Both the position numbers and the translations under genes were made by a program. DNA of 64,000 nucleotides from Fidelibacterota bacterium (GTDB taxonomy: Bacteria > Fidelibacterota > Marinisomatia > Marinisomatales > TCS55). Location: the NCBI GenBank assembly GCA_002724735.1, contig PBPT01000016.1, positions 268,838-332,837 of the forward strand. The letters run 5' to 3'. Positions 1 to 64,000 of this stretch are shown here, piece by piece. The notes under the pieces were generated by a model, which saw only the letters and a list, made by a program, of their open reading frames with translations, made no database searches and was not told where the DNA came from. Positions within the stretch are counted from its first letter, which is position 1; the number at the start of each line of letters is the position of its first letter.

Positions 1-2637
1 GTTAGTATCACATCTGATGATGGTGGATCAAACAATCATGCTTTAGCTGGAGGTTCTTTCTTTGCAACAGAAGTTCCCACATCAAATACACTAAGATATC
101 AAGCACGTACTACAGGTGCAATTGATGTATCAGTTTCTCCTGTTAGTGGTATAGTTTACCCAAGACCAGACAGTTTCTTTGTACATAGACCGTATGATGG
201 AGGTGTGCAACTTGGGACAGGAGGCCCACAACATGGTGCTCAAGCAATACGTCAAAGTAAAAAATATATTAGATATCAGTCAGGTAAAGGTATTATGTAT
301 ACCACAGGTGCATTGTTTGCACCAAGCTATGATCTACAAAGTGTAGTAGCTGAGGATATTGAAGTTGATAGTTTAATTACAGTGGTCACTGATGACAATG
401 ATCATGGGGTACAAGTAGGCGGCGTAATACGTTTATTAGGTATTGAAACAGAAGGTTATAACAGTGGACCTGACACAGCAGTTGGTGAAGAATTTGATTA
501 CACTGTTGTATCTGTTGTAGACGAAAGAACTTTTAAAGTTAGATCGAAAAGAAGGCTGGGTGCTACAACAGCAGTATTAGGCTTTGGAGCACAAATGAGT
601 GTTGTAAGTTGGCACGGTGCAACTGTGCGTTCAGGAATATTTGATGACCAAAACGGAATTTTATGGGAATTTGATGGTACACAAATTAGTGCAGTACAGC
701 GTACTGGTACAAAACAGATTGCCGGAACAATAGCACTTAGCCAAGATTCAAACCTAGTAACAGGTACAAATACAAGATTTAGAGATCAATTAACAGCTGG
801 CGATAGAATTATTATTAAAGGTATGACACATGTAGTTACAAATGTTACCAACGATACTAGTTGCACAATAACACCAGACTGGCGCGGCGTAATTGATATT
901 ACAGGAGCTAAAGTAGCACTAGTAAGAGATAAAAAAGCAAAACAAAGTGAGTTTAATTTAGATAAATTAGACGGCACAGGACCAAGTGGCTATCATATGG
1001 ATATAGCTAAAATGCAAATGATTGGAATACAATATACTTGGTATGGTGCTGGATTTATTGATTGGATGGTTAGAGGTGCAGACGGTAACTTTGTTTTTGC
1101 ACATAGAATGCGTAATTCAAACGTAAACACAGAAGCATTTATGCGTTCAGGTAACTTGCCTGTTAGGTACGAAGTAACAAACGAAGGTCCTCCAGGTAAA
1201 CTTAAGACAGCAATGACAAACAATCAAACAACTATCGAACTAGAAGATAGTAGCTTCTTTCCATATCAAGCCACAGTGTATATTGATAACGAAGTAATGA
1301 CATACACAGCTAATAATAAGGCAACAAATACATTGACTGGAGTTACTAGAAATGCTAGCTTACTTACATTCCAAGCAGGAGCAGAACGTAGTTATACAGG
1401 AGGTCCTGCTACTACACACGATGCAAGGACCGGTGTAATAATTATATCACAAACAATTACTCCATTAATTAGTCATTGGGGTAGTGCGTTCCTAACAGAC
1501 GGTGGATTTGATGAAGATCGTGGATATATTTTTAGTTATGCTGAAACTGGTATTGCTGTTAGTACTACAAAACAGACTGCATTTATGATGCGTTTAGCAC
1601 CTAGTGTTTCTAATGCTATTACAGGTGATTTAGGAGAAAGAGAACTACTTAATCGTGCTCAGCTATTGCTGATGGGTCTTGAAGTTACATCAGAATCAGG
1701 AAGCGGTGGTATTGTTGTTGAAGGTGTGCTTAATCCTCAAAATTATCCACTTAACCCCTCAGATGTAAATTGGTCAGGATTGAGTGGAGTTGCACAAGGT
1801 GGACAACCTAGTTTTGCTCAGATAGCATCAGGTGGTGGTGTTACTTGGACAACAGGTGAATCAGCTACAACTGCTAATATGACATCTGTGGCTGCTCTTA
1901 CTGCACAAGTAAACAGCGGTACATATTCTAACTGGCCTGGTAGTAGATATGTAGAGGTTAGTGGATCAGACTATAGAGCGGTATTTGGTAGTAATGATAT
2001 AAATTTTGTACTAGGTAAATCTATTACAGGTACACATATACCAGCTAATACAACTATTGTAGATGGATATATTCCATCCAGTAATAACTGGGGATACTTT
2101 AGACTTTCTAAAAATACAACAGGTAGTATACCAGGAGGATCAATTGATCACTATACTATTGCTTACAACGCGGCACTTGTTAATAAAAACTATGCTTACT
2201 TAACTACAGCAAGTGTAGATAGTGCGGGTACAGTAGTTGGTACTGCTATTACAGGAATAAGCGGTGGAGGTACGTTCCCTGCTAACACTTATGTAAGTAA
2301 TATTACATCAACTACGTGGGCAAGTTATACTTTTTATGAAATATCATTTAATAACGCATTCACTGGAACACTTGCACTAGGATCAGGAACAATTGAAGCA
2401 ACATTTGAACAACCACCGTTTGCTCAGCCTGGAGAAACTGTGTTCTCATTTATTGCTGTGCCTGGAGAGAGATCTACACTAGATCTTGCTCAGTTGAAAG
2501 AGTTAACAAATACGCCATTAGGTGGCAGAGGAACATTTCCTAATGGACCTGACGTTTTAGCTATTAATGTGTATAAAGTGACTGGCTCAGATATTAATTC
2601 GAATATTATTATTAAATGGGGTGAAGCTCAAGCTTAA
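1..2637 (+). CDS. Phage virion structural protein (baseplate/tail-fibre type), 5' end outside window
   Basis: Frame is open from base 1 (VSITSDDGGSNNHALAGG...), so the listed start at 205 is an internal GTG; Ser/Thr/Gly-rich beta-structured sequence typical of tail proteins. Confidence 0.65.
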   Translation, partial: VSITSDDGGSNNHALAGGSFFATEVPTSNTLRYQARTTGAIDVSVSPVSGIVYPRPDSFFVHRPYDGGVQLGTGGPQHGAQAIRQSKKYIRYQSGKGIMYTTGALFAPSYDLQSVVAEDIEVDSLITVVTDDNDHGVQVGGVIRLLGIETEGYNSGPDTAVGEEFDYTVVSVVDERTFKVRSKRRLGATTAVLGFGAQMSVVSWHGATVRSGIFDDQNGILWEFDGTQISAVQRTGTKQIAGTIALSQDSNLVTGTNTRFRDQLTAGDRIIIKGMTHVVTNVTNDTSCTITPDWRGVIDITGAKVALVRDKKAKQSEFNLDKLDGTGPSGYHMDIAKMQMIGIQYTWYGAGFIDWMVRGADGNFVFAHRMRNSNVNTEAFMRSGNLPVRYEVTNEGPPGKLKTAMTNNQTTIELEDSSFFPYQATVYIDNEVMTYTANNKATNTLTGVTRNASLLTFQAGAERSYTGGPATTHDARTGVIIISQTITPLISHWGSAFLTDGGFDEDRGYIFSYAETGIAVSTTKQTAFMMRLAPSVSNAITGDLGERELLNRAQLLLMGLEVTSESGSGGIVVEGVLNPQNYPLNPSDVNWSGLSGVAQGGQPSFAQIASGGGVTWTTGESATTANMTSVAALTAQVNSGTYSNWPGSRYVEVSGSDYRAVFGSNDINFVLGKSITGTHIPANTTIVDGYIPSSNNWGYFRLSKNTTGSIPGGSIDHYTIAYNAALVNKNYAYLTTASVDSAGTVVGTAITGISGGGTFPANTYVSNITSTTWASYTFYEISFNNAFTGTLALGSGTIEATFEQPPFAQPGETVFSFIAVPGERSTLDLAQLKELTNTPLGGRGTFPNGPDVLAINVYKVTGSDINSNIIIKWGEAQA

Positions 2638-3245
2638 TTTTCTAAACTTTTTACAAAGTCAGAAAGCGTATCAAAAACTTTGGTACGCTTTTTTATTGCT
2701 TTGTAAGTAAATCTATTTAATAATTTTTCTGTTTCTTCACCATATCCGGTGCGTACTAAGATAGGAATAGCACCTATTTTCATTGCGGCCTTTAAATCAG
2801 TAATTTTGTCACCAACATAAAAACCTTGTGCAAACTTTACGTGTGGTATTTCTTTTTCACATCGTTTGAACATTCCTATATTAGGCTTCGCGTACATATC
2901 ATTTTTTCTGCTACTAGCACTATAGTAGATTCCGTCTATACTAGTGCAACCAGCTTTACCTAGTAATTCAAACAAATGCTTATGTACGTTATCTACATCT
3001 TCTTGCGTAAATAATCCTTTTTCAATACCACCTTGATTTGTGATAATTGTAATCTTATGACCTAATCTGCGTAGTTTAGCAATAGCTTCTATGCTACCAG
3101 GAATAGGTTCAAAGTCTTTTATTTTGTAACAATATGTGCCTAGATCTTTGTTGATTACACCATCTCTATCTAATCCTACTACACACTTAGGTGCGATATA
3201 ATTAGGACTAGGATCATAGTCGTCACTCCAACTTATTTCAACCAT
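2634..3245 (-). CDS. gmhB: HAD-family D-glycero-D-manno-heptose 1,7-bisphosphate phosphatase-like (GmhB)
   Basis: GLDRDGVIN, IITNQGGIEKGLFT and YVGDKITDLKAA motifs of the GmhB/HisB-N HAD family. Confidence 0.75.
   Translation of the reverse strand: MVEISWSDDYDPSPNYIAPKCVVGLDRDGVINKDLGTYCYKIKDFEPIPGSIEAIAKLRRLGHKITIITNQGGIEKGLFTQEDVDNVHKHLFELLGKAGCTSIDGIYYSASSRKNDMYAKPNIGMFKRCEKEIPHVKFAQGFYVGDKITDLKAAMKIGAIPILVRTGYGEETEKLLNRFTYKAIKKRTKVFDTLSDFVKSLEN
2664..2694 (+). terminator. Rho-independent terminator of the plus-strand structural gene
   Basis: AAGCGTATCAAA-AAC-TTTGGTACGCTT (12-bp stem, one G-T pair) followed by TTTTA; lies inside the 3' coding end of the convergent gmhB-like gene. Confidence 0.75.
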
Positions 3246-3630
3246 TTTCTGTTTCTTTACTTTGACTGTCGCCTGGAATAAGTCTGTAATTATCTTCTAC
3301 TGAATCAGCTGTACTAACTTCAGTTACTGAACTCATAGGTTCTAAACATTCTAACTGATGAGGTTGTAAAGGAGGATTATGCCAAACATCACCTTCTTTT
3401 AATTCTTTCTCGTGTAACGTAGCATTAGAAGTATCAATCCATCTTACGATAAATTTTCCGCTATTAACAAACCATGTTTCTTCTTTTTCTTTGTGAAAAT
3501 GCATACTAAACTTTGCACCTACTTTTTCAAATACCATTATCTTACCACAGTACTTGTCGTTAGTTGCCCATATTAATTCATAGCCCCAACCTTTGGGTAC
3601 ATGTCCTTCTAATCTTGTAGGTTCTTTCAT
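3238..3630 (-). CDS. Cupin-fold protein (mannose-6-phosphate isomerase-like)
   Basis: GWGYELIWATNDKYCGKIMVFEKVGAKFSMHFHKEKEETWFVNSGKF; ATG at 3630 preferred over the upstream GTG. Confidence 0.6.
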   Translation of the reverse strand: MKEPTRLEGHVPKGWGYELIWATNDKYCGKIMVFEKVGAKFSMHFHKEKEETWFVNSGKFIVRWIDTSNATLHEKELKEGDVWHNPPLQPHQLECLEPMSSVTEVSTADSVEDNYRLIPGDSQSKETENG

Positions 3631-4322
3631 TAGTTCCACATATCCTTTTTCTTATCAAACGAAATATCAAAAACATTCCAGCTCATAGTAATTCTTTCTA
3701 CATCACTTTGAAATGGATAAACCTGATGCCTTAGTTCTGCTGGGAATACAAAAATTTGTCCAGTTTTAGGAATAATCCTATGTGCGCCTGCGCCATAACT
3801 ACCATGCACAAATTCTAATTGTCCAGGGCATCTTGCATTAGAATCCATAGGAAATATATCGGGTTCAGTAGCTATTACTTCCGGAACTTCAACCATTATA
3901 ATACCGCTTAACGTACCTGTATGGCAATGCAAAGGATTAAATTCGTGTTGCTTCATAAAATTAAACCATACACCATTTCCTAAATGCCATTTCATGCTGT
4001 CATAGTCAACTGTTTCTATCATAATTTTTTTTTCGCTAGAAGCACCTGCATTAATTAACTTTCTTTGGTCATCAGCAATTATCCAATTTATAATATGCGG
4101 ACGTAGTACTTCCATCATAGTAGATAGCATTTTTGGATCAGCTTTTTCATTACCTCGTTGTTCTTTTATATTTCCTGATAAAGCAGACCCTTGCGATGCA
4201 GAATCTCTATTTATTTCTGCAAAACTTTTTACAAATTTTATATCTTCCTCACTTATTTTACTTTCATAAATCATAGGTCCAAACGGACAAAGTATATTAT
4301 GATCTCCGTTATTCTGTAGCAT
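3630..4322 (-). CDS. Putative 2OG-Fe(II) oxygenase
   Basis: FNPLHCHTGTLSGIIMVEVPE ... GQIFVFPAELRHQVYPF resembles the TIGR02466-like oxygenase family of marine phages. Confidence 0.55.
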   Translation of the reverse strand: MLQNNGDHNILCPFGPMIYESKISEEDIKFVKSFAEINRDSASQGSALSGNIKEQRGNEKADPKMLSTMMEVLRPHIINWIIADDQRKLINAGASSEKKIMIETVDYDSMKWHLGNGVWFNFMKQHEFNPLHCHTGTLSGIIMVEVPEVIATEPDIFPMDSNARCPGQLEFVHGSYGAGAHRIIPKTGQIFVFPAELRHQVYPFQSDVERITMSWNVFDISFDKKKDMWN

Positions 4323-5130
4323 TAATATATTCCTTTATACCTTTCCAATCCATTTCAATCACAGTATTTAATTTGTCTAGATTTGCACAAGTATATTTTT
4401 GGTACTGAGGCTTAATATTATCTGGAATTGGAATATAATTAATTGTAGCATCGTATTTTTTTGCAATTTCTCTAGCTACGTTTTCAAAGCTTTCTGGATT
4501 TCCTGTTCCAACATTGTAGATGCCGCTTGCATCGACAGTCAACATTTTTTGATGTACTTTACAAACATCTTCAACACAAACAAAGTCACGTTTGTACTCA
4601 CTGCTACCTTCAAATACATCAATCTTTCCTTCATCTAACGCTTGTAATCTAAACTTAGTCCAAGGAGATGCTTGGCTTCCTTTATCATTTTCGCCAGGTC
4701 CATATACGTTAAAATATCTAAATCCTTGTACAAGCACAGTAAATTCTTCAATATGTTTAATTACAAATCGGTCAAATAAATATTTTGACCATGCATACGG
4801 AGATTGAGGAAGTAAAGGTCCATTTTCTGTAAAATGTGTAGTAGGACCATAAACACTAGCACTAGAAGCATATTGAAAATTAGTTCCATAATTTTCACAA
4901 ACCTGCAACATACGCATACTATTTTCAAAGTTTTGTTCAATTATTTGATCTACATCTGTATATGTAGTGCTTGTAATAGCACCAAGATGAATGACCCAAT
5001 CATATGAACTAGGATCTGGCACAGTATTATCTATATACTCCCAACCCTCCACATCATGTCCTTGGGTAAGCAAATAGTTAGATAAATTTTTTCCGATAAA
5101 TCCTTTATATCCAGTTACTAGTATTCTCAT
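4309..5130 (-). CDS. hldD: ADP-glyceromanno-heptose 6-epimerase-like NAD-dependent epimerase
   Basis: MRILVTGYKGFIGKNL Rossmann motif, YAWSKYLFDRF catalytic motif, RYFNVYGPGE and DFVCVEDV as in HldD/RfaD. Confidence 0.75.
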   Translation of the reverse strand: MRILVTGYKGFIGKNLSNYLLTQGHDVEGWEYIDNTVPDPSSYDWVIHLGAITSTTYTDVDQIIEQNFENSMRMLQVCENYGTNFQYASSASVYGPTTHFTENGPLLPQSPYAWSKYLFDRFVIKHIEEFTVLVQGFRYFNVYGPGENDKGSQASPWTKFRLQALDEGKIDVFEGSSEYKRDFVCVEDVCKVHQKMLTVDASGIYNVGTGNPESFENVAREIAKKYDATINYIPIPDNIKPQYQKYTCANLDKLNTVIEMDWKGIKEYINATE

Positions 5131-5735
5131 TTACACGGCACTCCGTTGTTATCATAAGGTAATTGCATGTCCTTTTCCCAATGATTCCGATATCTTATAT
5201 CTTCGTCATCCATTAGTGCATGCCATTTAGGATCATCTCTCCAAGGTATAAAATTAAAATTAATTACTACTCTTCTAAGTTTGTCTGTACAACTAGCACC
5301 ACTATGTCTAATTTTTGCAGGAAAAATAACCAATGTATTCTCAACACTTTCGACTTTGTCTCCATCTTCGAAAATAGTGTATCCATTATTAGTATTTAAA
5401 TAGTATACCGCAGTTAATGCACCTGGAATAACTGTGTCATTATGCATGCCATGTACTTCGTTTGTATCTGTTTTTGTAAGTAAGTTTGCCTTTACCCTTA
5501 TTAGTAATTGAGGACCCAACACATCCATGACAGGATATATTACCTGATAGTCATTTGGTCGATCCATATAATAACCTTCATGTATTGTATGGACAAATTG
5601 AAAGTTACCAACATCGCCTTTATCTGCTACACCTTCTCCATAATGCCAATTGTATTGTAAACTTAACATATGTTCTTGGATTTTTTTAAACACTTCTTTT
5701 GGCACAGCATTATCAATTACTACCTTTTTTGTCAT
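5127..5735 (-). CDS. 2OG-Fe(II) oxygenase (prolyl-4-hydroxylase-like)
   Basis: VHGMHNDTVIPGALTAVYYLN ... VIFPAKIRHSGAS: H-x-D ... H arrangement. Confidence 0.65.
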   Translation of the reverse strand: MTKKVVIDNAVPKEVFKKIQEHMLSLQYNWHYGEGVADKGDVGNFQFVHTIHEGYYMDRPNDYQVIYPVMDVLGPQLLIRVKANLLTKTDTNEVHGMHNDTVIPGALTAVYYLNTNNGYTIFEDGDKVESVENTLVIFPAKIRHSGASCTDKLRRVVINFNFIPWRDDPKWHALMDDEDIRYRNHWEKDMQLPYDNNGVPCK

Positions 5736-6871
5736 TTAATATCCTCTATTATTTTTGTTGTAGAATAACCTTCTAACGTAGGAATAATTTTCACTTCTGC
5801 TAAGTCATTACCTACAACTGTATCTGTAGTATAATCGCCTCCTTTTACAATTATACTTGGCATTATATGTTTTATAAGTTCATAAGGAGTATCATAATCA
5901 AAAACATGTACCTCGTCAACCCAAGGTAACATTGCTAATTGTTCAGTGCGTTTTTTTACATCATTAATAGGGCGATCATTACCCTTTAATCTTTTTACAC
6001 TATCATCTGAATTAATTGCTACAACAAGACGACTTCCTAGTTTACTAGCTTCTTGAAGTAAATGCAAATGTCCTTTGTGCAATATATCAAAAACACCGTT
6101 AGTAAACACAGTGGTTTCTTCAATATCATCTAATGAAAGCGTGTACGTTCCTAAGTGCTTAACACTTTCGGTTGCTCCTTTAGATGCAAGTTCTAAGCTA
6201 TCTTTTATGTTTTTACCTTTTGTAAGACCATATACAAATGCCGCTAAGAAACAATCTCCTGCTCCAGTAACATCACTAACCTCAACCTGTTCAGGTATAA
6301 TAAAATGTTGCTCGCCATCAAACTCTGCTCTAATAGCACCAGATGCATTTGTAACAATAATATTTCCTTCGTGCTTATCAAACTGAAATTCTTTATATTC
6401 TTTTGCATTTGGTTTTACAAGCCATGCATTTTTGTAATGTGTATAATTACGTTTTGGATCTACAATAACTTTACAGCCATAACTATTAATATGGTCTATA
6501 ATTTCATTACAGTGATCTAATACACCTTTGTTATAATCACTTAGTATAGCATAATCAAATGAAGAAAAATCACTTTTGAGAATATTTTTTAATACAGCTT
6601 TTCCGTCTGCTTTTTGATCTTCATCTAGTCTTGTAATGTAGTGTCCATCAGCTATAATTCTAGTTTTTACACTTTTTGGTTGTTCATTAGATACTAATGT
6701 TACATCTACACCTAAATTTTTTAAATTGCTACTTACAAGACCAGCGCCACCTAATGAAGTTTTAACATCTGTAAGATTCACTATTGGCACAGGAGCCTCA
6801 GGACTAATACGTGTAGAAGTACCGTAGATGTATTTGTCAGTAATTATATCTCCAAGAACTAGAACTTTCAT
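5732..6871 (-). CDS. hldE: Bifunctional heptose-7-phosphate kinase / heptose-1-phosphate adenylyltransferase
   Basis: PfkB kinase domain (MKVLVLGDIITDKYIYG ... DVTGAGDCFLAAF) followed by TVFTNGVFDILHKGHLHLL nucleotidyltransferase domain. Confidence 0.85.
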   Translation of the reverse strand: MKVLVLGDIITDKYIYGTSTRISPEAPVPIVNLTDVKTSLGGAGLVSSNLKNLGVDVTLVSNEQPKSVKTRIIADGHYITRLDEDQKADGKAVLKNILKSDFSSFDYAILSDYNKGVLDHCNEIIDHINSYGCKVIVDPKRNYTHYKNAWLVKPNAKEYKEFQFDKHEGNIIVTNASGAIRAEFDGEQHFIIPEQVEVSDVTGAGDCFLAAFVYGLTKGKNIKDSLELASKGATESVKHLGTYTLSLDDIEETTVFTNGVFDILHKGHLHLLQEASKLGSRLVVAINSDDSVKRLKGNDRPINDVKKRTEQLAMLPWVDEVHVFDYDTPYELIKHIMPSIIVKGGDYTTDTVVGNDLAEVKIIPTLEGYSTTKIIEDIK

Positions 6872-6877
6872 ATAACT

Positions 6878-6906
6878 ATTATACTATTATTTGCCTTATT
6901 TGTCAA
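6878..6906 (-). promoter_or_regulatory. sigma70-like promoter of hldE
   Basis: Minus strand TTGACA-N17-TATAAT-N6-ATG; -10 ends 6 nt before the ATG. Confidence 0.8.
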
Positions 6907-7336
6907 GTAAATTAATAGTTTGAAAAACAGTTTCAAGTTTTGTAAGATTAATTTTACTTTGTAGTGTGTTACGTAGTCCATGATGTAAGGGTTTTGGCCA
7001 TTTAGTAAAACTACACCAAGCAAAACCGTCATGTTCTTTGTTAAGTTGCGGAATAAATTCTTCTTCTACAATACAAAGATAAGTGTGGAATAAGAATTTT
7101 TTATCATTACTTAAAAAACTTTCAAGTGGCAACGTTTTCTTTAGAGGAGGAAGTTCACCAATTTCTTCAATTATTTCTCTTTTGAGACCTTCCCATGGAG
7201 TTTCTTTTGCTTCATTTGTGCCACCTACTAACCCCCAAACATCAGATTTTTTACCATTACTACGATGTAAAAATAAAAAGCGATTCGTGTTTAGAGTATA
7301 GAATAAAGCTCCACTACATATAATACTTGCACTCAT
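6896..7336 (-). CDS. NUDIX hydrolase
   Basis: GLVGGTNEAKETPWEGLKREIIEEIGELP Nudix box; start moved to the ATG at 7336 just after the gp15 stop. Confidence 0.8.
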   Translation of the reverse strand: MSASIICSGALFYTLNTNRFLFLHRSNGKKSDVWGLVGGTNEAKETPWEGLKREIIEEIGELPPLKKTLPLESFLSNDKKFLFHTYLCIVEEEFIPQLNKEHDGFAWCSFTKWPKPLHHGLRNTLQSKINLTKLETVFQTINLLDK

Positions 7337-7344
7337 ACAAGTAA

Positions 7345-8769
7345 TTATCCGCTGAGTTCGATCCTCCAGGTCCCTACTGGATAGTCTCCGTCTATGCTTA
7401 ATAACCATTCTTGGTTTTTAAATCTGTATTGGGTTTGTGTATGTAGGTTAGTTATATATGTGGTTGTTGTAGTTGCCGATGCATCAAATATAATATTCCA
7501 TTTGGAGCCGTCCCATTCAATAATATCATTTATCTTTGCAACAAATCCGGTACCATCTGCATTAGCCCAAGCATTTGGAACATTAGTTGCATCTGCATCA
7601 CCTACATTATCTAATAGTAACAATCTAAGTCCTGAAACTTTAATAGGAGTAGGATCATAATTTGTAGGATCAATAACATAATCTACTGATGTTCTAGAGC
7701 CCGAACTACTTGTAATAATAGTATCTGCAGGGAAACTATCGGTATCAAAATCAATAGCAATCATTCCCTCATCAAGAGGATTAATAGCAAAAGTACCTGT
7801 AGCAGTCATAGAATTATCATCATTTGTTAAGAATATTCTGCTTACTCCTGCGGCATAAACACCAGGTAGTGCAGTGAATATTTCTCTCCAGTTTTTAACA
7901 CCGACCATACCGTTAGCAACTAGCTGTGCATTTCCTTGACTTACATATACTGTCCATTGGGCAAAGTTAACATTAGCTGAATGTCCACCAGCTGTTGAAC
8001 CAACCCTTGAACCTCTAGAGTCAGTTGATTTACCTGGCAATGATGTATCGTCATATGCATTTAATTGAGGTTGAGATATGCCATCTTCGATTGTTCCGTT
8101 TGTCTCATCGAACATACTTGTAATAATATTTGTAATGACGCCCATCTTACGTACTTTAGTAGGCGGACTTATATACACAGGAATACTAAAACTAAGTGTA
8201 GCAATATCTATCTCTGTGTCTACGCCAACTGGCACACTTCTACTACTCCATTGAACATTTTCTAAATGTACAACTGTAATACTTGTCCAGTCAATAAAAT
8301 TATCTGTTGTTTGCATTTCTAAACTAGGATTAAACAATACTAAAATTTGTTCAAGTAATTGTAATTTTTGATCAGTGTTACTTGCCCATATGTCTGCATT
8401 ACACCTCATTAAGTAAGGAGTAGGAATAAGTCTTTCCACTGTATATGCTTTGCCTTCTGTGTTGACATATTCTTTTGCAGTTTCATCATATGCTCGTTCA
8501 CGTATATTAGTTTTTCTAGTGTAAGTTGAATCTGTTAACCTATCTTTATCTAGTTCTAATCCTGTTATATAAACACTTATTCGCGGAGCACTAGGTAGTT
8601 TATTTTCACTATTTTCTCTTATAATATTTGCAACTTGCCTAGTAAGGTCACCATACATTACAGGTACTTCTTTAGTTTGCCCGTCTCCGTCTATAACAGG
8701 AAAATTACTTAGAATACGCATCATTTGTGTTGTATAGCGTCTAATCTGTCCGTCATAAAAATGTTGCAT
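7345..8769 (-). CDS. 15: Tail sheath stabiliser/completion protein gp15-like
   Basis: N-terminus HFYDGQIRRYTTQMMRILSNF resembles T4 gp15 (FYNSSFRRYATLMGDLFSN); large C-terminal extension. Confidence 0.7.
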   Translation of the reverse strand: MQHFYDGQIRRYTTQMMRILSNFPVIDGDGQTKEVPVMYGDLTRQVANIIRENSENKLPSAPRISVYITGLELDKDRLTDSTYTRKTNIRERAYDETAKEYVNTEGKAYTVERLIPTPYLMRCNADIWASNTDQKLQLLEQILVLFNPSLEMQTTDNFIDWTSITVVHLENVQWSSRSVPVGVDTEIDIATLSFSIPVYISPPTKVRKMGVITNIITSMFDETNGTIEDGISQPQLNAYDDTSLPGKSTDSRGSRVGSTAGGHSANVNFAQWTVYVSQGNAQLVANGMVGVKNWREIFTALPGVYAAGVSRIFLTNDDNSMTATGTFAINPLDEGMIAIDFDTDSFPADTIITSSSGSRTSVDYVIDPTNYDPTPIKVSGLRLLLLDNVGDADATNVPNAWANADGTGFVAKINDIIEWDGSKWNIIFDASATTTTTYITNLHTQTQYRFKNQEWLLSIDGDYPVGTWRIELSG

Positions 8770-9929
8770 TAGTTATCCTTTTTTGGACGAAGTGCTTTAG
8801 ATAAGCTTTGTCTTTCTGGTACAACTTCACCATTAATTGTACTTGACGCTGTATTATTAATAAAGCTTGCCTTCTGTGTTTGTTTTTCTAATGTGTTACT
8901 TAGTGTCATTCTAATATCATCATTTTGTTTAACCCACCTGTTGCCATCAAACTTAAACATTCTGTTAGGCAAAAAGTCAGTGCGTAGAAAGTAGTCTCCA
9001 TTCCTATTATCTTTTGGAAATGCTATTCCAAATCCAAAAGGAGCACCGTTTGGAGCGGCATCACCTGTACCTACTAAGTAACCTGTATATCCTTCTCTGT
9101 CTGGTCTATCAGCTATTTCGTCTGCTGTAGTATTGATCATAGAAGCATCTAAATCTGTTTCGTCAGCAGTTTGTAGTGCCACTGAACCGTCGTCATTTGT
9201 TGCAATAGAGTAAAAATGACTTATGTCGAACCCACTCTTAGGTGCGTCTTGTTCAGCTTGTGCTACTACTGCTCTATTAATTTGCATTTCTTTCTCATAC
9301 GTAGAAAGTACATCTCTTAATGTATTGCTTGAGTTTTCGCTTGCAGGTAAATCTAATATTTCTTTGTATTCTTGAGTATCGTATATCTGCTTTAATTTAA
9401 GCCTGTATAAATGAGGATACCATGTTTGACTAAAGCCTTCTGCGGCTCTGTTTACATCTTCTACAACATAAAATCTCTTTAGGGCTACATCATAATCATT
9501 TAAAGCGTATTCGTCTGTTAAGTGTGGTAATTCTATTACATCACCACTCATAATTTTTCTGCCTAATGTTTTCACAGAACTATTAATATGTATGGTCATA
9601 AACAATGTATCATTACTTAAAAATAAACCAAATTGGCTTAGATCAAAATCTATATCCTGTACATTGTATACTGCTCGCATTGTATATACGTCTGGATCAT
9701 ATTTTCTATCTCTATTTTCTAAAAATAATAGATCTTGTATATTAGTTTCTTTTACAGCATCATATCTTGGTTGATCAGACGTTGATTCTGCAGATGATGG
9801 GTTCCTAGCACCTAAATACTTGTGAACATTGATATCAGTACCGCCAACAGTGAACATTTCCTGAATTTGCTTGTCAAGAAAATGAAAATCGTTACCGCGT
9901 TCTGGTTTATATAAAGACAGTCTTGGCAT
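8769..9929 (-). CDS. 14: Neck protein gp14-like
   Basis: MPRLSLYKPERGNDFHFLDKQIQEMFTVGGTDINVHKYLG resembles cyanophage-type gp14; listed start 10082 gives an unrelated extension antisense to gp13. Confidence 0.65.
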   Translation of the reverse strand: MPRLSLYKPERGNDFHFLDKQIQEMFTVGGTDINVHKYLGARNPSSAESTSDQPRYDAVKETNIQDLLFLENRDRKYDPDVYTMRAVYNVQDIDFDLSQFGLFLSNDTLFMTIHINSSVKTLGRKIMSGDVIELPHLTDEYALNDYDVALKRFYVVEDVNRAAEGFSQTWYPHLYRLKLKQIYDTQEYKEILDLPASENSSNTLRDVLSTYEKEMQINRAVVAQAEQDAPKSGFDISHFYSIATNDDGSVALQTADETDLDASMINTTADEIADRPDREGYTGYLVGTGDAAPNGAPFGFGIAFPKDNRNGDYFLRTDFLPNRMFKFDGNRWVKQNDDIRMTLSNTLEKQTQKASFINNTASSTINGEVVPERQSLSKALRPKKDN

Positions 9930-9934
9930 ATGTA

Positions 9935-9955
9935 TATTTATCGTAACGATAAATA
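9935..9955. promoter_or_regulatory. Palindromic divergent late-promoter pair between gp14 and gp13
   Basis: TATTTATCGT-A-ACGATAAATA: perfect inverted repeat carrying GATAAATA on each strand. Confidence 0.7.
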
Positions 9956-9973
9956 CTATATGGAGAGTAGAGA

Positions 9974-10732
9974 ATGTCTGAGCTAGCAACAATGAAACAA
10001 GAGGTATATGACTACGTAAATGCGTCCTTAGGTGGTGGCATGATTGATGTAGAATTAGACCCTGTTCATTACGAAACCGCACTTAGCAAAGCTTTAAGTA
10101 AATTTAGACAAAGATCAGATAATAGTGTTGAAGAATCATACTTGTTTTTGACTACAGTAGTAGATCAAAACGAATATATACTACCTGATGAAGTAATTGA
10201 AATAAGAAAGCTATTTAGAAGGTCAATAGGTTCTAGGACTGGAGGTACAGACGGAGGCTCGTTGTTTGAACCATTTAACATGGCCTATACAAATACATAT
10301 TTGCTATCAGGCTCTAAGTTAGGCGGATTAGCAACATATGATTTATTTGCACAACATCAAGAGCTAGTAGGACGTATGTTTGGTAGTTTTATTGAATTTA
10401 AATGGAATACAACTACTAAGAAACTTACGTTGCTACAACGTCCACGTGCAGAAGAAGATCTATTGCTTTATGCATATAACTACAGACCAGACACACAATT
10501 ACTATCAGACTATCTTGCAAAGCAATGGATTAAAGACTACACTTTAGCATCATGTAAGTACATGTTAGGAGAAGCAAGGAGTAAATTTGCTACTATAGCT
10601 GGTCCTGGGGGCGGAAGTACTTTGAACGGTGATGCACTTAAATCAGAAGCACAAGCTGAAATGGAAAAGTTAGAGCAAGAAGTAAGCACCGCAGTAGCAG
10701 GCGGACAAGGCTATGGCTTTTTAATCGGCTAA
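9974..10732 (+). CDS. 13: Neck protein gp13-like
   Basis: MKQEVYDYVNASLGGGMIDVELDPVHYETALSKALSKFR typical of T4-like gp13; late promoter and SD-like GGAGAG upstream. Confidence 0.65.
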   Translation: MSELATMKQEVYDYVNASLGGGMIDVELDPVHYETALSKALSKFRQRSDNSVEESYLFLTTVVDQNEYILPDEVIEIRKLFRRSIGSRTGGTDGGSLFEPFNMAYTNTYLLSGSKLGGLATYDLFAQHQELVGRMFGSFIEFKWNTTTKKLTLLQRPRAEEDLLLYAYNYRPDTQLLSDYLAKQWIKDYTLASCKYMLGEARSKFATIAGPGGGSTLNGDALKSEAQAEMEKLEQEVSTAVAGGQGYGFLIG

Positions 10733-10739
10733 AAACCAC

Positions 10740-10768
10740 TTGACAACAAGCTAAAATTATCATATAAT
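10740..10768 (+). promoter_or_regulatory. sigma70-like promoter upstream of dNMP kinase
   Basis: TTGACA-N17-TATAAT, then a normal leader with AGGAG before the ATG at 10796. Confidence 0.8.
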
Positions 10769-10795
10769 AACTACTATAAACTTAGGAGACATTTT

Positions 10796-11446
10796 ATGAT
10801 TATTGGTATCTGTGGACTTATTGGTTCCGGTAAAGGTACAGTAAGTGACTATCTTGTAGACGAGTACGGTTTTGAAAAAATATCATTTGCAGATAAACTA
10901 AAAGATGCAGTAGCTGAACTATTCAGTTGGGATAGGGATATGCTAGAAGGTGATAGTCATATATCTAGGCAATGGAGAGAACAAGTTGACCAGTTTTGGA
11001 CACAGGAAACAGGCCGTGAAATTACACCTAGGTTAGTTTTACAAGAGTTTGGCACTGATTGTATGCGTAATGGCTTTTACGATGGTATATGGGTAAGCAT
11101 GGTAAAACAAAAAATAATTAACAATCCTACTAAAGAATTTGTTATTCCTGATGTGAGATTTCGAAATGAACAAAATGTTATTAGAGATCTTGGCGGAGAA
11201 ATTTGGCAAGTAAAACGTGGTACAGATCCTGAATGGTTTGGTCAAGCAATATTAGATAACCAAACAGGAAGTGATTTAATGTCTGCATATGATATACATG
11301 CTAGTGAATATAAATGGATTGATACTAATAACCATTTTGATGCAATTTTGTATAATGATGGGACTATACAAGATCTTAAAAGTCAGGTCGAAGGTCACCT
11401 TGTTTCCAGCGAACCCCTTGCTTCTGTACAATACGCTGGCAGTTAG
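10796..11446 (+). CDS. 1: Deoxynucleoside monophosphate kinase (T4 gp1-like)
   Basis: MIIGICGLIGSGKGTVSDYL P-loop, ISFADKLKDAVAELF, PRLVLQEFGTDCMR. Confidence 0.8.
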   Translation: MIIGICGLIGSGKGTVSDYLVDEYGFEKISFADKLKDAVAELFSWDRDMLEGDSHISRQWREQVDQFWTQETGREITPRLVLQEFGTDCMRNGFYDGIWVSMVKQKIINNPTKEFVIPDVRFRNEQNVIRDLGGEIWQVKRGTDPEWFGQAILDNQTGSDLMSAYDIHASEYKWIDTNNHFDAILYNDGTIQDLKSQVEGHLVSSEPLASVQYAGS

Positions 11447-11711
11447 CACAAATTGTTTTTAAATTTGTAGGTCTACAATTATTTAAATCCCCGTCTATGT
11501 GGAAAACATTAAATACTTCTGAGTGTTTGCTTTTATAGTTACATTTTTCACAAACTTCTTTTTTTTCATAACCATATTGTTGCCACTTAGGCACTCCATG
11601 ATTAAGACCATTGCGTAAACATTTTTCGCACAGCTTTCTATAGTAGGGTTTACCATCTTTATAATAGTTTATGGCCGCAGGCCGTTGCTTACATTTGCAT
11701 AAAGGACGCAT
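11376..11711 (-). CDS. HNH-type zinc-binding protein, putative endonuclease
   Basis: CKCKQRPA..LCEKC..CEKCNY and VFHIDGDLNNCRPTNLKTICANCQ (H-x-D-G-N-L-C-x2-C HNH pattern); 3' end overlaps the dNMP kinase gene antisense. Confidence 0.55.
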   Translation of the reverse strand: MRPLCKCKQRPAAINYYKDGKPYYRKLCEKCLRNGLNHGVPKWQQYGYEKKEVCEKCNYKSKHSEVFNVFHIDGDLNNCRPTNLKTICANCQRIVQKQGVRWKQGDLRPDF

Positions 11712-11778
11712 ACTGTATTTAGCTCACCTTTTTGGTCCCTTTTTTATGCTAATATATAGGGTGAAATTAATCTATAGA

Positions 11779-11786
11779 CATAAATA
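11779..11786 (+). promoter_or_regulatory. Late promoter of gp18
   Basis: CATAAATA 36 nt upstream of the sheath ATG, with CAGGAG SD. Confidence 0.6.
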
Positions 11787-11821
11787 CAGTTAGTAAAACG
11801 ATATCCAACAGGAGAACTAAA

Positions 11822-14800
11822 ATGGCATTAACTTCACCAGGCGTAGAAGTCAAAGTAATTGACGAATCATTCTACACCCCAGCGGCGGCTGGTACGGTAC
11901 CAATGATTTTTGTCGCTACTGCTTCTAACAAGACAAGCAGTTCAGGCGCAGGAACGGCAGCGGGAACACTAAAAGCAAACGCTGGTAAGCCTTATTTGAT
12001 CACCAGCCAAAGAGAGCTTGGTGAAACATTCGGCGATCCAAAATTTTATTCAGACTCAAACGGCAATATGATACATGGCGGAGAGTTAAACGAGTATGGA
12101 CTACAAACAGCATACTCTTTACTAGGCGTAACAAACAGAGCATATGTTGTTAGAGCAGACCTAGATTTAGGCAAACTACAAGCAAGTGCAACAGCACCAG
12201 GCGGTGAGCCAGCAGATGGCGCACATTGGTTTGATACACTTAATAGCTTGTTTGGTATTTTAGAATGGAATGCGGCGGCAATCACTACAACAGGCGGCCA
12301 AAGCTTTTCTTCACAAACACCAAAAGTAATTACTAAGTTAACAGACTTAGTTGGCAACATAGCATCTGGCATACCAAAAGCTTCTGTAGGAGCAATTGGT
12401 GATTATGCAGTTGTTGCAACAACTACAACTAACAAATTTTATTTTAAGTCAAAAGGAAATTCTGGAGCAGGTGTAGCGGCAGGAGCATGGGTTGAAGTTG
12501 GATCGACCAACTGGTCAGCTAGCCATCCAGTAGTGACAGGCACAGCTTCTAATCCTACATTAAGTAACGGAAATACAGTGGTAATTAATGCTACTACTGT
12601 TACATTAGCTGGTACTACAGTTACAGCTTTGGCTTCAGATATTAATACTGCATCTATTGCAGGAATTACAGCGGCGGCAGTAGACGGAGCACTAGAAATT
12701 TATTCAACTGGTGCAGATGTTGTTATTGCTAACGGTACAGGAACTATACTTACAGATACTGGTGTATCTGCGGCAACTTATGAAGCACCTAAGCTTACTA
12801 TTGCACCGCATACAAGTGTACCTCAGTATAAGTCAGGTGATTCAGAACCTGCACCAACAGGAAGCCTTTGGATTAAAACAACTACTCCAAACGGTGGCGC
12901 AAATTACAAAGTAAAGAAGTATGCCACTTCTACGCAACTTTGGTCAACAATTACAGCACCAATTTATGATACAAACCATGCCGCACTATTTGCACTTGAT
13001 AAATCAGGTGGCGGAGCAGGTATCGCATTAGGTGATTTGTATGTTAATACAAATGTTGAAGAAGTAAGCCCGATTATTGCTAATAGCAAAATTTTCCAAA
13101 GAGCGGCTACTGGAGCAACTAAAATTACTTCTAGTGCAGTAACCACACAATTAAGTAGTCAAGCATATGCATTTAATATGCAAGAGTCAAAAGCAAATCA
13201 ACAAGCTTTAGACGCTATGAAAACTATTAGTGTTACTGCTACAGGCGCATCAAGTGATGCAGATGTAATTGCGGGAGCAATTAATGCCGCAGGTTTCCAA
13301 AACATTACAGCAATAGTTGACTCAAGTAACAAAATACAAATTTCCCACAAACTAGGTGGCGAAATTAGAATCAAAGACACAGATGGTGGATTAGCACTAA
13401 TTGGCTTTGCTGTTTATAATTTTGCAAACGGTACTGGTACAGCTAATTTATATACTGCACCAACAGGCGATACTGCAAGTGATTGGGTAGCTTCAAACTG
13501 GAAAGAATTAACTTACACAGCTTCAAGCACTGCACCAACTAGCTTAACTGAAAATGGTACATTATGGTATAGTTCAGTTGTAGACGAAGTAGACCTTATG
13601 ATTCATAACGGAACTACATGGGTTGGTTATCATAATTACAGTGGAGCATATGCAAACTGTGATCCAGCAGGTCCGATTGTAGCGGCAAAAGAGCCTACTA
13701 CACAATCAGACTTAACAGCTTTAGTTGATGGAGATATTTGGATTAGCACAGCTAGTGTTGAAGATTATCCAGGAATTTACAGATGGAACGGTACTACTTC
13801 TAAATGGGTACTGTTAGATAAAGCAGATCAAACTACAGAAAATGGTGTACTTTTTGCAGATGCAAGATTTGGTGCAACAGGGGGAACAACTAGTAATGCT
13901 CCTTCAAGCACAATAGCTGAACTGCTTACTAGTGATTTCTTAGATCCAGATGCACCTGATCCAGCATTATATCCACAAGGTATGATTCTTTGGAATCTAC
14001 GTAGAAGCGGATTTAACGTTAAGAAATTTGTAAGAAATGCAATTGATGTAACTGCACTTAACACTAGACAAGGTGATGCTTCAATGGCGGCTTACTATCC
14101 ACATCGTTGGGTAACTGATTCAGGAAATGCTGAAGATGGTTCAGGAACATTTGGGCGTCATGCACAACGTAAATCTGTAGTACAGGCTTTACAAGCAATG
14201 GTCAATAGCAACACTGACATACGTGACGAAGAATCACGTCAGTTTAACTTGCTAGCTTGCCCAGGTTATCCAGAACTAATTGGTGAAATGATTACTTTAA
14301 ATACTGACAGACGCTTAACAGCATTTGTTGTAGGCGACACACCATTTAGATTAACACCAGATGCAACATCGCTTAATGAGTGGGCAACTAATGTTAGAAC
14401 TGCACTAGAAGATAATGACAACGGAGCAGTAAGCTTTGATGAGTATCTTGGAATGTACTATCCAGCAGGATTTACAAGCGATAATGCAGGCAACAACATT
14501 GTTGTTCCAGCAAGTCATATGGCACTACGTACAATAGTACTAAACGACCAAGTGGCGTTCCCCTGGTTTGCACCAGCTGGAACAAGACGTGGTGGAGTAT
14601 CGAACGCAACTTCAAGTGGTTTTATTACTAGCGAAGGCGAATTTAAAGCAGTTGCATTAAACACAGGACAGCGTGATACATTGTACTCAAATAAGATTAA
14701 TCCAATTACGTTTATGAGCGGAGCAGGATTAGTTGTATTTGGTCAAAAGACTCGTGCTAAAAATGCAAGTGCATTAGATAGAATCAATGTTGCTAGACTA

Positions 14801-15097
14801 GTTGTATACTTACGTGGACAGCTTGAGCTACTTGCTAAACCATATTTGTTTGAGCCAAATGATAAGATTACACGTGATCAAATCAAAGCGGCGGCAGATC
14901 AGCTTATGCTAGAACTTGTAAGTTTAAGAGCGTTGTATGACTTTGTTACAGTGTGTGATGAATCTAATAACACACCAGCAAGGATTGATAAAAACGAGCT
15001 TTACTTAGATGTAGCTATAGAACCAGTCAAAGCAATTGAATTTATTTACATACCGCTTAGACTTAAAAATACAGGGGAAATTGCGGCATTAGGATAA
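11822..15097 (+). CDS. 18: Tail sheath protein gp18
   Basis: MALTSPGVEVKVIDESFYTPAAAGTVPMIFVATASNK N-terminus; C-terminus VYLRGQLELLAKPYLFEPND typical of contractile sheaths; unusually long (1091 aa). Confidence 0.85.
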   Translation: MALTSPGVEVKVIDESFYTPAAAGTVPMIFVATASNKTSSSGAGTAAGTLKANAGKPYLITSQRELGETFGDPKFYSDSNGNMIHGGELNEYGLQTAYSLLGVTNRAYVVRADLDLGKLQASATAPGGEPADGAHWFDTLNSLFGILEWNAAAITTTGGQSFSSQTPKVITKLTDLVGNIASGIPKASVGAIGDYAVVATTTTNKFYFKSKGNSGAGVAAGAWVEVGSTNWSASHPVVTGTASNPTLSNGNTVVINATTVTLAGTTVTALASDINTASIAGITAAAVDGALEIYSTGADVVIANGTGTILTDTGVSAATYEAPKLTIAPHTSVPQYKSGDSEPAPTGSLWIKTTTPNGGANYKVKKYATSTQLWSTITAPIYDTNHAALFALDKSGGGAGIALGDLYVNTNVEEVSPIIANSKIFQRAATGATKITSSAVTTQLSSQAYAFNMQESKANQQALDAMKTISVTATGASSDADVIAGAINAAGFQNITAIVDSSNKIQISHKLGGEIRIKDTDGGLALIGFAVYNFANGTGTANLYTAPTGDTASDWVASNWKELTYTASSTAPTSLTENGTLWYSSVVDEVDLMIHNGTTWVGYHNYSGAYANCDPAGPIVAAKEPTTQSDLTALVDGDIWISTASVEDYPGIYRWNGTTSKWVLLDKADQTTENGVLFADARFGATGGTTSNAPSSTIAELLTSDFLDPDAPDPALYPQGMILWNLRRSGFNVKKFVRNAIDVTALNTRQGDASMAAYYPHRWVTDSGNAEDGSGTFGRHAQRKSVVQALQAMVNSNTDIRDEESRQFNLLACPGYPELIGEMITLNTDRRLTAFVVGDTPFRLTPDATSLNEWATNVRTALEDNDNGAVSFDEYLGMYYPAGFTSDNAGNNIVVPASHMALRTIVLNDQVAFPWFAPAGTRRGGVSNATSSGFITSEGEFKAVALNTGQRDTLYSNKINPITFMSGAGLVVFGQKTRAKNASALDRINVARLVVYLRGQLELLAKPYLFEPNDKITRDQIKAAADQLMLELVSLRALYDFVTVCDESNNTPARIDKNELYLDVAIEPVKAIEFIYIPLRLKNTGEIAALG

Positions 15098-15110
15098 TAT
15101 ACGTACTTAA

Positions 15111-15134
15111 TGAGGGGTAAGAAATTGCCCCTCA
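15111..15134. other. Intergenic hairpin between gp18 and gp19
   Basis: TGAGGGGTAA-GAAA-TTGCCCCTCA, 10-bp stem including one G-T, no T-tract. Confidence 0.6.
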
Positions 15135-15140
15135 GAAACG

Positions 15141-15148
15141 TATAAATA
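15141..15148 (+). promoter_or_regulatory. Late promoter of gp19
   Basis: Exact TATAAATA 26 nt before the ATG, with AGGAG SD in the leader. Confidence 0.75.
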
Positions 15149-15173
15149 ATAATGTATTAGGAGAATAGAAAAA

Positions 15174-15812
15174 ATGCCAATCACAACTTTACAAAACATT
15201 TCGATACCCACAGAAGGCGCGAATTCTAACTCATCTTTATTGATGCCTAAGTTACAATATCGTTTCAGGGTATTTTTAGATAACTTTGGCACTACTGGGG
15301 GTCCAGACGGTGTTAGAGAAATTTCAAGACAAGTTCAAGACGTTACAAGACCAAATGTAACTTTTGAACAAATGACATTAGATTCATACAACTCAAGAGC
15401 ATACCTTGCAGGTAAGCATACTTGGGAACCAGTAACACTTACACTACGTGAAGATGCTAATAACAATGTTCAAAAGATTATTGGACAACAGTTACAAAGA
15501 CAGTTTGATTTCTTCGAACAGTCTAGTGCAGTTTCAAGTGGTAGCTACAAATTCCAAACTAGAATTGAGATACTAGATGGTGGTAACGGTGCTAACGGTG
15601 CAAATGTAATTGACAGATTCCATTTAGTAGGTTGCTATATTGAATCAGCAAACTACAACACACTAGCATATGCAACTAACGAAGCAGTTACTACAACACT
15701 AAGCATTCGTTATGATAATGCTATACAGTTTGGTGCTGACGAAGATATTAACGGTATTGGTGAAACAACAACCAGAGCGTTAGCGGCAGCGGCAGGCGGA
15801 ACACAAGTTTAA
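15174..15812 (+). CDS. 19: Tail tube protein gp19
   Basis: LMPKLQYRFRVFLDNFG ... VTRPNVTFEQMTLDSYNSRAYLAGKHTWEPVTLTLRED. Confidence 0.8.
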   Translation: MPITTLQNISIPTEGANSNSSLLMPKLQYRFRVFLDNFGTTGGPDGVREISRQVQDVTRPNVTFEQMTLDSYNSRAYLAGKHTWEPVTLTLREDANNNVQKIIGQQLQRQFDFFEQSSAVSSGSYKFQTRIEILDGGNGANGANVIDRFHLVGCYIESANYNTLAYATNEAVTTTLSIRYDNAIQFGADEDINGIGETTTRALAAAAGGTQV

Positions 15813-15834
15813 TAAAACTTAACTGATTGGCTTT

Positions 15835-15870
15835 AAAACGGAAGTAATTAATAGTTACTTCCGTTTTTTT
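15835..15870 (+). terminator. Rho-independent terminator after gp19
   Basis: AAAACGGAAGTAA-TTAATAG-TTACTTCCGTTTTTTT: 13-bp stem then T run. Confidence 0.9.
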
Positions 15871-15892
15871 ATATACGCACTTATCTACATAG

Positions 15893-15900
15893 GATAAATA
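15893..15900 (+). promoter_or_regulatory. Late promoter, leaderless geometry
   Basis: GATAAATA-TTAAT-ATG(15906). Confidence 0.65.
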
Positions 15901-15905
15901 TTAAT

Positions 15906-17186
15906 ATGAGTATCAAAGATCCATACCTCTATAATATTGACCTTGATGTACATTTAAGGGACGCAAGGCATGCTCACCAACTGTATACACAACATACATT
16001 TGCCCTAGCCCCTAAGACAAAATTTCTATATCATATAGTATTTGATTTATATCCAGAAGTAGGAAATTCAGCAAATAATAATACAGTGAGATTTAAAAAA
16101 GAAATTGGCGTATTAGCACAGACAGCCGATTTACCTCAATATCGTGTAGCTGTTGAAAACAAACAGCAATATAATCGTAAGAAAAATATACAGACTAGAT
16201 TAGACTATCAAGACATTACAATTACATTTCATGACGATAATTTAGGTTTAACAAGAGGATTATTACAAGACTATTATCAATATTATTTTGTTGATGGCAA
16301 TCATGAAGACGGCACAAGAAGTTCTCCTGCATATATGGCTAGAGATAAATTTAAAGAAGCAGTACCTAATTATGGTTTAAATAATAAAAAAGTAAATCCG
16401 TTTTTTAAACATGTTAGAATATATCAACTAGCAAGACGAGAATGGTTTGCGTATACACTTATAAATCCATTAATAAGTGCGTTTGATCATGGTGATGTTG
16501 ATGCTACTACAGGAGCAGATATGAATAGGAATAGTATCACGCTAGCATACGAAAGTGTAATTTATTCTAATGGACAAGTGGGCGAAGACGGACAGCCTGT
16601 AGGATTTACTGATCCTGAAACTGGTTACGATAATGCCCCTAGCCCAATAGGATATTTTGATTCTGAAATGAGTTTTAGAAATACTATGTCAGCTGATCCT
16701 GCATTAATAGATCCGCGTAGACAGCGTAGGAATCCAATTTTACCTAGGTCTAATAATAGTAGATCAAGAAGAGATAGTTTGTTTGGCATACTATCAGGAA
16801 ATGGAAGCAACATATTAGGAGCAGGTTTGAGAGACTTATTTGGCAATTCACAGACAGGTGGATTACGTGGCACTACAATTCCAAGGACAAGTCCAATTAG
16901 TGATGCAGTAACAACACTTGTTAGCAATGATATTAACATACTAGACGGCGATAATATATTAAATGCATTAAGTACTAACAGTTCAGTAAAATCTAGTTTT
17001 ATATCTAGAGCATTAAATAGTAATGCTTTTGCAGGAGAAACTTTAGCTAGCTATAATACTGCAAGTGATACTAGGAAAGCCGCAATAGAAAATAATTTAA
17101 TTGACAGAGCTTCAAATGGTGATAGGAAACTAGCTGAACAAGCTACCCAAGCTATACAAGCTAACAAAGGGAGTATATTAACGTAA
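15906..17186 (+). CDS. Tail-tube-like / baseplate structural protein
   Basis: YHIVFDLYPE ... DITITFHDDNLGLTRGLLQDYYQYYF resembles tube-family proteins of T4-like marine phages. Confidence 0.5.
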   Translation: MSIKDPYLYNIDLDVHLRDARHAHQLYTQHTFALAPKTKFLYHIVFDLYPEVGNSANNNTVRFKKEIGVLAQTADLPQYRVAVENKQQYNRKKNIQTRLDYQDITITFHDDNLGLTRGLLQDYYQYYFVDGNHEDGTRSSPAYMARDKFKEAVPNYGLNNKKVNPFFKHVRIYQLARREWFAYTLINPLISAFDHGDVDATTGADMNRNSITLAYESVIYSNGQVGEDGQPVGFTDPETGYDNAPSPIGYFDSEMSFRNTMSADPALIDPRRQRRNPILPRSNNSRSRRDSLFGILSGNGSNILGAGLRDLFGNSQTGGLRGTTIPRTSPISDAVTTLVSNDINILDGDNILNALSTNSSVKSSFISRALNSNAFAGETLASYNTASDTRKAAIENNLIDRASNGDRKLAEQATQAIQANKGSILT

Positions 17187-17566
17187 TGGCAAGTTCAGAT
17201 CAAAATATAGGTAAAGGACCATTCGATAAAAACGATTCTGAGTCAACAAAAAGTTATTTCAATAATTATTTTGATACTCCTATTAATAGCACTCCGGGTG
17301 AAGTTGATGCAGTTGTAGGACACTTTCTTAAAAGGGGCTTTGATCAAGTTGCGGCTGTGAACACAGCAAGTGTTTTATTACAACAGGCAGATATTGACGA
17401 AGTACCAGTTTTCCAATTAATAGATACATTAAGCGGTACATCAGATGTACAACTTAGTAATATAGTAGCCCAAATACTTAACTTAAATAGAAGTAAATCA
17501 AGTATGTTAGGTTATAAATCAGCAGACAACGGCGATTTGTTTGATCAACGGAATATAATAAATTGA
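17186..17566 (+). CDS. Conserved phage hypothetical protein
   Basis: Overlaps the upstream stop (TAATGG); ordinary coding composition. Confidence 0.6.
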   Translation: MASSDQNIGKGPFDKNDSESTKSYFNNYFDTPINSTPGEVDAVVGHFLKRGFDQVAAVNTASVLLQQADIDEVPVFQLIDTLSGTSDVQLSNIVAQILNLNRSKSSMLGYKSADNGDLFDQRNIIN

Positions 17567-17567
17567 G

Positions 17568-18005
17568 ATGGCTCATTTTGCACAAGGGAAATACAATCTT
17601 AAAAACCCTAGCAAATATGTAGGAACAAAAAGTCCAACATATAGATCAGGTTGGGAATTCACCTTTATGAAATTTTGTGACGAGCATAGAGCTATATCAC
17701 AATGGGCAAGTGAAGCTGTAAAAATTCCTTATCGAAACCCTTTAACAGGCAAGCATACAATTTATGTACCAGATTTTTTTATAGTTTATAATGATCAAAG
17801 AGGCAAACAGCGTGTTGAACTAATAGAAGTAAAACCGAAAAATCAAACTGTAAAAGAAAAGTTAGGCAAAAGTAGACATAATCAAGCATCATGGATAGTG
17901 AACCAAGCAAAATGGGAATCAGCAAGAGCATGGTGTAAACAAAAAGGAATTTTATTCCGCATTGTAACGGAAGATGATATATTTCATACTGGCCGTAGAA
18001 AGTAA
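17568..18005 (+). CDS. 4: Head completion protein gp4-like (nuclease fold)
   Basis: GKYNLKNPSKYVGTKSPTYRSGWEFTFMKFCDEHRAISQWASEAVKIPYRNPLTGKHTIYVPDFFIVY ... ELIEVKPKNQ. Confidence 0.85.
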   Translation: MAHFAQGKYNLKNPSKYVGTKSPTYRSGWEFTFMKFCDEHRAISQWASEAVKIPYRNPLTGKHTIYVPDFFIVYNDQRGKQRVELIEVKPKNQTVKEKLGKSRHNQASWIVNQAKWESARAWCKQKGILFRIVTEDDIFHTGRRK

Positions 18006-18014
18006 AAATGAAAA

Positions 18015-18248
18015 GTGATACATGCCTTTGTTTTAATTGTGCTAATAGGCGCAGGAGAAGATGCTAGACAACAACCTAATGCAATGTACTTTAGGAGTAT
18101 AAATGTATGTCAATATTATGCAAAACGTATACCAAAACAGTACGGTAATTACGGATCAAAACATCTAGTACCACCAGAACACAGAATAACTGCATATTGT
18201 AAGCCAACATACGTAGATCCAAACAGCGTAAATATCTACGATTATTAA
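18015..18248 (+). CDS. Small conserved phage protein with hydrophobic N-terminus
   Basis: GTG start; MIHAFVLIVLIGAG then two Cys. Confidence 0.5.
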   Translation: MIHAFVLIVLIGAGEDARQQPNAMYFRSINVCQYYAKRIPKQYGNYGSKHLVPPEHRITAYCKPTYVDPNSVNIYDY

Positions 18249-18279
18249 CTAAATATAGTAGTATATTATCGGAGTTGTA

Positions 18280-18783
18280 ATGACTAAAAAGCTAGAAGAT
18301 TTACTTAATTTACCTGACTCTAAGGAAATTATAGAAACAGCTAAATCACAAGAGTCAGAACAAAAGTCTTATGAACTTGAAGAGCAGAAAAAAGCCTTTA
18401 GGGATATAGAGGAATTTGATAAGATTGCTAGTGCTTTACCTGCTGTAAAAGGTTTAGGCGATATGGCTGATAAAGAACTAAATGAAATAGCAGATAAAGC
18501 CCTTACAGCGTATGATGATCTTATGGATTTAGGCATGAATGTTGAAAGTAGATATAGCGGTAGGGTGTTTGAAGTAGCAGGAGGTATGCTTAAAACAAGT
18601 TTAGATGCTAAAGTTGCTAAACTAGATAAAAAAATTAAAATGATAGATTTGCAACTTAAAAAAGAAAAATTAGATAAAGATTCAACTACAGGTGATGATG
18701 GAATAATCAACGGACAAGGGTATGTTGTTACTGACAGAAATAGCCTTCTAGAGAAGCTTAAAGGCATTGATAAAGATAAATAG
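18280..18783 (+). CDS. 16: Probable terminase small subunit gp16
   Basis: YDDLMDLGMNVESRYSGRVFEVAGGMLKTSLDAKVAKLDKKIKMIDLQLKKEKLD matches the pattern remembered for marine T4-like gp16; upstream of gp17. Confidence 0.6.
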   Translation: MTKKLEDLLNLPDSKEIIETAKSQESEQKSYELEEQKKAFRDIEEFDKIASALPAVKGLGDMADKELNEIADKALTAYDDLMDLGMNVESRYSGRVFEVAGGMLKTSLDAKVAKLDKKIKMIDLQLKKEKLDKDSTTGDDGIINGQGYVVTDRNSLLEKLKGIDKDK

Positions 18784-18803
18784 TTTATAGAGGATCAAAA
18801 GAA

Positions 18804-19373
18804 ATGAAAACATTTGCAGAAATATTAAATGAATCAAAAGCAACGTATTCGTTCAATATTGCTATTGCTGGTGAATTACCTGAAGGGATTGAAGATAGAT
18901 TAGAATCTGTCATGCAAAAGTTTACAGTACGTAATTTTACAAAAGGCAAAAAAACACCAATACAAAAACGTCCGTTAGACTTTCCACAATTAGAAAACAC
19001 AGAAGTTACTTTTTTTGAGGCTGAAGTAGAATACCCTACTACCCCACAAGTATTACAAACTTACTTAGGTAATTGCTGTGATATACCACAAAGTCATATC
19101 AATGTACGCACACCGGAAGATCCTCGAGAAGCGTATCAAGAAGAAGGCGAAGAGAATAGCTCAGAATATGTAGCATTACTTGGCACGGAAGATATGGGTG
19201 GGGAGTCTGCTCAAAACGAAGTAGCAGACAACAGAACAATGGATTTATTAAAAGAACTTGAAACTGCAAGAAAAGAGCGTGATGTTTCAGATGGCGTTGC
19301 AGAAGCTCCACAAGGAGACTCAAAAGACATCAAAGGTCACATGCAAAATACAAAAGCAGTCGTAGGAGGCTAA
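18804..19373 (+). CDS. Conserved T4-like marine phage hypothetical
   Basis: Good coding ORF with SD GAGGA; KTFAEILNESKATYSFNIAIAGELPEG. Confidence 0.6.
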   Translation: MKTFAEILNESKATYSFNIAIAGELPEGIEDRLESVMQKFTVRNFTKGKKTPIQKRPLDFPQLENTEVTFFEAEVEYPTTPQVLQTYLGNCCDIPQSHINVRTPEDPREAYQEEGEENSSEYVALLGTEDMGGESAQNEVADNRTMDLLKELETARKERDVSDGVAEAPQGDSKDIKGHMQNTKAVVGG

Positions 19374-19374
19374 T

Positions 19375-20394
19375 ATGAGTACAATGAAAAAATTAATTGA
19401 GTCAGTAGACGCAGGGATGGCAGAAGGACCAATGGGGATGGCACCAGACATGCCGCCACGTATGCCGATGCCACCAGAAGATAAAGGTAATCCTGTGAGT
19501 GTAAATGTAACAATGAATGCATCAGGCAAAGAGCATGTAGCTGATTTGCTAGATATGATGAAAAATGCAGGTTTAGGCGGAGCAGAAGAAGTTACAGCAA
19601 AATCATTAGGACCAAGAATGGATATGGAAAAATTCCGTAGCATTGTTGATAGTGAACCAGAAGCAGAAGATGAAGTAGATGAAATAACTGCTAAACAGAA
19701 AAAACTACCACCTGAACTACAGAAAGCTATCAAAGACAAAGAAGATGAAGAAGGCGATGTAGATGAATGGGCAAATAGTGCTCCAGGAGAAGAGCCAGAA
19801 GATAGAGGCACTTTGGGCGACTATGAAGATAACATTCATGACGGTAATGATTTACATAGAAAGAAAGATAGATCAGCAATACGTACTGTCAATCCTGCAC
19901 TAGAAAGCATTAAAGAAGACCTATATAAAATGCTTGCTGAAAAGAAAGCAAAACCAGATTATATTGATATCGATGGTGATGGTGACAAAAAAGAGCCGAT
20001 GAAAAAAGCTGTTAAAGATAAAAAATCTAAAAAAGTAGGCGAGGCAGAAGAAGAGAAAATGCCATCAAAAGCCCACATTATGAAAATGTGCAAAGATGGA
20101 AAAACCAAAGCTGAAATTTGTAAAATGCATCCTAACTGTGATCAAGAAAAGCTTAAAGCAATGATTGATGATTGCCAAAAAGAAATGAAAGAATCCGTTG
20201 AAGAAGGTGCATTTAAAAAAGCTGGTTCTAAAGGAGACGGATCTAAAGGTTTTGACGAGGCAGGTTGCACAAAAGAAATGAAAAAACTTGATGCAAGCGG
20301 ATGTGCTAAACACGAAATGTTTGACAAAGTAGCAGAAAAATACGGATGTAGCAAAGCTAATTTTGAAAAGCTTTACGCTAGCAACTGCGGATAA
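19375..20394 (+). CDS. Low-complexity acidic/lysine-rich phage protein
   Basis: Met/Pro-rich N-terminus, Glu/Lys-rich middle, Cys-containing C-terminus (AGCTKEMKKLDASGCAKHEMFDKVAEKYGCSKANFEKLYASNCG). Confidence 0.6.
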   Translation: MSTMKKLIESVDAGMAEGPMGMAPDMPPRMPMPPEDKGNPVSVNVTMNASGKEHVADLLDMMKNAGLGGAEEVTAKSLGPRMDMEKFRSIVDSEPEAEDEVDEITAKQKKLPPELQKAIKDKEDEEGDVDEWANSAPGEEPEDRGTLGDYEDNIHDGNDLHRKKDRSAIRTVNPALESIKEDLYKMLAEKKAKPDYIDIDGDGDKKEPMKKAVKDKKSKKVGEAEEEKMPSKAHIMKMCKDGKTKAEICKMHPNCDQEKLKAMIDDCQKEMKESVEEGAFKKAGSKGDGSKGFDEAGCTKEMKKLDASGCAKHEMFDKVAEKYGCSKANFEKLYASNCG

Positions 20395-20398
20395 TATT

Positions 20399-20686
20399 AT
20401 GTTAAAAGTAAATGTATTAGAAAAAGGTGAACTTAAAGAAAAGGTTGTGCCAGATGCTTTTAATAGTCACGACGATCTAATGACGTTTATTGACTGGGGA
20501 ACAGCAACTCAGCTACCAACTTTTTCACACAAAATTGTTGAAGAGTTTGTACCACGATACAATGCTGGAACAGTTACAATGACAGATGTTATCAAAGCAT
20601 TACAAGCAAACAATCCTACAGATGAGTTCCAGATAGCAGATATACAAGAAGCCGTTAAATTACAAGGCCATACACTAGCTAGATAA
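20399..20686 (+). CDS. Conserved phage hypothetical protein
   Basis: MLKVNVLEKGELKEKVVPDAFNSHDDLMTFIDWG; start corrected from 20363 to avoid overlap. Confidence 0.55.
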   Translation: MLKVNVLEKGELKEKVVPDAFNSHDDLMTFIDWGTATQLPTFSHKIVEEFVPRYNAGTVTMTDVIKALQANNPTDEFQIADIQEAVKLQGHTLAR

Positions 20687-20703
20687 TCCCCCGGATAAAA
20701 TCC

Positions 20704-20730
20704 AATAGCGTCTTCTGACGCTATTTTTTT
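20704..20730 (+). terminator. Rho-independent terminator
   Basis: AATAGCGTC-TTCT-GACGCTATT then TTTTT: perfect 9-bp stem. Confidence 0.9.
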
Positions 20731-20744
20731 GATTAAATAACATT

Positions 20745-21203
20745 ATGTACGTATTTAAACAAACATTAGTTGATTTAGATAATAGAAAGTCTAAAGATAT
20801 ACAAGAATTTTATTATAAAGATACAGAATATGAAGCTCCAGGACCCGGACAAGGAACAGGAGTACGTGATTTAGCTAGAGATTACTTCCGTAATGGCAAA
20901 TTAAAAGAACGCCATATTATTTTAAAAGATAATGGCAATACATTAGAGATCGCAACATATTTTGAAACTAAAAAAGATTACCTTGACTTTTGCGACGAAC
21001 CTGTAGCTAGAGAATCTTTGCGTTTTTTTGAAAACAGAAATTTTAAACAAACAACCGAGCTGTACGAAATTAAAGATGAATTAAGTTTTAGAAAGTTAAG
21101 CTTTGAAACTATGCGTAACGAACTAAGATATTTTTCAACAAGTTGTACAAATCTAGAACAAGTAAAAGATAGGGTAAATGAAATCTTCACAGGAAAAAAA
21201 TAA
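20745..21203 (+). CDS. Conserved phage hypothetical
   Basis: Preceded by late-like ATTAAATA-ACATT-ATG. Confidence 0.6.
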   Translation: MYVFKQTLVDLDNRKSKDIQEFYYKDTEYEAPGPGQGTGVRDLARDYFRNGKLKERHIILKDNGNTLEIATYFETKKDYLDFCDEPVARESLRFFENRNFKQTTELYEIKDELSFRKLSFETMRNELRYFSTSCTNLEQVKDRVNEIFTGKK

Positions 21204-22029
21204 ATTTTTTATCTTAGGACTACCTAGATCAGGTACAACTGCTATAGCAAACACACTTAATGCATGTGGTGATGTTTATCTTTATTCATCTAAAAAAGTT
21301 GAAGGAATAATAGATAACGAGAGTTATCTTTTTGAACCATTTGCGTTAGCGAACTCTAAAGTTACACTTGACTGGAAATATAAACTAAAAGAGGTGATAG
21401 AGCCTAACTTTACAAAAAAGTTTAATGGCTTTAAAGTTATACCAGGAGATCAAGTTAACATACGAAGCTTAGTAAATGATTATGGATATCGTCCGTTAAT
21501 AGTAATAAGAAAAGATATTTGGAAAGTAATTTTTAGTAAAATTGCCGCTTCATATACTATACATGACGAAAATACACTTAAAGAAGAAAGCACAGGCGCA
21601 CAGATAGGTGCCTATCTAGAATCAAGTAGAAAAGCAAAAGCAGACTTTAGTAAATTTTTACCGTTTGTACCACGTTTGGAATTTTTCCTTGGAAATTTTA
21701 TAAAGTCAATATATGAATTAGAAAATGAAGCTAGGCATGAATTAAATCCTATAGATATAATTTATTTCGAAGACTTTATACAACCTAATAAAACATACAC
21801 TAAAATAAATGAATATTTTGGCCAAGAAATAAAATTTAACTTAGAATATGACGATTCATTTAATATTATAAGAGAATATTTGGTTGATGCAAATTGGACA
21901 AGGAATAATTATAGATACCTAGCCAGTAGGATAGAAGCAAATATACAAAGATTTGGAATACATGATGATCCAAAAGTTCCTAGTTGGTTAAAAGAAAAAA
22001 TTACAAATAATCCATTTTTATTAGGATAA
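21178..22029 (+). CDS. Sulfotransferase-family protein
   Basis: FFILGLPRSGTTAIANTLNACGD (PAPS-binding PRSGTT loop) and PLIVIRKDIWKVIFSKIAASY. Confidence 0.7.
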   Translation: MKSSQEKNKFFILGLPRSGTTAIANTLNACGDVYLYSSKKVEGIIDNESYLFEPFALANSKVTLDWKYKLKEVIEPNFTKKFNGFKVIPGDQVNIRSLVNDYGYRPLIVIRKDIWKVIFSKIAASYTIHDENTLKEESTGAQIGAYLESSRKAKADFSKFLPFVPRLEFFLGNFIKSIYELENEARHELNPIDIIYFEDFIQPNKTYTKINEYFGQEIKFNLEYDDSFNIIREYLVDANWTRNNYRYLASRIEANIQRFGIHDDPKVPSWLKEKITNNPFLLG

Positions 22030-22055
22030 GTAAGTATACAAACAAGGATATAGTA

Positions 22056-23636
22056 ATGGCTAAAAGCTTAGATGGTGTTTTAACAAAAAAAGCCAATAAA
22101 AAAGAAACGTTTACTGAAGAACAGATACAAGACCTTGCTAAATGCATGGACGAAAAAACTGGCTATGACTACTTTGCACGTAACTTTGCGTACATTCAGC
22201 ATCCTACGCAAGGCAAATTATTATTTAAACCATTTGAATATCAAGAACGTCTGCTACAAAGTTATCACGATCATAGATTTAATATTAATATGTTACCTAG
22301 ACAAACAGGTAAAACTACGTGTGCCGCTATATATTTGTTATGGTATGCTATGTTTAATGCGGATCAAACTATACTTATTGCCGCTCATAAGCACACAGGC
22401 GCACAAGAAATTATGCAACGAATACGCTACGGATATGAATTGTGTGCAGATCATGTAAGAGCCGGTGTTATAAATTATAATAAAGGCAGTATTGAATTTG
22501 AAAATGGATCACGTATAGTTAGTGCTACTACCACAGGCAATACAGGACGTGGTATGAGTATTTCCTTATTGTATTGTGATGAGTTTGCATTTGTACAACC
22601 TAACATAGCAACCGACTTTTGGACTTCTATATCGCCAACACTAGCAACTGGTGGTAGGGCAATACTTACTAGTACCCCTAATTCAGATGAAGATACCTTT
22701 GCAACAATTTGGAAACAAGCAGAAGATAAATTTGATGAACACGGCAATGAACAGGAATTAGGCATAAACGGATTTCATAGTTTTCGTAGCTACTGGGAAG
22801 AACATCCAGATAGAGATGAAAAATGGAAACAAGATGAACTTGGGCGTATTGGCGAAGAAAGATTTAGAAGAGAGTATGATTGTGAATTTTTGGTTTTTGA
22901 CGAAACACTCATTAATTCATTGATACTTGGAGAAATGGAAGGACATCAACCTTTAGTAAACATGGGGCAAACAAGATGGTATAAAAAACCTTCCTCTGAA
23001 TTTACATATGCTGTAGCTCTTGACCCTAGCATGGGCACAGGAGGAGACAACGCGGCTATACAAGTTTTTGAATTACCTAGTTATGAACAGGTAGCAGAAT
23101 GGCAACATAATACAACAGCAATTCCTGGACAAATAAGAGTATTAGCAGATATTTGCAGTTATATAGTAAAAGAAACTGATTCAGATACCGGACTATATTG
23201 GAGTGTTGAAAATAATGGCATAGGCGAAGCGGCACTAATTGTAATCAATGACTTTGGAGAAGAAAACATTCCTGGATTATTTGTAAGTGAACCTATACGT
23301 AAAGGGCATGTAAGAAAATTCCGTAAAGGATTCAACACAACACATAGTACAAAAATAACAGCATGTAGCAGATTAAAAACTATGGTGGAAAATGAAAAGA
23401 TGATTATACACAGCAAACCTTTCATTTCCGAACTTAAAAATTATGTAGCCACAGGAAGCAGTTACCAAGCTAAACTAGGACAAACCGATGATTTAATAAG
23501 TGCGGCACTATTAGCTATAAGAATGATGGCAGTTTTAAAGGATTGGGATCCAAGAATATACAATACGTTTACACAAGCTGAAGAAATTACAGATTATGAT
23601 CCTCCAATGCCAATCTTTATAAGTAGTAACTATTGA
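22056..23636 (+). CDS. 17: Terminase large subunit gp17
   Basis: NINMLPRQTGKTT Walker A, LLYCDEFAFVQ Walker B, TSTPNSDEDTF, nuclease-domain YAVALDPSMGTGGDNAAIQVFELP. Confidence 0.95.
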   Translation: MAKSLDGVLTKKANKKETFTEEQIQDLAKCMDEKTGYDYFARNFAYIQHPTQGKLLFKPFEYQERLLQSYHDHRFNINMLPRQTGKTTCAAIYLLWYAMFNADQTILIAAHKHTGAQEIMQRIRYGYELCADHVRAGVINYNKGSIEFENGSRIVSATTTGNTGRGMSISLLYCDEFAFVQPNIATDFWTSISPTLATGGRAILTSTPNSDEDTFATIWKQAEDKFDEHGNEQELGINGFHSFRSYWEEHPDRDEKWKQDELGRIGEERFRREYDCEFLVFDETLINSLILGEMEGHQPLVNMGQTRWYKKPSSEFTYAVALDPSMGTGGDNAAIQVFELPSYEQVAEWQHNTTAIPGQIRVLADICSYIVKETDSDTGLYWSVENNGIGEAALIVINDFGEENIPGLFVSEPIRKGHVRKFRKGFNTTHSTKITACSRLKTMVENEKMIIHSKPFISELKNYVATGSSYQAKLGQTDDLISAALLAIRMMAVLKDWDPRIYNTFTQAEEITDYDPPMPIFISSNY

Positions 23637-23642
23637 TAAATA
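23635..23642 (+). promoter_or_regulatory. Late promoter, leaderless geometry
   Basis: GATAAATA-CAAT-ATG(23647); overlaps the gp17 stop codon. Confidence 0.65.
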
Positions 23643-23646
23643 CAAT

Positions 23647-25389
23647 ATGCAAGAATTTGATAAAATAGGCGAAGATCTTTTTAACAAAATACGAGGACGT
23701 TTTCCTAGTATTACTATTGGTAATGAAGCAGGAGAAGTTATAAACGAACCTTCACAGGCTCGCTTTTTTGATTTTTAATATAAAGAAGCAGGCAAAGTTT
23801 TAGGCAATGTAAGTGTAAATATAACTGAAGATGAAGGCATGACAGTGATTTACTCTAAGGATTTTATATCCAAAGAAGATTCCATGACAAAAGATAATTG
23901 GTATGGGTTTTTAAAAGAGTTAAGACTATTTGCAAAAAAACGTATGTTAGAATTTAGCATAAGGGATATAACAAAAACAAATTTGAACAAAAGAGATTAT
24001 CAATTTTTGTCAAACAAAGTCGGAGATGAAACAATGGCAGAATCAAAACTCTACGGTACTTCCAGAATAAGTTACCAAGACGTAGATGGTGCAAGATTAG
24101 TACTAAAACACACAGAAAGTGTTAATGATGAAAAAGTATCAGGACGTATAAGACATATAGGATCAATTTACATTGAAAGTTCTGAAGGGGAACGCTTTAA
24201 ATATCCATACAAGCACCTCAACGGAGCAAGAGCAATGGCTCGTCATGTTGCAGAAGGTGGAAATGCATATGACGACTTTGGAAAACATATCGTAAGCCTT
24301 TCAGAAGAAATGGCAAAACTTAGAAAATTTAAAAACTATATGAATAGATCAAGTGTAATGGCAGAAGGACTTTCCGACTATACTGATGCTGTTAATGATC
24401 GAATTGTTACAGTTAGAAAAACAATAAGTAATTTACAAAAAAAGGCGTACTACAAAGAAACATTTGATGCATTTACTCCTGCCGTAATGGAAGATGTTCC
24501 TGCTGACGTAGCTGAAAATTGGATTGATCAACTTACTATCAAACAGTTTAACGAAGAATTGAAAGACATTTTTCCTTATGTGTTTAAACTAGTAAGTGAA
24601 GTTACCAAAGCAAAAGAATTAGGACCTGATGATTTAGTAGCCGAAGATGGTTGCACACCTGCTCATAGAAAAGCAAACAAAAAGAAAAAGGCTAAAGAAG
24701 ATATTGAGATAGAGCAAGGCTTTGAAAGAATGATGGGGCAGTTTAGCGAAGACGATATGGGAGATAAAATTAAAGCCTGGGCTGACAAGTATGATGGATA
24801 CATTGGCAGTAACGGTGACTCACTACCAGATGGTTATGTTAAGTATGCAACGAGTAGTGGCATTCCTACAGATTTTATTGAAACAAATGAACGTGCTAAA
24901 ATGGATGAAAAGTATGGTGAAGAGAAATTTGAGGATGATCCAGGGGCATACATCAGCGACCATATCGACGAAATGCCTATTACAAAGGCTTGTATGGAAG
25001 AGCTTGAAAAAATTACAGGTTCAGATGATATAGAAGTAAATGCTAAACTAATTATGAAACACAGCGACGATCACCAAGAAGATGATACTATGGCAGTAAA
25101 AATCGACAAAGACGGTACTATGTCTAAGGCTGACGAGAAGGATAAAACTCCACTAGGCGAATTCATTTTAAGCTATTATGATAGAGAGACAGGCGAGTTT
25201 CCAAAAGGCGAGACCGCAGTCCTTACAATGGTAGAAAAGGATTACGGAGAGCAGTTCATAGAACCTGCAAAGGCATTTATTGAACAAATCAACGCAACCT
25301 ACGAAGAGTACCAAATGAAAGCTAATCCACAGAAGATGGAAGCTGAGCCAGAATTTGATAGAATGCGTGAGTTAGCTGGTTTAAGATAA
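23647..25389 (+). pseudogene. Conserved T4-like marine phage protein interrupted by one in-frame TAA (23776-23778)
   Basis: ATG 23647 gives MQEFDKIGEDLFNKIRGRFPSITIGNEAGEVINEPSQARFFDF*YKEAGKVLGNVSVNITEDEG then continues in the same frame into the listed 516-aa ORF. Confidence 0.6.
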
Positions 25390-25433
25390 TCAGCTAACTT
25401 TTACAAGTCTCCAAAAATAAATCAAAAAAACGC

Positions 25434-25462
25434 TTGACAGGCTAAATATAAGAGTGTATTAT
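25434..25462 (+). promoter_or_regulatory. sigma70-like promoter of gp32
   Basis: TTGACA-N17-TATTAT; leader carries AAGGAGG. Confidence 0.8.
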
Positions 25463-25528
25463 ACATAGTATGTATTGCACATTTAGGCAAATACAACATA
25501 GCATAGGCAATTTAAGGAGGCACAAACT

Positions 25529-26518
25529 ATGGCAACATTAGCAGAGATCCGAGCAAAGCTCAAAGAACAAGAGTCACGCCAAGGTGGCAACTCTAACAGC
25601 GGCGGCGACAACGCAATTTACCCATTTTGGAATATCAAAGAAGGTGAAAGTTGTACTTTCAGATTCCTTCCTGATGGGAATGAAGATAACACTTTCTTCT
25701 GGGCAGAACGTTTAATGATTAAACTTCCGTTCGCAGGTGTTAAAGGTGAAACTGATTCACGTCCAGTACAAGTACAAGTACCATGCATGGAGATGTATGG
25801 AGAAACTTGCGATATCTTGAACGAAGTACGTGGTTGGTTTAAAGATCCAAGTCTTGAAGATATGGGTCGTAAATATTGGAAGAAGCGTTCTTATATCTTC
25901 CAAGGCTTTGTTACTGAGAATCCACTCAGTGATGATAAGACTCCAGAAAATCCAATTAGACGTTTTATTATTGGTCCACAAATTTTCCAAATTATTAAAG
26001 CGGCTTTAATGGATCCAGACATGGAGGAATTACCAACAGATTATACTGCTGGTGTAGACTTCCGTCTTAATAAAACTAGTAAAGGCGGGTATGCAGACTA
26101 TTCAACATCTAACTGGGCTCGTAGAGAGCGTCCGTTAACTGATGCTGAAATGAATGCAGTTAACACACATGGTCTGTTTAACTTTACAGACTTCCTTCCT
26201 AAGAAGCCAGACGAAACAGCCGTAAAGGTTATGAAAGAGATGTTTGAAGCATCTGTCGATGGCGAAGCATATGATCCAGATCGTTGGAGCAACTATTTCC
26301 GTCCAAGCGGAATGGCGGCTAGAACTGGTGATCCAACAGTAGCGGCATCACCCAATGCAACTGCAACAAGCCAAAGTGCGCCAGCACAAGAGGCAGCACC
26401 TGTAGCTGAAACTGCTACACCTGTAGCTGAAACTGCTACATCTACTCCTGCAGGCGACACTGGTGATAACAAAGCTTCTGACATTCTTGCAATGATTAGA
26501 CAGCGTCAAGCACAATAA
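25529..26518 (+). CDS. 32: ssDNA-binding protein gp32
   Basis: FWNIKEGESCTFRFLPDGNEDNTFFWAERLMIKLPF ... acidic/linker C-terminus. Confidence 0.9.
   Translation: MATLAEIRAKLKEQESRQGGNSNSGGDNAIYPFWNIKEGESCTFRFLPDGNEDNTFFWAERLMIKLPFAGVKGETDSRPVQVQVPCMEMYGETCDILNEVRGWFKDPSLEDMGRKYWKKRSYIFQGFVTENPLSDDKTPENPIRRFIIGPQIFQIIKAALMDPDMEELPTDYTAGVDFRLNKTSKGGYADYSTSNWARRERPLTDAEMNAVNTHGLFNFTDFLPKKPDETAVKVMKEMFEASVDGEAYDPDRWSNYFRPSGMAARTGDPTVAASPNATATSQSAPAQEAAPVAETATPVAETATSTPAGDTGDNKASDILAMIRQRQAQ
26399..26440 (+). repeat. Tandem duplication of 21 bp in the gp32 C-terminal linker
   Basis: Two exact copies of CCTGTAGCTGAAACTGCTACA (PVAETAT x2). Confidence 0.95.
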
Positions 26519-26524
26519 AATAGA

Positions 26525-26544
26525 GTGGGGGAGAAATCCCCCAC
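26525..26544 (+). other. Intergenic hairpin between gp32 and uvsX
   Basis: GTGGGGG-AGAAAT-CCCCCAC; possible weak terminator/attenuator. Confidence 0.7.
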
Positions 26545-26567
26545 ATTATTCTTAACTAGGAGAAACT

Positions 26568-27653
26568 ATGGCTAAATCATTTGATGTAAGTAAGTTCCGT
26601 AAGGACTTAACTAAGTCTATTCAAGGTATGAGTGCAGGATTTAATGATCCAACAGATTGGATTAGTACAGGATCTTTTGCACTTAATTATCTTATCTCAG
26701 GAGACTTCCACAAAGGAGTTCCTATGGGAAAAGTTACAGTATTTGCAGGCGAGTCCGGTGCAGGAAAAAGTTATTTCTGTGCAGGCAATATTGTAAAACA
26801 TGCCCAAGATCAAGGTATTTTTGTAGTATTAATTGACTCAGAAAATGCTCTTGACGAATCGTGGTTACAGGCGTTAGATGTTGACACAAGCGAAGATAAA
26901 TTGCTTAAATTAAATATGTCAATGATTGACGATGTAGCAAAAACAATCAGCACATTTATGTCTGATTATAAAGCAATGGACGAAGATGATCGTCCAAAAG
27001 TACTTTTTGTTATTGACTCATTAGGTATGTTACTAACACCTACTGATGTTGATCAATTTAACAAGGGTGATATGAAAGGTGATATGGGTAGGAAACCTAA
27101 AGCACTTACTGCACTTGTTAGAAATACTGTTAATATGATAGGTTCACATAATGTAGGACTAGTATGTACTAATCATACATATGCATCGCAGGACATGTTT
27201 GATCCTGATGATAAAATTAGCGGTGGACAAGGATTTATTTACGCATCTTCAATTGTTGTAGCAATGAAAAAACTTAAACTAAAAGAAGATGAATCTGGAA
27301 ACAAAATCTCAGATGTAAGAGGTATACGTGCAGGCTGTAAAGTTATGAAAACACGTTATGCCAAACCTTTTGAAGGTGTACAAGTAAAGATTCCATACGA
27401 AACTGGCATGAATCCTTATAGTGGCCTTGTTGAACTTTTTGAAAAGAAAGGTTTAATTGAAAAGCAAGGTAATCGACTAAAATATACTACTAGTGAAGGT
27501 GAAGAACTATTAGAATATCGTAAGAATTGGACTGGTCCGATCCTCGATACCGTAATGTCGGATTTCGCCAAAAAAGAAGCCAACGAGGTAAATACCGCTG
27601 AGGTTACTGAAGAAACCGATAACGATATCGAGGAGAATACCATTAATGACTGA
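26568..27653 (+). CDS. uvsX: RecA-like recombinase UvsX
   Basis: VTVFAGESGAGKSYFCAGNIV Walker A, VLFVIDSLGMLLTPTD, GGQGFIYASSIVVAMKKLKL. Confidence 0.9.
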   Translation: MAKSFDVSKFRKDLTKSIQGMSAGFNDPTDWISTGSFALNYLISGDFHKGVPMGKVTVFAGESGAGKSYFCAGNIVKHAQDQGIFVVLIDSENALDESWLQALDVDTSEDKLLKLNMSMIDDVAKTISTFMSDYKAMDEDDRPKVLFVIDSLGMLLTPTDVDQFNKGDMKGDMGRKPKALTALVRNTVNMIGSHNVGLVCTNHTYASQDMFDPDDKISGGQGFIYASSIVVAMKKLKLKEDESGNKISDVRGIRAGCKVMKTRYAKPFEGVQVKIPYETGMNPYSGLVELFEKKGLIEKQGNRLKYTTSEGEELLEYRKNWTGPILDTVMSDFAKKEANEVNTAEVTEETDNDIEENTIND

Positions 27654-27876
27654 GGAACAGATAGTTGACACTTGGAGTCTATTTAAAGAATACATTGATA
27701 AAAAACAAACAGAGGTAGTTGCCGAAAAGTTTGTAGACATGCTTGCGGATTATGGTGTTTCAGATGAAACACTTATGGCGGCACTAGGATCAAGTAGCTC
27801 TTTAGATTATGCAATTAACTATTATCTAGATTCAGACGATGATTACGATGAGGACGACTACGACGAGGATTATTAA
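27646..27876 (+). CDS. Small acidic-tailed phage protein
   Basis: C-terminus DSDDDYDEDDYDEDY; coupled to both neighbours. Confidence 0.6.
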   Translation: MTEEQIVDTWSLFKEYIDKKQTEVVAEKFVDMLADYGVSDETLMAALGSSSSLDYAINYYLDSDDDYDEDDYDEDY

Positions 27877-28331
27877 TGGGCTGGTATAGCGAAGTATCTC
27901 GAGACATAAGTAAAATTACCGATGCTGTCGCATATTTTGAGCAAGAGCTTATCAATGCTAGGCAAGAAGTAAAACTTAAAGGTAATGTAGAAAAGTCTGC
28001 GGCAGAAATGCCTGGCATCGTAGAACAGCGTTTTAATCAGCTACAAGAAATTGAAGCTATCCTCAACTATTTAAATATTGAACTTCGTAGACTGCGTAGT
28101 TCTTATTTTAAGAAATATCTTGAAAATTATCAACGAGCTCTGTCAAGTCGCGATGTAGAAAAGTACGTCGACGGCGAGACAGACGTTGTTGACTACGAAA
28201 AAATTATAAATGAATTTGCTCTTATACGCAACAAGTGGCTAGGATTACTTAAAGGTCTTGATCAAAAGCAATGGCAGATAACAAACGTTGTAAAACTAAG
28301 AGTAGCAGGCATGGAAGATGCCAGCCTATAA
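27876..28331 (+). CDS. uvsY: Recombination mediator UvsY-like
   Basis: LKGNVEKSAAEMPGIVEQRFNQLQEIEAILNYLNIELRRLRSSYFKKYLENYQRALSSRDVEKYVDGE as in marine T4-like UvsY. Confidence 0.75.
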   Translation: MGWYSEVSRDISKITDAVAYFEQELINARQEVKLKGNVEKSAAEMPGIVEQRFNQLQEIEAILNYLNIELRRLRSSYFKKYLENYQRALSSRDVEKYVDGETDVVDYEKIINEFALIRNKWLGLLKGLDQKQWQITNVVKLRVAGMEDASL

Positions 28332-28971
28332 GAATTATCATGGATGGATTACATTAGATTACGACATAAGTGTAAAGTCAGCTAAACGCCAATCTGATCA
28401 TATAGATAATTATCAATCCAAAGAATTAAATGACGCCTTAGCATATTGTACGCAATTTAGGACTGCAATAGACATTGGCGCCCATATAGGTATAATTTCT
28501 TTTCAACTAAGTAAAAAATTTAAATCTGTGCATAGTTTTGAAATAGATACAGACGTATTTGAATGTTTGAAACAAAACATGCAAAGCAAAACTTCAAATG
28601 TAAATTTACATAATTTTGGGATAGGTGATACTGAAAGAAGTGTAGATTTAAAAAAGACAGCTAAAACATTTAGCACACATGTTATACACAATTCTATAGG
28701 TAGTTACAAAATAAAATCGCTTGACCAATTAAATATTACTGATATTGATTTTATTAAGATTGATGCTGAGGGGTTTGAGCCGTTAATAGCAAAAGGCTCT
28801 CTAAAAACTATCGAAAAATATAAACCTATTATTCTATATGAACGCAAAAACCATCCGCAACGTTATGGATTTGAAAGAGATTCATTGTTAGAAATATTGA
28901 CTCCTCTAGGATACAAAATGTTAAAAAAGCTAGGCAGAGGCGAAAAAAATGCCGTGATTGGTGTCGTGTAA
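28318..28971 (+). CDS. FkbM-family methyltransferase
   Basis: AIDIGAHIGIISFQLSKKFKSVHSFEID ... DIDFIKIDAEGFEPLIAKGS. Confidence 0.8.
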   Translation: MPAYKNYHGWITLDYDISVKSAKRQSDHIDNYQSKELNDALAYCTQFRTAIDIGAHIGIISFQLSKKFKSVHSFEIDTDVFECLKQNMQSKTSNVNLHNFGIGDTERSVDLKKTAKTFSTHVIHNSIGSYKIKSLDQLNITDIDFIKIDAEGFEPLIAKGSLKTIEKYKPIILYERKNHPQRYGFERDSLLEILTPLGYKMLKKLGRGEKNAVIGVV

Positions 28972-29008
28972 GAGTTATAATTAATAATTACATATAGCAG
29001 GAGGACAA

Positions 29009-29791
29009 ATGTATACTATTGTTACAAGTCTTAACCAGAAGTACTGGGACGAAACATCCAAAATTAATATTCAAAGCTGGCATCAATTTTTACCTCCTGA
29101 AGTAAAGATTGTAATATATTCAGAAGATAAAATAGATTTAGGATATATGCAAGATAGGATAGTGTTAAAAGATTTGTATTCAACTTGTCCTAAACTTGTA
29201 GAGTTTAAAAATAGACACAAACACAATCCCCATTATAACGGTGATGCGCCTGTAAAAGAAACAAAGAAATTTAAATGGAACGCAATTAAGTTTGCTCATA
29301 AAACTTTTCCTATATTTGAAGAATCAAAAGTATGTAAAACAAACTATCTTATTTGGCTAGACGCAGATGTCTTAATGCATACTAATATAACTATGCAATG
29401 GCTTGCAGAATTATTTCCTACAAAATCTTGTATATCATATTTAGGTCGTCCTAGTAATACTAAAACATCTTATGATGAATGTGGACTAATGGGATATAAT
29501 TTACGTACACCATTGGCTAAAAACTTTTTACTTGCATTTGAAGAATATTACGAAGGAAATAATTTAGATCAACTTAGAGAAACACATGACAGTTGGATAT
29601 TTTTCCAACTAAGATTACAGTTCGAAGCAGGCGGATTTGGCGGCTTTAAAAATTTAAATCCTAATCCTATTAACAATAAAAGTCCTTTTAACAATAGTGG
29701 TATAAATCAATTTATGGTGCATACAAAAGGAAAAGGTAAAGAAAAATTACATAACAAATTCCTTAAAAGATTTTCTATATCGAGTTCATAA
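29009..29791 (+). CDS. Putative glycosyltransferase
   Basis: YLIWLDADVLMHTNITMQWLAELF (DxD); paralogous to 36602..37450. Confidence 0.6.
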   Translation: MYTIVTSLNQKYWDETSKINIQSWHQFLPPEVKIVIYSEDKIDLGYMQDRIVLKDLYSTCPKLVEFKNRHKHNPHYNGDAPVKETKKFKWNAIKFAHKTFPIFEESKVCKTNYLIWLDADVLMHTNITMQWLAELFPTKSCISYLGRPSNTKTSYDECGLMGYNLRTPLAKNFLLAFEEYYEGNNLDQLRETHDSWIFFQLRLQFEAGGFGGFKNLNPNPINNKSPFNNSGINQFMVHTKGKGKEKLHNKFLKRFSISSS

Positions 29792-29792
29792 T

Positions 29793-30431
29793 ATGCATAT
29801 CTTATTAGCATGTGACCAAAACTATTATAGTAAATGGGGATTTAATCTTTTAAAAAGTATCCAAAAATATAATTCTCATTCATGGCTAAATTTACATTGT
29901 CATATTGTTAATTCAGATGAATACCACCCGGATTGGCGATTAGAAGATGTTGACTATACAACTGAAGAATATGTAGATGTATCAATAGCATATCTGCAAG
30001 CTGTAAGATTTTTAGTGGCATCTAAAAAATTTGATAACAATGAACATGTAATGATATTAGATGCAGATAGTATTTGCACAAGAGAATTTACTAAAGAAGA
30101 GTTTATCAATGTAACATCTAAAGTTACTGTCCTAAAACATCATAAAAAAAATGCAATACACCCTTGGCTATGCGGATTTGTTACATTAGGCACAGGACTA
30201 TTTAGACAAGATTATGCTAATAACTTATTACAGACTGCAACTAGATCTTGGAAATACGGACATGATCAAGATATACTTTTACAGTTGCATGATGTACACC
30301 AATATACTCCGGCACCTGTAGAATGGATATGCATGGGAAAAGCAAATCCTAAAAGTGTGTTTCTTACACTTAAAGGTGACAAACATAAAAACAATCCGAA
30401 GTATACGGATCAACTGAAAAGGTATTTGTAA
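29793..30431 (+). CDS. Putative glycosyltransferase
   Basis: HVMILDADSICTREF (DxD), HDQDILLQLHD. Confidence 0.55.
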   Translation: MHILLACDQNYYSKWGFNLLKSIQKYNSHSWLNLHCHIVNSDEYHPDWRLEDVDYTTEEYVDVSIAYLQAVRFLVASKKFDNNEHVMILDADSICTREFTKEEFINVTSKVTVLKHHKKNAIHPWLCGFVTLGTGLFRQDYANNLLQTATRSWKYGHDQDILLQLHDVHQYTPAPVEWICMGKANPKSVFLTLKGDKHKNNPKYTDQLKRYL

Positions 30432-30991
30432 TGACATTAGAACCCCATCTTGGAGGACACCAAGGAAAAACACACATAGACGAAGGCGCTTTACAATGGT
30501 TAGTCAACCTTGGCATTAAAAGTTTTATTGACATAGGATGCGGGCCAGGTGGAATGGTAGAGTTGGCTAAAAATAAGGGATTACGTACTATAGGCGTTGA
30601 CGGAGATTATACCTTAACACGTTTTGATCCTAATTATTTTGTTATACATGATTATACTAAAGGAAGTCCTGTAATACATGAGGATTATGATGTAGCATGG
30701 AGTGTAGAATTTTTAGAGCATGTAGAAGAACAATATATGGCAAACTACATGGATACTTTCAAATGTGCAAAAACAGCAGTGGTAACATATGCACCTCCAG
30801 GATGGAATGGTCATCATCATGTTAATTTACAAGAAGAAGATTATTGGATTGCACGTTTTGAAGAAAATGGATTTAAGCTAGACGAAAATAAAACAAAATT
30901 TTTACGTAATAATTCTACGCTTAACTTAGGAAAAAAAGGTAAAAAAGCATTTGTAAAAAACAGAGGATTATATTTTAATAATGTTGGATAA
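30431..30991 (+). CDS. SAM-dependent methyltransferase
   Basis: IKSFIDIGCGPGGMVELAKNKGLRTIGVDGD, YDVAWSVEFLEHVEEQ. Confidence 0.75.
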   Translation: MTLEPHLGGHQGKTHIDEGALQWLVNLGIKSFIDIGCGPGGMVELAKNKGLRTIGVDGDYTLTRFDPNYFVIHDYTKGSPVIHEDYDVAWSVEFLEHVEEQYMANYMDTFKCAKTAVVTYAPPGWNGHHHVNLQEEDYWIARFEENGFKLDENKTKFLRNNSTLNLGKKGKKAFVKNRGLYFNNVG

Positions 30992-31901
30992 ATTTGTTGT
31001 AGGAATAAAAGGGTCTTATAGAACGCACCCTCTTCCTGACTTGCCAAATTTTAAAGTAGTTGATTGGGAAAATCAAGGCGTTATTGAAAAGGCAGATGTA
31101 TTTGTACAAGCAAACATACTAGAAAATAAATTCTTTCGAAAATTTAGAGCCCAATACGAACATATAAGAGATAGTGGTAAACCATATATCGTAGTAGAGA
31201 GTAGTGTGTTTAGACGTAATATGCCTTTTCCGCCACATCCAAAAGCTTATCATAGATGGAGCTGGACTAGTTACTTTAGGGACGAAGGAAATTATTGTAA
31301 TGATAACTGTCCTGATGATAGATGGAAACAAATTCAAAAAGACCAAAATATAGATATCAAAGATTGGAAAAGCGGAGGCGAGTATATACTACTTGCAATG
31401 CAACGACCTGGTGATAGTAGCTTAAAAAATTTAATGGCTAAGCATAGAACATTTGATAATTTCATTGCGAACACTATCGCTGAAATACGTAAATATACTG
31501 ATAGGCCTATTGTAGCTAGAATGCATCCTGCTAGAATGGATAGACAAAGACAAGCACTTGAGAAGATAGATACTAGCGGAATTACTGTAAGTAAAAACAT
31601 GCACGGCTCTGGAAACTTAGAAGGCGGCGCAGGCTTATACGAAGATTTTAAAAATGCATATGCTGTAGTAGGATTTAATAGTAATGCTCTAACAGAAAGT
31701 ATATGCGAAGGGATACCTACTTTTAGTTTGTGTCCTAGTTCAATGGCGTGGGAATGTTCAAATAAAAACTTAAATACACTTGAAAACTTAGAGTATTTTG
31801 ATCGACAACAATGGCTTAACAACTTAGGTTATTGCCAATGGAGGGAAGATGAAATTGCTAGAGGTGATCCGTGGTATCATTTATTAAAAGGAATAATATA
31901 A
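30981..31901 (+). CDS. Putative glycosyltransferase-like protein (paralog family A)
   Basis: GEYILLAMQRPGDS...YTDRPIVARMHPARMD...AYAVVGFNSNALTESICEGIPTFSL. Confidence 0.55.
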   Translation: MLDKFVVGIKGSYRTHPLPDLPNFKVVDWENQGVIEKADVFVQANILENKFFRKFRAQYEHIRDSGKPYIVVESSVFRRNMPFPPHPKAYHRWSWTSYFRDEGNYCNDNCPDDRWKQIQKDQNIDIKDWKSGGEYILLAMQRPGDSSLKNLMAKHRTFDNFIANTIAEIRKYTDRPIVARMHPARMDRQRQALEKIDTSGITVSKNMHGSGNLEGGAGLYEDFKNAYAVVGFNSNALTESICEGIPTFSLCPSSMAWECSNKNLNTLENLEYFDRQQWLNNLGYCQWREDEIARGDPWYHLLKGII

Positions 31902-31902
31902 T

Positions 31903-32862
31903 ATGGCAAAAGCTAGATTAGCAAATGCTACTGCTAATTCAAAAGGTAGCGGAAAAATGTCAGCTGGTAATATAGACTTGGTAAAAAGTAAATGGCATAC
32001 AAATGATTTGATTACTTATTTTCCAAAAGACAAATCTCAATTTGATGATCTAGAAAAACTTGCAGAAGAATTTGTTTTTACAGGGCATGGTCCTAATAAT
32101 CCTACTATACCTGCAGACGGAACAGTAGTTACAATGGGCAGTTGTTTTGCAGAAAGATTACGCAATTGGTTAAAAGCAAACGGTAAGAATGCAGATTATA
32201 TAAATGTACCAGAAGGCCTAAATAATTCATTTGCTGTACGTCAATACTTAGAATGGGCGTTAACTGGAGATCGTAGTTCAGATGCTTACTGGTACGATAA
32301 TGATCCACAAGCAGGTGCGTATAAATGGGAGCCAGAAGATGAACAAAAGGCTCTCTTGGAGCATTTTAAAAAGACAAAAGGGGTAGTAGTTACATTCGGA
32401 TTAGCAGAAGTTTGGCGAGATAGAGCCACTAAACAAGTATTTTGGCGTGGAGTTCCTGCAAAATATTTTGATCCAGACAAGCATGAATGTGTAACTAGCA
32501 CAGTACAAGAAAATGTAGAAAACATGCAACGTATTGTAAATCTTATTCATACGTATGCAGGACAAGACACACAAGTTATTTTTACACTTAGTCCAGTACC
32601 ATTAAATGCAACATTTATGGGCAGACCAACAATTATAAGTGACTGTGTAAGCAAAAGTATATTACGTGTAAGTTTAGATGAATTTTTAAATAATCATGTC
32701 CATGAAAATGTATACTATTGGCCTAGCTACGAAATGGTACGTTGGGTAGGTGCTCATACAGATTTCCCTACACTGTTTGAGGATAATACACCAAGACATG
32801 TAAACAACAAAGTCGTGTCTATAATTATTAATAACTTTGTTAGAAAGTTTTTTCAAAAATGA
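31903..32862 (+). CDS. GSCFA-domain protein
   Basis: GTVVTMGSCFAERLRNWLKANG, GLAEVWRD, FTLSPVPLNATF. Confidence 0.75.
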   Translation: MAKARLANATANSKGSGKMSAGNIDLVKSKWHTNDLITYFPKDKSQFDDLEKLAEEFVFTGHGPNNPTIPADGTVVTMGSCFAERLRNWLKANGKNADYINVPEGLNNSFAVRQYLEWALTGDRSSDAYWYDNDPQAGAYKWEPEDEQKALLEHFKKTKGVVVTFGLAEVWRDRATKQVFWRGVPAKYFDPDKHECVTSTVQENVENMQRIVNLIHTYAGQDTQVIFTLSPVPLNATFMGRPTIISDCVSKSILRVSLDEFLNNHVHENVYYWPSYEMVRWVGAHTDFPTLFEDNTPRHVNNKVVSIIINNFVRKFFQK

Positions 32863-33344
32863 TGATAGAGTTCGGCTGTGGTGAAACGCCGACCCACCAA
32901 GATTATAAAACATGTGATATTAGGAATTTGCCAGGTATAGATTTTGTATGCCCTGCATATGAAATTGACAAGCATGTAGAACCTAATTCAATTACACATA
33001 TTTTTTCAAGACATTTTATAGAACATCTTACGTTTGAACAAGGCGAACGTTGGCTAAAGGCATGCTTTAAAATTTTACGTTCTGGTGGACAAATGGATAT
33101 ACGTTGTCCTAATATGGACTTTCATGTTCATCAATGGCAAGTAGGCAAAAATATTGCACATGCAAGGGCGGGCTTCTGGGGTTGGCAAAGAGAAGCCGAA
33201 ACTGGAGAAACTTGGGACTTACATAAAAGTGGCTATAACTTTACACAATTATCACAAATTCTTGAAACACACGGATACACAAGCATACGTTCTTTATACA
33301 AACCCACACATAAACATTTAGGATTAATTTCCTACAAACCATAA
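32859..33344 (+). CDS. SAM-dependent methyltransferase-like
   Basis: IEFGCGETPTHQDYKTCDIRNLPGIDFVC ... SRHFIEHLTFEQGERWLKACFKILRSGG. Confidence 0.65.
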   Translation: MMIEFGCGETPTHQDYKTCDIRNLPGIDFVCPAYEIDKHVEPNSITHIFSRHFIEHLTFEQGERWLKACFKILRSGGQMDIRCPNMDFHVHQWQVGKNIAHARAGFWGWQREAETGETWDLHKSGYNFTQLSQILETHGYTSIRSLYKPTHKHLGLISYKP

Positions 33345-33381
33345 TAATTTAAAATCATTATCTACATACATAAGTATTAGC

Positions 33382-34179
33382 ATGAACGAAAAATTTGTAT
33401 TAGTCACAGGAGGATTTGATCCTTTACATAGTGGACATATTGCTTATTTTAAAGCCGCAAAAAAACTTGGTAATAAGCTTGTTGTAGGTTTAAATTCCGA
33501 TGAATGGTTAGCTAGAAAAAAAGGCAAAGCTTTTATGCCTTTTACTGAAAGACTTAGTATTATAAAGGAACTAGAAATTGTAGATAAAGTAATAAGTTTC
33601 AATGATGATGATAATACAGCATGCGGTGCTATATTTTATATGCTATCTACAACAGGAAATACTGATCAAATTATTTTTGCAAATGGTGGTGATAGAGAGC
33701 AATCAAATATTCCAGAATATGAAATGTATAAAGATCAAAGAAATGTAAGTTTTGAGTTTGGAGTAGGAGGCACAGACAAAAAGAATTCTAGTAGCTGGAT
33801 ATTGGAAGATTGGAAAGCACCAAAGACACAAAGAACCTGGGGTCATTATAGAAACTTATATAAAGGTGATGGCTTTCAAGTTAAAGAACTTGTTATTAAT
33901 CCTAAATCAAAGTTAAGTATGCAAAGACATAAACATAGAAGTGAAACATGGAATATAGTCAGTGGAAAAGCTTATATAAAGACAAACATAGGAATTAGCA
34001 CAGACCCATTTGAAGGCTGTACTGTAAGAGATTTACATCCTAATAATCCTGTTGATGTACCAGCAGGCACATGGCATCAAGGGGGTAATGATACAAGCGA
34101 ACCTGCTCATATTGTAGAGATATGGAAGGGCGACTCAAATAAATTAACGGAAGAAGATATAGAAAGATATGATTTATGA
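33382..34179 (+). CDS. HldE-type nucleotidyltransferase fused to cupin
   Basis: N-terminal VTGGFDPLHSGHIAYFKAAKKLGNKLVVGLNSDEW; C-terminal KSKLSMQRHKHRSETWNIVSGKAYI cupin. Confidence 0.7.
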   Translation: MNEKFVLVTGGFDPLHSGHIAYFKAAKKLGNKLVVGLNSDEWLARKKGKAFMPFTERLSIIKELEIVDKVISFNDDDNTACGAIFYMLSTTGNTDQIIFANGGDREQSNIPEYEMYKDQRNVSFEFGVGGTDKKNSSSWILEDWKAPKTQRTWGHYRNLYKGDGFQVKELVINPKSKLSMQRHKHRSETWNIVSGKAYIKTNIGISTDPFEGCTVRDLHPNNPVDVPAGTWHQGGNDTSEPAHIVEIWKGDSNKLTEEDIERYDL

Positions 34180-34856
34180 AAGTATTTGTAGGATATGATA
34201 CTAGAGAAGATATTGCATATCAAGTGTGTAAGCATAGTCTCGAAGTTCGTAATAAAAGTGTGCAAGTAAAAGCATTAAAACAAAATGAATTAAGAGATCA
34301 AGGCTGGTATGACAGACCAATAGATAAACTAGCTAGTACTGAGTTTACATTTACAAGGTTTCTTGTACCAGAATTATGCAACTTTGATGGTTGGGCATTA
34401 TTCTGTGATAGCGACATAATTTTCATAGATGATATAAAAAATTTATTTGATCAGGCTGATGAGAAGTATGCAGTAATGTGTGCTCAGCATGATTACACTC
34501 CTAAAGAAGGAATAAAGATGGATGGACAAACCCAGACCGTTTATCCCCGCAAGAACTGGTCTAGTGTTGTTTTGTTTAATTGCGGGCACCCAAGTAATGT
34601 AAAGTTAAATAGAAGTTTAGTTAACAATCCTGATATTTCAGGTGCATATCTGCATAGATTTAGTTGGCTTGAAGATTCCGAAATCGGTGAACTTAGTCAT
34701 GAATGGAATTGGCTGACTGACTGGTACGAAGAAGGCAAAGACGGCTCTCCTAAAGCATTGCATTATACTGAAGGCGGACCGTGGTTTGAAAACTACAGAA
34801 ATTGTGCTTATCATTCTACTTGGAAGAAAGAACTACAGGAAATGATGAATGGATGA
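34176..34856 (+). CDS. Putative glycosyltransferase (GT8-like)
   Basis: MKVFVGYDTREDIAYQVCKHSLE ... FDGWALFCDSDIIFIDD. Confidence 0.65.
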   Translation: MKVFVGYDTREDIAYQVCKHSLEVRNKSVQVKALKQNELRDQGWYDRPIDKLASTEFTFTRFLVPELCNFDGWALFCDSDIIFIDDIKNLFDQADEKYAVMCAQHDYTPKEGIKMDGQTQTVYPRKNWSSVVLFNCGHPSNVKLNRSLVNNPDISGAYLHRFSWLEDSEIGELSHEWNWLTDWYEEGKDGSPKALHYTEGGPWFENYRNCAYHSTWKKELQEMMNG

Positions 34857-35670
34857 GATAAAAACAGGGCCAGATATGCTTGCAATAGATACTAGAGATG
34901 CTATTGTAAGTTGCTTTGCACAGGGTACACAAGCTGAAGAAATACCAGGATGGAAAGCTTTACAGCATTGGGATACTGAAATCCCAGTTGTGTTCAGGAG
35001 CATGGCACAAAGAAAAACAGTTAATATGTGTGAGTATCAGAAACGCCCATATTACTATATAGATACAGGGTATATCGGAAATCTAAATAAAAAGAAGCAC
35101 TGGCATCGTGTTGTACCAAGCGGTATGCAACATAGTCAACCAAGATTTGATCTTCCAGCTGACAGATTTGATAATTGCATTGACAGCCAAGATATTAGAT
35201 TTAAAGGTTGGAAAAAAGATGGTGGACCTATTCTATTAGTTACACCTTCCGATAAACCCTGTTCCTTTTATGGTATTAAGCGTGATGAATGGATAACAAA
35301 TACTATTGCAGACATTAAAAAATATACCGATAGAGAAGTAATAGTACGCAACAAAGGATTAAGAAGAGAACGTGTAAGGGATAATAGTATATACGCTCAG
35401 TTCGAAGAAGATAATATTTTTGCTGTTGTAACGTATAACAGCATTGCCGCAACCGAAGCAATAGGCTACGGCATTCCTTGTTTTACATTAGCACCAAATG
35501 CGGCAGACTTTGCATGTGGTACAGATCTAAAAGATATTGAAAGCCCGCTATATGTAGAAGAAGAAAAAGTTATAGGTTGGCAAAACTGGCTAGGTTATTG
35601 TCAATTCAATCCACAAGAAATGGTTGCAGGAAATGTGTTGCCAATATTGAGGGAGTATGATATTAAATGA
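34849..35670 (+). CDS. Putative glycosyltransferase-like protein (paralog family A)
   Basis: WKKDGGPILLVTPSDKP...YTDREVIVRNKG...VTYNSIAATEAIGYGIPCFTL. Confidence 0.5.
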   Translation: MDEIKTGPDMLAIDTRDAIVSCFAQGTQAEEIPGWKALQHWDTEIPVVFRSMAQRKTVNMCEYQKRPYYYIDTGYIGNLNKKKHWHRVVPSGMQHSQPRFDLPADRFDNCIDSQDIRFKGWKKDGGPILLVTPSDKPCSFYGIKRDEWITNTIADIKKYTDREVIVRNKGLRRERVRDNSIYAQFEEDNIFAVVTYNSIAATEAIGYGIPCFTLAPNAADFACGTDLKDIESPLYVEEEKVIGWQNWLGYCQFNPQEMVAGNVLPILREYDIK

Positions 35671-36605
35671 GTTTTACAGTAGCAAGTTACCTAATGGGAA
35701 TACCGCCAGGTAACACTAATCCTGAGAAACCTGCTATTATTGTAAACGCAATCGAAGGTGTTTGGAAAAGCGGAGACCAAGGAACAATAGTAACAGACTA
35801 CAATGTTGTAGATGCAGATGTTGCTGTTATGCAAGGATTTGTTCATCCTGGAAGTAAAAGTTCTAAACATTTAGATTTACGCAAACGGGTTATTGAACAT
35901 CAAAAAAGAAGAGGCAAACGGACATTAATTGTTGATGCAAACTTGTTTTTGTATGCAGACCCTGGTAATTCAAATAAATTTTTAAGATACAGTTATGACG
36001 GAATTTTTCCTACTACAGGAGAATACTGTAACGGTGCTCCTGATCCTTCTAGATGGGAACTTATTAAAAATCGATTAAATTTAGAATTAAAGCCTTGGAA
36101 AAATAGTGGTAATTATATTTTGATATGTTGCCAAAGAGATGGTGGATGGAGTATGGATAATCAACCACTGTTACCTTGGGTAGTTAGAACTGTTCAAAAC
36201 ATTAGGAAGTATTCTGATAGAGTCATTGTAGTAAGGTTTCATCCTGGAGATAAAAATACACTAGAGCACAAACGTAGTATTGCAAGATATCGTTTGCCTA
36301 ATGTAAGAGTATCAAATGCAGATAGTATTATGCATGATTTAGCACAAGCTCATTGCCTAGTAAATCATAATTCTAGTCCTGGAGTTGTTGCGGCAATTGA
36401 AGGTGTACCTGTATTCCTAACTGACTCAACAAGAAGCCAAGCCAAAGACGTTGCACATACAAATTTTGCTGATTTAGAAAATATAACACATTTTGATAGA
36501 CAACCTTGGATTGAAAAAATGGCACAAATGCATTGGACACTAGATGAATTAAAAGATGGCACTGCATGGAAACATCTTAGACAATGGGCGGATAAACCAC
36601 TATGA
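35667..36605 (+). CDS. Putative glycosyltransferase-like protein (paralog family A)
   Basis: WKNSGNYILICCQRDGGW...YSDRVIVVRFHPGDKN...LVNHNSSPGVVAAIEGVPVFL. Confidence 0.55.
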   Translation: MSFTVASYLMGIPPGNTNPEKPAIIVNAIEGVWKSGDQGTIVTDYNVVDADVAVMQGFVHPGSKSSKHLDLRKRVIEHQKRRGKRTLIVDANLFLYADPGNSNKFLRYSYDGIFPTTGEYCNGAPDPSRWELIKNRLNLELKPWKNSGNYILICCQRDGGWSMDNQPLLPWVVRTVQNIRKYSDRVIVVRFHPGDKNTLEHKRSIARYRLPNVRVSNADSIMHDLAQAHCLVNHNSSPGVVAAIEGVPVFLTDSTRSQAKDVAHTNFADLENITHFDRQPWIEKMAQMHWTLDELKDGTAWKHLRQWADKPL

Positions 36606-37450
36606 AAGAAATAACAGTATTAACAACATTTCATCGATCAGGTCTTGATCAATATGGTCAAAGATTTTTAGATAGCTTTGCAAAAAATATAGATAAAAAA
36701 GTTAAGCTACTTGTATATGCAGAAAATTGCCAACCAAACAATCCAGATCCAGAACAAATTACAATTTTAGACGCAGTAGAAACATTACCAAAACTTGTTG
36801 CATTTAAACAGCGTTGGAAAGATGACCCAAAAGCAAATGGCACTCCGCCGCCTGATATAAAAGCCCGAAGACCAAGAGATTGGCATAAAGAGTTTAAATG
36901 GGACGCTATAAGGTTTGCTAATAAAACATATGCTGTGTATGACGCTGTACAACGCTCTAAGGACTGGTGTGTTTGGATGGATGCAGATACATTTGTTCAT
37001 AGTCCGTGGTCATATGAAGACTTTATAGAGCAACTGCCAGATGATTGTTGGATTACTTACGTAGGGCGTGGTAAAGGTTCGCAGACATGGCCTGAGTGTG
37101 GATTCTATGGAATAAATGTACAAAATGAAATTGCAAAAGAATTTATTGCAGAATTTGAACGTGTATATGAAGACGCAGAAAACGGTATCTTTACGTTAGA
37201 AGAATGGCATGATAGCTATGTTTTTGGAACCATACTTAATAACATGAAAGTAAATTATCCATCTGTTTTAGACTATAGTGCTAACATATACAACAACCCT
37301 GCAAAGACAGGAGGAGGTGGTCACCCGTTAATTAATAGTGTATTAGGTAAATGGTTAGATCACTTAAAAGGTGCTAGAAAAAAAGAAGGCCGTAGCCGCG
37401 GAAAAGATTTGATGGAAAGGCGGCAGGAAGCATATTGGAATGAAGTTTAG
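36602..37450 (+). CDS. Putative glycosyltransferase
   Basis: DWCVWMDADTFVHSPWSYEDF; same architecture as 29009..29791. Confidence 0.6.
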   Translation: MKEITVLTTFHRSGLDQYGQRFLDSFAKNIDKKVKLLVYAENCQPNNPDPEQITILDAVETLPKLVAFKQRWKDDPKANGTPPPDIKARRPRDWHKEFKWDAIRFANKTYAVYDAVQRSKDWCVWMDADTFVHSPWSYEDFIEQLPDDCWITYVGRGKGSQTWPECGFYGINVQNEIAKEFIAEFERVYEDAENGIFTLEEWHDSYVFGTILNNMKVNYPSVLDYSANIYNNPAKTGGGGHPLINSVLGKWLDHLKGARKKEGRSRGKDLMERRQEAYWNEV

Positions 37451-38288
37451 TTTATGGAGGCAATATGGCGCACTCAATAGCGGACCGGTATTTGATGCCT
37501 TTAGCAACAGTCTTGTGGGTGCTGGTCATGATGTTTGCAATAATGATAGTGGCAGTGATGTTGATGTTATTTGGAGCGTTCTTTGGCATGGCAGAATGGC
37601 TCAGAACAAAGATATATGGGACAATAACCAACGTAACAAAAAGCCAACAATAGTATTAGAAGTCGGCGGAATTAAAAGAGGAACTACTTGGAAGGTTGCA
37701 CTAAATGGCATTAATAGAGATGCTTACTTTGGTCCTAGCAATAATAATAGCAGTAGGGCGGAACAACTTGGATTAAAACTACAACCTTGGAGGACTGAAG
37801 GGAAGTATATTCTTATCTGTGGGCAACACGAAAAAAGTTTGCAGTGGAGAGGAATGCCTAACATGACAGCATGGTTAGGAAACACAATTAATACAATACG
37901 TGAACATACTGATATGCCTATCTACTGGAGGCCGCATCCTAGATATCCTGTTCAATATGTAGAAAAAGATTTTAAAAATGTAATACGACAAACGCCTGTA
38001 AAAATAGAAAGTACATATGACGATTATGATTTCGATGTTAGGAATGCATGGGCAACTGTTTGTTGGAGTAGCAATCCGGGACCACATAGCGTTATAGCAG
38101 GTATACCAGCTTTTGTAGGCAATAGTAGTCTAGCATATGATGTAGCTAATAGTAACTTACATGATATAATGAATCCTAACATGCCAGAAAGACAACAATG
38201 GTTAAATGATTATGCTCACACTGAATATACATTAGATGAAATATCAGCTGGAAAACCATTAAAACACTTGACATCTAAGCTTAATTAA
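37440..38288 (+). CDS. Capsule-polysaccharide-synthesis-like glycosyltransferase (paralog family A)
   Basis: WRTEGKYILICGQHEKSL...HTDMPIYWRPHPRYP...VCWSSNPGPHSVIAGIPAFVGNSSLAYDVA resembles KpsC/KpsS-type sequences. Confidence 0.55.
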   Translation: MKFSLWRQYGALNSGPVFDAFSNSLVGAGHDVCNNDSGSDVDVIWSVLWHGRMAQNKDIWDNNQRNKKPTIVLEVGGIKRGTTWKVALNGINRDAYFGPSNNNSSRAEQLGLKLQPWRTEGKYILICGQHEKSLQWRGMPNMTAWLGNTINTIREHTDMPIYWRPHPRYPVQYVEKDFKNVIRQTPVKIESTYDDYDFDVRNAWATVCWSSNPGPHSVIAGIPAFVGNSSLAYDVANSNLHDIMNPNMPERQQWLNDYAHTEYTLDEISAGKPLKHLTSKLN

Positions 38289-38296
38289 GCTATAAT
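38268..38296 (+). promoter_or_regulatory. sigma70-like promoter, leaderless geometry
   Basis: TTGACA-N17-TATAAT-N6-ATG(38303). Confidence 0.85.
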
Positions 38297-38302
38297 ACTA
38301 CT

Positions 38303-39481
38303 ATGCTTGAAGATGTTACCAATATTGAAGACTGCCTTGAATTACTTGCTGGATTTAGGAAAGGCTCTGACCAGTTTCAGTTGTTTAAGGAAGATTATAC
38401 TATAATGTATAGTATAGCTAGGCAATGTCTTAAAGGCACACCTCTTACTGATAGGCAATACGCATTGATGCAAAAGAAGATAATTAATTATCAATCACAG
38501 TTCGATAATTTTGATATTGACTTACAAACTTGTATTAAAAAACTGCGTAAGCCTTTGCGTACTATTAACAGGGAAAAATATATTAGATTAGAAGAAGGAA
38601 AAATTAAAATTAGATTTCCTTTTAAGAAATCTGATATTGTTCTTATTAATGAAATATCAAATGCCGCCGATGGCTATGAGCATAAGAAAGGTTCACACGA
38701 ACACTTTTTTAATTATACAGAATTAAATGTTTTACTTTTACTTAATAGATTTGTAGATAAAAATTTTAAGGTAGATAAAGAAATAGCATTAGTATATCAC
38801 GAAATAAAACACATGGAAGCACAAAAAGACAAATATGTGCCTGGTATATATGGTGGTGAATTGCGTAATGTACACAAAAAAGCAAAAGCATTAATAAAAG
38901 AAGATATCGGAGAATTAACCGAAACTAGCTTATTAAGGTTTATAGATCGTAGATTTAAATATGGATTAGAACATATAGACGATTATACTCCAAAAACAAC
39001 TTTGGAAAAAATTGCGTATAGAGAAAATCCTACTATGCAAATTAAGCCTAGTGAAGTTACGCTAGAAGAAACACTCTCTAATTTATTAATTTTAAATAGG
39101 TTTCCGTTGCTAATTTGTTTAGATAAAGATAATGCAGAAAAGCAAATTCATCCTATTGTAAATTTTTATAAAGCTATTCTTAATAGTTCTGAACAGAGTG
39201 TTTTATTTAGAAAAGAACATAAAGATGACGGATTTAACGAGTTAGTTAAACATAGGAATTTAAATAATTGGGTTGACAAAAATACAAAAATAGTGTATAT
39301 TAGTAAAGATAAACTACCAAAGGTTCTTATTAAAGCTGATTGGAAACCATCAGCGGCAATCTGCTTTGAAAGTAATCTTGACAAAAATGTTAACACATAC
39401 ATTATGAATGAATGTGACTTAATTCTTTTTAGAGAAGAATATGGTAGTCCATTTAGGAGATATAGTAACATATATGGCTAG
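38303..39481 (+). CDS. Hypothetical phage protein
   Basis: 392-aa ORF with its own promoter, overlaps uvsW start. Confidence 0.65.
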   Translation: MLEDVTNIEDCLELLAGFRKGSDQFQLFKEDYTIMYSIARQCLKGTPLTDRQYALMQKKIINYQSQFDNFDIDLQTCIKKLRKPLRTINREKYIRLEEGKIKIRFPFKKSDIVLINEISNAADGYEHKKGSHEHFFNYTELNVLLLLNRFVDKNFKVDKEIALVYHEIKHMEAQKDKYVPGIYGGELRNVHKKAKALIKEDIGELTETSLLRFIDRRFKYGLEHIDDYTPKTTLEKIAYRENPTMQIKPSEVTLEETLSNLLILNRFPLLICLDKDNAEKQIHPIVNFYKAILNSSEQSVLFRKEHKDDGFNELVKHRNLNNWVDKNTKIVYISKDKLPKVLIKADWKPSAAICFESNLDKNVNTYIMNECDLILFREEYGSPFRRYSNIYG

Positions 39482-40931
39482 TTGTAGATTAGTGATACAG
39501 GATGAAGTCAACATTAAGTTAGAAGGACTTGAAGTTGACATACGTAGAAAGATTGCAAATGCACTCAAGTTCGAGGTTCCTTATGCACGATATATGCCAC
39601 AGTATAAGTTAGGAAGGTGGGATGGTAAAGTTAATTTTTTCGGCATTGGTGGTACTGGATATGTTAATCATCTTGATACTATCGTGGACATTTTACAACG
39701 AAATAATGTTGAGATTATCGATATACAAGACAACAGGCATCCTGTTACCTTAGACTTTACAGATATTACAGAAGACTTTTGGCAAGATAAAACATGGCCA
39801 AAAGGACATCCTGCAGAAGGAGAAAAAATTAAATTAAGAGACTATCAAGTTGAAACTATAAACAATTTCCTACAAAATCCTCAAAGCTTACAAGAGGTTG
39901 CAACAGGCGCAGGTAAGACAATAATTACTGCAACATTAAGTAAATTAGTTGAGCCATATGGGCGTAGCATAGTAGTTGTACCAAACAAAAGTCTTGTTAC
40001 ACAGACGGAGGAGGACTACATAAATTGTGGTCTAGATGTAGGGGTGTACTTCGGCGATAGGAAGGAATTAGGTAAGACTCACACTATATGTACTTGGCAA
40101 AGTCTTAATATACTTGACAAGAAACATAAAGACGGAGATGCAGTGTTATCACTTGCAGAGTTCTTAGAAGGTGTAAGCACTATAATTATCGACGAAGTAC
40201 ACCAAGCTAAAGCAGAAGTACTTAAAAAGTTATTGACACAAAATTTACGTAATGCTCCAATACGCTGGGGACTAACAGGCACTATACCTAAAGAAAAGTT
40301 TGAGTTTGAAAGTATACATGCAAGTTTAGGTCCAGTTATAGGAAACATTAGTGCTAAAGAATTACAAGACAAAGGTGTGTTATCAGACTGCCATGTGAAT
40401 GTAGTTCAGTTAATTGACACAGTAGCACATAGTAACTATCAAGAAGAATTAAAATATCTTGTTACAAATACTAACAGGATTGAATATATAGGCAAACTTT
40501 TAAACTCAGTATCACAGTCAGGCAACACACTTATTTTAGTTGATAGAATTAGTGCAGGAGAAATGCTCCAAGAAATTATACCAGATAGTGTTTTTATAAA
40601 AGGCGATGTAAAGTTAAAAGATAGAAAAGATACATATGACGAAATACAAGACGCAACAAACAAAGTAATAATTGCTACTTACGGAGTTGCGGCTGTTGGT
40701 ATTAATATTCCTAGGATATTTAATTTAGTACTAATTGAACCAGGCAAGTCATTTGTAAGAGTAATTCAATCAATAGGCAGAGGCGTAAGAAAGGCAAAAG
40801 ATAAAGACTTCGTGCAAATATGGGATATAACTTCTACGTGTAAGTTTGCGAAGCGACATTTGACACAACGTAAGAAGTTTTATAAGGAGGCTCAATACCC
40901 CTTCACCATAGAAAAGGTTGATTGGAATTAG
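39474..40931 (+). CDS. uvsW: DNA/RNA helicase UvsW
   Basis: LRDYQVETINNFL, EVATGAGKTIITATLS, TIIIDEVHQAKAE (DEVH), WGLTGTIP, QSIGRGVRKAKDKDF. Confidence 0.9.
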   Translation: MASCRLVIQDEVNIKLEGLEVDIRRKIANALKFEVPYARYMPQYKLGRWDGKVNFFGIGGTGYVNHLDTIVDILQRNNVEIIDIQDNRHPVTLDFTDITEDFWQDKTWPKGHPAEGEKIKLRDYQVETINNFLQNPQSLQEVATGAGKTIITATLSKLVEPYGRSIVVVPNKSLVTQTEEDYINCGLDVGVYFGDRKELGKTHTICTWQSLNILDKKHKDGDAVLSLAEFLEGVSTIIIDEVHQAKAEVLKKLLTQNLRNAPIRWGLTGTIPKEKFEFESIHASLGPVIGNISAKELQDKGVLSDCHVNVVQLIDTVAHSNYQEELKYLVTNTNRIEYIGKLLNSVSQSGNTLILVDRISAGEMLQEIIPDSVFIKGDVKLKDRKDTYDEIQDATNKVIIATYGVAAVGINIPRIFNLVLIEPGKSFVRVIQSIGRGVRKAKDKDFVQIWDITSTCKFAKRHLTQRKKFYKEAQYPFTIEKVDWN

Positions 40932-40934
40932 TAC

Positions 40935-41441
40935 ATGAGAATATTAACATTAGAAAATAAATGCTTTAGTTTAGAGGACTTACCAGAACAAATAGATGAC
41001 GATGTACGTTTTAGCGTACTTGATAATTCAGATCCACAGAATCCAGATTTCTTTTTTGTTCCATTGATTTTTTTAGAATCATTTAGTTCTCCAGCTATGG
41101 TATTAAACATTGCTGGGCAAGAAATAACAATGCCTGTCGATTGGAGTATCGCTGTAGGTTGTTCGGAAAGTGGAAATGATTTAGAAATACTTCCTTTAAC
41201 TAGTTTAAATGATAGAGGCTTTGAAGCTTTTTTATTTAATCCATTATCGAGCTACAAGATAGACTTTGCACCAATAAATATCGTTAACTTCTACACAGAC
41301 GTAAAATGGTATTTTCCAAAAATGAAAAATGGACAATTATTAACAATACCAATCACACAAGGCGAAAGACCTAAATGTGCATTTTTTGTAAAGGATATAT
41401 CACGACAGTGTGAAGTTATAGAGTATTCAAAATTAGTTTAG
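40935..41441 (+). CDS. Hypothetical phage protein
   Basis: 168-aa ORF downstream of uvsW. Confidence 0.55.
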   Translation: MRILTLENKCFSLEDLPEQIDDDVRFSVLDNSDPQNPDFFFVPLIFLESFSSPAMVLNIAGQEITMPVDWSIAVGCSESGNDLEILPLTSLNDRGFEAFLFNPLSSYKIDFAPINIVNFYTDVKWYFPKMKNGQLLTIPITQGERPKCAFFVKDISRQCEVIEYSKLV

Positions 41442-41453
41442 AAAGGGAGATAA

Positions 41454-42065
41454 TTGGAACAAGAAAACATATATCATAGATATTTAAATTTACCGTTTGA
41501 AATATCTAAACATCCATTATGTGAAACTGTACCAGACAGTATGCAACACATTGATATTTGGCCTTATAAAGACGAGGCTATGGATAAATGGCTTGCAAGT
41601 ATAGGGCTACATTGCAACCATACAGAAGTATTTTATACTCCACCTAACGGAGGAGAATTGCCTATTCATGCTGATGATCTTACTATAGATAATCGTGCTA
41701 AAATTAATGTAACTTGGGGACCTAAGGAAGGCACAGTAAGATGGTGGGAATCAGCAAATGCAAAAAAAATTACAGACTTAGAGTCTGCAAAAGAAATGCT
41801 AGGTGAAGAATTACAACCAGATGATGATTTTAGTGAAAGACAACACACAAACTTACTTGCAAAAAAAGAAGATTGCACATTAGTATACGAGTGTGGCACT
41901 AACACACCTAGTTTATTAAACGTAGGACAATTACATTCAACATATAATCCTACTAACGAACCACGCTGGACATTGTGTTTTGTACCCGGAGATCATAATG
42001 TACGAGGCGGCAGATATCTCACATTCAAAGAAGCATGTGAGTACATGAAAGAATATATCATATAG
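41454..42065 (+). CDS. Putative 2OG-Fe(II) oxygenase-like protein
   Basis: GGELPIHADDLTIDNRAKINVTWG (HxD) ... LLNVGQLHSTYNPTNEPRWTLCF; TTG start after AGGGAG. Confidence 0.45.
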   Translation: MEQENIYHRYLNLPFEISKHPLCETVPDSMQHIDIWPYKDEAMDKWLASIGLHCNHTEVFYTPPNGGELPIHADDLTIDNRAKINVTWGPKEGTVRWWESANAKKITDLESAKEMLGEELQPDDDFSERQHTNLLAKKEDCTLVYECGTNTPSLLNVGQLHSTYNPTNEPRWTLCFVPGDHNVRGGRYLTFKEACEYMKEYII

Positions 42066-42068
42066 GAG

Positions 42069-42434
42069 ATGATGATGGGAATTAAGGCTGGTAAAATTTG
42101 GGGTAACACAGAGTTAGTCCATGCAAACGGTGTTCTTGAGTTTCACCGTATAGAATTTAAAGCAGGTTACAAATGTTCAGAACATGAGCATCAATTTAAA
42201 TGGAATGGCTTTTTTGTTGAGTCAGGAGAAATGTTAATACGTGTTTGGCAAGATGGCGCACAAGAAGGCTTAGTTGACGAAACTATACTAAAAGCAGGCG
42301 ACTTCACCCAAGTAAAACCAGGCAAGATACATCAGTTTGAAGGTTTGAAAGACGGTGTAGCATTTAAACTATATTGGGCAGAATTTGCTCATGATGATAT
42401 AGTGCGTAGAACTATTGGTACGCAGGTCAAATAA
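42069..42434 (+). CDS. Cupin-fold protein
   Basis: FKAGYKCSEHEHQFKWNGFFVESGEMLIRVW ... VKPGKIHQFEGL. Confidence 0.65.
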   Translation: MMMGIKAGKIWGNTELVHANGVLEFHRIEFKAGYKCSEHEHQFKWNGFFVESGEMLIRVWQDGAQEGLVDETILKAGDFTQVKPGKIHQFEGLKDGVAFKLYWAEFAHDDIVRRTIGTQVK

Positions 42435-42715
42435 TGGGAAGCTTGGTACCCGGACAAGCATTAATATACGAAAGAGTAGATGACGTAGTTTATGCACGTT
42501 ATAGAGATGACCCATATAGAAATATTCCTAGATGGGTGGTAGGAGGATATCCTGAAGCATGTGAAAGAGCTGTAGCTAAAGAACAAGGGGACTTATTCAC
42601 ATATAAAGACTGGCAGGATATAAACGAAATGGCAAAAACAAACAAAGCATTGTCAAGATATTTGCACAAAATACTTGACATTTATCTGTTAGCAAAGGAT
42701 ACAAAAAAGGAGTAA
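42434..42715 (+). CDS. Conserved phage hypothetical
   Basis: Coupled ORF; YERVDDVVYARYRDDP. Confidence 0.55.
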   Translation: MGSLVPGQALIYERVDDVVYARYRDDPYRNIPRWVVGGYPEACERAVAKEQGDLFTYKDWQDINEMAKTNKALSRYLHKILDIYLLAKDTKKE

Positions 42716-42718
42716 CTT

Positions 42719-42859
42719 ATGACTGAAAGTCGTGCAGATAGGATTCACAAAAGTGAAAATGCAAGGCAAAGAAGAAAGACAGTTAAAGATATTGTTTTTA
42801 CAAGGACAAGAAAATTATATGATAAACTAAGAAGAAAAAGAAGGAAAAAGAAAAAATGA
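42719..42859 (+). CDS. Small highly basic protein (46 aa), not in ORF track
   Basis: AAGGAG SD, ATG 42719, MTESRADRIHKSENARQRRKTVKDIVFTRTRKLYDKLRRKRRKKKK, ATGA overlap with next gene. Confidence 0.65.
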   Translation: MTESRADRIHKSENARQRRKTVKDIVFTRTRKLYDKLRRKRRKKKK

Positions 42860-43245
42860 ATTTGTTTCAGGATGGAGATTTTATAAGCCATGCAGGATTA
42901 CCGTTACAATGGAAATTAGAGTGTGATGCTATAAGTGATGCTGAATGGCGTTGTATTGCAAAAATGATTATGACGTACCAACATGAACCTTTTAGTAAAG
43001 TAATAGGAATACCAAGAGGCGGACTTCCATTACAAAAAGCAATGGAAGAATATGTTACTAAAGGTGATCATCCTTGGATGGTTGTAGATGATGTATATAC
43101 AACAGGAACAAGTTTTAAAAATTTTTGCACTACTAAAGATACAATGTGGGCATATAAATGGTGTGTCTTTGCTCGCAAACCTATACCAATAGATGACAAT
43201 GTAAATGCTTTATTTACAATGCCCCCGGAGAAAAAAGATGATTAG
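42856..43245 (+). CDS. Phosphoribosyltransferase-like protein
   Basis: VIGIPRGGLPLQKAMEE ... WMVVDDVYTTGTSF (PRPP loop). Confidence 0.7.
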   Translation: MNLFQDGDFISHAGLPLQWKLECDAISDAEWRCIAKMIMTYQHEPFSKVIGIPRGGLPLQKAMEEYVTKGDHPWMVVDDVYTTGTSFKNFCTTKDTMWAYKWCVFARKPIPIDDNVNALFTMPPEKKDD

Positions 43246-44020
43246 AATAATTGCAGGCCCTTGCCAACATGAGTCTCTAGAACATAGTTTATTAATTGCT
43301 CAAACATGTAAAGATGTTTGCGACAAATACGGAGCAGATTACTATTTTAAAGCCAGTTTTGATAAAGCTAACAGAAGTAGCATTGGTGGGAAACGTGGCC
43401 AGGGTTTTGCAATTACACTTACAGACTTTGAACATATCAAAGAACAAACAGGTGTAAAAATACTGACTGATGTTCATACAATTGAACATATTCATGACAT
43501 ACATCATTACTATGATAATGTAATTGATGTTATACAAATACCAGCTTTCTTGTGTAGACAAACTGACTTAGTACAGGCGGCTTGTAAGACAAATAAGATA
43601 GTTAATATTAAGAAAGGCCAGTTCCTTGCACCCTGGGACATGGAAGGTATTCTGTCAAAGACAGAAGGTGCCAAAGAAGTTTGGATAACAGAGAGAGGAA
43701 CAAGTTTTGGATATAATACTCTTGTTGTTGACTTTACTGGTTTGGACTATATGCTTAATAATTATAGTACCCCTGTGGTACTTGATGCCACGCACGGAGT
43801 ACAAAAACCAGGCGGTCTTGGAGGCAGTAGCGGCGGCAATCGCGATTACGTTCCTGGCTTATGTCGTGCAGGTAGTGCTTTGGGGATTACAAATTTCTTT
43901 TTAGAAGTTCATCCAGATCCTGATAATGCACCAAGTGATGGTCCTAATATGTTAAGACTAGAGGACTTTGATAAAGTAGTAGGAGAGATACATGAATACA
44001 GCTATTCTAATTCCAGCTAG
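43238..44020 (+). CDS. kdsA: 3-deoxy-8-phosphooctulonate synthase
   Basis: IIAGPCQHES, YFKASFDKANRSS, TDVHTIEH, VIQIPAFLCRQTDLVQAA, VVLDATHGVQKPGG. Confidence 0.9.
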   Translation: MIRIIAGPCQHESLEHSLLIAQTCKDVCDKYGADYYFKASFDKANRSSIGGKRGQGFAITLTDFEHIKEQTGVKILTDVHTIEHIHDIHHYYDNVIDVIQIPAFLCRQTDLVQAACKTNKIVNIKKGQFLAPWDMEGILSKTEGAKEVWITERGTSFGYNTLVVDFTGLDYMLNNYSTPVVLDATHGVQKPGGLGGSSGGNRDYVPGLCRAGSALGITNFFLEVHPDPDNAPSDGPNMLRLEDFDKVVGEIHEYSYSNSS

Positions 44021-44705
44021 AATCGGATCAACTCGCTTTCCTGATAAACCATTAAAACTATTAAATGGTGTACCGATGATACGTAGAGTGTACGATCGTT
44101 GCTTAGAGACGGGCTTAGACACCTTTGTGCTTACAGATAGTAGGCGTGTAGCTAGTTTATTTCCCGAAGGAAATGTATGGGTAGATGATACTCCATTCGA
44201 AAATGGTACAGAAAGATGTGCTGGATATATGGCAGAAATGCAAAGGCAGAAATTACATGCTACTGGTTATGGTTGGGATTATGACTACGATCAATTTGTA
44301 AATGTGCAAGGTGATATGCCTGATATTACTGTAAGTATAATTGAAAAATGTATTTGGCAATTAAAAAACTATCCTATTACTACAGTGTTTACAAACATGC
44401 CAAAAGAAAAACAGAATGACCCAAGCACAGTAAAAATGGTACGTGCAGGTGATCAAGCATTATGGTTTGGTAGGGGACTTACAGGTTATGGAGAATGGCA
44501 CCTAGGTGTATATGGATATACACGTAATGCATTAAGTGTTTATCCAAATTTAGTAGTTTCTCAAGAAGAAGATGTTGAAAAATTAGAACAGTTACGCTGG
44601 TTAAAAAGTGGTTGGCAAATAGGCTGTTTGAGTGTACAATATAATGGTATGGAGATTAATACTCCTGAGGACTTGAAAGAATGGCACAGCAAAAACTCCC
44701 AGTAA
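43992..44705 (+). CDS. kdsB: CMP-Kdo synthetase (3-deoxy-manno-octulosonate cytidylyltransferase)
   Basis: TAILIPARIGSTRFPDKPLKLLNGVPMIRRVYDRC, NVQGDMP, HLGVYGYTRNAL, GWQIGCLSV. Confidence 0.88.
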   Translation: MNTAILIPARIGSTRFPDKPLKLLNGVPMIRRVYDRCLETGLDTFVLTDSRRVASLFPEGNVWVDDTPFENGTERCAGYMAEMQRQKLHATGYGWDYDYDQFVNVQGDMPDITVSIIEKCIWQLKNYPITTVFTNMPKEKQNDPSTVKMVRAGDQALWFGRGLTGYGEWHLGVYGYTRNALSVYPNLVVSQEEDVEKLEQLRWLKSGWQIGCLSVQYNGMEINTPEDLKEWHSKNSQ

Positions 44706-45139
44706 AAGATATACTTGCGGCAATTGATATGAACGCAAAAAGTGTCTGGGACGAACTATCTGAAGATGAGCGTAAACAGGTTAGCTTTTGGTTACTTAAT
44801 AGATATGCTAGTAGTGTAACTGGTAATAGAGAAAAACAAGAACTAGCTGTATTTAAAACAAACGAATACTACAACAAAAACTTTAATGTACTAGGTACAA
44901 GGCATCCTAAATTACAATGGCAACTATTATGCACAAGCGGTGCAACAGGCAAAATTGAATTTCACAAATGGATCGGATTCAAAAAGAAAACAAGCGATAA
45001 CAGCAAAGGCGAAAAATTAATTCAAGACATTTATCCAAACATGAAAATAGACGAGGTAGAATTACTTGCTAGAATATCTACAAAAAAAGAACTCTTACAA
45101 CTTGCAGAAGAACACGGAATCGAGAATGTCAAACTCTGA
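44681..45139 (+). CDS. 62: Sliding clamp loader small subunit gp62-like
   Basis: VKDILAAIDMNAKSVWDELSEDERKQVSFWLLNRYASSV ... NEYYNKNFNVLGTRHPKLQWQLLCTSG. Confidence 0.6.
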   Translation: MAQQKLPVKDILAAIDMNAKSVWDELSEDERKQVSFWLLNRYASSVTGNREKQELAVFKTNEYYNKNFNVLGTRHPKLQWQLLCTSGATGKIEFHKWIGFKKKTSDNSKGEKLIQDIYPNMKIDEVELLARISTKKELLQLAEEHGIENVKL

Positions 45140-45818
45140 AAAGCCATACATATGTGAATATTGTGGCGTAGGGTTCACTCGTGAAAAAACATTAGCTGTA
45201 CATATGTGTCAACCTAAAAGGAGATTTTTACAACGTGGAGAAAAGCGTGTACAACTTGGATTGATTGCATTTAACAAATTCTATAAATTAAGTGCAGGAA
45301 GTAAGAAAGACAAAACGTATGATGAATTTGATAAAAGTCCTTACTACAATGCATTTGTTAAGTTTGGTAGTTTTGTAAGTAATGTTAGGCCTTTGTATCC
45401 AGAAAAATATATCGATCATGTAGTAACTAGTGGAGTAAAACTAGATCACTGGTGCAGAGAAGAGATGTATGAAAAATATGCTATCAATCTTATTAAGAAA
45501 GAAGGAGTTGAAACTGCACTAGAACGTAGCGTAATGACTATGATGGAATGGGCAGACGAACAAGAACAAGCCCCGTGGAATCATTATTTTAAGTATGTAA
45601 GTTTAAATAGAGCAGTATGGCATATAAGAGATGGTAAGATTAGTCCGTGGTTAATACTAAATTGTACTAGCGGTAAAGACATGCTAGGCAAGTTTAATGA
45701 TGAACAACTAGAAATTATATATCCTATGATTGATCCTGAGCATTGGGCTATAAGATTTAAAAGGCAGCCTAACGATGTTCAACTAGTTAAAGATGTTGCA
45801 AAGGAGTCTAATCTATGA
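45126..45818 (+). CDS. Phage protein with N-terminal C2HC zinc finger
   Basis: YICEYCGVGFTREKTLAVHMCQPKRR; start corrected from 45066 to ATG 45126. Confidence 0.6.
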   Translation: MSNSEKPYICEYCGVGFTREKTLAVHMCQPKRRFLQRGEKRVQLGLIAFNKFYKLSAGSKKDKTYDEFDKSPYYNAFVKFGSFVSNVRPLYPEKYIDHVVTSGVKLDHWCREEMYEKYAINLIKKEGVETALERSVMTMMEWADEQEQAPWNHYFKYVSLNRAVWHIRDGKISPWLILNCTSGKDMLGKFNDEQLEIIYPMIDPEHWAIRFKRQPNDVQLVKDVAKESNL

Positions 45819-46240
45819 GGATCTTAATTTTCGGATTGCCTGGAAGTGGCAAAACAACTTTAGCAGAACCTTTTGCTAAAGAAATAGGAGGAGTATGGAT
45901 TAATGCCGATGAAGTACGTGAAAGATATCATGATTGGGACTTTAGTCCTGAAGGTAGGATAAGGCAAGCAGAACGTATGCGATATCTAGCAGACGGTGTA
46001 GTAAGTGCGGGTAAAATAGCAGTAGCAGATTTTGTTGCTCCAACATTTCTAACTAGGATAAAGTATAAAGCTGATTTTGAAGTATGGATGGATACTATTG
46101 AAAAAAGCAGATACGAAGATACTAATGTTATGTTTGAAAAGCCATTGGAATGGGACTACCATGTAGCACAATGGTTTAATGATACACATGTTCAACTTGC
46201 AGATGTATTAAAAAGATTTAGGGCGAAAAAAAATGTTTGA
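45815..46240 (+). CDS. cysC: Adenylylsulfate-kinase-like (CysC-like) P-loop kinase
   Basis: GLPGSGKTTLAEPFAKEIGGVWINADEVRERY..WDFSPEGRIRQAERMRYLADGVVSAGKIAVADFVAPTFLTR. Confidence 0.6.
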   Translation: MRILIFGLPGSGKTTLAEPFAKEIGGVWINADEVRERYHDWDFSPEGRIRQAERMRYLADGVVSAGKIAVADFVAPTFLTRIKYKADFEVWMDTIEKSRYEDTNVMFEKPLEWDYHVAQWFNDTHVQLADVLKRFRAKKNV

Positions 46241-46604
46241 TTGGAAAAAACCTACAGTGCAGATGTTAGGACGCTGGCAACCGTGGCATAAAGGACACAC
46301 TGAACTTTTTAAAAAAGCATTAGCCAAAGAAGGACAGGTATGTATTATGATAAGAGATGTCCAAGGCTGGCAAGATAATCCATTTAATACTATAGAAGTT
46401 GCTGATAATATAATTAAAGAATTAAAAAAAGAAAGCTTTACATATGACAAAGAGTATGTTATAATGAAAGTACCTAATATTGTAGATATAAGTTATGGCA
46501 GAGATGTAGGATATACTTTTACAGAACATAAGTTAGGTAAAAAAATGCATGAGATAAGTGCTAGTAAAATTAGAGATGATATGCGTAAGAAAGGAATAAT
46601 GTGA
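46233..46604 (+). CDS. HIGH-motif nucleotidyltransferase
   Basis: MLGRWQPWHKGHTELFKKAL ... HEISASKIRDDMRKKG. Confidence 0.65.
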   Translation: MFDWKKPTVQMLGRWQPWHKGHTELFKKALAKEGQVCIMIRDVQGWQDNPFNTIEVADNIIKELKKESFTYDKEYVIMKVPNIVDISYGRDVGYTFTEHKLGKKMHEISASKIRDDMRKKGIM

Positions 46605-46963
46605 AAACAATAATATGTGATATAGATGGAACTCTATTTAAATATTCACCAAATGGACATTATGACTTAGTAAATGTAAATCCAGAAATGCTTCCGGGTG
46701 TACTTGATAAATTTACAGAATGGGAAATGAAAGGTTGCAGAATTATTCTTATTACAGGAAGAAGAGAAAGTGTAAGAGATATAACAGAAGCAACATTGCA
46801 AAAATTTGGTATTCCTTATGATGTTCTATTAATGGGTTATGCTGACACAGGCAGAGTGCTAATTAATGATATAAACTGGAAGGGCAGAGTTAAAGCTCAT
46901 GCTGTAAATTTAAAGCGTGATGAAGGGCTTAATAATATAGATTGGCAAGAATACGAATTATGA
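46601..46963 (+). CDS. HAD-superfamily phosphatase-like
   Basis: IICDIDGTLF (DxDGT), ILITGRRESVRDITEATLQKFGIPYD, LINDINWKGR. Confidence 0.65.
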   Translation: MKTIICDIDGTLFKYSPNGHYDLVNVNPEMLPGVLDKFTEWEMKGCRIILITGRRESVRDITEATLQKFGIPYDVLLMGYADTGRVLINDINWKGRVKAHAVNLKRDEGLNNIDWQEYEL

Positions 46964-47475
46964 AATTATTATACTATCCAAATGACTGGCTTGAAAAAAC
47001 AGTCAAAGAAGTTGATTTAGAAAATCCTGGATTTGATCCAAAAGAGCTACACAAACAAATGGTAGATCTTATGTTGTCTAGCAAAGGTATAGGATTAAGT
47101 GCAAATCAGATAGGATTAGATGCAAAAGTTTTTGTAATGGGAGATAAACCAGACAATACAAATATATGCATAAATCCAACAGTTGTACAGTATACTGAGG
47201 ACACTGTAATAGATTTAGAAGGATGTCTAAGTTTTCCTCATGTCTATGTAAAATTACGTAGACCAAAAGAAATACTTGCAGAATTTTATGATGAAAATTT
47301 AGAAAAGCAAACTGTTAAAATTGATGGATATAGTGCAAAGTGTTACTTGCACGAACTAGATCATTTGCTTGGTATTACTATGAAAGATCGTTGTAGTAAA
47401 TTAAAATGGAATATGGCTATTAAAAAGTCAGCAAAGTATAAAAAGTTATATGAGTTAGAAAATGCAAGATCTTAG
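46960..47475 (+). CDS. def: Peptide deformylase
   Basis: GIGLSANQIG, EGCLSFP and CYLHELDHLLG (HExxH-type) motifs. Confidence 0.85.
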   Translation: MKLLYYPNDWLEKTVKEVDLENPGFDPKELHKQMVDLMLSSKGIGLSANQIGLDAKVFVMGDKPDNTNICINPTVVQYTEDTVIDLEGCLSFPHVYVKLRRPKEILAEFYDENLEKQTVKIDGYSAKCYLHELDHLLGITMKDRCSKLKWNMAIKKSAKYKKLYELENARS

Positions 47476-47719
47476 TCAACTAGTACGTGCATTAAAAAAA
47501 GGAGTTGTTACAATTACCTTTAAAAAAATTGATACTAATGAAATTAGGATTATGCCATGTACTCTTAATCAGGACCTTATGGATAATATAAAATTAGCTA
47601 TAAAAAATATACGCCCAGAAAGTACAAGCATAGTAGTGTATGCTCTTGATAAAAAAGCTATAAGAGATGTAAGGGTAAACACAATACAAGATTGGTACAT
47701 AGGAAATCCAGATGCCTGA
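47462..47719 (+). CDS. Small conserved phage protein
   Basis: VTITFKKIDTNEIRIMPCTLN. Confidence 0.55.
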   Translation: MQDLSQLVRALKKGVVTITFKKIDTNEIRIMPCTLNQDLMDNIKLAIKNIRPESTSIVVYALDKKAIRDVRVNTIQDWYIGNPDA

Positions 47720-48296
47720 TATTGATATAGATTTTGCTGATAGATCAGTAATACTAGATCAACTTAAACATAGAGTTGCAAAGTTAGATACTGGCAAAAA
47801 ACATAACACAGGAATTTATGCTAATGAAATTCCGCATAATCCTGTTGATAATTTAGCAACACTTGAACACAAGGAAGCTGAAAAACGAGGATATTTTAAA
47901 CTGGACTTTTTAAATGTGAGCATATACAAAGATATAAAAAATGAAGAACACTTAACCCAATTAATAGAAAGGAAACCATTATGGGAACTATTGGAGCACG
48001 ACAGCTTCGTCGATCAAGTCTTTCACGTCAACGGTCACGGAGATCTATTGAGACAATTGAAACCTACCTCGGTAGAACAATTAGCGGCAACACTAGCCAT
48101 AATACGTCCAGCCAAGAGACATCTAGCAAACGAACAGTGGCCAACGATAATGAAAGAAGTATGGACAAAACCATCAAACGGTGATTACTATTTTAAGAAA
48201 GCACATGCAATTAGCTATGCTGTAGCTGTAGTAGTGCATATGAATTTAATCTGTGAAAACTTAGAAAAGAGCGAAGATGGATTGGGAAGCATATGA
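47712..48296 (+). CDS. Miniature DNA polymerase III alpha-like protein
   Basis: MPDIDIDFADR..., GYFKLDFLNVSIYKDI, LLEHDSFVDQVFHVNGHGDLLRQLKPTSVEQLAATLAIIRPAKRHL, YYFKKAHAISYAVAV align in order with bacterial DnaE blocks. Confidence 0.55.
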   Translation: MPDIDIDFADRSVILDQLKHRVAKLDTGKKHNTGIYANEIPHNPVDNLATLEHKEAEKRGYFKLDFLNVSIYKDIKNEEHLTQLIERKPLWELLEHDSFVDQVFHVNGHGDLLRQLKPTSVEQLAATLAIIRPAKRHLANEQWPTIMKEVWTKPSNGDYYFKKAHAISYAVAVVVHMNLICENLEKSEDGLGSI

Positions 48297-48510
48297 TTAT
48301 AGGCCAAAAAGGCCTAAAGAACCCCAACCGTGGTTAAAGTGGCAAGTTCCTAAAGAACAGTGTTTAGGATATATTACAAATATTTTTATGTTTATTATTT
48401 TTGTTCCTGGCCTATTAGGGTTTGCATTAACTCCTATAGGTATTGCACTACAAATACTTGTGATAGATTACTTTATGTGGATTAGATATAAAATGACTTT
48501 AAACGATTAG
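48277..48510 (+). CDS. Small membrane protein
   Basis: Two hydrophobic segments (YITNIFMFIIFVPGLLGFALTPIGIALQILVI). Confidence 0.55.
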   Translation: MDWEAYDYRPKRPKEPQPWLKWQVPKEQCLGYITNIFMFIIFVPGLLGFALTPIGIALQILVIDYFMWIRYKMTLND

Positions 48511-48881
48511 TCTCTTGGAGGTTTGCGTACTAGCTGTACACTTTTTCTTTTAATTCTTTTGACTGCTAAATTATTTAAATTAACACATGGTCCTATACTT
48601 ACTTTAACATCTTTACTATTCATTGTCATTATACAATACTTATAGGGTTTCATTTCTATTGCTAAAAATATGTTTATAGGAATCATTCTATTTGATTCCC
48701 ACCACCATACATCACCTAGCTCTAAAAATCTTTCTTGTTCTGCTTTAGTATGTAATTCTGTATACACATACATGCTAGTAACGCTAGCGTCTTGATTAAT
48801 TACAATACCGATATATTCTTGTCCGCCGTAGTTTACAACGCTTAAAAAAGGGAAGTTGTTCTCTATATCTTTAGTTAACAT
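48507..48881 (-). CDS. Hypothetical phage protein
   Basis: Isolated minus-strand ORF, stop codon overlaps the convergent stop (TTAG). Confidence 0.5.
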   Translation of the reverse strand: MLTKDIENNFPFLSVVNYGGQEYIGIVINQDASVTSMYVYTELHTKAEQERFLELGDVWWWESNRMIPINIFLAIEMKPYKYCIMTMNSKDVKVSIGPCVNLNNLAVKRIKRKSVQLVRKPPRD

Positions 48882-48902
48882 TAGTGTTTGTCACATTTTT
48901 CC

Positions 48903-48910
48903 TATAAATA
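48903..48910 (+). promoter_or_regulatory. Late promoter, leaderless geometry
   Basis: Exact TATAAATA-CATT-ATG(48915). Confidence 0.75.
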
Positions 48911-48914
48911 CATT

Positions 48915-49703
48915 ATGCAGTTATTACCAAGATATTTAGTCGATAACACAACCATACTTGTCGCAGATTTGGCAGGTTTCATTACGGAGTATAGACCAGT
49001 GTATAATAGAGACATAGAAATTTATAGAGGCATAGACAATGCTTTACAATTTAAATTATTAAACGCAGACCAGAAAGGTGTAAATGTAGCAACAGGTTAC
49101 ACTATAAAATTTATGGCATATGATGAGAGCGATAGGTTGGTAATAGAAAAAGACTGTACAATACAAGATGACGGTAGTACAATTTCACGAGGTAAATTTA
49201 AAGTTACAGTTACAGAAAATGATCTTAAAAATTTAAAACAACAATTCTTAAGCTATGTTGTATATCTTGTTGAAACAGACGGAGATAAAGTTTTAACTTA
49301 CAATCAAAGTAATTTTAAAAATAATGGAACAATATTTGTTAACGGAAAAACATTTCCTGGTCCTTTAAAAACATCTTCTGTAACATCTCTAACTGAGACA
49401 GCAGTTAACTCAAGTATCTGGGTGTCAAGTGCTGTAAATGCGGAACCAGCAGTCAACGGTAACGAAGCATTACATACAGCCGCTATATATACAAATGCAT
49501 TTATTGGAGACGTTACTGTAGAAGCAACTTTGGATAACCAGATTACAGGAACAACAAATTGGGGTACAGTTGCTACTTTATCATTTAACGGAACAGAAAC
49601 TGCTCCTAGTCCTGTAAGTTTTAATGGCGTATTTTCTTACATAAGATTCAAAACAACAGTAAATCCAGCAGATAAAATTACCCAAATATTAGTAAGAAAC
49701 TAG
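48915..49703 (+). CDS. Phage structural protein
   Basis: MQLLPRYLVDNTTILVADLAGFITEYRPVYNRDIEIYRGIDN; start corrected to ATG after TATAAATA. Confidence 0.65.
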   Translation: MQLLPRYLVDNTTILVADLAGFITEYRPVYNRDIEIYRGIDNALQFKLLNADQKGVNVATGYTIKFMAYDESDRLVIEKDCTIQDDGSTISRGKFKVTVTENDLKNLKQQFLSYVVYLVETDGDKVLTYNQSNFKNNGTIFVNGKTFPGPLKTSSVTSLTETAVNSSIWVSSAVNAEPAVNGNEALHTAAIYTNAFIGDVTVEATLDNQITGTTNWGTVATLSFNGTETAPSPVSFNGVFSYIRFKTTVNPADKITQILVRN

Positions 49704-49715
49704 CCAAAATTACTC

Positions 49716-49744
49716 TTGACAAATTACTTTAAGTAATATATACT
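49716..49744 (+). promoter_or_regulatory. sigma70-like promoter with conventional leader
   Basis: TTGACA-N17-TATACT; AAAGGAGGA SD before ATG 49769. Confidence 0.8.
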
Positions 49745-49768
49745 AGTGTTGTTCACAAAGGAGGACAT

Positions 49769-50131
49769 ATGAACAAACTACTTGGACTGCTTTTTGCGGT
49801 CTTTTTTTGTGTCTCGGTTTCTGCCGAAGAAGCAAAGTCATCTTTTACAGATGATATGATGTTCAGCATTACTGCTGAAAAAGGTACAGTAACTGGATTA
49901 CAATACGGTTACTTTTACGCAACTAAACCGTGGACAGATAAGCTATCAAGCACTTATAGTGCTTCAGTTGCAATTGACAGTGCAACAAGCGAACATCTGT
50001 TAGATATGTATAGTCAAACACTAACTGTAAATTATTCTTTGACAGATAATTTAAGTGTGTATATGCTTAATGATATCAATCCACATTTTGAAAGAACAGA
50101 GACATGGGTCGGCACAACATTGAGTTGGTAG
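49769..50131 (+). CDS. Secreted, putative outer-membrane beta-stranded protein
   Basis: MNKLLGLLFAVFFCVSVSAEE signal peptide; alternating strands; C-terminal aromatic (TTLSW). Confidence 0.55.
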   Translation: MNKLLGLLFAVFFCVSVSAEEAKSSFTDDMMFSITAEKGTVTGLQYGYFYATKPWTDKLSSTYSASVAIDSATSEHLLDMYSQTLTVNYSLTDNLSVYMLNDINPHFERTETWVGTTLSW

Positions 50132-50607
50132 CATGGATAATCGGATTTGCCACAATACTTGGCATGTCTCGAATTATTCCGCACCCACCAAACTTTACAC
50201 CTATACTAGCAGTGGCTATTTTTATTCCATTTTTAGTTAATAAATGGTATGCGGCACTTCCTATTACTTTAGGTGCAATGTTTATAGGCGACTTATATTG
50301 GGGATTACATCAATGGCTATTTTGGACATATGGTTCAGTAGCATTGTGTAGCTTTATCGCAAGTTACAGTAAAAACCTAATGACTAATAGTGTATTAGCC
50401 CCCGTTACATTCTTTATTGTTACAAACTTTGGAGTGTGGACAGGAGGTTGGTACGGTTATACCTTAGAAGGATTATTTGCTTGCTACGTAGCGGCTATAC
50501 CTTTCTTTCATATGACACTGTTAGGTACAATCTTTTATACTGCAATATTTTATGGCTTATACTACATCACAAAAAAGTATGGAAAGTCCTTGCAAAAAAC
50601 AGTGTAA
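50104..50607 (+). CDS. Multi-pass membrane protein, DUF6580/ECF-like
   Basis: SRIIPHPPNFTPILAVAIF then several TM helices. Confidence 0.6.
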   Translation: MGRHNIELVAWIIGFATILGMSRIIPHPPNFTPILAVAIFIPFLVNKWYAALPITLGAMFIGDLYWGLHQWLFWTYGSVALCSFIASYSKNLMTNSVLAPVTFFIVTNFGVWTGGWYGYTLEGLFACYVAAIPFFHMTLLGTIFYTAIFYGLYYITKKYGKSLQKTV

Positions 50608-50725
50608 CTTAATTAAGGGTGTGTGTCGCGGATGCGGCCGCACCCTTGAGCAGATAGCTAATTGGACAAAATACTCCGATAAACAAAGAGAAATAATCAT
50701 AAAAAGCCTTGACAAAAGCGAGTAA
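50579..50725 (+). CDS. DUF1289-type cysteine-rich small protein (48 aa), not in ORF track
   Basis: MESPCKKQCNLIKGVCRGCGRTLEQIANWTKYSDKQREIIIKSLDKSE. Confidence 0.8.
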   Translation: MESPCKKQCNLIKGVCRGCGRTLEQIANWTKYSDKQREIIIKSLDKSE

Positions 50726-50737
50726 CTACGCTATAAT
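50709..50737 (+). promoter_or_regulatory. sigma70-like promoter of primase, leaderless geometry
   Basis: TTGACA-N17-TATAAT-N6-ATG(50744). Confidence 0.85.
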
Positions 50738-50743
50738 AGTATT

Positions 50744-51724
50744 ATGAGTGTAGTCAACGATACAGTTCTGACATATCTGCCGCCTAAGCGTAAACAAACG
50801 CCTAGCGGGTGGACCGCATTCAATGCGCCTTGTTGTCAACATAATGGGACTACAGCTGACACAAGACAGCGTGGTGGTTTAATATCAAACGCTGATGGGG
50901 TAAGTTACCATTGTTTCAACTGTGGTTATAAAGCTAGCTGGCAACAAGGTCGCAATCTAAGTGTTAAAATGAGAAAGTTACTACAATGGTTAAATGCACC
51001 AGATGATGTAATTAACAAACTTGCACTTACTGTAATGCAGGAGAACGAAGGCATACAAGTAAAACAGCAACTTGTAGAAGTACCTAAGTTTAATACTGTG
51101 CCGTTGCCATTAGATGCAGTAAGCATTGCAGAGTGTTCAAACACTAGTGAGCATTTTGCACAAGTAGTTAACTATATGAAACAAAGAAAATTGTTCTTAG
51201 AAGATTACAACTACTATTGGTCTCCATCATTAGGATATAGAGATAGACTAATTATACCTTTTTACTATGAAGACCGTATTGTGGGCTGGACTGCAAGATC
51301 TGTGAATGATAATAAAAAGGTAAAATATCTTTCAGAGCAACAGCCAGGATATGTGTTTAACTTAGATGATCAACGCCCTGCAAAAATATTTGTAATTGTA
51401 TGCGAAGGTCCTATAGATGCTATCCATATCGAAGGCGTTGCACTATTAGGAAGCGAAGCCAAAGATCAACAAGCACTATTAATTAATAGATTAAATAAAG
51501 ATGTAATAGTAGTGCCTGACAGAGATAAAGCGGGTTCGAAACTTGTAGAACAAGCCATAGACTTTGGCTGGGGAGTTTCTTTACCACCTTGGGGCGATAA
51601 CATTAATGACATTGGAGATGCAGTAGAGCATTATGGCAGGATTTTTACTCTACACAGTATTGTAAGTCATGCTGAAACTTCTCCTTTAAAAATAAGATTA
51701 GGAGCAAAAAAATGGTTTATTTAA
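50744..51724 (+). CDS. 61: DNA primase gp61-like
   Basis: Zinc ribbon CCQHNGT..YHCFNCGYKASW, TOPRIM region KIFVIVCEGPIDAIHIEGVALLG, VVPDRDKAGSKLV. Confidence 0.85.
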   Translation: MSVVNDTVLTYLPPKRKQTPSGWTAFNAPCCQHNGTTADTRQRGGLISNADGVSYHCFNCGYKASWQQGRNLSVKMRKLLQWLNAPDDVINKLALTVMQENEGIQVKQQLVEVPKFNTVPLPLDAVSIAECSNTSEHFAQVVNYMKQRKLFLEDYNYYWSPSLGYRDRLIIPFYYEDRIVGWTARSVNDNKKVKYLSEQQPGYVFNLDDQRPAKIFVIVCEGPIDAIHIEGVALLGSEAKDQQALLINRLNKDVIVVPDRDKAGSKLVEQAIDFGWGVSLPPWGDNINDIGDAVEHYGRIFTLHSIVSHAETSPLKIRLGAKKWFI

Positions 51725-51867
51725 AAAAGATTTGGAATGCAATTATAAGTGTTCTAAAAAGTATATGGCAAATAATAATTTGGCCCTATACTAAAATTAA
51801 GGAAGAATTAGCTTTTAGAAAAAAAATGAAAGAATTAAAAAAACGTGACCCGTTTATTTACAAATAG
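51712..51867 (+). CDS. Small amphipathic/membrane protein (51 aa), not in ORF track
   Basis: MVYLKKIWNAIISVLKSIWQIIIWPYTKIKEELAFRKKMKELKKRDPFIYK, overlaps primase end. Confidence 0.55.
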   Translation: MVYLKKIWNAIISVLKSIWQIIIWPYTKIKEELAFRKKMKELKKRDPFIYK

Positions 51868-51875
51868 GAGGAAAT

Positions 51876-52184
51876 ATGTTAGTAGAAGTAGCATTTAAAA
51901 AAGGCGACACTATAAGCTTAAAATTAGCTAGTGGTGAAGAAATTGTTGGTAAATTTAATGAAAGAGTAACAGGTGGTTATGAACTAATTAAACCAATGGT
52001 TCTAATTGCAAATGAGAAAGGATTAGGACTAGCACCCTTTATGTTTAGTGTAGCCCCAGAAGGTAAGTTTACCTTTAACGGAGACTCAGTAACTTGTGTA
52101 GGTGCTACACAAGGAGAAATAGCAAAACAGTATGTTGCTACTACTACAGGAATTGTTCAACCAGACAAAGGGATAATTGTATAA
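51876..52184 (+). CDS. Conserved phage protein with Sm-like beta pattern
   Basis: FKKGDTISLKLASGEEIVGKFNERVTGGYELIKPMVLI. Confidence 0.5.
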   Translation: MLVEVAFKKGDTISLKLASGEEIVGKFNERVTGGYELIKPMVLIANEKGLGLAPFMFSVAPEGKFTFNGDSVTCVGATQGEIAKQYVATTTGIVQPDKGIIV

Positions 52185-52609
52185 TGCCACTTATACCTAA
52201 ATTCGAAAAAGCATTTGCTACAGAAAAGCTACACTGGACTACAGTGATAACTGAAAAGTTTATGCTAGCTGTAATAGGCATTTTAACTTTACTTGCGGCA
52301 GGAATTGAAGTAGCAAGTATGATTGTCGGACGGCATATTGCACTAGGAGATATATTCCTGCTATTCATATACACAGAAATTATTGGTATGATAGGTGCAT
52401 TTTATGCAAGTTCTAGAATACCTGTAACACTGCCAATTATTATTGCTATCACTGCATTGTGTAGGCTAATTGTATTGCACAGCAAAGAAGCTGATCCTTT
52501 AAACCTAATTGCAGAGGCTGGTGCTATTGTAATACTTGCAGGTGCGGCTTACTTAATGAGTTTGAAGGACAAACTTAGTTTAGAGAAAGAAAAACTACGA
52601 GATGAGTAA
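52184..52609 (+). CDS. PsiE-like membrane protein (phosphate-starvation-inducible)
   Basis: Four TM helices with PsiE-like spacing; start corrected to ATG 52184. Confidence 0.55.
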   Translation: MPLIPKFEKAFATEKLHWTTVITEKFMLAVIGILTLLAAGIEVASMIVGRHIALGDIFLLFIYTEIIGMIGAFYASSRIPVTLPIIIAITALCRLIVLHSKEADPLNLIAEAGAIVILAGAAYLMSLKDKLSLEKEKLRDE

Positions 52610-52871
52610 CGAATGGGAAAGACTTAATCAGAGAATGGTTAAGATTGTAGAAAAAGAAGCAAGTGTGTTAAAGGATAAGCACAATTGGATACGGAAACTA
52701 GTTAGTGTAGGAGGATTTCCAGCAAAGTACATTTACTCTTATTATAGTGATACTGGATATATAAGTCCTCTTAGTACAGGAGAATGGAAATATAGTTCTA
52801 AAGATAATACCACATCTGAACGTTCTATTGATTTAGATTATTTGAAAGACAAGTACAAAAATGCAAATTGA
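52602..52871 (+). CDS. Hypothetical phage protein
   Basis: Coupled ORF. Confidence 0.45.
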   Translation: MSNEWERLNQRMVKIVEKEASVLKDKHNWIRKLVSVGGFPAKYIYSYYSDTGYISPLSTGEWKYSSKDNTTSERSIDLDYLKDKYKNAN

Positions 52872-53490
52872 AGAATATAGAGAAAAACTTTTAGAAATAT
52901 CAAAGCGTCATTGGAAAAAAGCCCCGGGTGCAAAGTATATACACAAGTGGGATATGTATATGCTTGAAAAACAATTTTGTGTAGATAACATGAATTTTGA
53001 TGGCGTTAACTCTGTTCTTGAAATAGGATGTGGCATGGGCATGCTTGCATACCTTATTAAAGAACAAAAAGGTATAAGTGATATAGAACTTACAGATGTA
53101 GATGAATTTTTTGATCATACAGACAAAGGCGGACTATACAAAGACTGTTGTGACGTATTAGGACTAAAGAGGTTTGTAATGTATGTAAACATGAACGAGC
53201 CTATGAAACTAGATAGACAGTATGATATGATTGTAGCTACACGTACTGTCTTTGATAGAGAATGTTTAGAACCAGGTACAATATTTAATTATAAATACTG
53301 GCTAGATGATTGTTTTAAGTATTGTAAAAGAGTATTTGTAAAAACCAATTTTGCAGGTGGGGGTAAAAGTTTTCCTGATTACTTACGACCTTACCTGTGG
53401 TGGCCTACTGGCCCTAATAGCGAATCACTTGGTAAGCCAAGAAGGGGTTGGTATATACGTGTTGATAAAGAGCAATGGGAGAATAGATGA
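52861..53490 (+). CDS. SAM-dependent methyltransferase-like
   Basis: NSVLEIGCGMGMLAYLIKEQKGISDIELTDVDEFF. Confidence 0.7.
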   Translation: MQIEEYREKLLEISKRHWKKAPGAKYIHKWDMYMLEKQFCVDNMNFDGVNSVLEIGCGMGMLAYLIKEQKGISDIELTDVDEFFDHTDKGGLYKDCCDVLGLKRFVMYVNMNEPMKLDRQYDMIVATRTVFDRECLEPGTIFNYKYWLDDCFKYCKRVFVKTNFAGGGKSFPDYLRPYLWWPTGPNSESLGKPRRGWYIRVDKEQWENR

Positions 53491-54455
53491 TTACATGGGG
53501 AATGGTTGGTAACAGCCATGATGCTAGTATAGCTGTCTTTGATGGTAACGAACTATCATGGGCTAGTTTGAGCAAAGACTTTTCGGGTATACCAAACGAT
53601 CCTGACCCTAACTGGGATCAAATAGAGGTAGCTAGAAAATTTACATACAGAGATATACCCGATCAAGTAATTTGGTATGAACGTCCAGGACTAAAAACTC
53701 TACGCCAATGGAGAGCTGGTCAGGGTTGGTTATGGGCAGAAAATAATATACGTAGATATCTTAAACGTTGGGATATAATTTCGCCAATAAAATATACCCA
53801 ACACCATTTAAGTCATGCGGCATATGCTTATTATACACAGCCCCATGATGACTGTGCAATAATTGTAATGGATAGTATAGGCGAATTTGAAACCCTTACT
53901 ATGTGGCATGGTAAAAATAATAAACTTACAAAAATACACAGTCAGGGGTATCCACACAGTTTAGGTTTGTTTTACAGTGCAATGACACAACGTTGTGGCC
54001 TGGTGCCTAACAGAGATGAGTATATGTTAGCCTCTATGGGTGATGCAGGTAACCCTAAAAGACATTTTATAAAGATATTAAATGAATTAGTAAACGTTGA
54101 AGGAGTTGGTTGGAACCCTAATATTAGAATGTTAGAAAACATGCATAGAGGCTGTAGATGGTGGAGACCTGAATTAACTAGCGAAGAAGACCTTAATGAC
54201 ATTGCGGCTGCCACACAAGCAGTATTTGAATATTGTGTAAACAATCTAAGTGCATGTGCAAAGAAAATGACAGGGTCGAAGTACGTAGCACTTGCAGGGG
54301 GCTCTGCATTAAATAAAAGAGCAGTAGACAACATAAGAACCGATTGGGTTGATGTACATGTCCCTCAAAATCCAGGTGACCCTGGTAGCTGTATAGGAGC
54401 AGTATTAGCTCAAACAAAAACCAAAATAGAACTTGACAATAAGTGGCATAAGTAG
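53487..54455 (+). CDS. Carbamoyltransferase N-terminal-domain protein (NodU/CmcH type), short form
   Basis: GNSHDASIAVFDG, QHHLSHAAYAYYTQPHDDCAIIVMDSIGE, LAGGSALNKRAVDNI. Confidence 0.75.
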   Translation: MITWGMVGNSHDASIAVFDGNELSWASLSKDFSGIPNDPDPNWDQIEVARKFTYRDIPDQVIWYERPGLKTLRQWRAGQGWLWAENNIRRYLKRWDIISPIKYTQHHLSHAAYAYYTQPHDDCAIIVMDSIGEFETLTMWHGKNNKLTKIHSQGYPHSLGLFYSAMTQRCGLVPNRDEYMLASMGDAGNPKRHFIKILNELVNVEGVGWNPNIRMLENMHRGCRWWRPELTSEEDLNDIAAATQAVFEYCVNNLSACAKKMTGSKYVALAGGSALNKRAVDNIRTDWVDVHVPQNPGDPGSCIGAVLAQTKTKIELDNKWHK

Positions 54456-54461
54456 TAAAAT
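54433..54461 (+). promoter_or_regulatory. sigma70-like promoter of gp41, leaderless geometry
   Basis: TTGACA-N17-TAAAAT-N6-ATG(54468). Confidence 0.75.
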
Positions 54462-54467
54462 AATAAT

Positions 54468-55895
54468 ATGGCAACAAGACAAAACACAGACTATGGATAT
54501 GATATACAAAAAGTATATCTTGAAATGATGCTAACAGATGCAGAAACATTTGTTAGATGTCAAACAGTATTTGATCATACAATGTTTGATAGGCGTTTAC
54601 AAGATGCCGCAAAGTTTCTAAATGAATATGTAACAGAACACAATGCATTGCCTACATTTGAAATAATTAATGCGGCAACAAAAGCAGACTTAGCTGATCC
54701 AGGACAGATGCAAGAAAATCACTACGATTGGCTACTAGCAGAGTTTGAAACATTTAGCAGACACAAGGCACTAGAAAGTGCAATATTAAAAGGTGCTGAT
54801 TTACTTGAAAAGGGCGAATATGGTCCGGTAGAAGATCTAGTTAAGAAAGCAGTACAGATAGGATTGCAAAAAGACTTAGGTACAGACTACTGGCGTGATC
54901 CAAGAGCAAGATTAGAAGCAATTAAAGATAATAACGGACAAGTAACTACAGGTTGGGAAAGCCTAGATAAGAAACTATTTGGTGGATTTAATAGAGGTGA
55001 GCTGAATATATTTGCAGGTGGATCAGGTGCAGGTAAAAGTTTATTCTTAGCTAACCTAGGAGTTAATTGGGCACTAGCAGGAATGAACGTATTGTATCTT
55101 ACACTAGAGCTAAGTGAAAACTTAGTTAGTATGAGAGTTGACAGTATGGTAACTGATATTTCAACACGTGATATTTTTAAGAATATAGATGATGTTGAAA
55201 TGAAAGTTAAAATGATAGGCAAAAAGAGTGGAGCATTTCAAGTAAAATATATGCCTAGTGGTAAGACTCCAAATGATGTGCGTAGCTATATTAAAGAATA
55301 TGAAATTAAAACAGGACGTAAGATTGATGTACTATTGATTGATTACTTAGACTTGCTTATGCCAAATGGTGCTAAGGTAAGTGCTGAAAACTTGTTTATT
55401 AAAGACAAGTATGTAAGTGAAGAACTACGTAATCTAGCAATGGAGTTGAATACTGTATTTGTAACAGCGGCACAGCTAAACAGAGGTGCAGTAGAAGAAA
55501 TTGAATTTGATCATTCGCATATTAGTGGTGGACTTAGTAAGATTCAAACTGCTGATAATGTTATAGGTATCTTTACTAGTAGAGCAATGCGTGAACGTGG
55601 TAGATATCAAATACAGCTAATGAAAACTAGAAGCAGTAGTGGTGTTGGTGCTAAGGTAGATCTTGAATTTGATGTAGACAGTTTGCGTATTAGAGATCTA
55701 GCAGATGATGAAGAATATCAAGAATTTGATAAACGCAACAGCACAATATATGATAGCTTGAAGAGAAAGACTGTTCCCGAAACAGGTGATCCAGAAGATG
55801 CAGATCCTACACAAGGTGATACAGTAGGCAAGATTAAAGCAGAAACAGATTCAACCAAATTAAGAAACTTCATCAATAATTTAGGATCAGAGTAA
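54468..55895 (+). CDS. 41: Replicative DNA helicase gp41
   Basis: GGFNRGELNIFAGGSGAGKSLFLANLGVNWA, VLLIDYLDLLMPN, VTAAQLNRGAVE. Confidence 0.9.
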   Translation: MATRQNTDYGYDIQKVYLEMMLTDAETFVRCQTVFDHTMFDRRLQDAAKFLNEYVTEHNALPTFEIINAATKADLADPGQMQENHYDWLLAEFETFSRHKALESAILKGADLLEKGEYGPVEDLVKKAVQIGLQKDLGTDYWRDPRARLEAIKDNNGQVTTGWESLDKKLFGGFNRGELNIFAGGSGAGKSLFLANLGVNWALAGMNVLYLTLELSENLVSMRVDSMVTDISTRDIFKNIDDVEMKVKMIGKKSGAFQVKYMPSGKTPNDVRSYIKEYEIKTGRKIDVLLIDYLDLLMPNGAKVSAENLFIKDKYVSEELRNLAMELNTVFVTAAQLNRGAVEEIEFDHSHISGGLSKIQTADNVIGIFTSRAMRERGRYQIQLMKTRSSSGVGAKVDLEFDVDSLRIRDLADDEEYQEFDKRNSTIYDSLKRKTVPETGDPEDADPTQGDTVGKIKAETDSTKLRNFINNLGSE

Positions 55896-55933
55896 TCCAC
55901 GTAAATGATAAGTATTCAAACTAAGAGATAAAT

Positions 55934-56050
55934 ATGGTTGGATGGGTAATGTTCGGTATGCTGATCTTTGTCAACACAGCTATACATGTGATGATACAGC
56001 TATACTTTGAAGGTCACCCTGCATTTACTGACAACGAAGGAGACGTATGA
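55934..56050 (+). CDS. Small membrane protein (38 aa), not in ORF track
   Basis: MVGWVMFGMLIFVNTAIHVMIQLYFEGHPAFTDNEGDV; ATGA overlap with next ORF. Confidence 0.5.
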   Translation: MVGWVMFGMLIFVNTAIHVMIQLYFEGHPAFTDNEGDV

Positions 56051-56265
56051 ACAAGTATTTTGTTATGGTATTACTGTTGGCTAGTGGTTGTGCAAACCAA
56101 GACTATGCTTATAACTATGATCGAGTAGATCCAGATGAGTTTCGTTGCCCTAGCGGATACATAGCATGGTGTGAAGGGCACCTAAGATCAAACATGGAGT
56201 GTAGCTGTTTAGACGAAGACGAAACTGCAAGAATGGCAGACCAACTAAGAAGGATGATATACTAA
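56047..56265 (+). CDS. Predicted lipoprotein
   Basis: MNKYFVMVLLLASGCANQ lipobox. Confidence 0.65.
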   Translation: MNKYFVMVLLLASGCANQDYAYNYDRVDPDEFRCPSGYIAWCEGHLRSNMECSCLDEDETARMADQLRRMIY

Positions 56266-56471
56266 TGGGCATAATACAATTTCCACATGAACCTGTGATT
56301 CAAGCTCAGCGTAGGCAGATAGAGTCACAAGCTGAGATCATAGAACAGCAGAGAAAACAAATAGAAGAAATGATACAGCAGACTGACTTCAAAGCCAAAC
56401 AACAGGACTTAACTGAGCTAAACGGTGATGGCAATCGAAACCGTGGACGCTATGGAGAAGACGAACGCTAG
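56265..56471 (+). CDS. Coiled-coil protein
   Basis: QAQRRQIESQAEIIEQQRKQIEEMIQQ heptads. Confidence 0.5.
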   Translation: MGIIQFPHEPVIQAQRRQIESQAEIIEQQRKQIEEMIQQTDFKAKQQDLTELNGDGNRNRGRYGEDER

Positions 56472-56563
56472 TGACACTGTTTTTGATCATACTGTTGATG
56501 AGCTTGCCCATAGTAGGTGGGCTTGTAACTTTTTGGTATAGCCACAAGGCAACTAAGCAATGA
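56471..56563 (+). CDS. 30-aa single-TM peptide, not in ORF track
   Basis: GTG start overlapping upstream stop; MTLFLIILLMSLPIVGGLVTFWYSHKATKQ. Confidence 0.4.
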   Translation: MTLFLIILLMSLPIVGGLVTFWYSHKATKQ

Positions 56564-56667
56564 AACTAACGGATTTGAATACCACTGCACTACTGTGGTG
56601 TGCGTTTTGGATTGGTATAGCAGTCATAGAGACTGTGTTGTTATTTGTCCTTTTCCCTATTAAATAG
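56560..56667 (+). CDS. 35-aa single-TM peptide, not in ORF track
   Basis: ATGA overlap; MKLTDLNTTALLWCAFWIGIAVIETVLLFVLFPIK. Confidence 0.4.
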   Translation: MKLTDLNTTALLWCAFWIGIAVIETVLLFVLFPIK

Positions 56668-56802
56668 ATCAAACAGCGTCCTGACCTTGTCTTCGAGAAC
56701 ATTGATTCTAGAGTACATCTGTGCTAGCACTATTACCAATGTAACAAAACCAAGACCCACGGGCCATAGTTTTAGAATCAGGTCGAGAGTTTCTCCGTCC
56801 AT
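56641..56802 (-). CDS. 53-aa TM plus coiled-coil protein, not in ORF track
   Basis: CTGGAG SD; MDGETLDLILKLWPVGLGFVTLVIVLAQMYSRINVLEDKVRTLFDLFNREKDK. Confidence 0.55.
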   Translation of the reverse strand: MDGETLDLILKLWPVGLGFVTLVIVLAQMYSRINVLEDKVRTLFDLFNREKDK

Positions 56803-56878
56803 TTGTTGTTTCTCCAGTGTTTGAGATATAGCTTGCCAGCCCTCACGGTCAACAAGTGCAACTATTTAGCAACTACTA

Positions 56879-56963
56879 CGGCGAAGCCGCCTGCGGTACG
56901 CACTACCTGCCGCGAAGCGGTAAACGCTTTTTGCACAAAATTTAGCGTTTACTAGTGCAAAAA
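56879..56963. other. GC-rich structured intergenic element with predicted pseudoknot
   Basis: CGGC-GAA-GCCG (56879-56889) and CCGC-GAA-GCGG (56910-56920) hairpins, then interleaved repeats GTAAACGC/GCGTTTAC and TTTTTGCAC/GTGCAAAAA. Confidence 0.6.
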
Positions 56964-57087
56964 ATCTGCTAGGTGTACACACATACTAGAACACACATAA
57001 AGGTTCTAAAACTGTGCTACCACCACGACAGATGTATTGCATAGCGTTGCAATTGGCCTTAGAAGCTGATTAGAACAAAGATGGTTC

Positions 57088-57324
57088 TTAATCTACTAAC
57101 CTTGCTTTGTAGAGTGTAGATTCTGACAGTTTAAGCATGGCCAACATGCGGTCGCGATCTGACTCAAACTCAATAGTACAGTGATCTGGCTGTGTGGTGT
57201 GTATGTTGTGATTAAGTAATAGTTTGGTACAAGCAGTTTGGGTAAGCACATCCTCATAGCGAGTGTCTCGTACAAATCGTTCTATTCTTGGCCTAGTACT
57301 GTAAATTAGTTTGACACGATACAT
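57088..57324 (-). CDS. Hypothetical phage protein
   Basis: MYRVKLIYSTRPRIERFVRDTRYEDVLTQTACTKLLLN; ATG at 57324 or GTG at 57336. Confidence 0.5.
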   Translation of the reverse strand: MYRVKLIYSTRPRIERFVRDTRYEDVLTQTACTKLLLNHNIHTTQPDHCTIEFESDRDRMLAMLKLSESTLYKARLVD

Positions 57325-57328
57325 TAGA

Positions 57329-57413
57329 GTATACACACGAGATGTGAGTCTGCTATACGCTTATTGACGAAACCGCAGTTGGATTGAATTGTTGTGAATC
57401 TACGTGTGTATAC
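57329..57413. repeat. 11-bp inverted repeat
   Basis: GTATACACACG (57329-57339) and CGTGTGTATAC (57403-57413). Confidence 0.85.
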
Positions 57414-57491
57414 AGTGTTATTTAACCTTTTTTGGTGTGTAACACACTGGTGTTCACAGTGTAGAGGGGTTGTTTTTTGCATAGTAAAAAG

Positions 57492-57689
57492 TTATTCCTT
57501 ACCACCGTCTTTGCTGGCATCATCTACTTTGATACTAGTATTAGGACGTAGTGCGGCAGCTACAAAACTACTGGCCGCTAGCATGGGAATAGTGTATACC
57601 ATTTGTTCAGTTAGATATGCGACTGTGTAGGTTGGTACTAGCACTATAACTGCTTGTAGTCCTGCTATTTTAAGATCATTTCCTAGCAT
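57492..57689 (-). CDS. Small membrane protein, holin-like
   Basis: MLGNDLKIAGLQAVIVLVPTYTVAYLTEQMVYTIPMLAASSFVAAALRPN; start corrected to ATG after TATAAATA. Confidence 0.55.
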   Translation of the reverse strand: MLGNDLKIAGLQAVIVLVPTYTVAYLTEQMVYTIPMLAASSFVAAALRPNTSIKVDDASKDGGKE

Positions 57690-57693
57690 AGTG

Positions 57694-57701
57694 TATTTAT
57701 A
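57694..57701 (-). promoter_or_regulatory. Late promoter, leaderless geometry
   Basis: Minus strand exact TATAAATA-CACT-ATG(57689). Confidence 0.75.
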
Positions 57702-57877
57702 GGCCGAAATGGGTTCTGTGTGGAAAAAATCGAGTCGCGTAAAAAATTGTAGGCAAGTACTTACAGAATCGAGGTGGTGATTTTGCATCACCCAATTTTT
57801 AAAAAGCGGTCATTAAGCACTTGTGCGGGCAGTTGCAAATTTGTCGTATATAACCCCGACCCCTCGAGAAAATTTTT

Positions 57878-57908
57878 TCAAAAAAAAACCCCGACCTAAG
57901 CCGGGGTT
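57878..57908 (-). terminator. Rho-independent terminator of minus-strand cluster
   Basis: Minus strand AACCCCG-GCTTAGGT-CGGGGTT followed by a T run. Confidence 0.85.
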
Positions 57909-57928
57909 GCTGGCAGTTTGGTTGCGAC

Positions 57929-58261
57929 CTAGTCTGGTCGACTGCCTGCGTAAGCTGTAAAGCCTGCGTCCTTAAACACTTGCGCCGCCGCTCTAGCACC
58001 AGCTTCTTTAGTGCTCATGCACTGCGTACCTAAGCCACTTGGGTTCCATATTGAGTAAGCACCTTTGTAGTCCTTCTCATAGCCTGCCGCTTTCATAGCA
58101 CGGCCTAGCTTGGTGTTGCCTTTAACACCAAATATATCTACCCAAGCAAAGCCACAGTAAGCATGCTCACCATATGTGTCTAGGTGCTCAATGCCAGCAG
58201 TGTAAGCCGCTAGTTTAGCATCTTCTAACAGGTCTTTAAGTTCTTGTACAGTGTAGTTCAT
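57929..58261 (-). CDS. Conserved phage hypothetical
   Basis: EHAYCGFAWVDIFGVKGNTKLGRAMKAAGYEKDYKGAYSIWNPSG; GAGGGCAAT leader. Confidence 0.6.
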   Translation of the reverse strand: MNYTVQELKDLLEDAKLAAYTAGIEHLDTYGEHAYCGFAWVDIFGVKGNTKLGRAMKAAGYEKDYKGAYSIWNPSGLGTQCMSTKEAGARAAAQVFKDAGFTAYAGSRPD

Positions 58262-58296
58262 ATTGCCCTCGCTTGTTTTGTTTAACTTACTCTACT

Positions 58297-58324
58297 ATAA
58301 TAGCATCATTATGCAGTATGTCAA
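58297..58324 (-). promoter_or_regulatory. Early promoter (divergent member of family)
   Basis: GGGGTTGACA-N16-TATTAT. Confidence 0.65.
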
Positions 58325-58327
58325 CCC

Positions 58328-58615
58328 CTAATATACGCACTCAGGGGTATCAAGCCAATTGTTTAAGCAGTAGGTTTCTAGTGCTTTCTTGATAGTGTTA
58401 AGCTCACGGAACTTACGTTGAGCCTGTGCATGTGATATCTCACCATCACAGTGTAGGTTCTCTGGTGATAGCTCTCCTGCAAGCTTGTCCATAAGACTGT
58501 TTGCGTTCTGTTGGCTTAGAGGAAATGTCATAGGCTCTTTGCCAAATATGCTATTCCATCTATTGGTTGAGTCAACGAACTGCTCAAGGATATATTGTGC
58601 TTGATGTGCTTTCAT
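58328..58615 (-). CDS. Hypothetical phage protein
   Basis: Ordinary coding ORF; GGAGGG leader. Confidence 0.55.
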   Translation of the reverse strand: MKAHQAQYILEQFVDSTNRWNSIFGKEPMTFPLSQQNANSLMDKLAGELSPENLHCDGEISHAQAQRKFRELNTIKKALETYCLNNWLDTPECVY

Positions 58616-58626
58616 AAGTGCCCTCC

Positions 58627-59049
58627 TTACTTGGCGTGTCTAGTTACAAATAAAACATTACCATTACAGTCTAAGTGAAGAGTCTCTGTATAGTTTCTGT
58701 AATGCTCTGTTCTTTGTCCACAGATCTCACCTGTGTCATATCCTCTAGCATAACCATGCTTTCTAGGATTGTTCCAAGGATTGTTATCATATGGAGTACA
58801 GCCTAGGTTACCGTTACAAACCCTACGGTTGTGATCGTAACCTCTGTCATCGTAGATACCGCCGGGGTAGTAGCCACCGTTCTGTGGATGATAGCCGCCG
58901 TTGTGTCTACGATCGTTTTTGTTGAAAAGCTGATCTAATATAATCACAGCGCCTATGACTTTGATAAAGTCGTCTGTGTCAGCTTTAACTGGAGTTGTAG
59001 CAAGACCTAAACTTGCTATTAGTGCGGTAGTAATTAATATCTTTTTCAT
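58627..59049 (-). CDS. Secreted protein with signal peptide
   Basis: MKKILITTALIASLGLATTPVKA; Gly/Tyr/Asn-rich middle, Cys in mature region. Confidence 0.6.
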   Translation of the reverse strand: MKKILITTALIASLGLATTPVKADTDDFIKVIGAVIILDQLFNKNDRRHNGGYHPQNGGYYPGGIYDDRGYDHNRRVCNGNLGCTPYDNNPWNNPRKHGYARGYDTGEICGQRTEHYRNYTETLHLDCNGNVLFVTRHAK

Positions 59050-59079
59050 AATGCCCTCTATTTCCTAACTGTTATATAC

Positions 59080-59108
59080 AGTATATGTTCTGAATCCAGA
59101 TCTGTCAA
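59080..59108 (-). promoter_or_regulatory. Early promoter module
   Basis: GGGGTTGACA-N17-TATACT within ATATACTGTATAT. Confidence 0.75.
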
Positions 59109-59166
59109 CCCCTAATTTACCATTATTTTATGTGGATTTTTGCCCTGTGGATAAGTCTAAAAGGTC

Positions 59167-59327
59167 GAGCCCCGCATAGCGAGGGCACACTATGCAGGGC
59201 TCTATTCGTCGGAGCCAGCGTGAGGGCTTGCTGAAACTTCCGACATGTAGTACCAGCTGGGGGAGGGCACCCCGGACGCTGGTACATAAACACGGTGGCG
59301 GAGCTCTAAGCTCGACGCATTACCGTG
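59167..59327. other. Chain of four GC-rich hairpins, candidate structured RNA
   Basis: GAGCCC-C-GCATAG/CTATGC-A-GGGCTC; GTCGGA/TCCGAC with CAGC/GCTG; GTACCAGC/GCTGGTAC; CACGGT..GAGCT/AGCTC..ACCGTG. Confidence 0.6.
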
Positions 59328-60310
59328 TTCTCAGCCATCGCTTCCCATCTGTCGGGAAATGCTTTGGCTAAGTCTGCGACTTTAAGAACAGTTCGCAAGC
59401 TTAATTCCCTGAGCTTGTTTTTGTTCGCTTCCATAAAGTCGACAATATCGTTCTCGACATGCTCGCCCAACTGATAGTCATTTAGCATGCCGTCTTTGGT
59501 GATCTGTTTAATACGTAACATCTTCTCTCTGTCCGTATCAATAGTCAGATCAATGTAGTGACAACGTGACTCAAGAGCTTCTAAATGGTCCCTCATCTTC
59601 TTGCTCTTAACGTTATCAAACTTGATGTTGGTGATAAAGATAGCTGAGCCTTTAAAGTCAAAGCTGTCTGGCACACCTTCATTTCGTAATTTGAAACTGT
59701 CTGTGTTCCAACAAATCTTTCTAGTCCTCTTCGAGTCTAGGGCGGCCTTCAAGATGTTCAATGAAAGCTCATCGCTGAACACACTATCACAATCGTCAAA
59801 CACTAGCACGTTATCTTTGTCTGCGTGTTTGTACAATTTGCAGTAGAGTCCTATAGCTGACATAGCACCCTTGACCACTTCATACTTAGCAGGCTTGTTG
59901 CCTAGCTGAGCAATCAGTTCATGGTTGCCTAGTACTTTTTCAACACCATGTGACTTACCAACACCTGGAGGGCCACTTACGATCATTGCTCGCACATCGC
60001 CTCTCTTAGTTGCACGGGTCATATCTTCAAGCATGTCGAAACGCTCACGAAGTCTTTCGATCGTCTCTTCGTCTGTCTCTTCTCGCTTAGTGACCTTTGC
60101 AGTGGTGCTCTGATCGAAGCAGTTCGGACCGCTTACTTTGATCTTGATGTTTCGATCTGGAAAGCCAGCTACTGCTGATCCATCAACGGTTACGTATCCG
60201 CCCTGGGTACCAACCTTGTAGCCTTCTACTAGTGGAAAGACCATACCTGTAAGATCTACTTCCTTGCCGCGGATCTTATAGCTACCTTCAAGTAATTTAA
60301 TATTTGACAT
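59306..60310 (-). CDS. AAA+ ATPase
   Basis: MIVSGPPGVGKSHGVEKVLG Walker A, NVLVFDDCDSVFSDE Walker B, SAIFITNIKFD sensor 1. Confidence 0.8.
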   Translation of the reverse strand: MSNIKLLEGSYKIRGKEVDLTGMVFPLVEGYKVGTQGGYVTVDGSAVAGFPDRNIKIKVSGPNCFDQSTTAKVTKREETDEETIERLRERFDMLEDMTRATKRGDVRAMIVSGPPGVGKSHGVEKVLGNHELIAQLGNKPAKYEVVKGAMSAIGLYCKLYKHADKDNVLVFDDCDSVFSDELSLNILKAALDSKRTRKICWNTDSFKLRNEGVPDSFDFKGSAIFITNIKFDNVKSKKMRDHLEALESRCHYIDLTIDTDREKMLRIKQITKDGMLNDYQLGEHVENDIVDFMEANKNKLRELSLRTVLKVADLAKAFPDRWEAMAENTVMRRA

Positions 60311-60350
60311 ATTGCCCTCTTTCAGTTGTCATTGCTTAATTGTTATATAC

Positions 60351-60379
60351 AGTATATGATCAAACTGTATACGTGTCAA
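60351..60379 (-). promoter_or_regulatory. Early promoter module
   Basis: GGGGTTGACA-N17-TATACT within ATATACTGTATAT. Confidence 0.75.
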
Positions 60380-60389
60380 CCCCTAAATG

Positions 60390-60572
60390 TTATAAATTCC
60401 AAAATAAATATTTTACCAAAAGCCACATCAGATACAGTGTTCCAAAGAAGACCACATTATACATCAGTGACACTATACATTGATTGATGAACCCAACCGG
60501 TGTGTTACAAGCATGGCACTTCGGTGCGAAGAAGTTCTTGTCCATGGTGTGACATTCGGGACAGATAGCCAT
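60390..60572 (-). CDS. Zinc-ribbon membrane protein
   Basis: CPECHTMDKNFFAPKCHACN plus C-terminal TM segment. Confidence 0.55.
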   Translation of the reverse strand: MAICPECHTMDKNFFAPKCHACNTPVGFINQCIVSLMYNVVFFGTLYLMWLLVKYLFWNL

Positions 60573-60739
60573 TATGAATTCCTCGGGTTGGTAGTCTTCA
60601 AGCAGATCTTCCCTGCCTCAAGTCTACGGTTCTCTTCAGGAGTATTCAAAGCTTTCATCATGCCAAGCGCCTTGACCATATTCTTGATCGCGGACTTAGG
60701 CTGATTGCCTACGATGCTCCATGCTTCTTGAACAGTCAT
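60572..60739 (-). CDS. Small protein (55 aa), not in ORF track
   Basis: MTVQEAWSIVGNQPKSAIKNMVKALGMMKALNTPEENRRLEAGKICLKTTNPRNS; TAATG overlap. Confidence 0.6.
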   Translation of the reverse strand: MTVQEAWSIVGNQPKSAIKNMVKALGMMKALNTPEENRRLEAGKICLKTTNPRNS

Positions 60740-60934
60740 CTACTCCTCCCCTCCGAACATCTCGTCCCAGTTGTCGATGCCAGTCTTGTAAAACTCGCGA
60801 TCGTCTGCTGAGAGGTTTGGGAAAGCGTTTTGAAGCAGAGCACCTGCCTCATACGCAGCCACCTGCTCTGGAGTAATATCCAGCTCACGTGTGTTAACGG
60901 TGTTTGTGAAAGGATTAGTTCTAGTAATTTGCAT
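60740..60934 (-). CDS. Small hypothetical phage protein
   Basis: Coupled ORF with AGAGGGC leader. Confidence 0.55.
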   Translation of the reverse strand: MQITRTNPFTNTVNTRELDITPEQVAAYEAGALLQNAFPNLSADDREFYKTGIDNWDEMFGGEE

Positions 60935-60972
60935 AAAGCCCTCTTTTTTCTGTTTGCCCTAACTATACATAT

Positions 60973-61000
60973 AGTATAGCACCTATTTAGAGTTTGTCAA
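60973..61000 (-). promoter_or_regulatory. Early promoter module with operator-like palindrome
   Basis: GGGGTTGACA-N16-TATACT; CTATAC-N5-GTATAG at 60963-60979. Confidence 0.8.
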
Positions 61001-61118
61001 CCCCTTTTTTACGAAATATAATAGTATATCCATTACCCTCTAGTAATTCTTGCACTGACAAAGAAAGTGTATCACTCTCTGCCACTAATATATTTTCATC
61101 ATTGTATATTTTATACAT
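60987..61118 (-). CDS. Small protein (43 aa), not in ORF track
   Basis: MYKIYNDENILVAESDTLSLSVQELLEGNGYTIIFRKKGVDKL; its end overlaps the next promoter. Confidence 0.45.
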   Translation of the reverse strand: MYKIYNDENILVAESDTLSLSVQELLEGNGYTIIFRKKGVDKL

Positions 61119-61120
61119 GA

Positions 61121-61729
61121 TTATACACCTATCGCTTCCAGTCTTTTGTGGATTGATTCTTTGTGATCATCCGGAAGACTGTCCCAATATTCGTTGAGAA
61201 TATTGTAGGCCACTTCATATTTGTTTTCGCTCTTAAAGCCTGTCTCAGAATCTACCACATAGTCTATTTCTCTTGTGGTAATGGTCATGCTATCCTCGTC
61301 CTCGTCCTCGGTATCATATTCAAGAACGTCTTGCCATTCATTCATAATCTTAAATAGGTAGTCTGAGATATGATCGTAGTCATCACCTATCCACTCATAT
61401 TCATTGACATTAATATATTCTGCCACATCCTCATCACTCATGTTGATCAGTTCAAGCAGTTTCGCTTCGTCCTTGATCTCGTAACCACCTTGATAATCAA
61501 AATCTATGCAATCAAAGAACCTATTGTCCTCTTGGCCTAGTTTTAATTGCCTTTCTTCACCTTTGAAGTCAGCATAGGAATCACCTGGTGACATATTAAT
61601 GGTCGCCAAGATGTATCTCATTCTCTGAGCATCTTCTTGGTACCAGTCCTGATTGTTATATGCTTCTTCGCCTATGTCCTTGGGATCACTTACGAATGCT
61701 TTTTTAATTTGTTCTCTTGAAATAGTCAT
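61121..61729 (-). CDS. Acidic phage hypothetical protein
   Basis: Ordinary coding ORF with GAGGGC leader. Confidence 0.6.
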   Translation of the reverse strand: MTISREQIKKAFVSDPKDIGEEAYNNQDWYQEDAQRMRYILATINMSPGDSYADFKGEERQLKLGQEDNRFFDCIDFDYQGGYEIKDEAKLLELINMSDEDVAEYINVNEYEWIGDDYDHISDYLFKIMNEWQDVLEYDTEDEDEDSMTITTREIDYVVDSETGFKSENKYEVAYNILNEYWDSLPDDHKESIHKRLEAIGV

Positions 61730-61813
61730 TTTGCCCTCCAGCTTGTTTTTGTTTTTTTAAAATAATGTGGCGTCTAGATCTCGGCATGCAACTGTTTTAA
61801 TCTAGTACCTTAG

Positions 61814-61881
61814 CCTACCCTTATCTGCTCTACGGTGTCTTTCGACTGTGCAGGGTCCTGCAGAGACCGGGCCTTTGTAGG
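61814..61881. other. Structured intergenic element
   Basis: CCTAC ... GTAGG outer pair; GTCT/AGAC; TGCAG-GGTC-CTGCA tetraloop hairpin; no ORF. Confidence 0.4.
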
Positions 61882-61893
61882 TACCACGTAACC

Positions 61894-62103
61894 TTAGTAT
61901 TCCTCCCCAAAGTCGGCCCACTCCTGCTCCCAGTCAGGTTGGCCATCGTCCTCTTCCATGAACCGATCACTCAGTTCGTTACAATCGAGCATATCCTCGA
62001 CGTCATCCTCACTCATGTATTTCACACACATGATGACCATCTGGATCGGATCGACAATTCCTTCTTCGACCAACTCAATTGCTTTATCTCTTGAAATTCC
62101 CAT
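61894..62103 (-). CDS. Small acidic phage protein
   Basis: Ordinary coding ORF with GAGGGC leader. Confidence 0.55.
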   Translation of the reverse strand: MGISRDKAIELVEEGIVDPIQMVIMCVKYMSEDDVEDMLDCNELSDRFMEEDDGQPDWEQEWADFGEEY

Positions 62104-62133
62104 AACGCCCTCTTTTTGTTTAACTATACTTAC

Positions 62134-62161
62134 AGTATAGCATCAATATTCTAGTTGTCAA
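62134..62161 (-). promoter_or_regulatory. Early promoter module with operator-like palindrome
   Basis: GGGGTTGACA-N16-TATACT; CTATAC-N5-GTATAG at 62124-62140. Confidence 0.8.
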
Positions 62162-62164
62162 CCC

Positions 62165-62686
62165 CTATCTACTCTCGTAGGCAAAGTTTTCGTCATCATA
62201 CTGTGCATGTTCTTCACAGATGCCATACATCTCGTCTAGCTTCTGTGCTAGGCTGGCTGGTTCGTTCCAGTCGATGTTTTTATCGTGTAGATCTGTGAGA
62301 CAATCGTCATAGCCATCTTCCCATATGCCTGCGAAGTCCATGCCAGGCTCATAGTAATAGCATTTGACTATATACTCAGGATTCTCCTGCAGGTAGTAGT
62401 CGAGAGCCTCTAGTGGGGGTGCCCATGCAGTTTGTGTCGCGATAGACAACTTGGACTGTAGGATCGGGTGTGCAGTCGCAAGCTCTTCTACGTCAGCATG
62501 CCCTTCACTAATGTCCCACTTGGTGCCCCAGTTCTGTACGGACCAATCATAGTTCCATTCTTCGGGCCCTGGACATATAGTTTGTAAGAATCCAGGATCA
62601 TCGTTTGAGTTTACAATAGCCGCCAGCTTCTTCATCTCAGCTGTGGGGCCAATAATTTCTATATCTGTGCTACACCAATTTGGCAT
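62165..62686 (-). CDS. DUF1281/YubB ferredoxin-like-domain protein
   Basis: MPNWCSTDIEIIGP ... WSVQNWGTKWD signature. Confidence 0.65.
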   Translation of the reverse strand: MPNWCSTDIEIIGPTAEMKKLAAIVNSNDDPGFLQTICPGPEEWNYDWSVQNWGTKWDISEGHADVEELATAHPILQSKLSIATQTAWAPPLEALDYYLQENPEYIVKCYYYEPGMDFAGIWEDGYDDCLTDLHDKNIDWNEPASLAQKLDEMYGICEEHAQYDDENFAYESR

Positions 62687-63168
62687 TATGCGGCCTCCTT
62701 GTTCAAATGCATTTCCAACATTTCTATATGCTCTCTAATCGCTTTGCCTTCAACAGGAAGAAACTCCTTCATATCATACTTCGCATAGAACCAAGTCAAC
62801 TGATTCTGTCCTGTGTTCTTTGCTAGATAAATGTAATCTTCACCTGACTTGAATCCGTTCTTGAGATAAGCCTGTTCGCTTGTGTAAACCTGATGATGAC
62901 AATTTTTCTCGCCTCGGTCACGACCGTAATAAACATTCTGATAAGCATAGGAATCTGCTTGTGTGTCATTAAAGTCGATCTTTTCTCCTATGAACTGCCC
63001 CCATTTACTTGCATCACCTAACATGATAGCCTTTTCTACCTTGTCAGCTTTATACCAATTGTCAATGAGATTGTATCCTAGTCCACCAGGGTATCCGTCC
63101 CAATGATGATAGGATCCTATGATTTTGTCTTCACTAAGTTGAAGTGCTATTCTTGCTCTTGTTGCCAT
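62686..63168 (-). CDS. Conserved phage hypothetical
   Basis: MATRARIALQLSEDKIIGSYHHWDGYPGGLGYNL. Confidence 0.6.
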   Translation of the reverse strand: MATRARIALQLSEDKIIGSYHHWDGYPGGLGYNLIDNWYKADKVEKAIMLGDASKWGQFIGEKIDFNDTQADSYAYQNVYYGRDRGEKNCHHQVYTSEQAYLKNGFKSGEDYIYLAKNTGQNQLTWFYAKYDMKEFLPVEGKAIREHIEMLEMHLNKEAA

Positions 63169-63197
63169 GTTGCCCTCTTTTGTTTAACTATACATAT

Positions 63198-63225
63198 AGT
63201 ATAGCATGATTAAAGAATTTGTCAA
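63198..63225 (-). promoter_or_regulatory. Early promoter module with operator-like palindrome
   Basis: GGGGTTGACA-N16-TATACT; CTATAC-N5-GTATAG at 63188-63204. Confidence 0.8.
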
Positions 63226-63228
63226 CCC

Positions 63229-63402
63229 CTAAAGAGGCATAACGATTAAAAAGTTTGGCCATCCAAACATCCACACAAGGACATTCAGGATAAGCCAGAT
63301 ACCTACTAATACTATGAGCACCTTTAGTGCGAACACCAATATGCCTGGTAAAAATTTAACTGCCAAGTAGATTAAAGCTATCAGCCCTATCAGCTCTAAC
63401 AT
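63229..63402 (-). CDS. Small membrane protein (57 aa), not in ORF track
   Basis: MLELIGLIALIYLAVKFLPGILVFALKVLIVLVGIWLILNVLVWMFGWPNFLIVMPL. Confidence 0.55.
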   Translation of the reverse strand: MLELIGLIALIYLAVKFLPGILVFALKVLIVLVGIWLILNVLVWMFGWPNFLIVMPL

Positions 63403-63605
63403 TACTTCTCCTCTATGGTTACGGTGTAAGTCTTACCATTCATGTCAGTGACCTCCATGGTCTTCTTTGTTGACATGAATGAACCCTCTGAGTTAAGGTC
63501 CCATTCAATTGGACCAACCAACCCAATAATGCCTAGTGGGTCGCTCTTTACAAGCTCTTCCCTAATGGCGTGTGCAATCCTATCGCAGTAAGCTGGTTTA
63601 AGCAT
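63402..63605 (-). CDS. Small phage hypothetical
   Basis: MLKPAYCDRIAHAIREELVKSDPLGIIGLVGP; start corrected from 63671. Confidence 0.5.
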   Translation of the reverse strand: MLKPAYCDRIAHAIREELVKSDPLGIIGLVGPIEWDLNSEGSFMSTKKTMEVTDMNGKTYTVTIEEK

Positions 63606-63813
63606 CTTGGAAACTCTCCCAATACTCGTTCCAAAGATCGGAATACCCATTGTCGTTGTATAAGTATTCAAGCTCGGTGCTCCCTGCTAGGAGACCTTCA
63701 TGCTCTTTCATCTCTTTTTGAAATTCTTCTATGCACTCACAAGACCCGATAGTCTTCTGTGCTATTTCGTAGAACTCATCTACTTGATCTAGGATCCAAC
63801 TGCTCATTCCCAT
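63598..63813 (-). CDS. Small acidic phage hypothetical
   Basis: Coupled ORF with AGAGGGC leader. Confidence 0.5.
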   Translation of the reverse strand: MGMSSWILDQVDEFYEIAQKTIGSCECIEEFQKEMKEHEGLLAGSTELEYLYNDNGYSDLWNEYWESFQDA

Positions 63814-63844
63814 ATTTGCCCTCTTAATTTTTAACTATACATAT

Positions 63845-63872
63845 AGTATAGCACCTTTTATCCTTTTGTCAA
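63845..63872 (-). promoter_or_regulatory. Early promoter module with operator-like palindrome
   Basis: GGTTGACA-N16-TATACT; CTATAC-N5-GTATAG at 63835-63851. Confidence 0.8.
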
Positions 63873-64000
63873 CCTTTTTCTGTCCTACCTACATATTCAT
63901 CGTAGGACAAGTAGGTATCCGTACGTGGGCAAAGGTAAGACCCTTCACGCGGATCATAGTAAAGAACATCGTTCCCATCGTAGAAGAAAGGACCCTCGAG
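63869..64000 (-). CDS. Partial CDS entering from the right edge
   Basis: Minus frame open to the edge: LEGPFFYDGNDVLYYDPREGSYLCPRTDTYLSYDEYVGRTEKG*. Confidence 0.5.
   Translation of the reverse strand, partial: LEGPFFYDGNDVLYYDPREGSYLCPRTDTYLSYDEYVGRTEKG

What the first reader, a model, noticed from the sequence alone, without database searches (positions are those of the whole stretch)
47712..48296. 194-aa miniature of bacterial DNA polymerase III alpha palm
Conserved DnaE blocks occur in order but extremely compacted: PDIDIDF (cf. PDFDIDF with two catalytic Asp), GYFKLDFLNVSIYKDI (cf. GLVKFDFLGLRTLTII with the third Asp), LLEHDSFVDQVFHVNGHGDLLRQLKPTSVEQLAATLAIIRPAKRHL (cf. [35 protein letters not shown]), and YYFKKAHAISYAVAV (cf. 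FNKSHSAAYALVSYQT). All three catalytic Asp positions appear kept although the protein is about one sixth of a DnaE. It sits with peptide deformylase and clamp-loader gp62. It could be a decoy, a clamp-interacting regulator, or a minimal nucleotidyltransferase.
Basis: partly seen in the sequence, partly recalled or inferred. Interest (0 to 1): 0.8.

Follow-up and report, generated by a model that had tools for sequence, protein, structure and literature searches.

The report
C-terminal half of a split phage polymerase
This large phage carries a stripped-down copy of the bacterial replication polymerase cut into two separate genes far apart in the genome; the finding is the second half, and because the active-site residues of both halves never vary, the two proteins very probably come together as one enzyme, a design predicted in 2021 but never tested at the bench as far as could be found.

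Summary
Window 47712-48296 encodes a 194-aa protein with the ordered DnaE blocks (catalytic D5, D7, D65), under purifying selection, conserved in at least 90 jumbo-phage records and over 540 metagenomic stretches. It is not a self-contained miniature: it starts exactly at PDIDIDF and lacks the phosphate-binding GS motif. That missing part is a separate 173-aa gene on the same phage contig, 213 kb away (C57:102917-103438), ending ...GVGRGSSVASY...FNEFMR, a few residues (in DnaE numbering) before the finding begins. Both halves occur nearly one to one in phages, always as separate genes (14-224 kb apart in eleven genomes), with GRGS, the three Asp, K63, R132/P133/K135 and H165 invariant in ten divergent phages. 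The C-half sits with primase and gp41 helicase, the N-half with clamp loader gp44; a family B polymerase is also present. PHP, thumb and clamp-binding regions are missing, so decoy and clamp-binding ideas fail. Most likely it is one subunit of a heterodimeric minimal family C polymerase working beside gp43. Iyer et al. 2021 (PMC7824862) predicted this split enzyme, so this is a new member of a known, untested kind. Side result: marine relatives carry an additional single-chain ~545-aa PHP-less DnaE.

The parts
47712..48296 (+). C-terminal half of split minimal PolIII alpha (194 aa): PDIDIDF (D5, D7), KLD (D65), finger block ending IRPAK, FKKAH block
   Evidence: ORF; PHROG 11778 3.8e-60; invariant catalytic residues; Foldseek ranks 1-15 all DNA polymerase chains, mostly PolIII alpha
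47715..47735 (+). PDIDIDF codons (residues 2-8), start of the C-half; the two catalytic Asp are D5 and D7
   Evidence: sequence; mapped to E. coli D401/D403
47898..47906 (+). KLD codons (residues 63-65) with third catalytic Asp D65 = E. coli D555
   Evidence: sequence; mapping; invariant in 57 aligned sequences and in 10 divergent phages
48507..48881 (-). Convergent 124-aa gene (PHROG 11637, unknown function), conserved directly downstream of the C-half
   Evidence: in 81 of 82 loci with enough sequence; phrog_11637 2e-31
50744..51724 (+). DnaG/gp61-type primase, conserved downstream of the C-half
   Evidence: phrog_47 6.1e-38; 61 of 62 loci
54468..55895 (+). gp41 DnaB-like helicase, conserved downstream
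   Evidence: phrog_19 2.2e-69; 45 of 47 loci
44681..45139 (+).
   Evidence: 71 of 76 loci; phrog_11758 unknown function; no PDB match

Best explanation
The protein is the C-terminal subunit of a two-gene, minimal family C (PolIII-alpha/DnaE-like) DNA polymerase. The N-subunit (173 aa, C57:102917-103438, outside the window) supplies the helix and GRGS motif that hold the incoming nucleotide's phosphates; the C-subunit (this finding) supplies the three metal-binding Asp and the fingers residues. The two assemble without covalent joining into one palm-fingers catalytic core of about 367 aa. Without PHP, thumb or clamp-binding domain it should be a low-processivity, non-proofreading polymerase that works next to primase-helicase and clamp loader as a helper of the family B replicase gp43, for example extending primers or filling gaps. 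Shown: homology, the exact split, co-occurrence, invariant active site, synteny, and gp43 on the same contig. Inferred: heterodimer formation, catalytic activity and the accessory role.
For: A second PolIII-alpha fragment lies on the same contig (PF07733 1.7e-10): 173 aa, ending GVGRGSSVASYILYLIGVHKVNSIQYGLDFNEFMR-stop (phrog_11127 8.3e-43). All 80 N-half relatives fetched end at xEF[LM]R(D)-stop; C-halves of the close clade begin M/L-PDIDIDF. C-half in 90 phage records, N-half in 87, with almost identical counts by host genus; all ten phage records tested carry both, as separate genes. GRGS of the N-half and D5, D7, K63, D65, R132, P133, K135, H165 of the C-half are invariant in ten phages with mean identity of only 37% (N) and 45% (C). 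Synteny: C-half with convergent gene, primase and gp41; N-half with gp44 and a gp31-like gene. gp43 (899 aa, DNA_pol_B with exonuclease domain) on the contig. The half-palm parts are modelled poorly alone while the fingers part is confident, as expected if the palm needs its partner.
Against: No experiment. The structure tool takes one chain at a time, so the complex is not modelled. Low confidence of the half palms may also reflect shallow alignments. Loss of the thumb is unusual for a polymerase, so catalysis may be of another kind. Correlated N and C distances (r=0.87, ten phages) are expected from shared ancestry alone. The N-half was not found in several incomplete contigs of 74-262 kb that have the C-half, which is uninformative for fragments.
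Confidence: 0.78

Rival explanations
1. The two halves assemble into an active nucleotidyltransferase that is not a template-copying replisome polymerase, for example a terminal transferase, end-modifying or short-gap repair enzyme.
For: Complete active-site residue set over two chains but no thumb and no processivity parts: D to D spacing is 58 residues instead of 152.
Against: The fingers blocks and the conserved place beside primase, helicase and clamp loader fit a replication role.
Confidence: 0.2
2. The pair has a structural or regulatory role in the phage replisome and the active site is retained for nucleotide or metal binding rather than catalysis.
For: No thumb; a gp43 with polymerase and exonuclease domains is present, so a second polymerase is not obviously needed.
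Against: All catalytic residues stay invariant at 37-45% identity, which is hard to explain without catalysis.
Confidence: 0.1
3. A decoy or regulator of the host polymerase or beta clamp.
For: Homology to host PolIII alpha.
Against: PHP and clamp-binding regions of DnaE are missing; PHP hits in the assembly lie only on contigs C1 and C3, not on the phage contig; the conserved residues are catalytic.
Confidence: 0.04
4. A decaying fragment of a host dnaE captured by the phage.
For: Annotators called it 'truncated' (phage CBB, PMC5259590).
Against: pN/pS 0.17-0.25; constant length 185-191 aa; the same split in widely different phages.
Confidence: 0.01

Closest known systems
Split minimal DNA polymerase III alpha of 'group 2.2' jumbo phages (Iyer et al. 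2021, PMC7824862); PHROG 11127 + PHROG 11778
   Same: Two separate, distant genes for the NTP-binding half and the Mg/template-binding half; family B polymerase alongside; PHP not found on the contig.
   Different: Nothing of substance in this phage. Added here: exact junction, near one-to-one co-occurrence counts, residue invariance, synteny of each half.
'DNA polymerase III alpha' proteins of phages CBB (CBB_328) and Atu_ph07 (gp316)
   Same: Same phage group; small PolIII-alpha-like proteins beside a T4-like replisome (PMC5259590, PMC6102473).
   Different: Those papers describe a truncated or single alpha subunit and the passages read do not describe the split.
Bacterial DnaE (E. coli DnaE; DnaE of the assembly, C3)
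   Same: GRGS, PDxDxDF, KxD, FRPG and FNKSH blocks in order.
   Different: One chain of 1145-1160 aa with PHP, thumb, full fingers and HHH/OB parts; here two chains, 367 aa in all.
Single-chain PHP-less DnaE (~545 aa) of marine relatives, found here (L210:8001-9641)
   Same: Reduced family C polymerase with GS motif and PDVDIDF, in the same neighbourhood; 23 fetched loci carry both genes.
   Different: Unsplit and much closer to ordinary DnaE (phrog_405 4.6e-68; phrog_11127 only 3.4e-4); not found on the window's phage contig.

Membership tests
Split minimal PolIII alpha (Iyer et al. 2021) | C-half with PDxDxDF, third Asp and template-binding fingers as a stand-alone protein | tested here: met
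   phrog_11778 3.8e-60; residues mapped
Split minimal PolIII alpha (Iyer et al. 2021) | N-half with NTP-binding GS motif encoded by a distant separate gene of the same phage | tested here: met
   C57:102917-103438, 213 kb away
Split minimal PolIII alpha (Iyer et al. 2021) | Family B replicase in the same phage | tested here: met
   899-aa gp43-type PolB on C57
Split minimal PolIII alpha (Iyer et al. 2021) | Other PolIII-alpha domains absent from the phage | tested here: inconclusive
   PHP not found on C57; HHH and OB domains were not searched over the whole contig; C57 may be incomplete
Split minimal PolIII alpha (Iyer et al. 2021) | Two halves reconstitute an active enzyme | not testable with these tools
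   needs biochemistry; also only proposed in the 2021 paper
Bacterial family C replicase (DnaE) | Palm catalytic triad and fingers motifs | tested here: met
   over two chains
Bacterial family C replicase (DnaE) | PHP domain | tested here: not met
   absent from both halves and from C57
Bacterial family C replicase (DnaE) | Thumb domain between second and third Asp | tested here: not met
   58 residues versus 152 in E. coli
Stand-alone minimal nucleotidyltransferase | GS motif and Asp residues in one chain | tested here: not met
   the C-half starts at PDIDIDF; the GS motif is on the other gene
Beta-clamp decoy | Clamp-binding region of PolIII alpha | tested here: not met
   the chain ends about 29 residues after the FNKSH-equivalent, whereas DnaE continues for 400; other clamp-binding peptides not tested

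The most novel reading that the evidence does not exclude
The two proteins form a genuinely heterodimeric DNA polymerase: a family C catalytic core of about 367 aa without thumb, PHP or clamp-binding domain whose single active site is assembled from two trans-encoded chains, possibly each delivered by its own replisome partners (C-half with primase-helicase, N-half with clamp loader), acting beside a family B replicase at the same fork.
Probability: 0.5. Interest if true: 0.75.

Novelty: new member of a known kind. Interest (0 to 1): 0.42.

Why it matters
A polymerase whose active site is shared by two distantly encoded proteins would be the smallest family C polymerase known (to my knowledge) and a test of how little of DnaE is needed for catalysis. 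Iyer et al. read it as a relic of an early form of PolIII; biochemistry on the pair would test that and the idea that a bacterial-type and a eukaryote-like polymerase share one phage replisome. The halves are often annotated 'hypothetical protein' or 'truncated DNA polymerase III', so the link is easily missed.

Tried and rejected
Decoy, clamp regulator and stand-alone nucleotidyltransferase: rejected for missing domains and the missing GS motif. Pseudogene: rejected (pN/pS, constant length). N-half fold search: the N-half model was too poor (mean pLDDT 58.7) and its matches (integrases and others) are meaningless. PDB sequence search of the upstream ORF to confirm gp62: nothing. Search for a fused form of the split pair: none found; the single-chain 545-aa proteins looked like one at first but are closer to ordinary DnaE. 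The 484-kb record LR756508 has a single-chain form and no split C-half found. A deep phylogeny to test 'primordial versus host-derived' was not made: no PolC set was in hand and only short alignable blocks exist. The distance correlation of N and C (r=0.87) was judged uninformative.

Full report
What is there. The ORF at 47712-48296 (+) is real, 194 aa, and carries the DnaE blocks in order. It overlaps the previous ORF (WYL_2/SH3-like, 47462-47719) by eight bases. It belongs to PHROG 11778 'DNA polymerase' (E=3.8e-60) and matches the full phage DnaE profile phrog_405 (2.9e-8). Relatives: 90 jumbo-phage records (RaK2-like, PA5oct-like, Atu_ph07, Phosso, SCTP-2, XacN1, Vibrio 2.275.O) and at least 544 IMG/VR stretches. 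Against close relatives pN/pS is 0.17-0.25.

It is half an enzyme. In E. coli DnaE the nucleotidyltransferase core has GRGS..GS at 361-368 and then PDFDVDF at 400-406. The finding starts at PDIDIDF and has no GS motif. A search of the window's own assembly for the PolIII-alpha palm (PF07733) found two places: the full bacterial DnaE on contig C3 and a 173-aa gene on the phage contig C57 itself. That gene (C57:102917-103438) matches DnaE over its last 75 residues (phrog_11127 8.3e-43; PF07733 1.2e-10) and ends GVGRGSSVASYILYLIGVHKVNSIQYGLDFNEFMR-stop. The junction FNEFMR | MPDIDIDF corresponds to ERFL(NPERVS)MPDFDVDF of DnaE: the cut falls in the loop just before the catalytic strand. The window lies at C57:268838-332837, so the two genes are 213 kb apart on a 335-kb contig.

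The split is old and strict. All 80 N-half relatives fetched stop at the same point; C-halves of the close clade all start at PDIDIDF. In phage genomes both halves are present as separate genes: nine of nine first tested, and Stenotrophomonas phage RAS14. Counted over the phage collection, 90 records hold the C-half and 87 the N-half, with nearly identical counts per host genus. Distances between the halves range from about 14 kb (RAS14, XacN1) to 224 kb (Phosso).

The active site is shared. Over ten phages with mean identities of 37% (N) and 45% (C), GxGRGS of the N-half and D3, D5, D7, K63, D65, R132, P133, K135, H165 and Y169 of the C-half are invariant. The catalytic residues are thus kept across two chains, which is best explained by one composite active site. 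AF2 gives confident fingers and a poor half palm for the C-half (mean pLDDT 80.5; residues 1-70 about 55-69) whose first 15 PDB matches are all DNA polymerases, mostly PolIII alpha (probability up to 0.99 but E-values only 0.01 and weaker); the N-half alone is modelled poorly (58.7).

What is lost. D to D spacing is 58 residues instead of 152 (thumb region), R to H spacing 33 instead of 121 (much of the fingers), and everything after the FNKSH block plus the whole PHP domain is missing. Domain names of these regions follow the published E. coli and Taq alpha structures (own knowledge).

Surroundings. Downstream of the C-half lie a convergent 124-aa gene (PHROG 11637; 81 of 82 loci), primase (61 of 62) and gp41 helicase (45 of 47); a 152-aa ORF lies upstream in 71 of 76. 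The N-half is followed by a 144-aa gene, a gp31/GroES-like gene and, in at least 57 of 90 loci, clamp loader gp44. The phage contig also encodes a family B polymerase with exonuclease domain. So this is a T4-like replisome with an additional family C enzyme.

Comparison with what is known. Iyer et al. 2021 (PMC7824862; [quoted passage not shown] Earlier genome papers noticed only a truncated (CBB) or an ordinary (Atu_ph07) alpha subunit (PMC5259590, PMC6102473). No paper with biochemistry was found in the library searched. The finding is therefore a new member of a known, untested kind.

Side result. In marine relatives a further single-chain family C polymerase of about 545 aa (PF07733 1.3e-43 and PF17657 1.7e-15; no PHP) lies 6-8 kb from the C-half, past gp41; 23 of 80 fetched loci carry both. 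It resembles ordinary DnaE more than the split halves. It was not found on the window's phage contig, and in that assembly a 99.8% identical second contig (C77) ends exactly at the end of gp41 (window 55898), shortly before the place where relatives carry the extra gene, which hints at strain variation there (inference). PolB and the N-half proper were not seen on four contigs with the 545-aa gene (58-155 kb), but these are fragments.

Verdict. Observation confirmed; interpretation partly supported; best reading: C-subunit of a split minimal PolIII alpha, probably catalytic only together with its N-subunit.

Noticed in passing
L210:8001-9641 (also L222, L223, L228, L229, L247, L259 and others): Single-chain, PHP-less ~545-aa family C polymerase downstream of gp41 in marine relatives that also carry the split C-half; about 239 stretches in IMG/VR. 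No description of it was found in the papers searched.
   Followed up: partly
window 48507-48881 (-): PHROG 11637 gene of unknown function, convergent with the C-half and kept next to it in 81 of 82 relatives: possible functional partner or antisense arrangement.
   Followed up: partly
window 55898 / G000:C77: Second contig C77 is 99.8% identical to the window over 20 kb and breaks at the end of gp41, close to where relatives carry the extra 545-aa polymerase.
   Followed up: partly
window 2634-6871 (-) and 43238-44705 (+): Phage-encoded ADP-heptose genes (GmhB-, HldD- and HldE-like) and KDO genes (KdsA 2.4e-99, KdsB-like 7.3e-46), with many apparent glycosyltransferase-like ORFs (28-38 kb): possibly LPS inner-core sugar synthesis.
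   Followed up: partly
C57:102669-106641 (L095): Next to the N-half: 144-aa acidic protein, gp31/GroES-like, MazG-like pyrophosphatase, Rv2179c-like exonuclease, gp44 clamp loader, then a ThyX-like ORF further on; each half of the split polymerase has its own replisome neighbourhood.
   Followed up: partly
LR756508.1:47385-49013 (L297): 484-kb uncultured phage with a single-chain family C polymerase (37% identical) and no split C-half found.
   Followed up: partly
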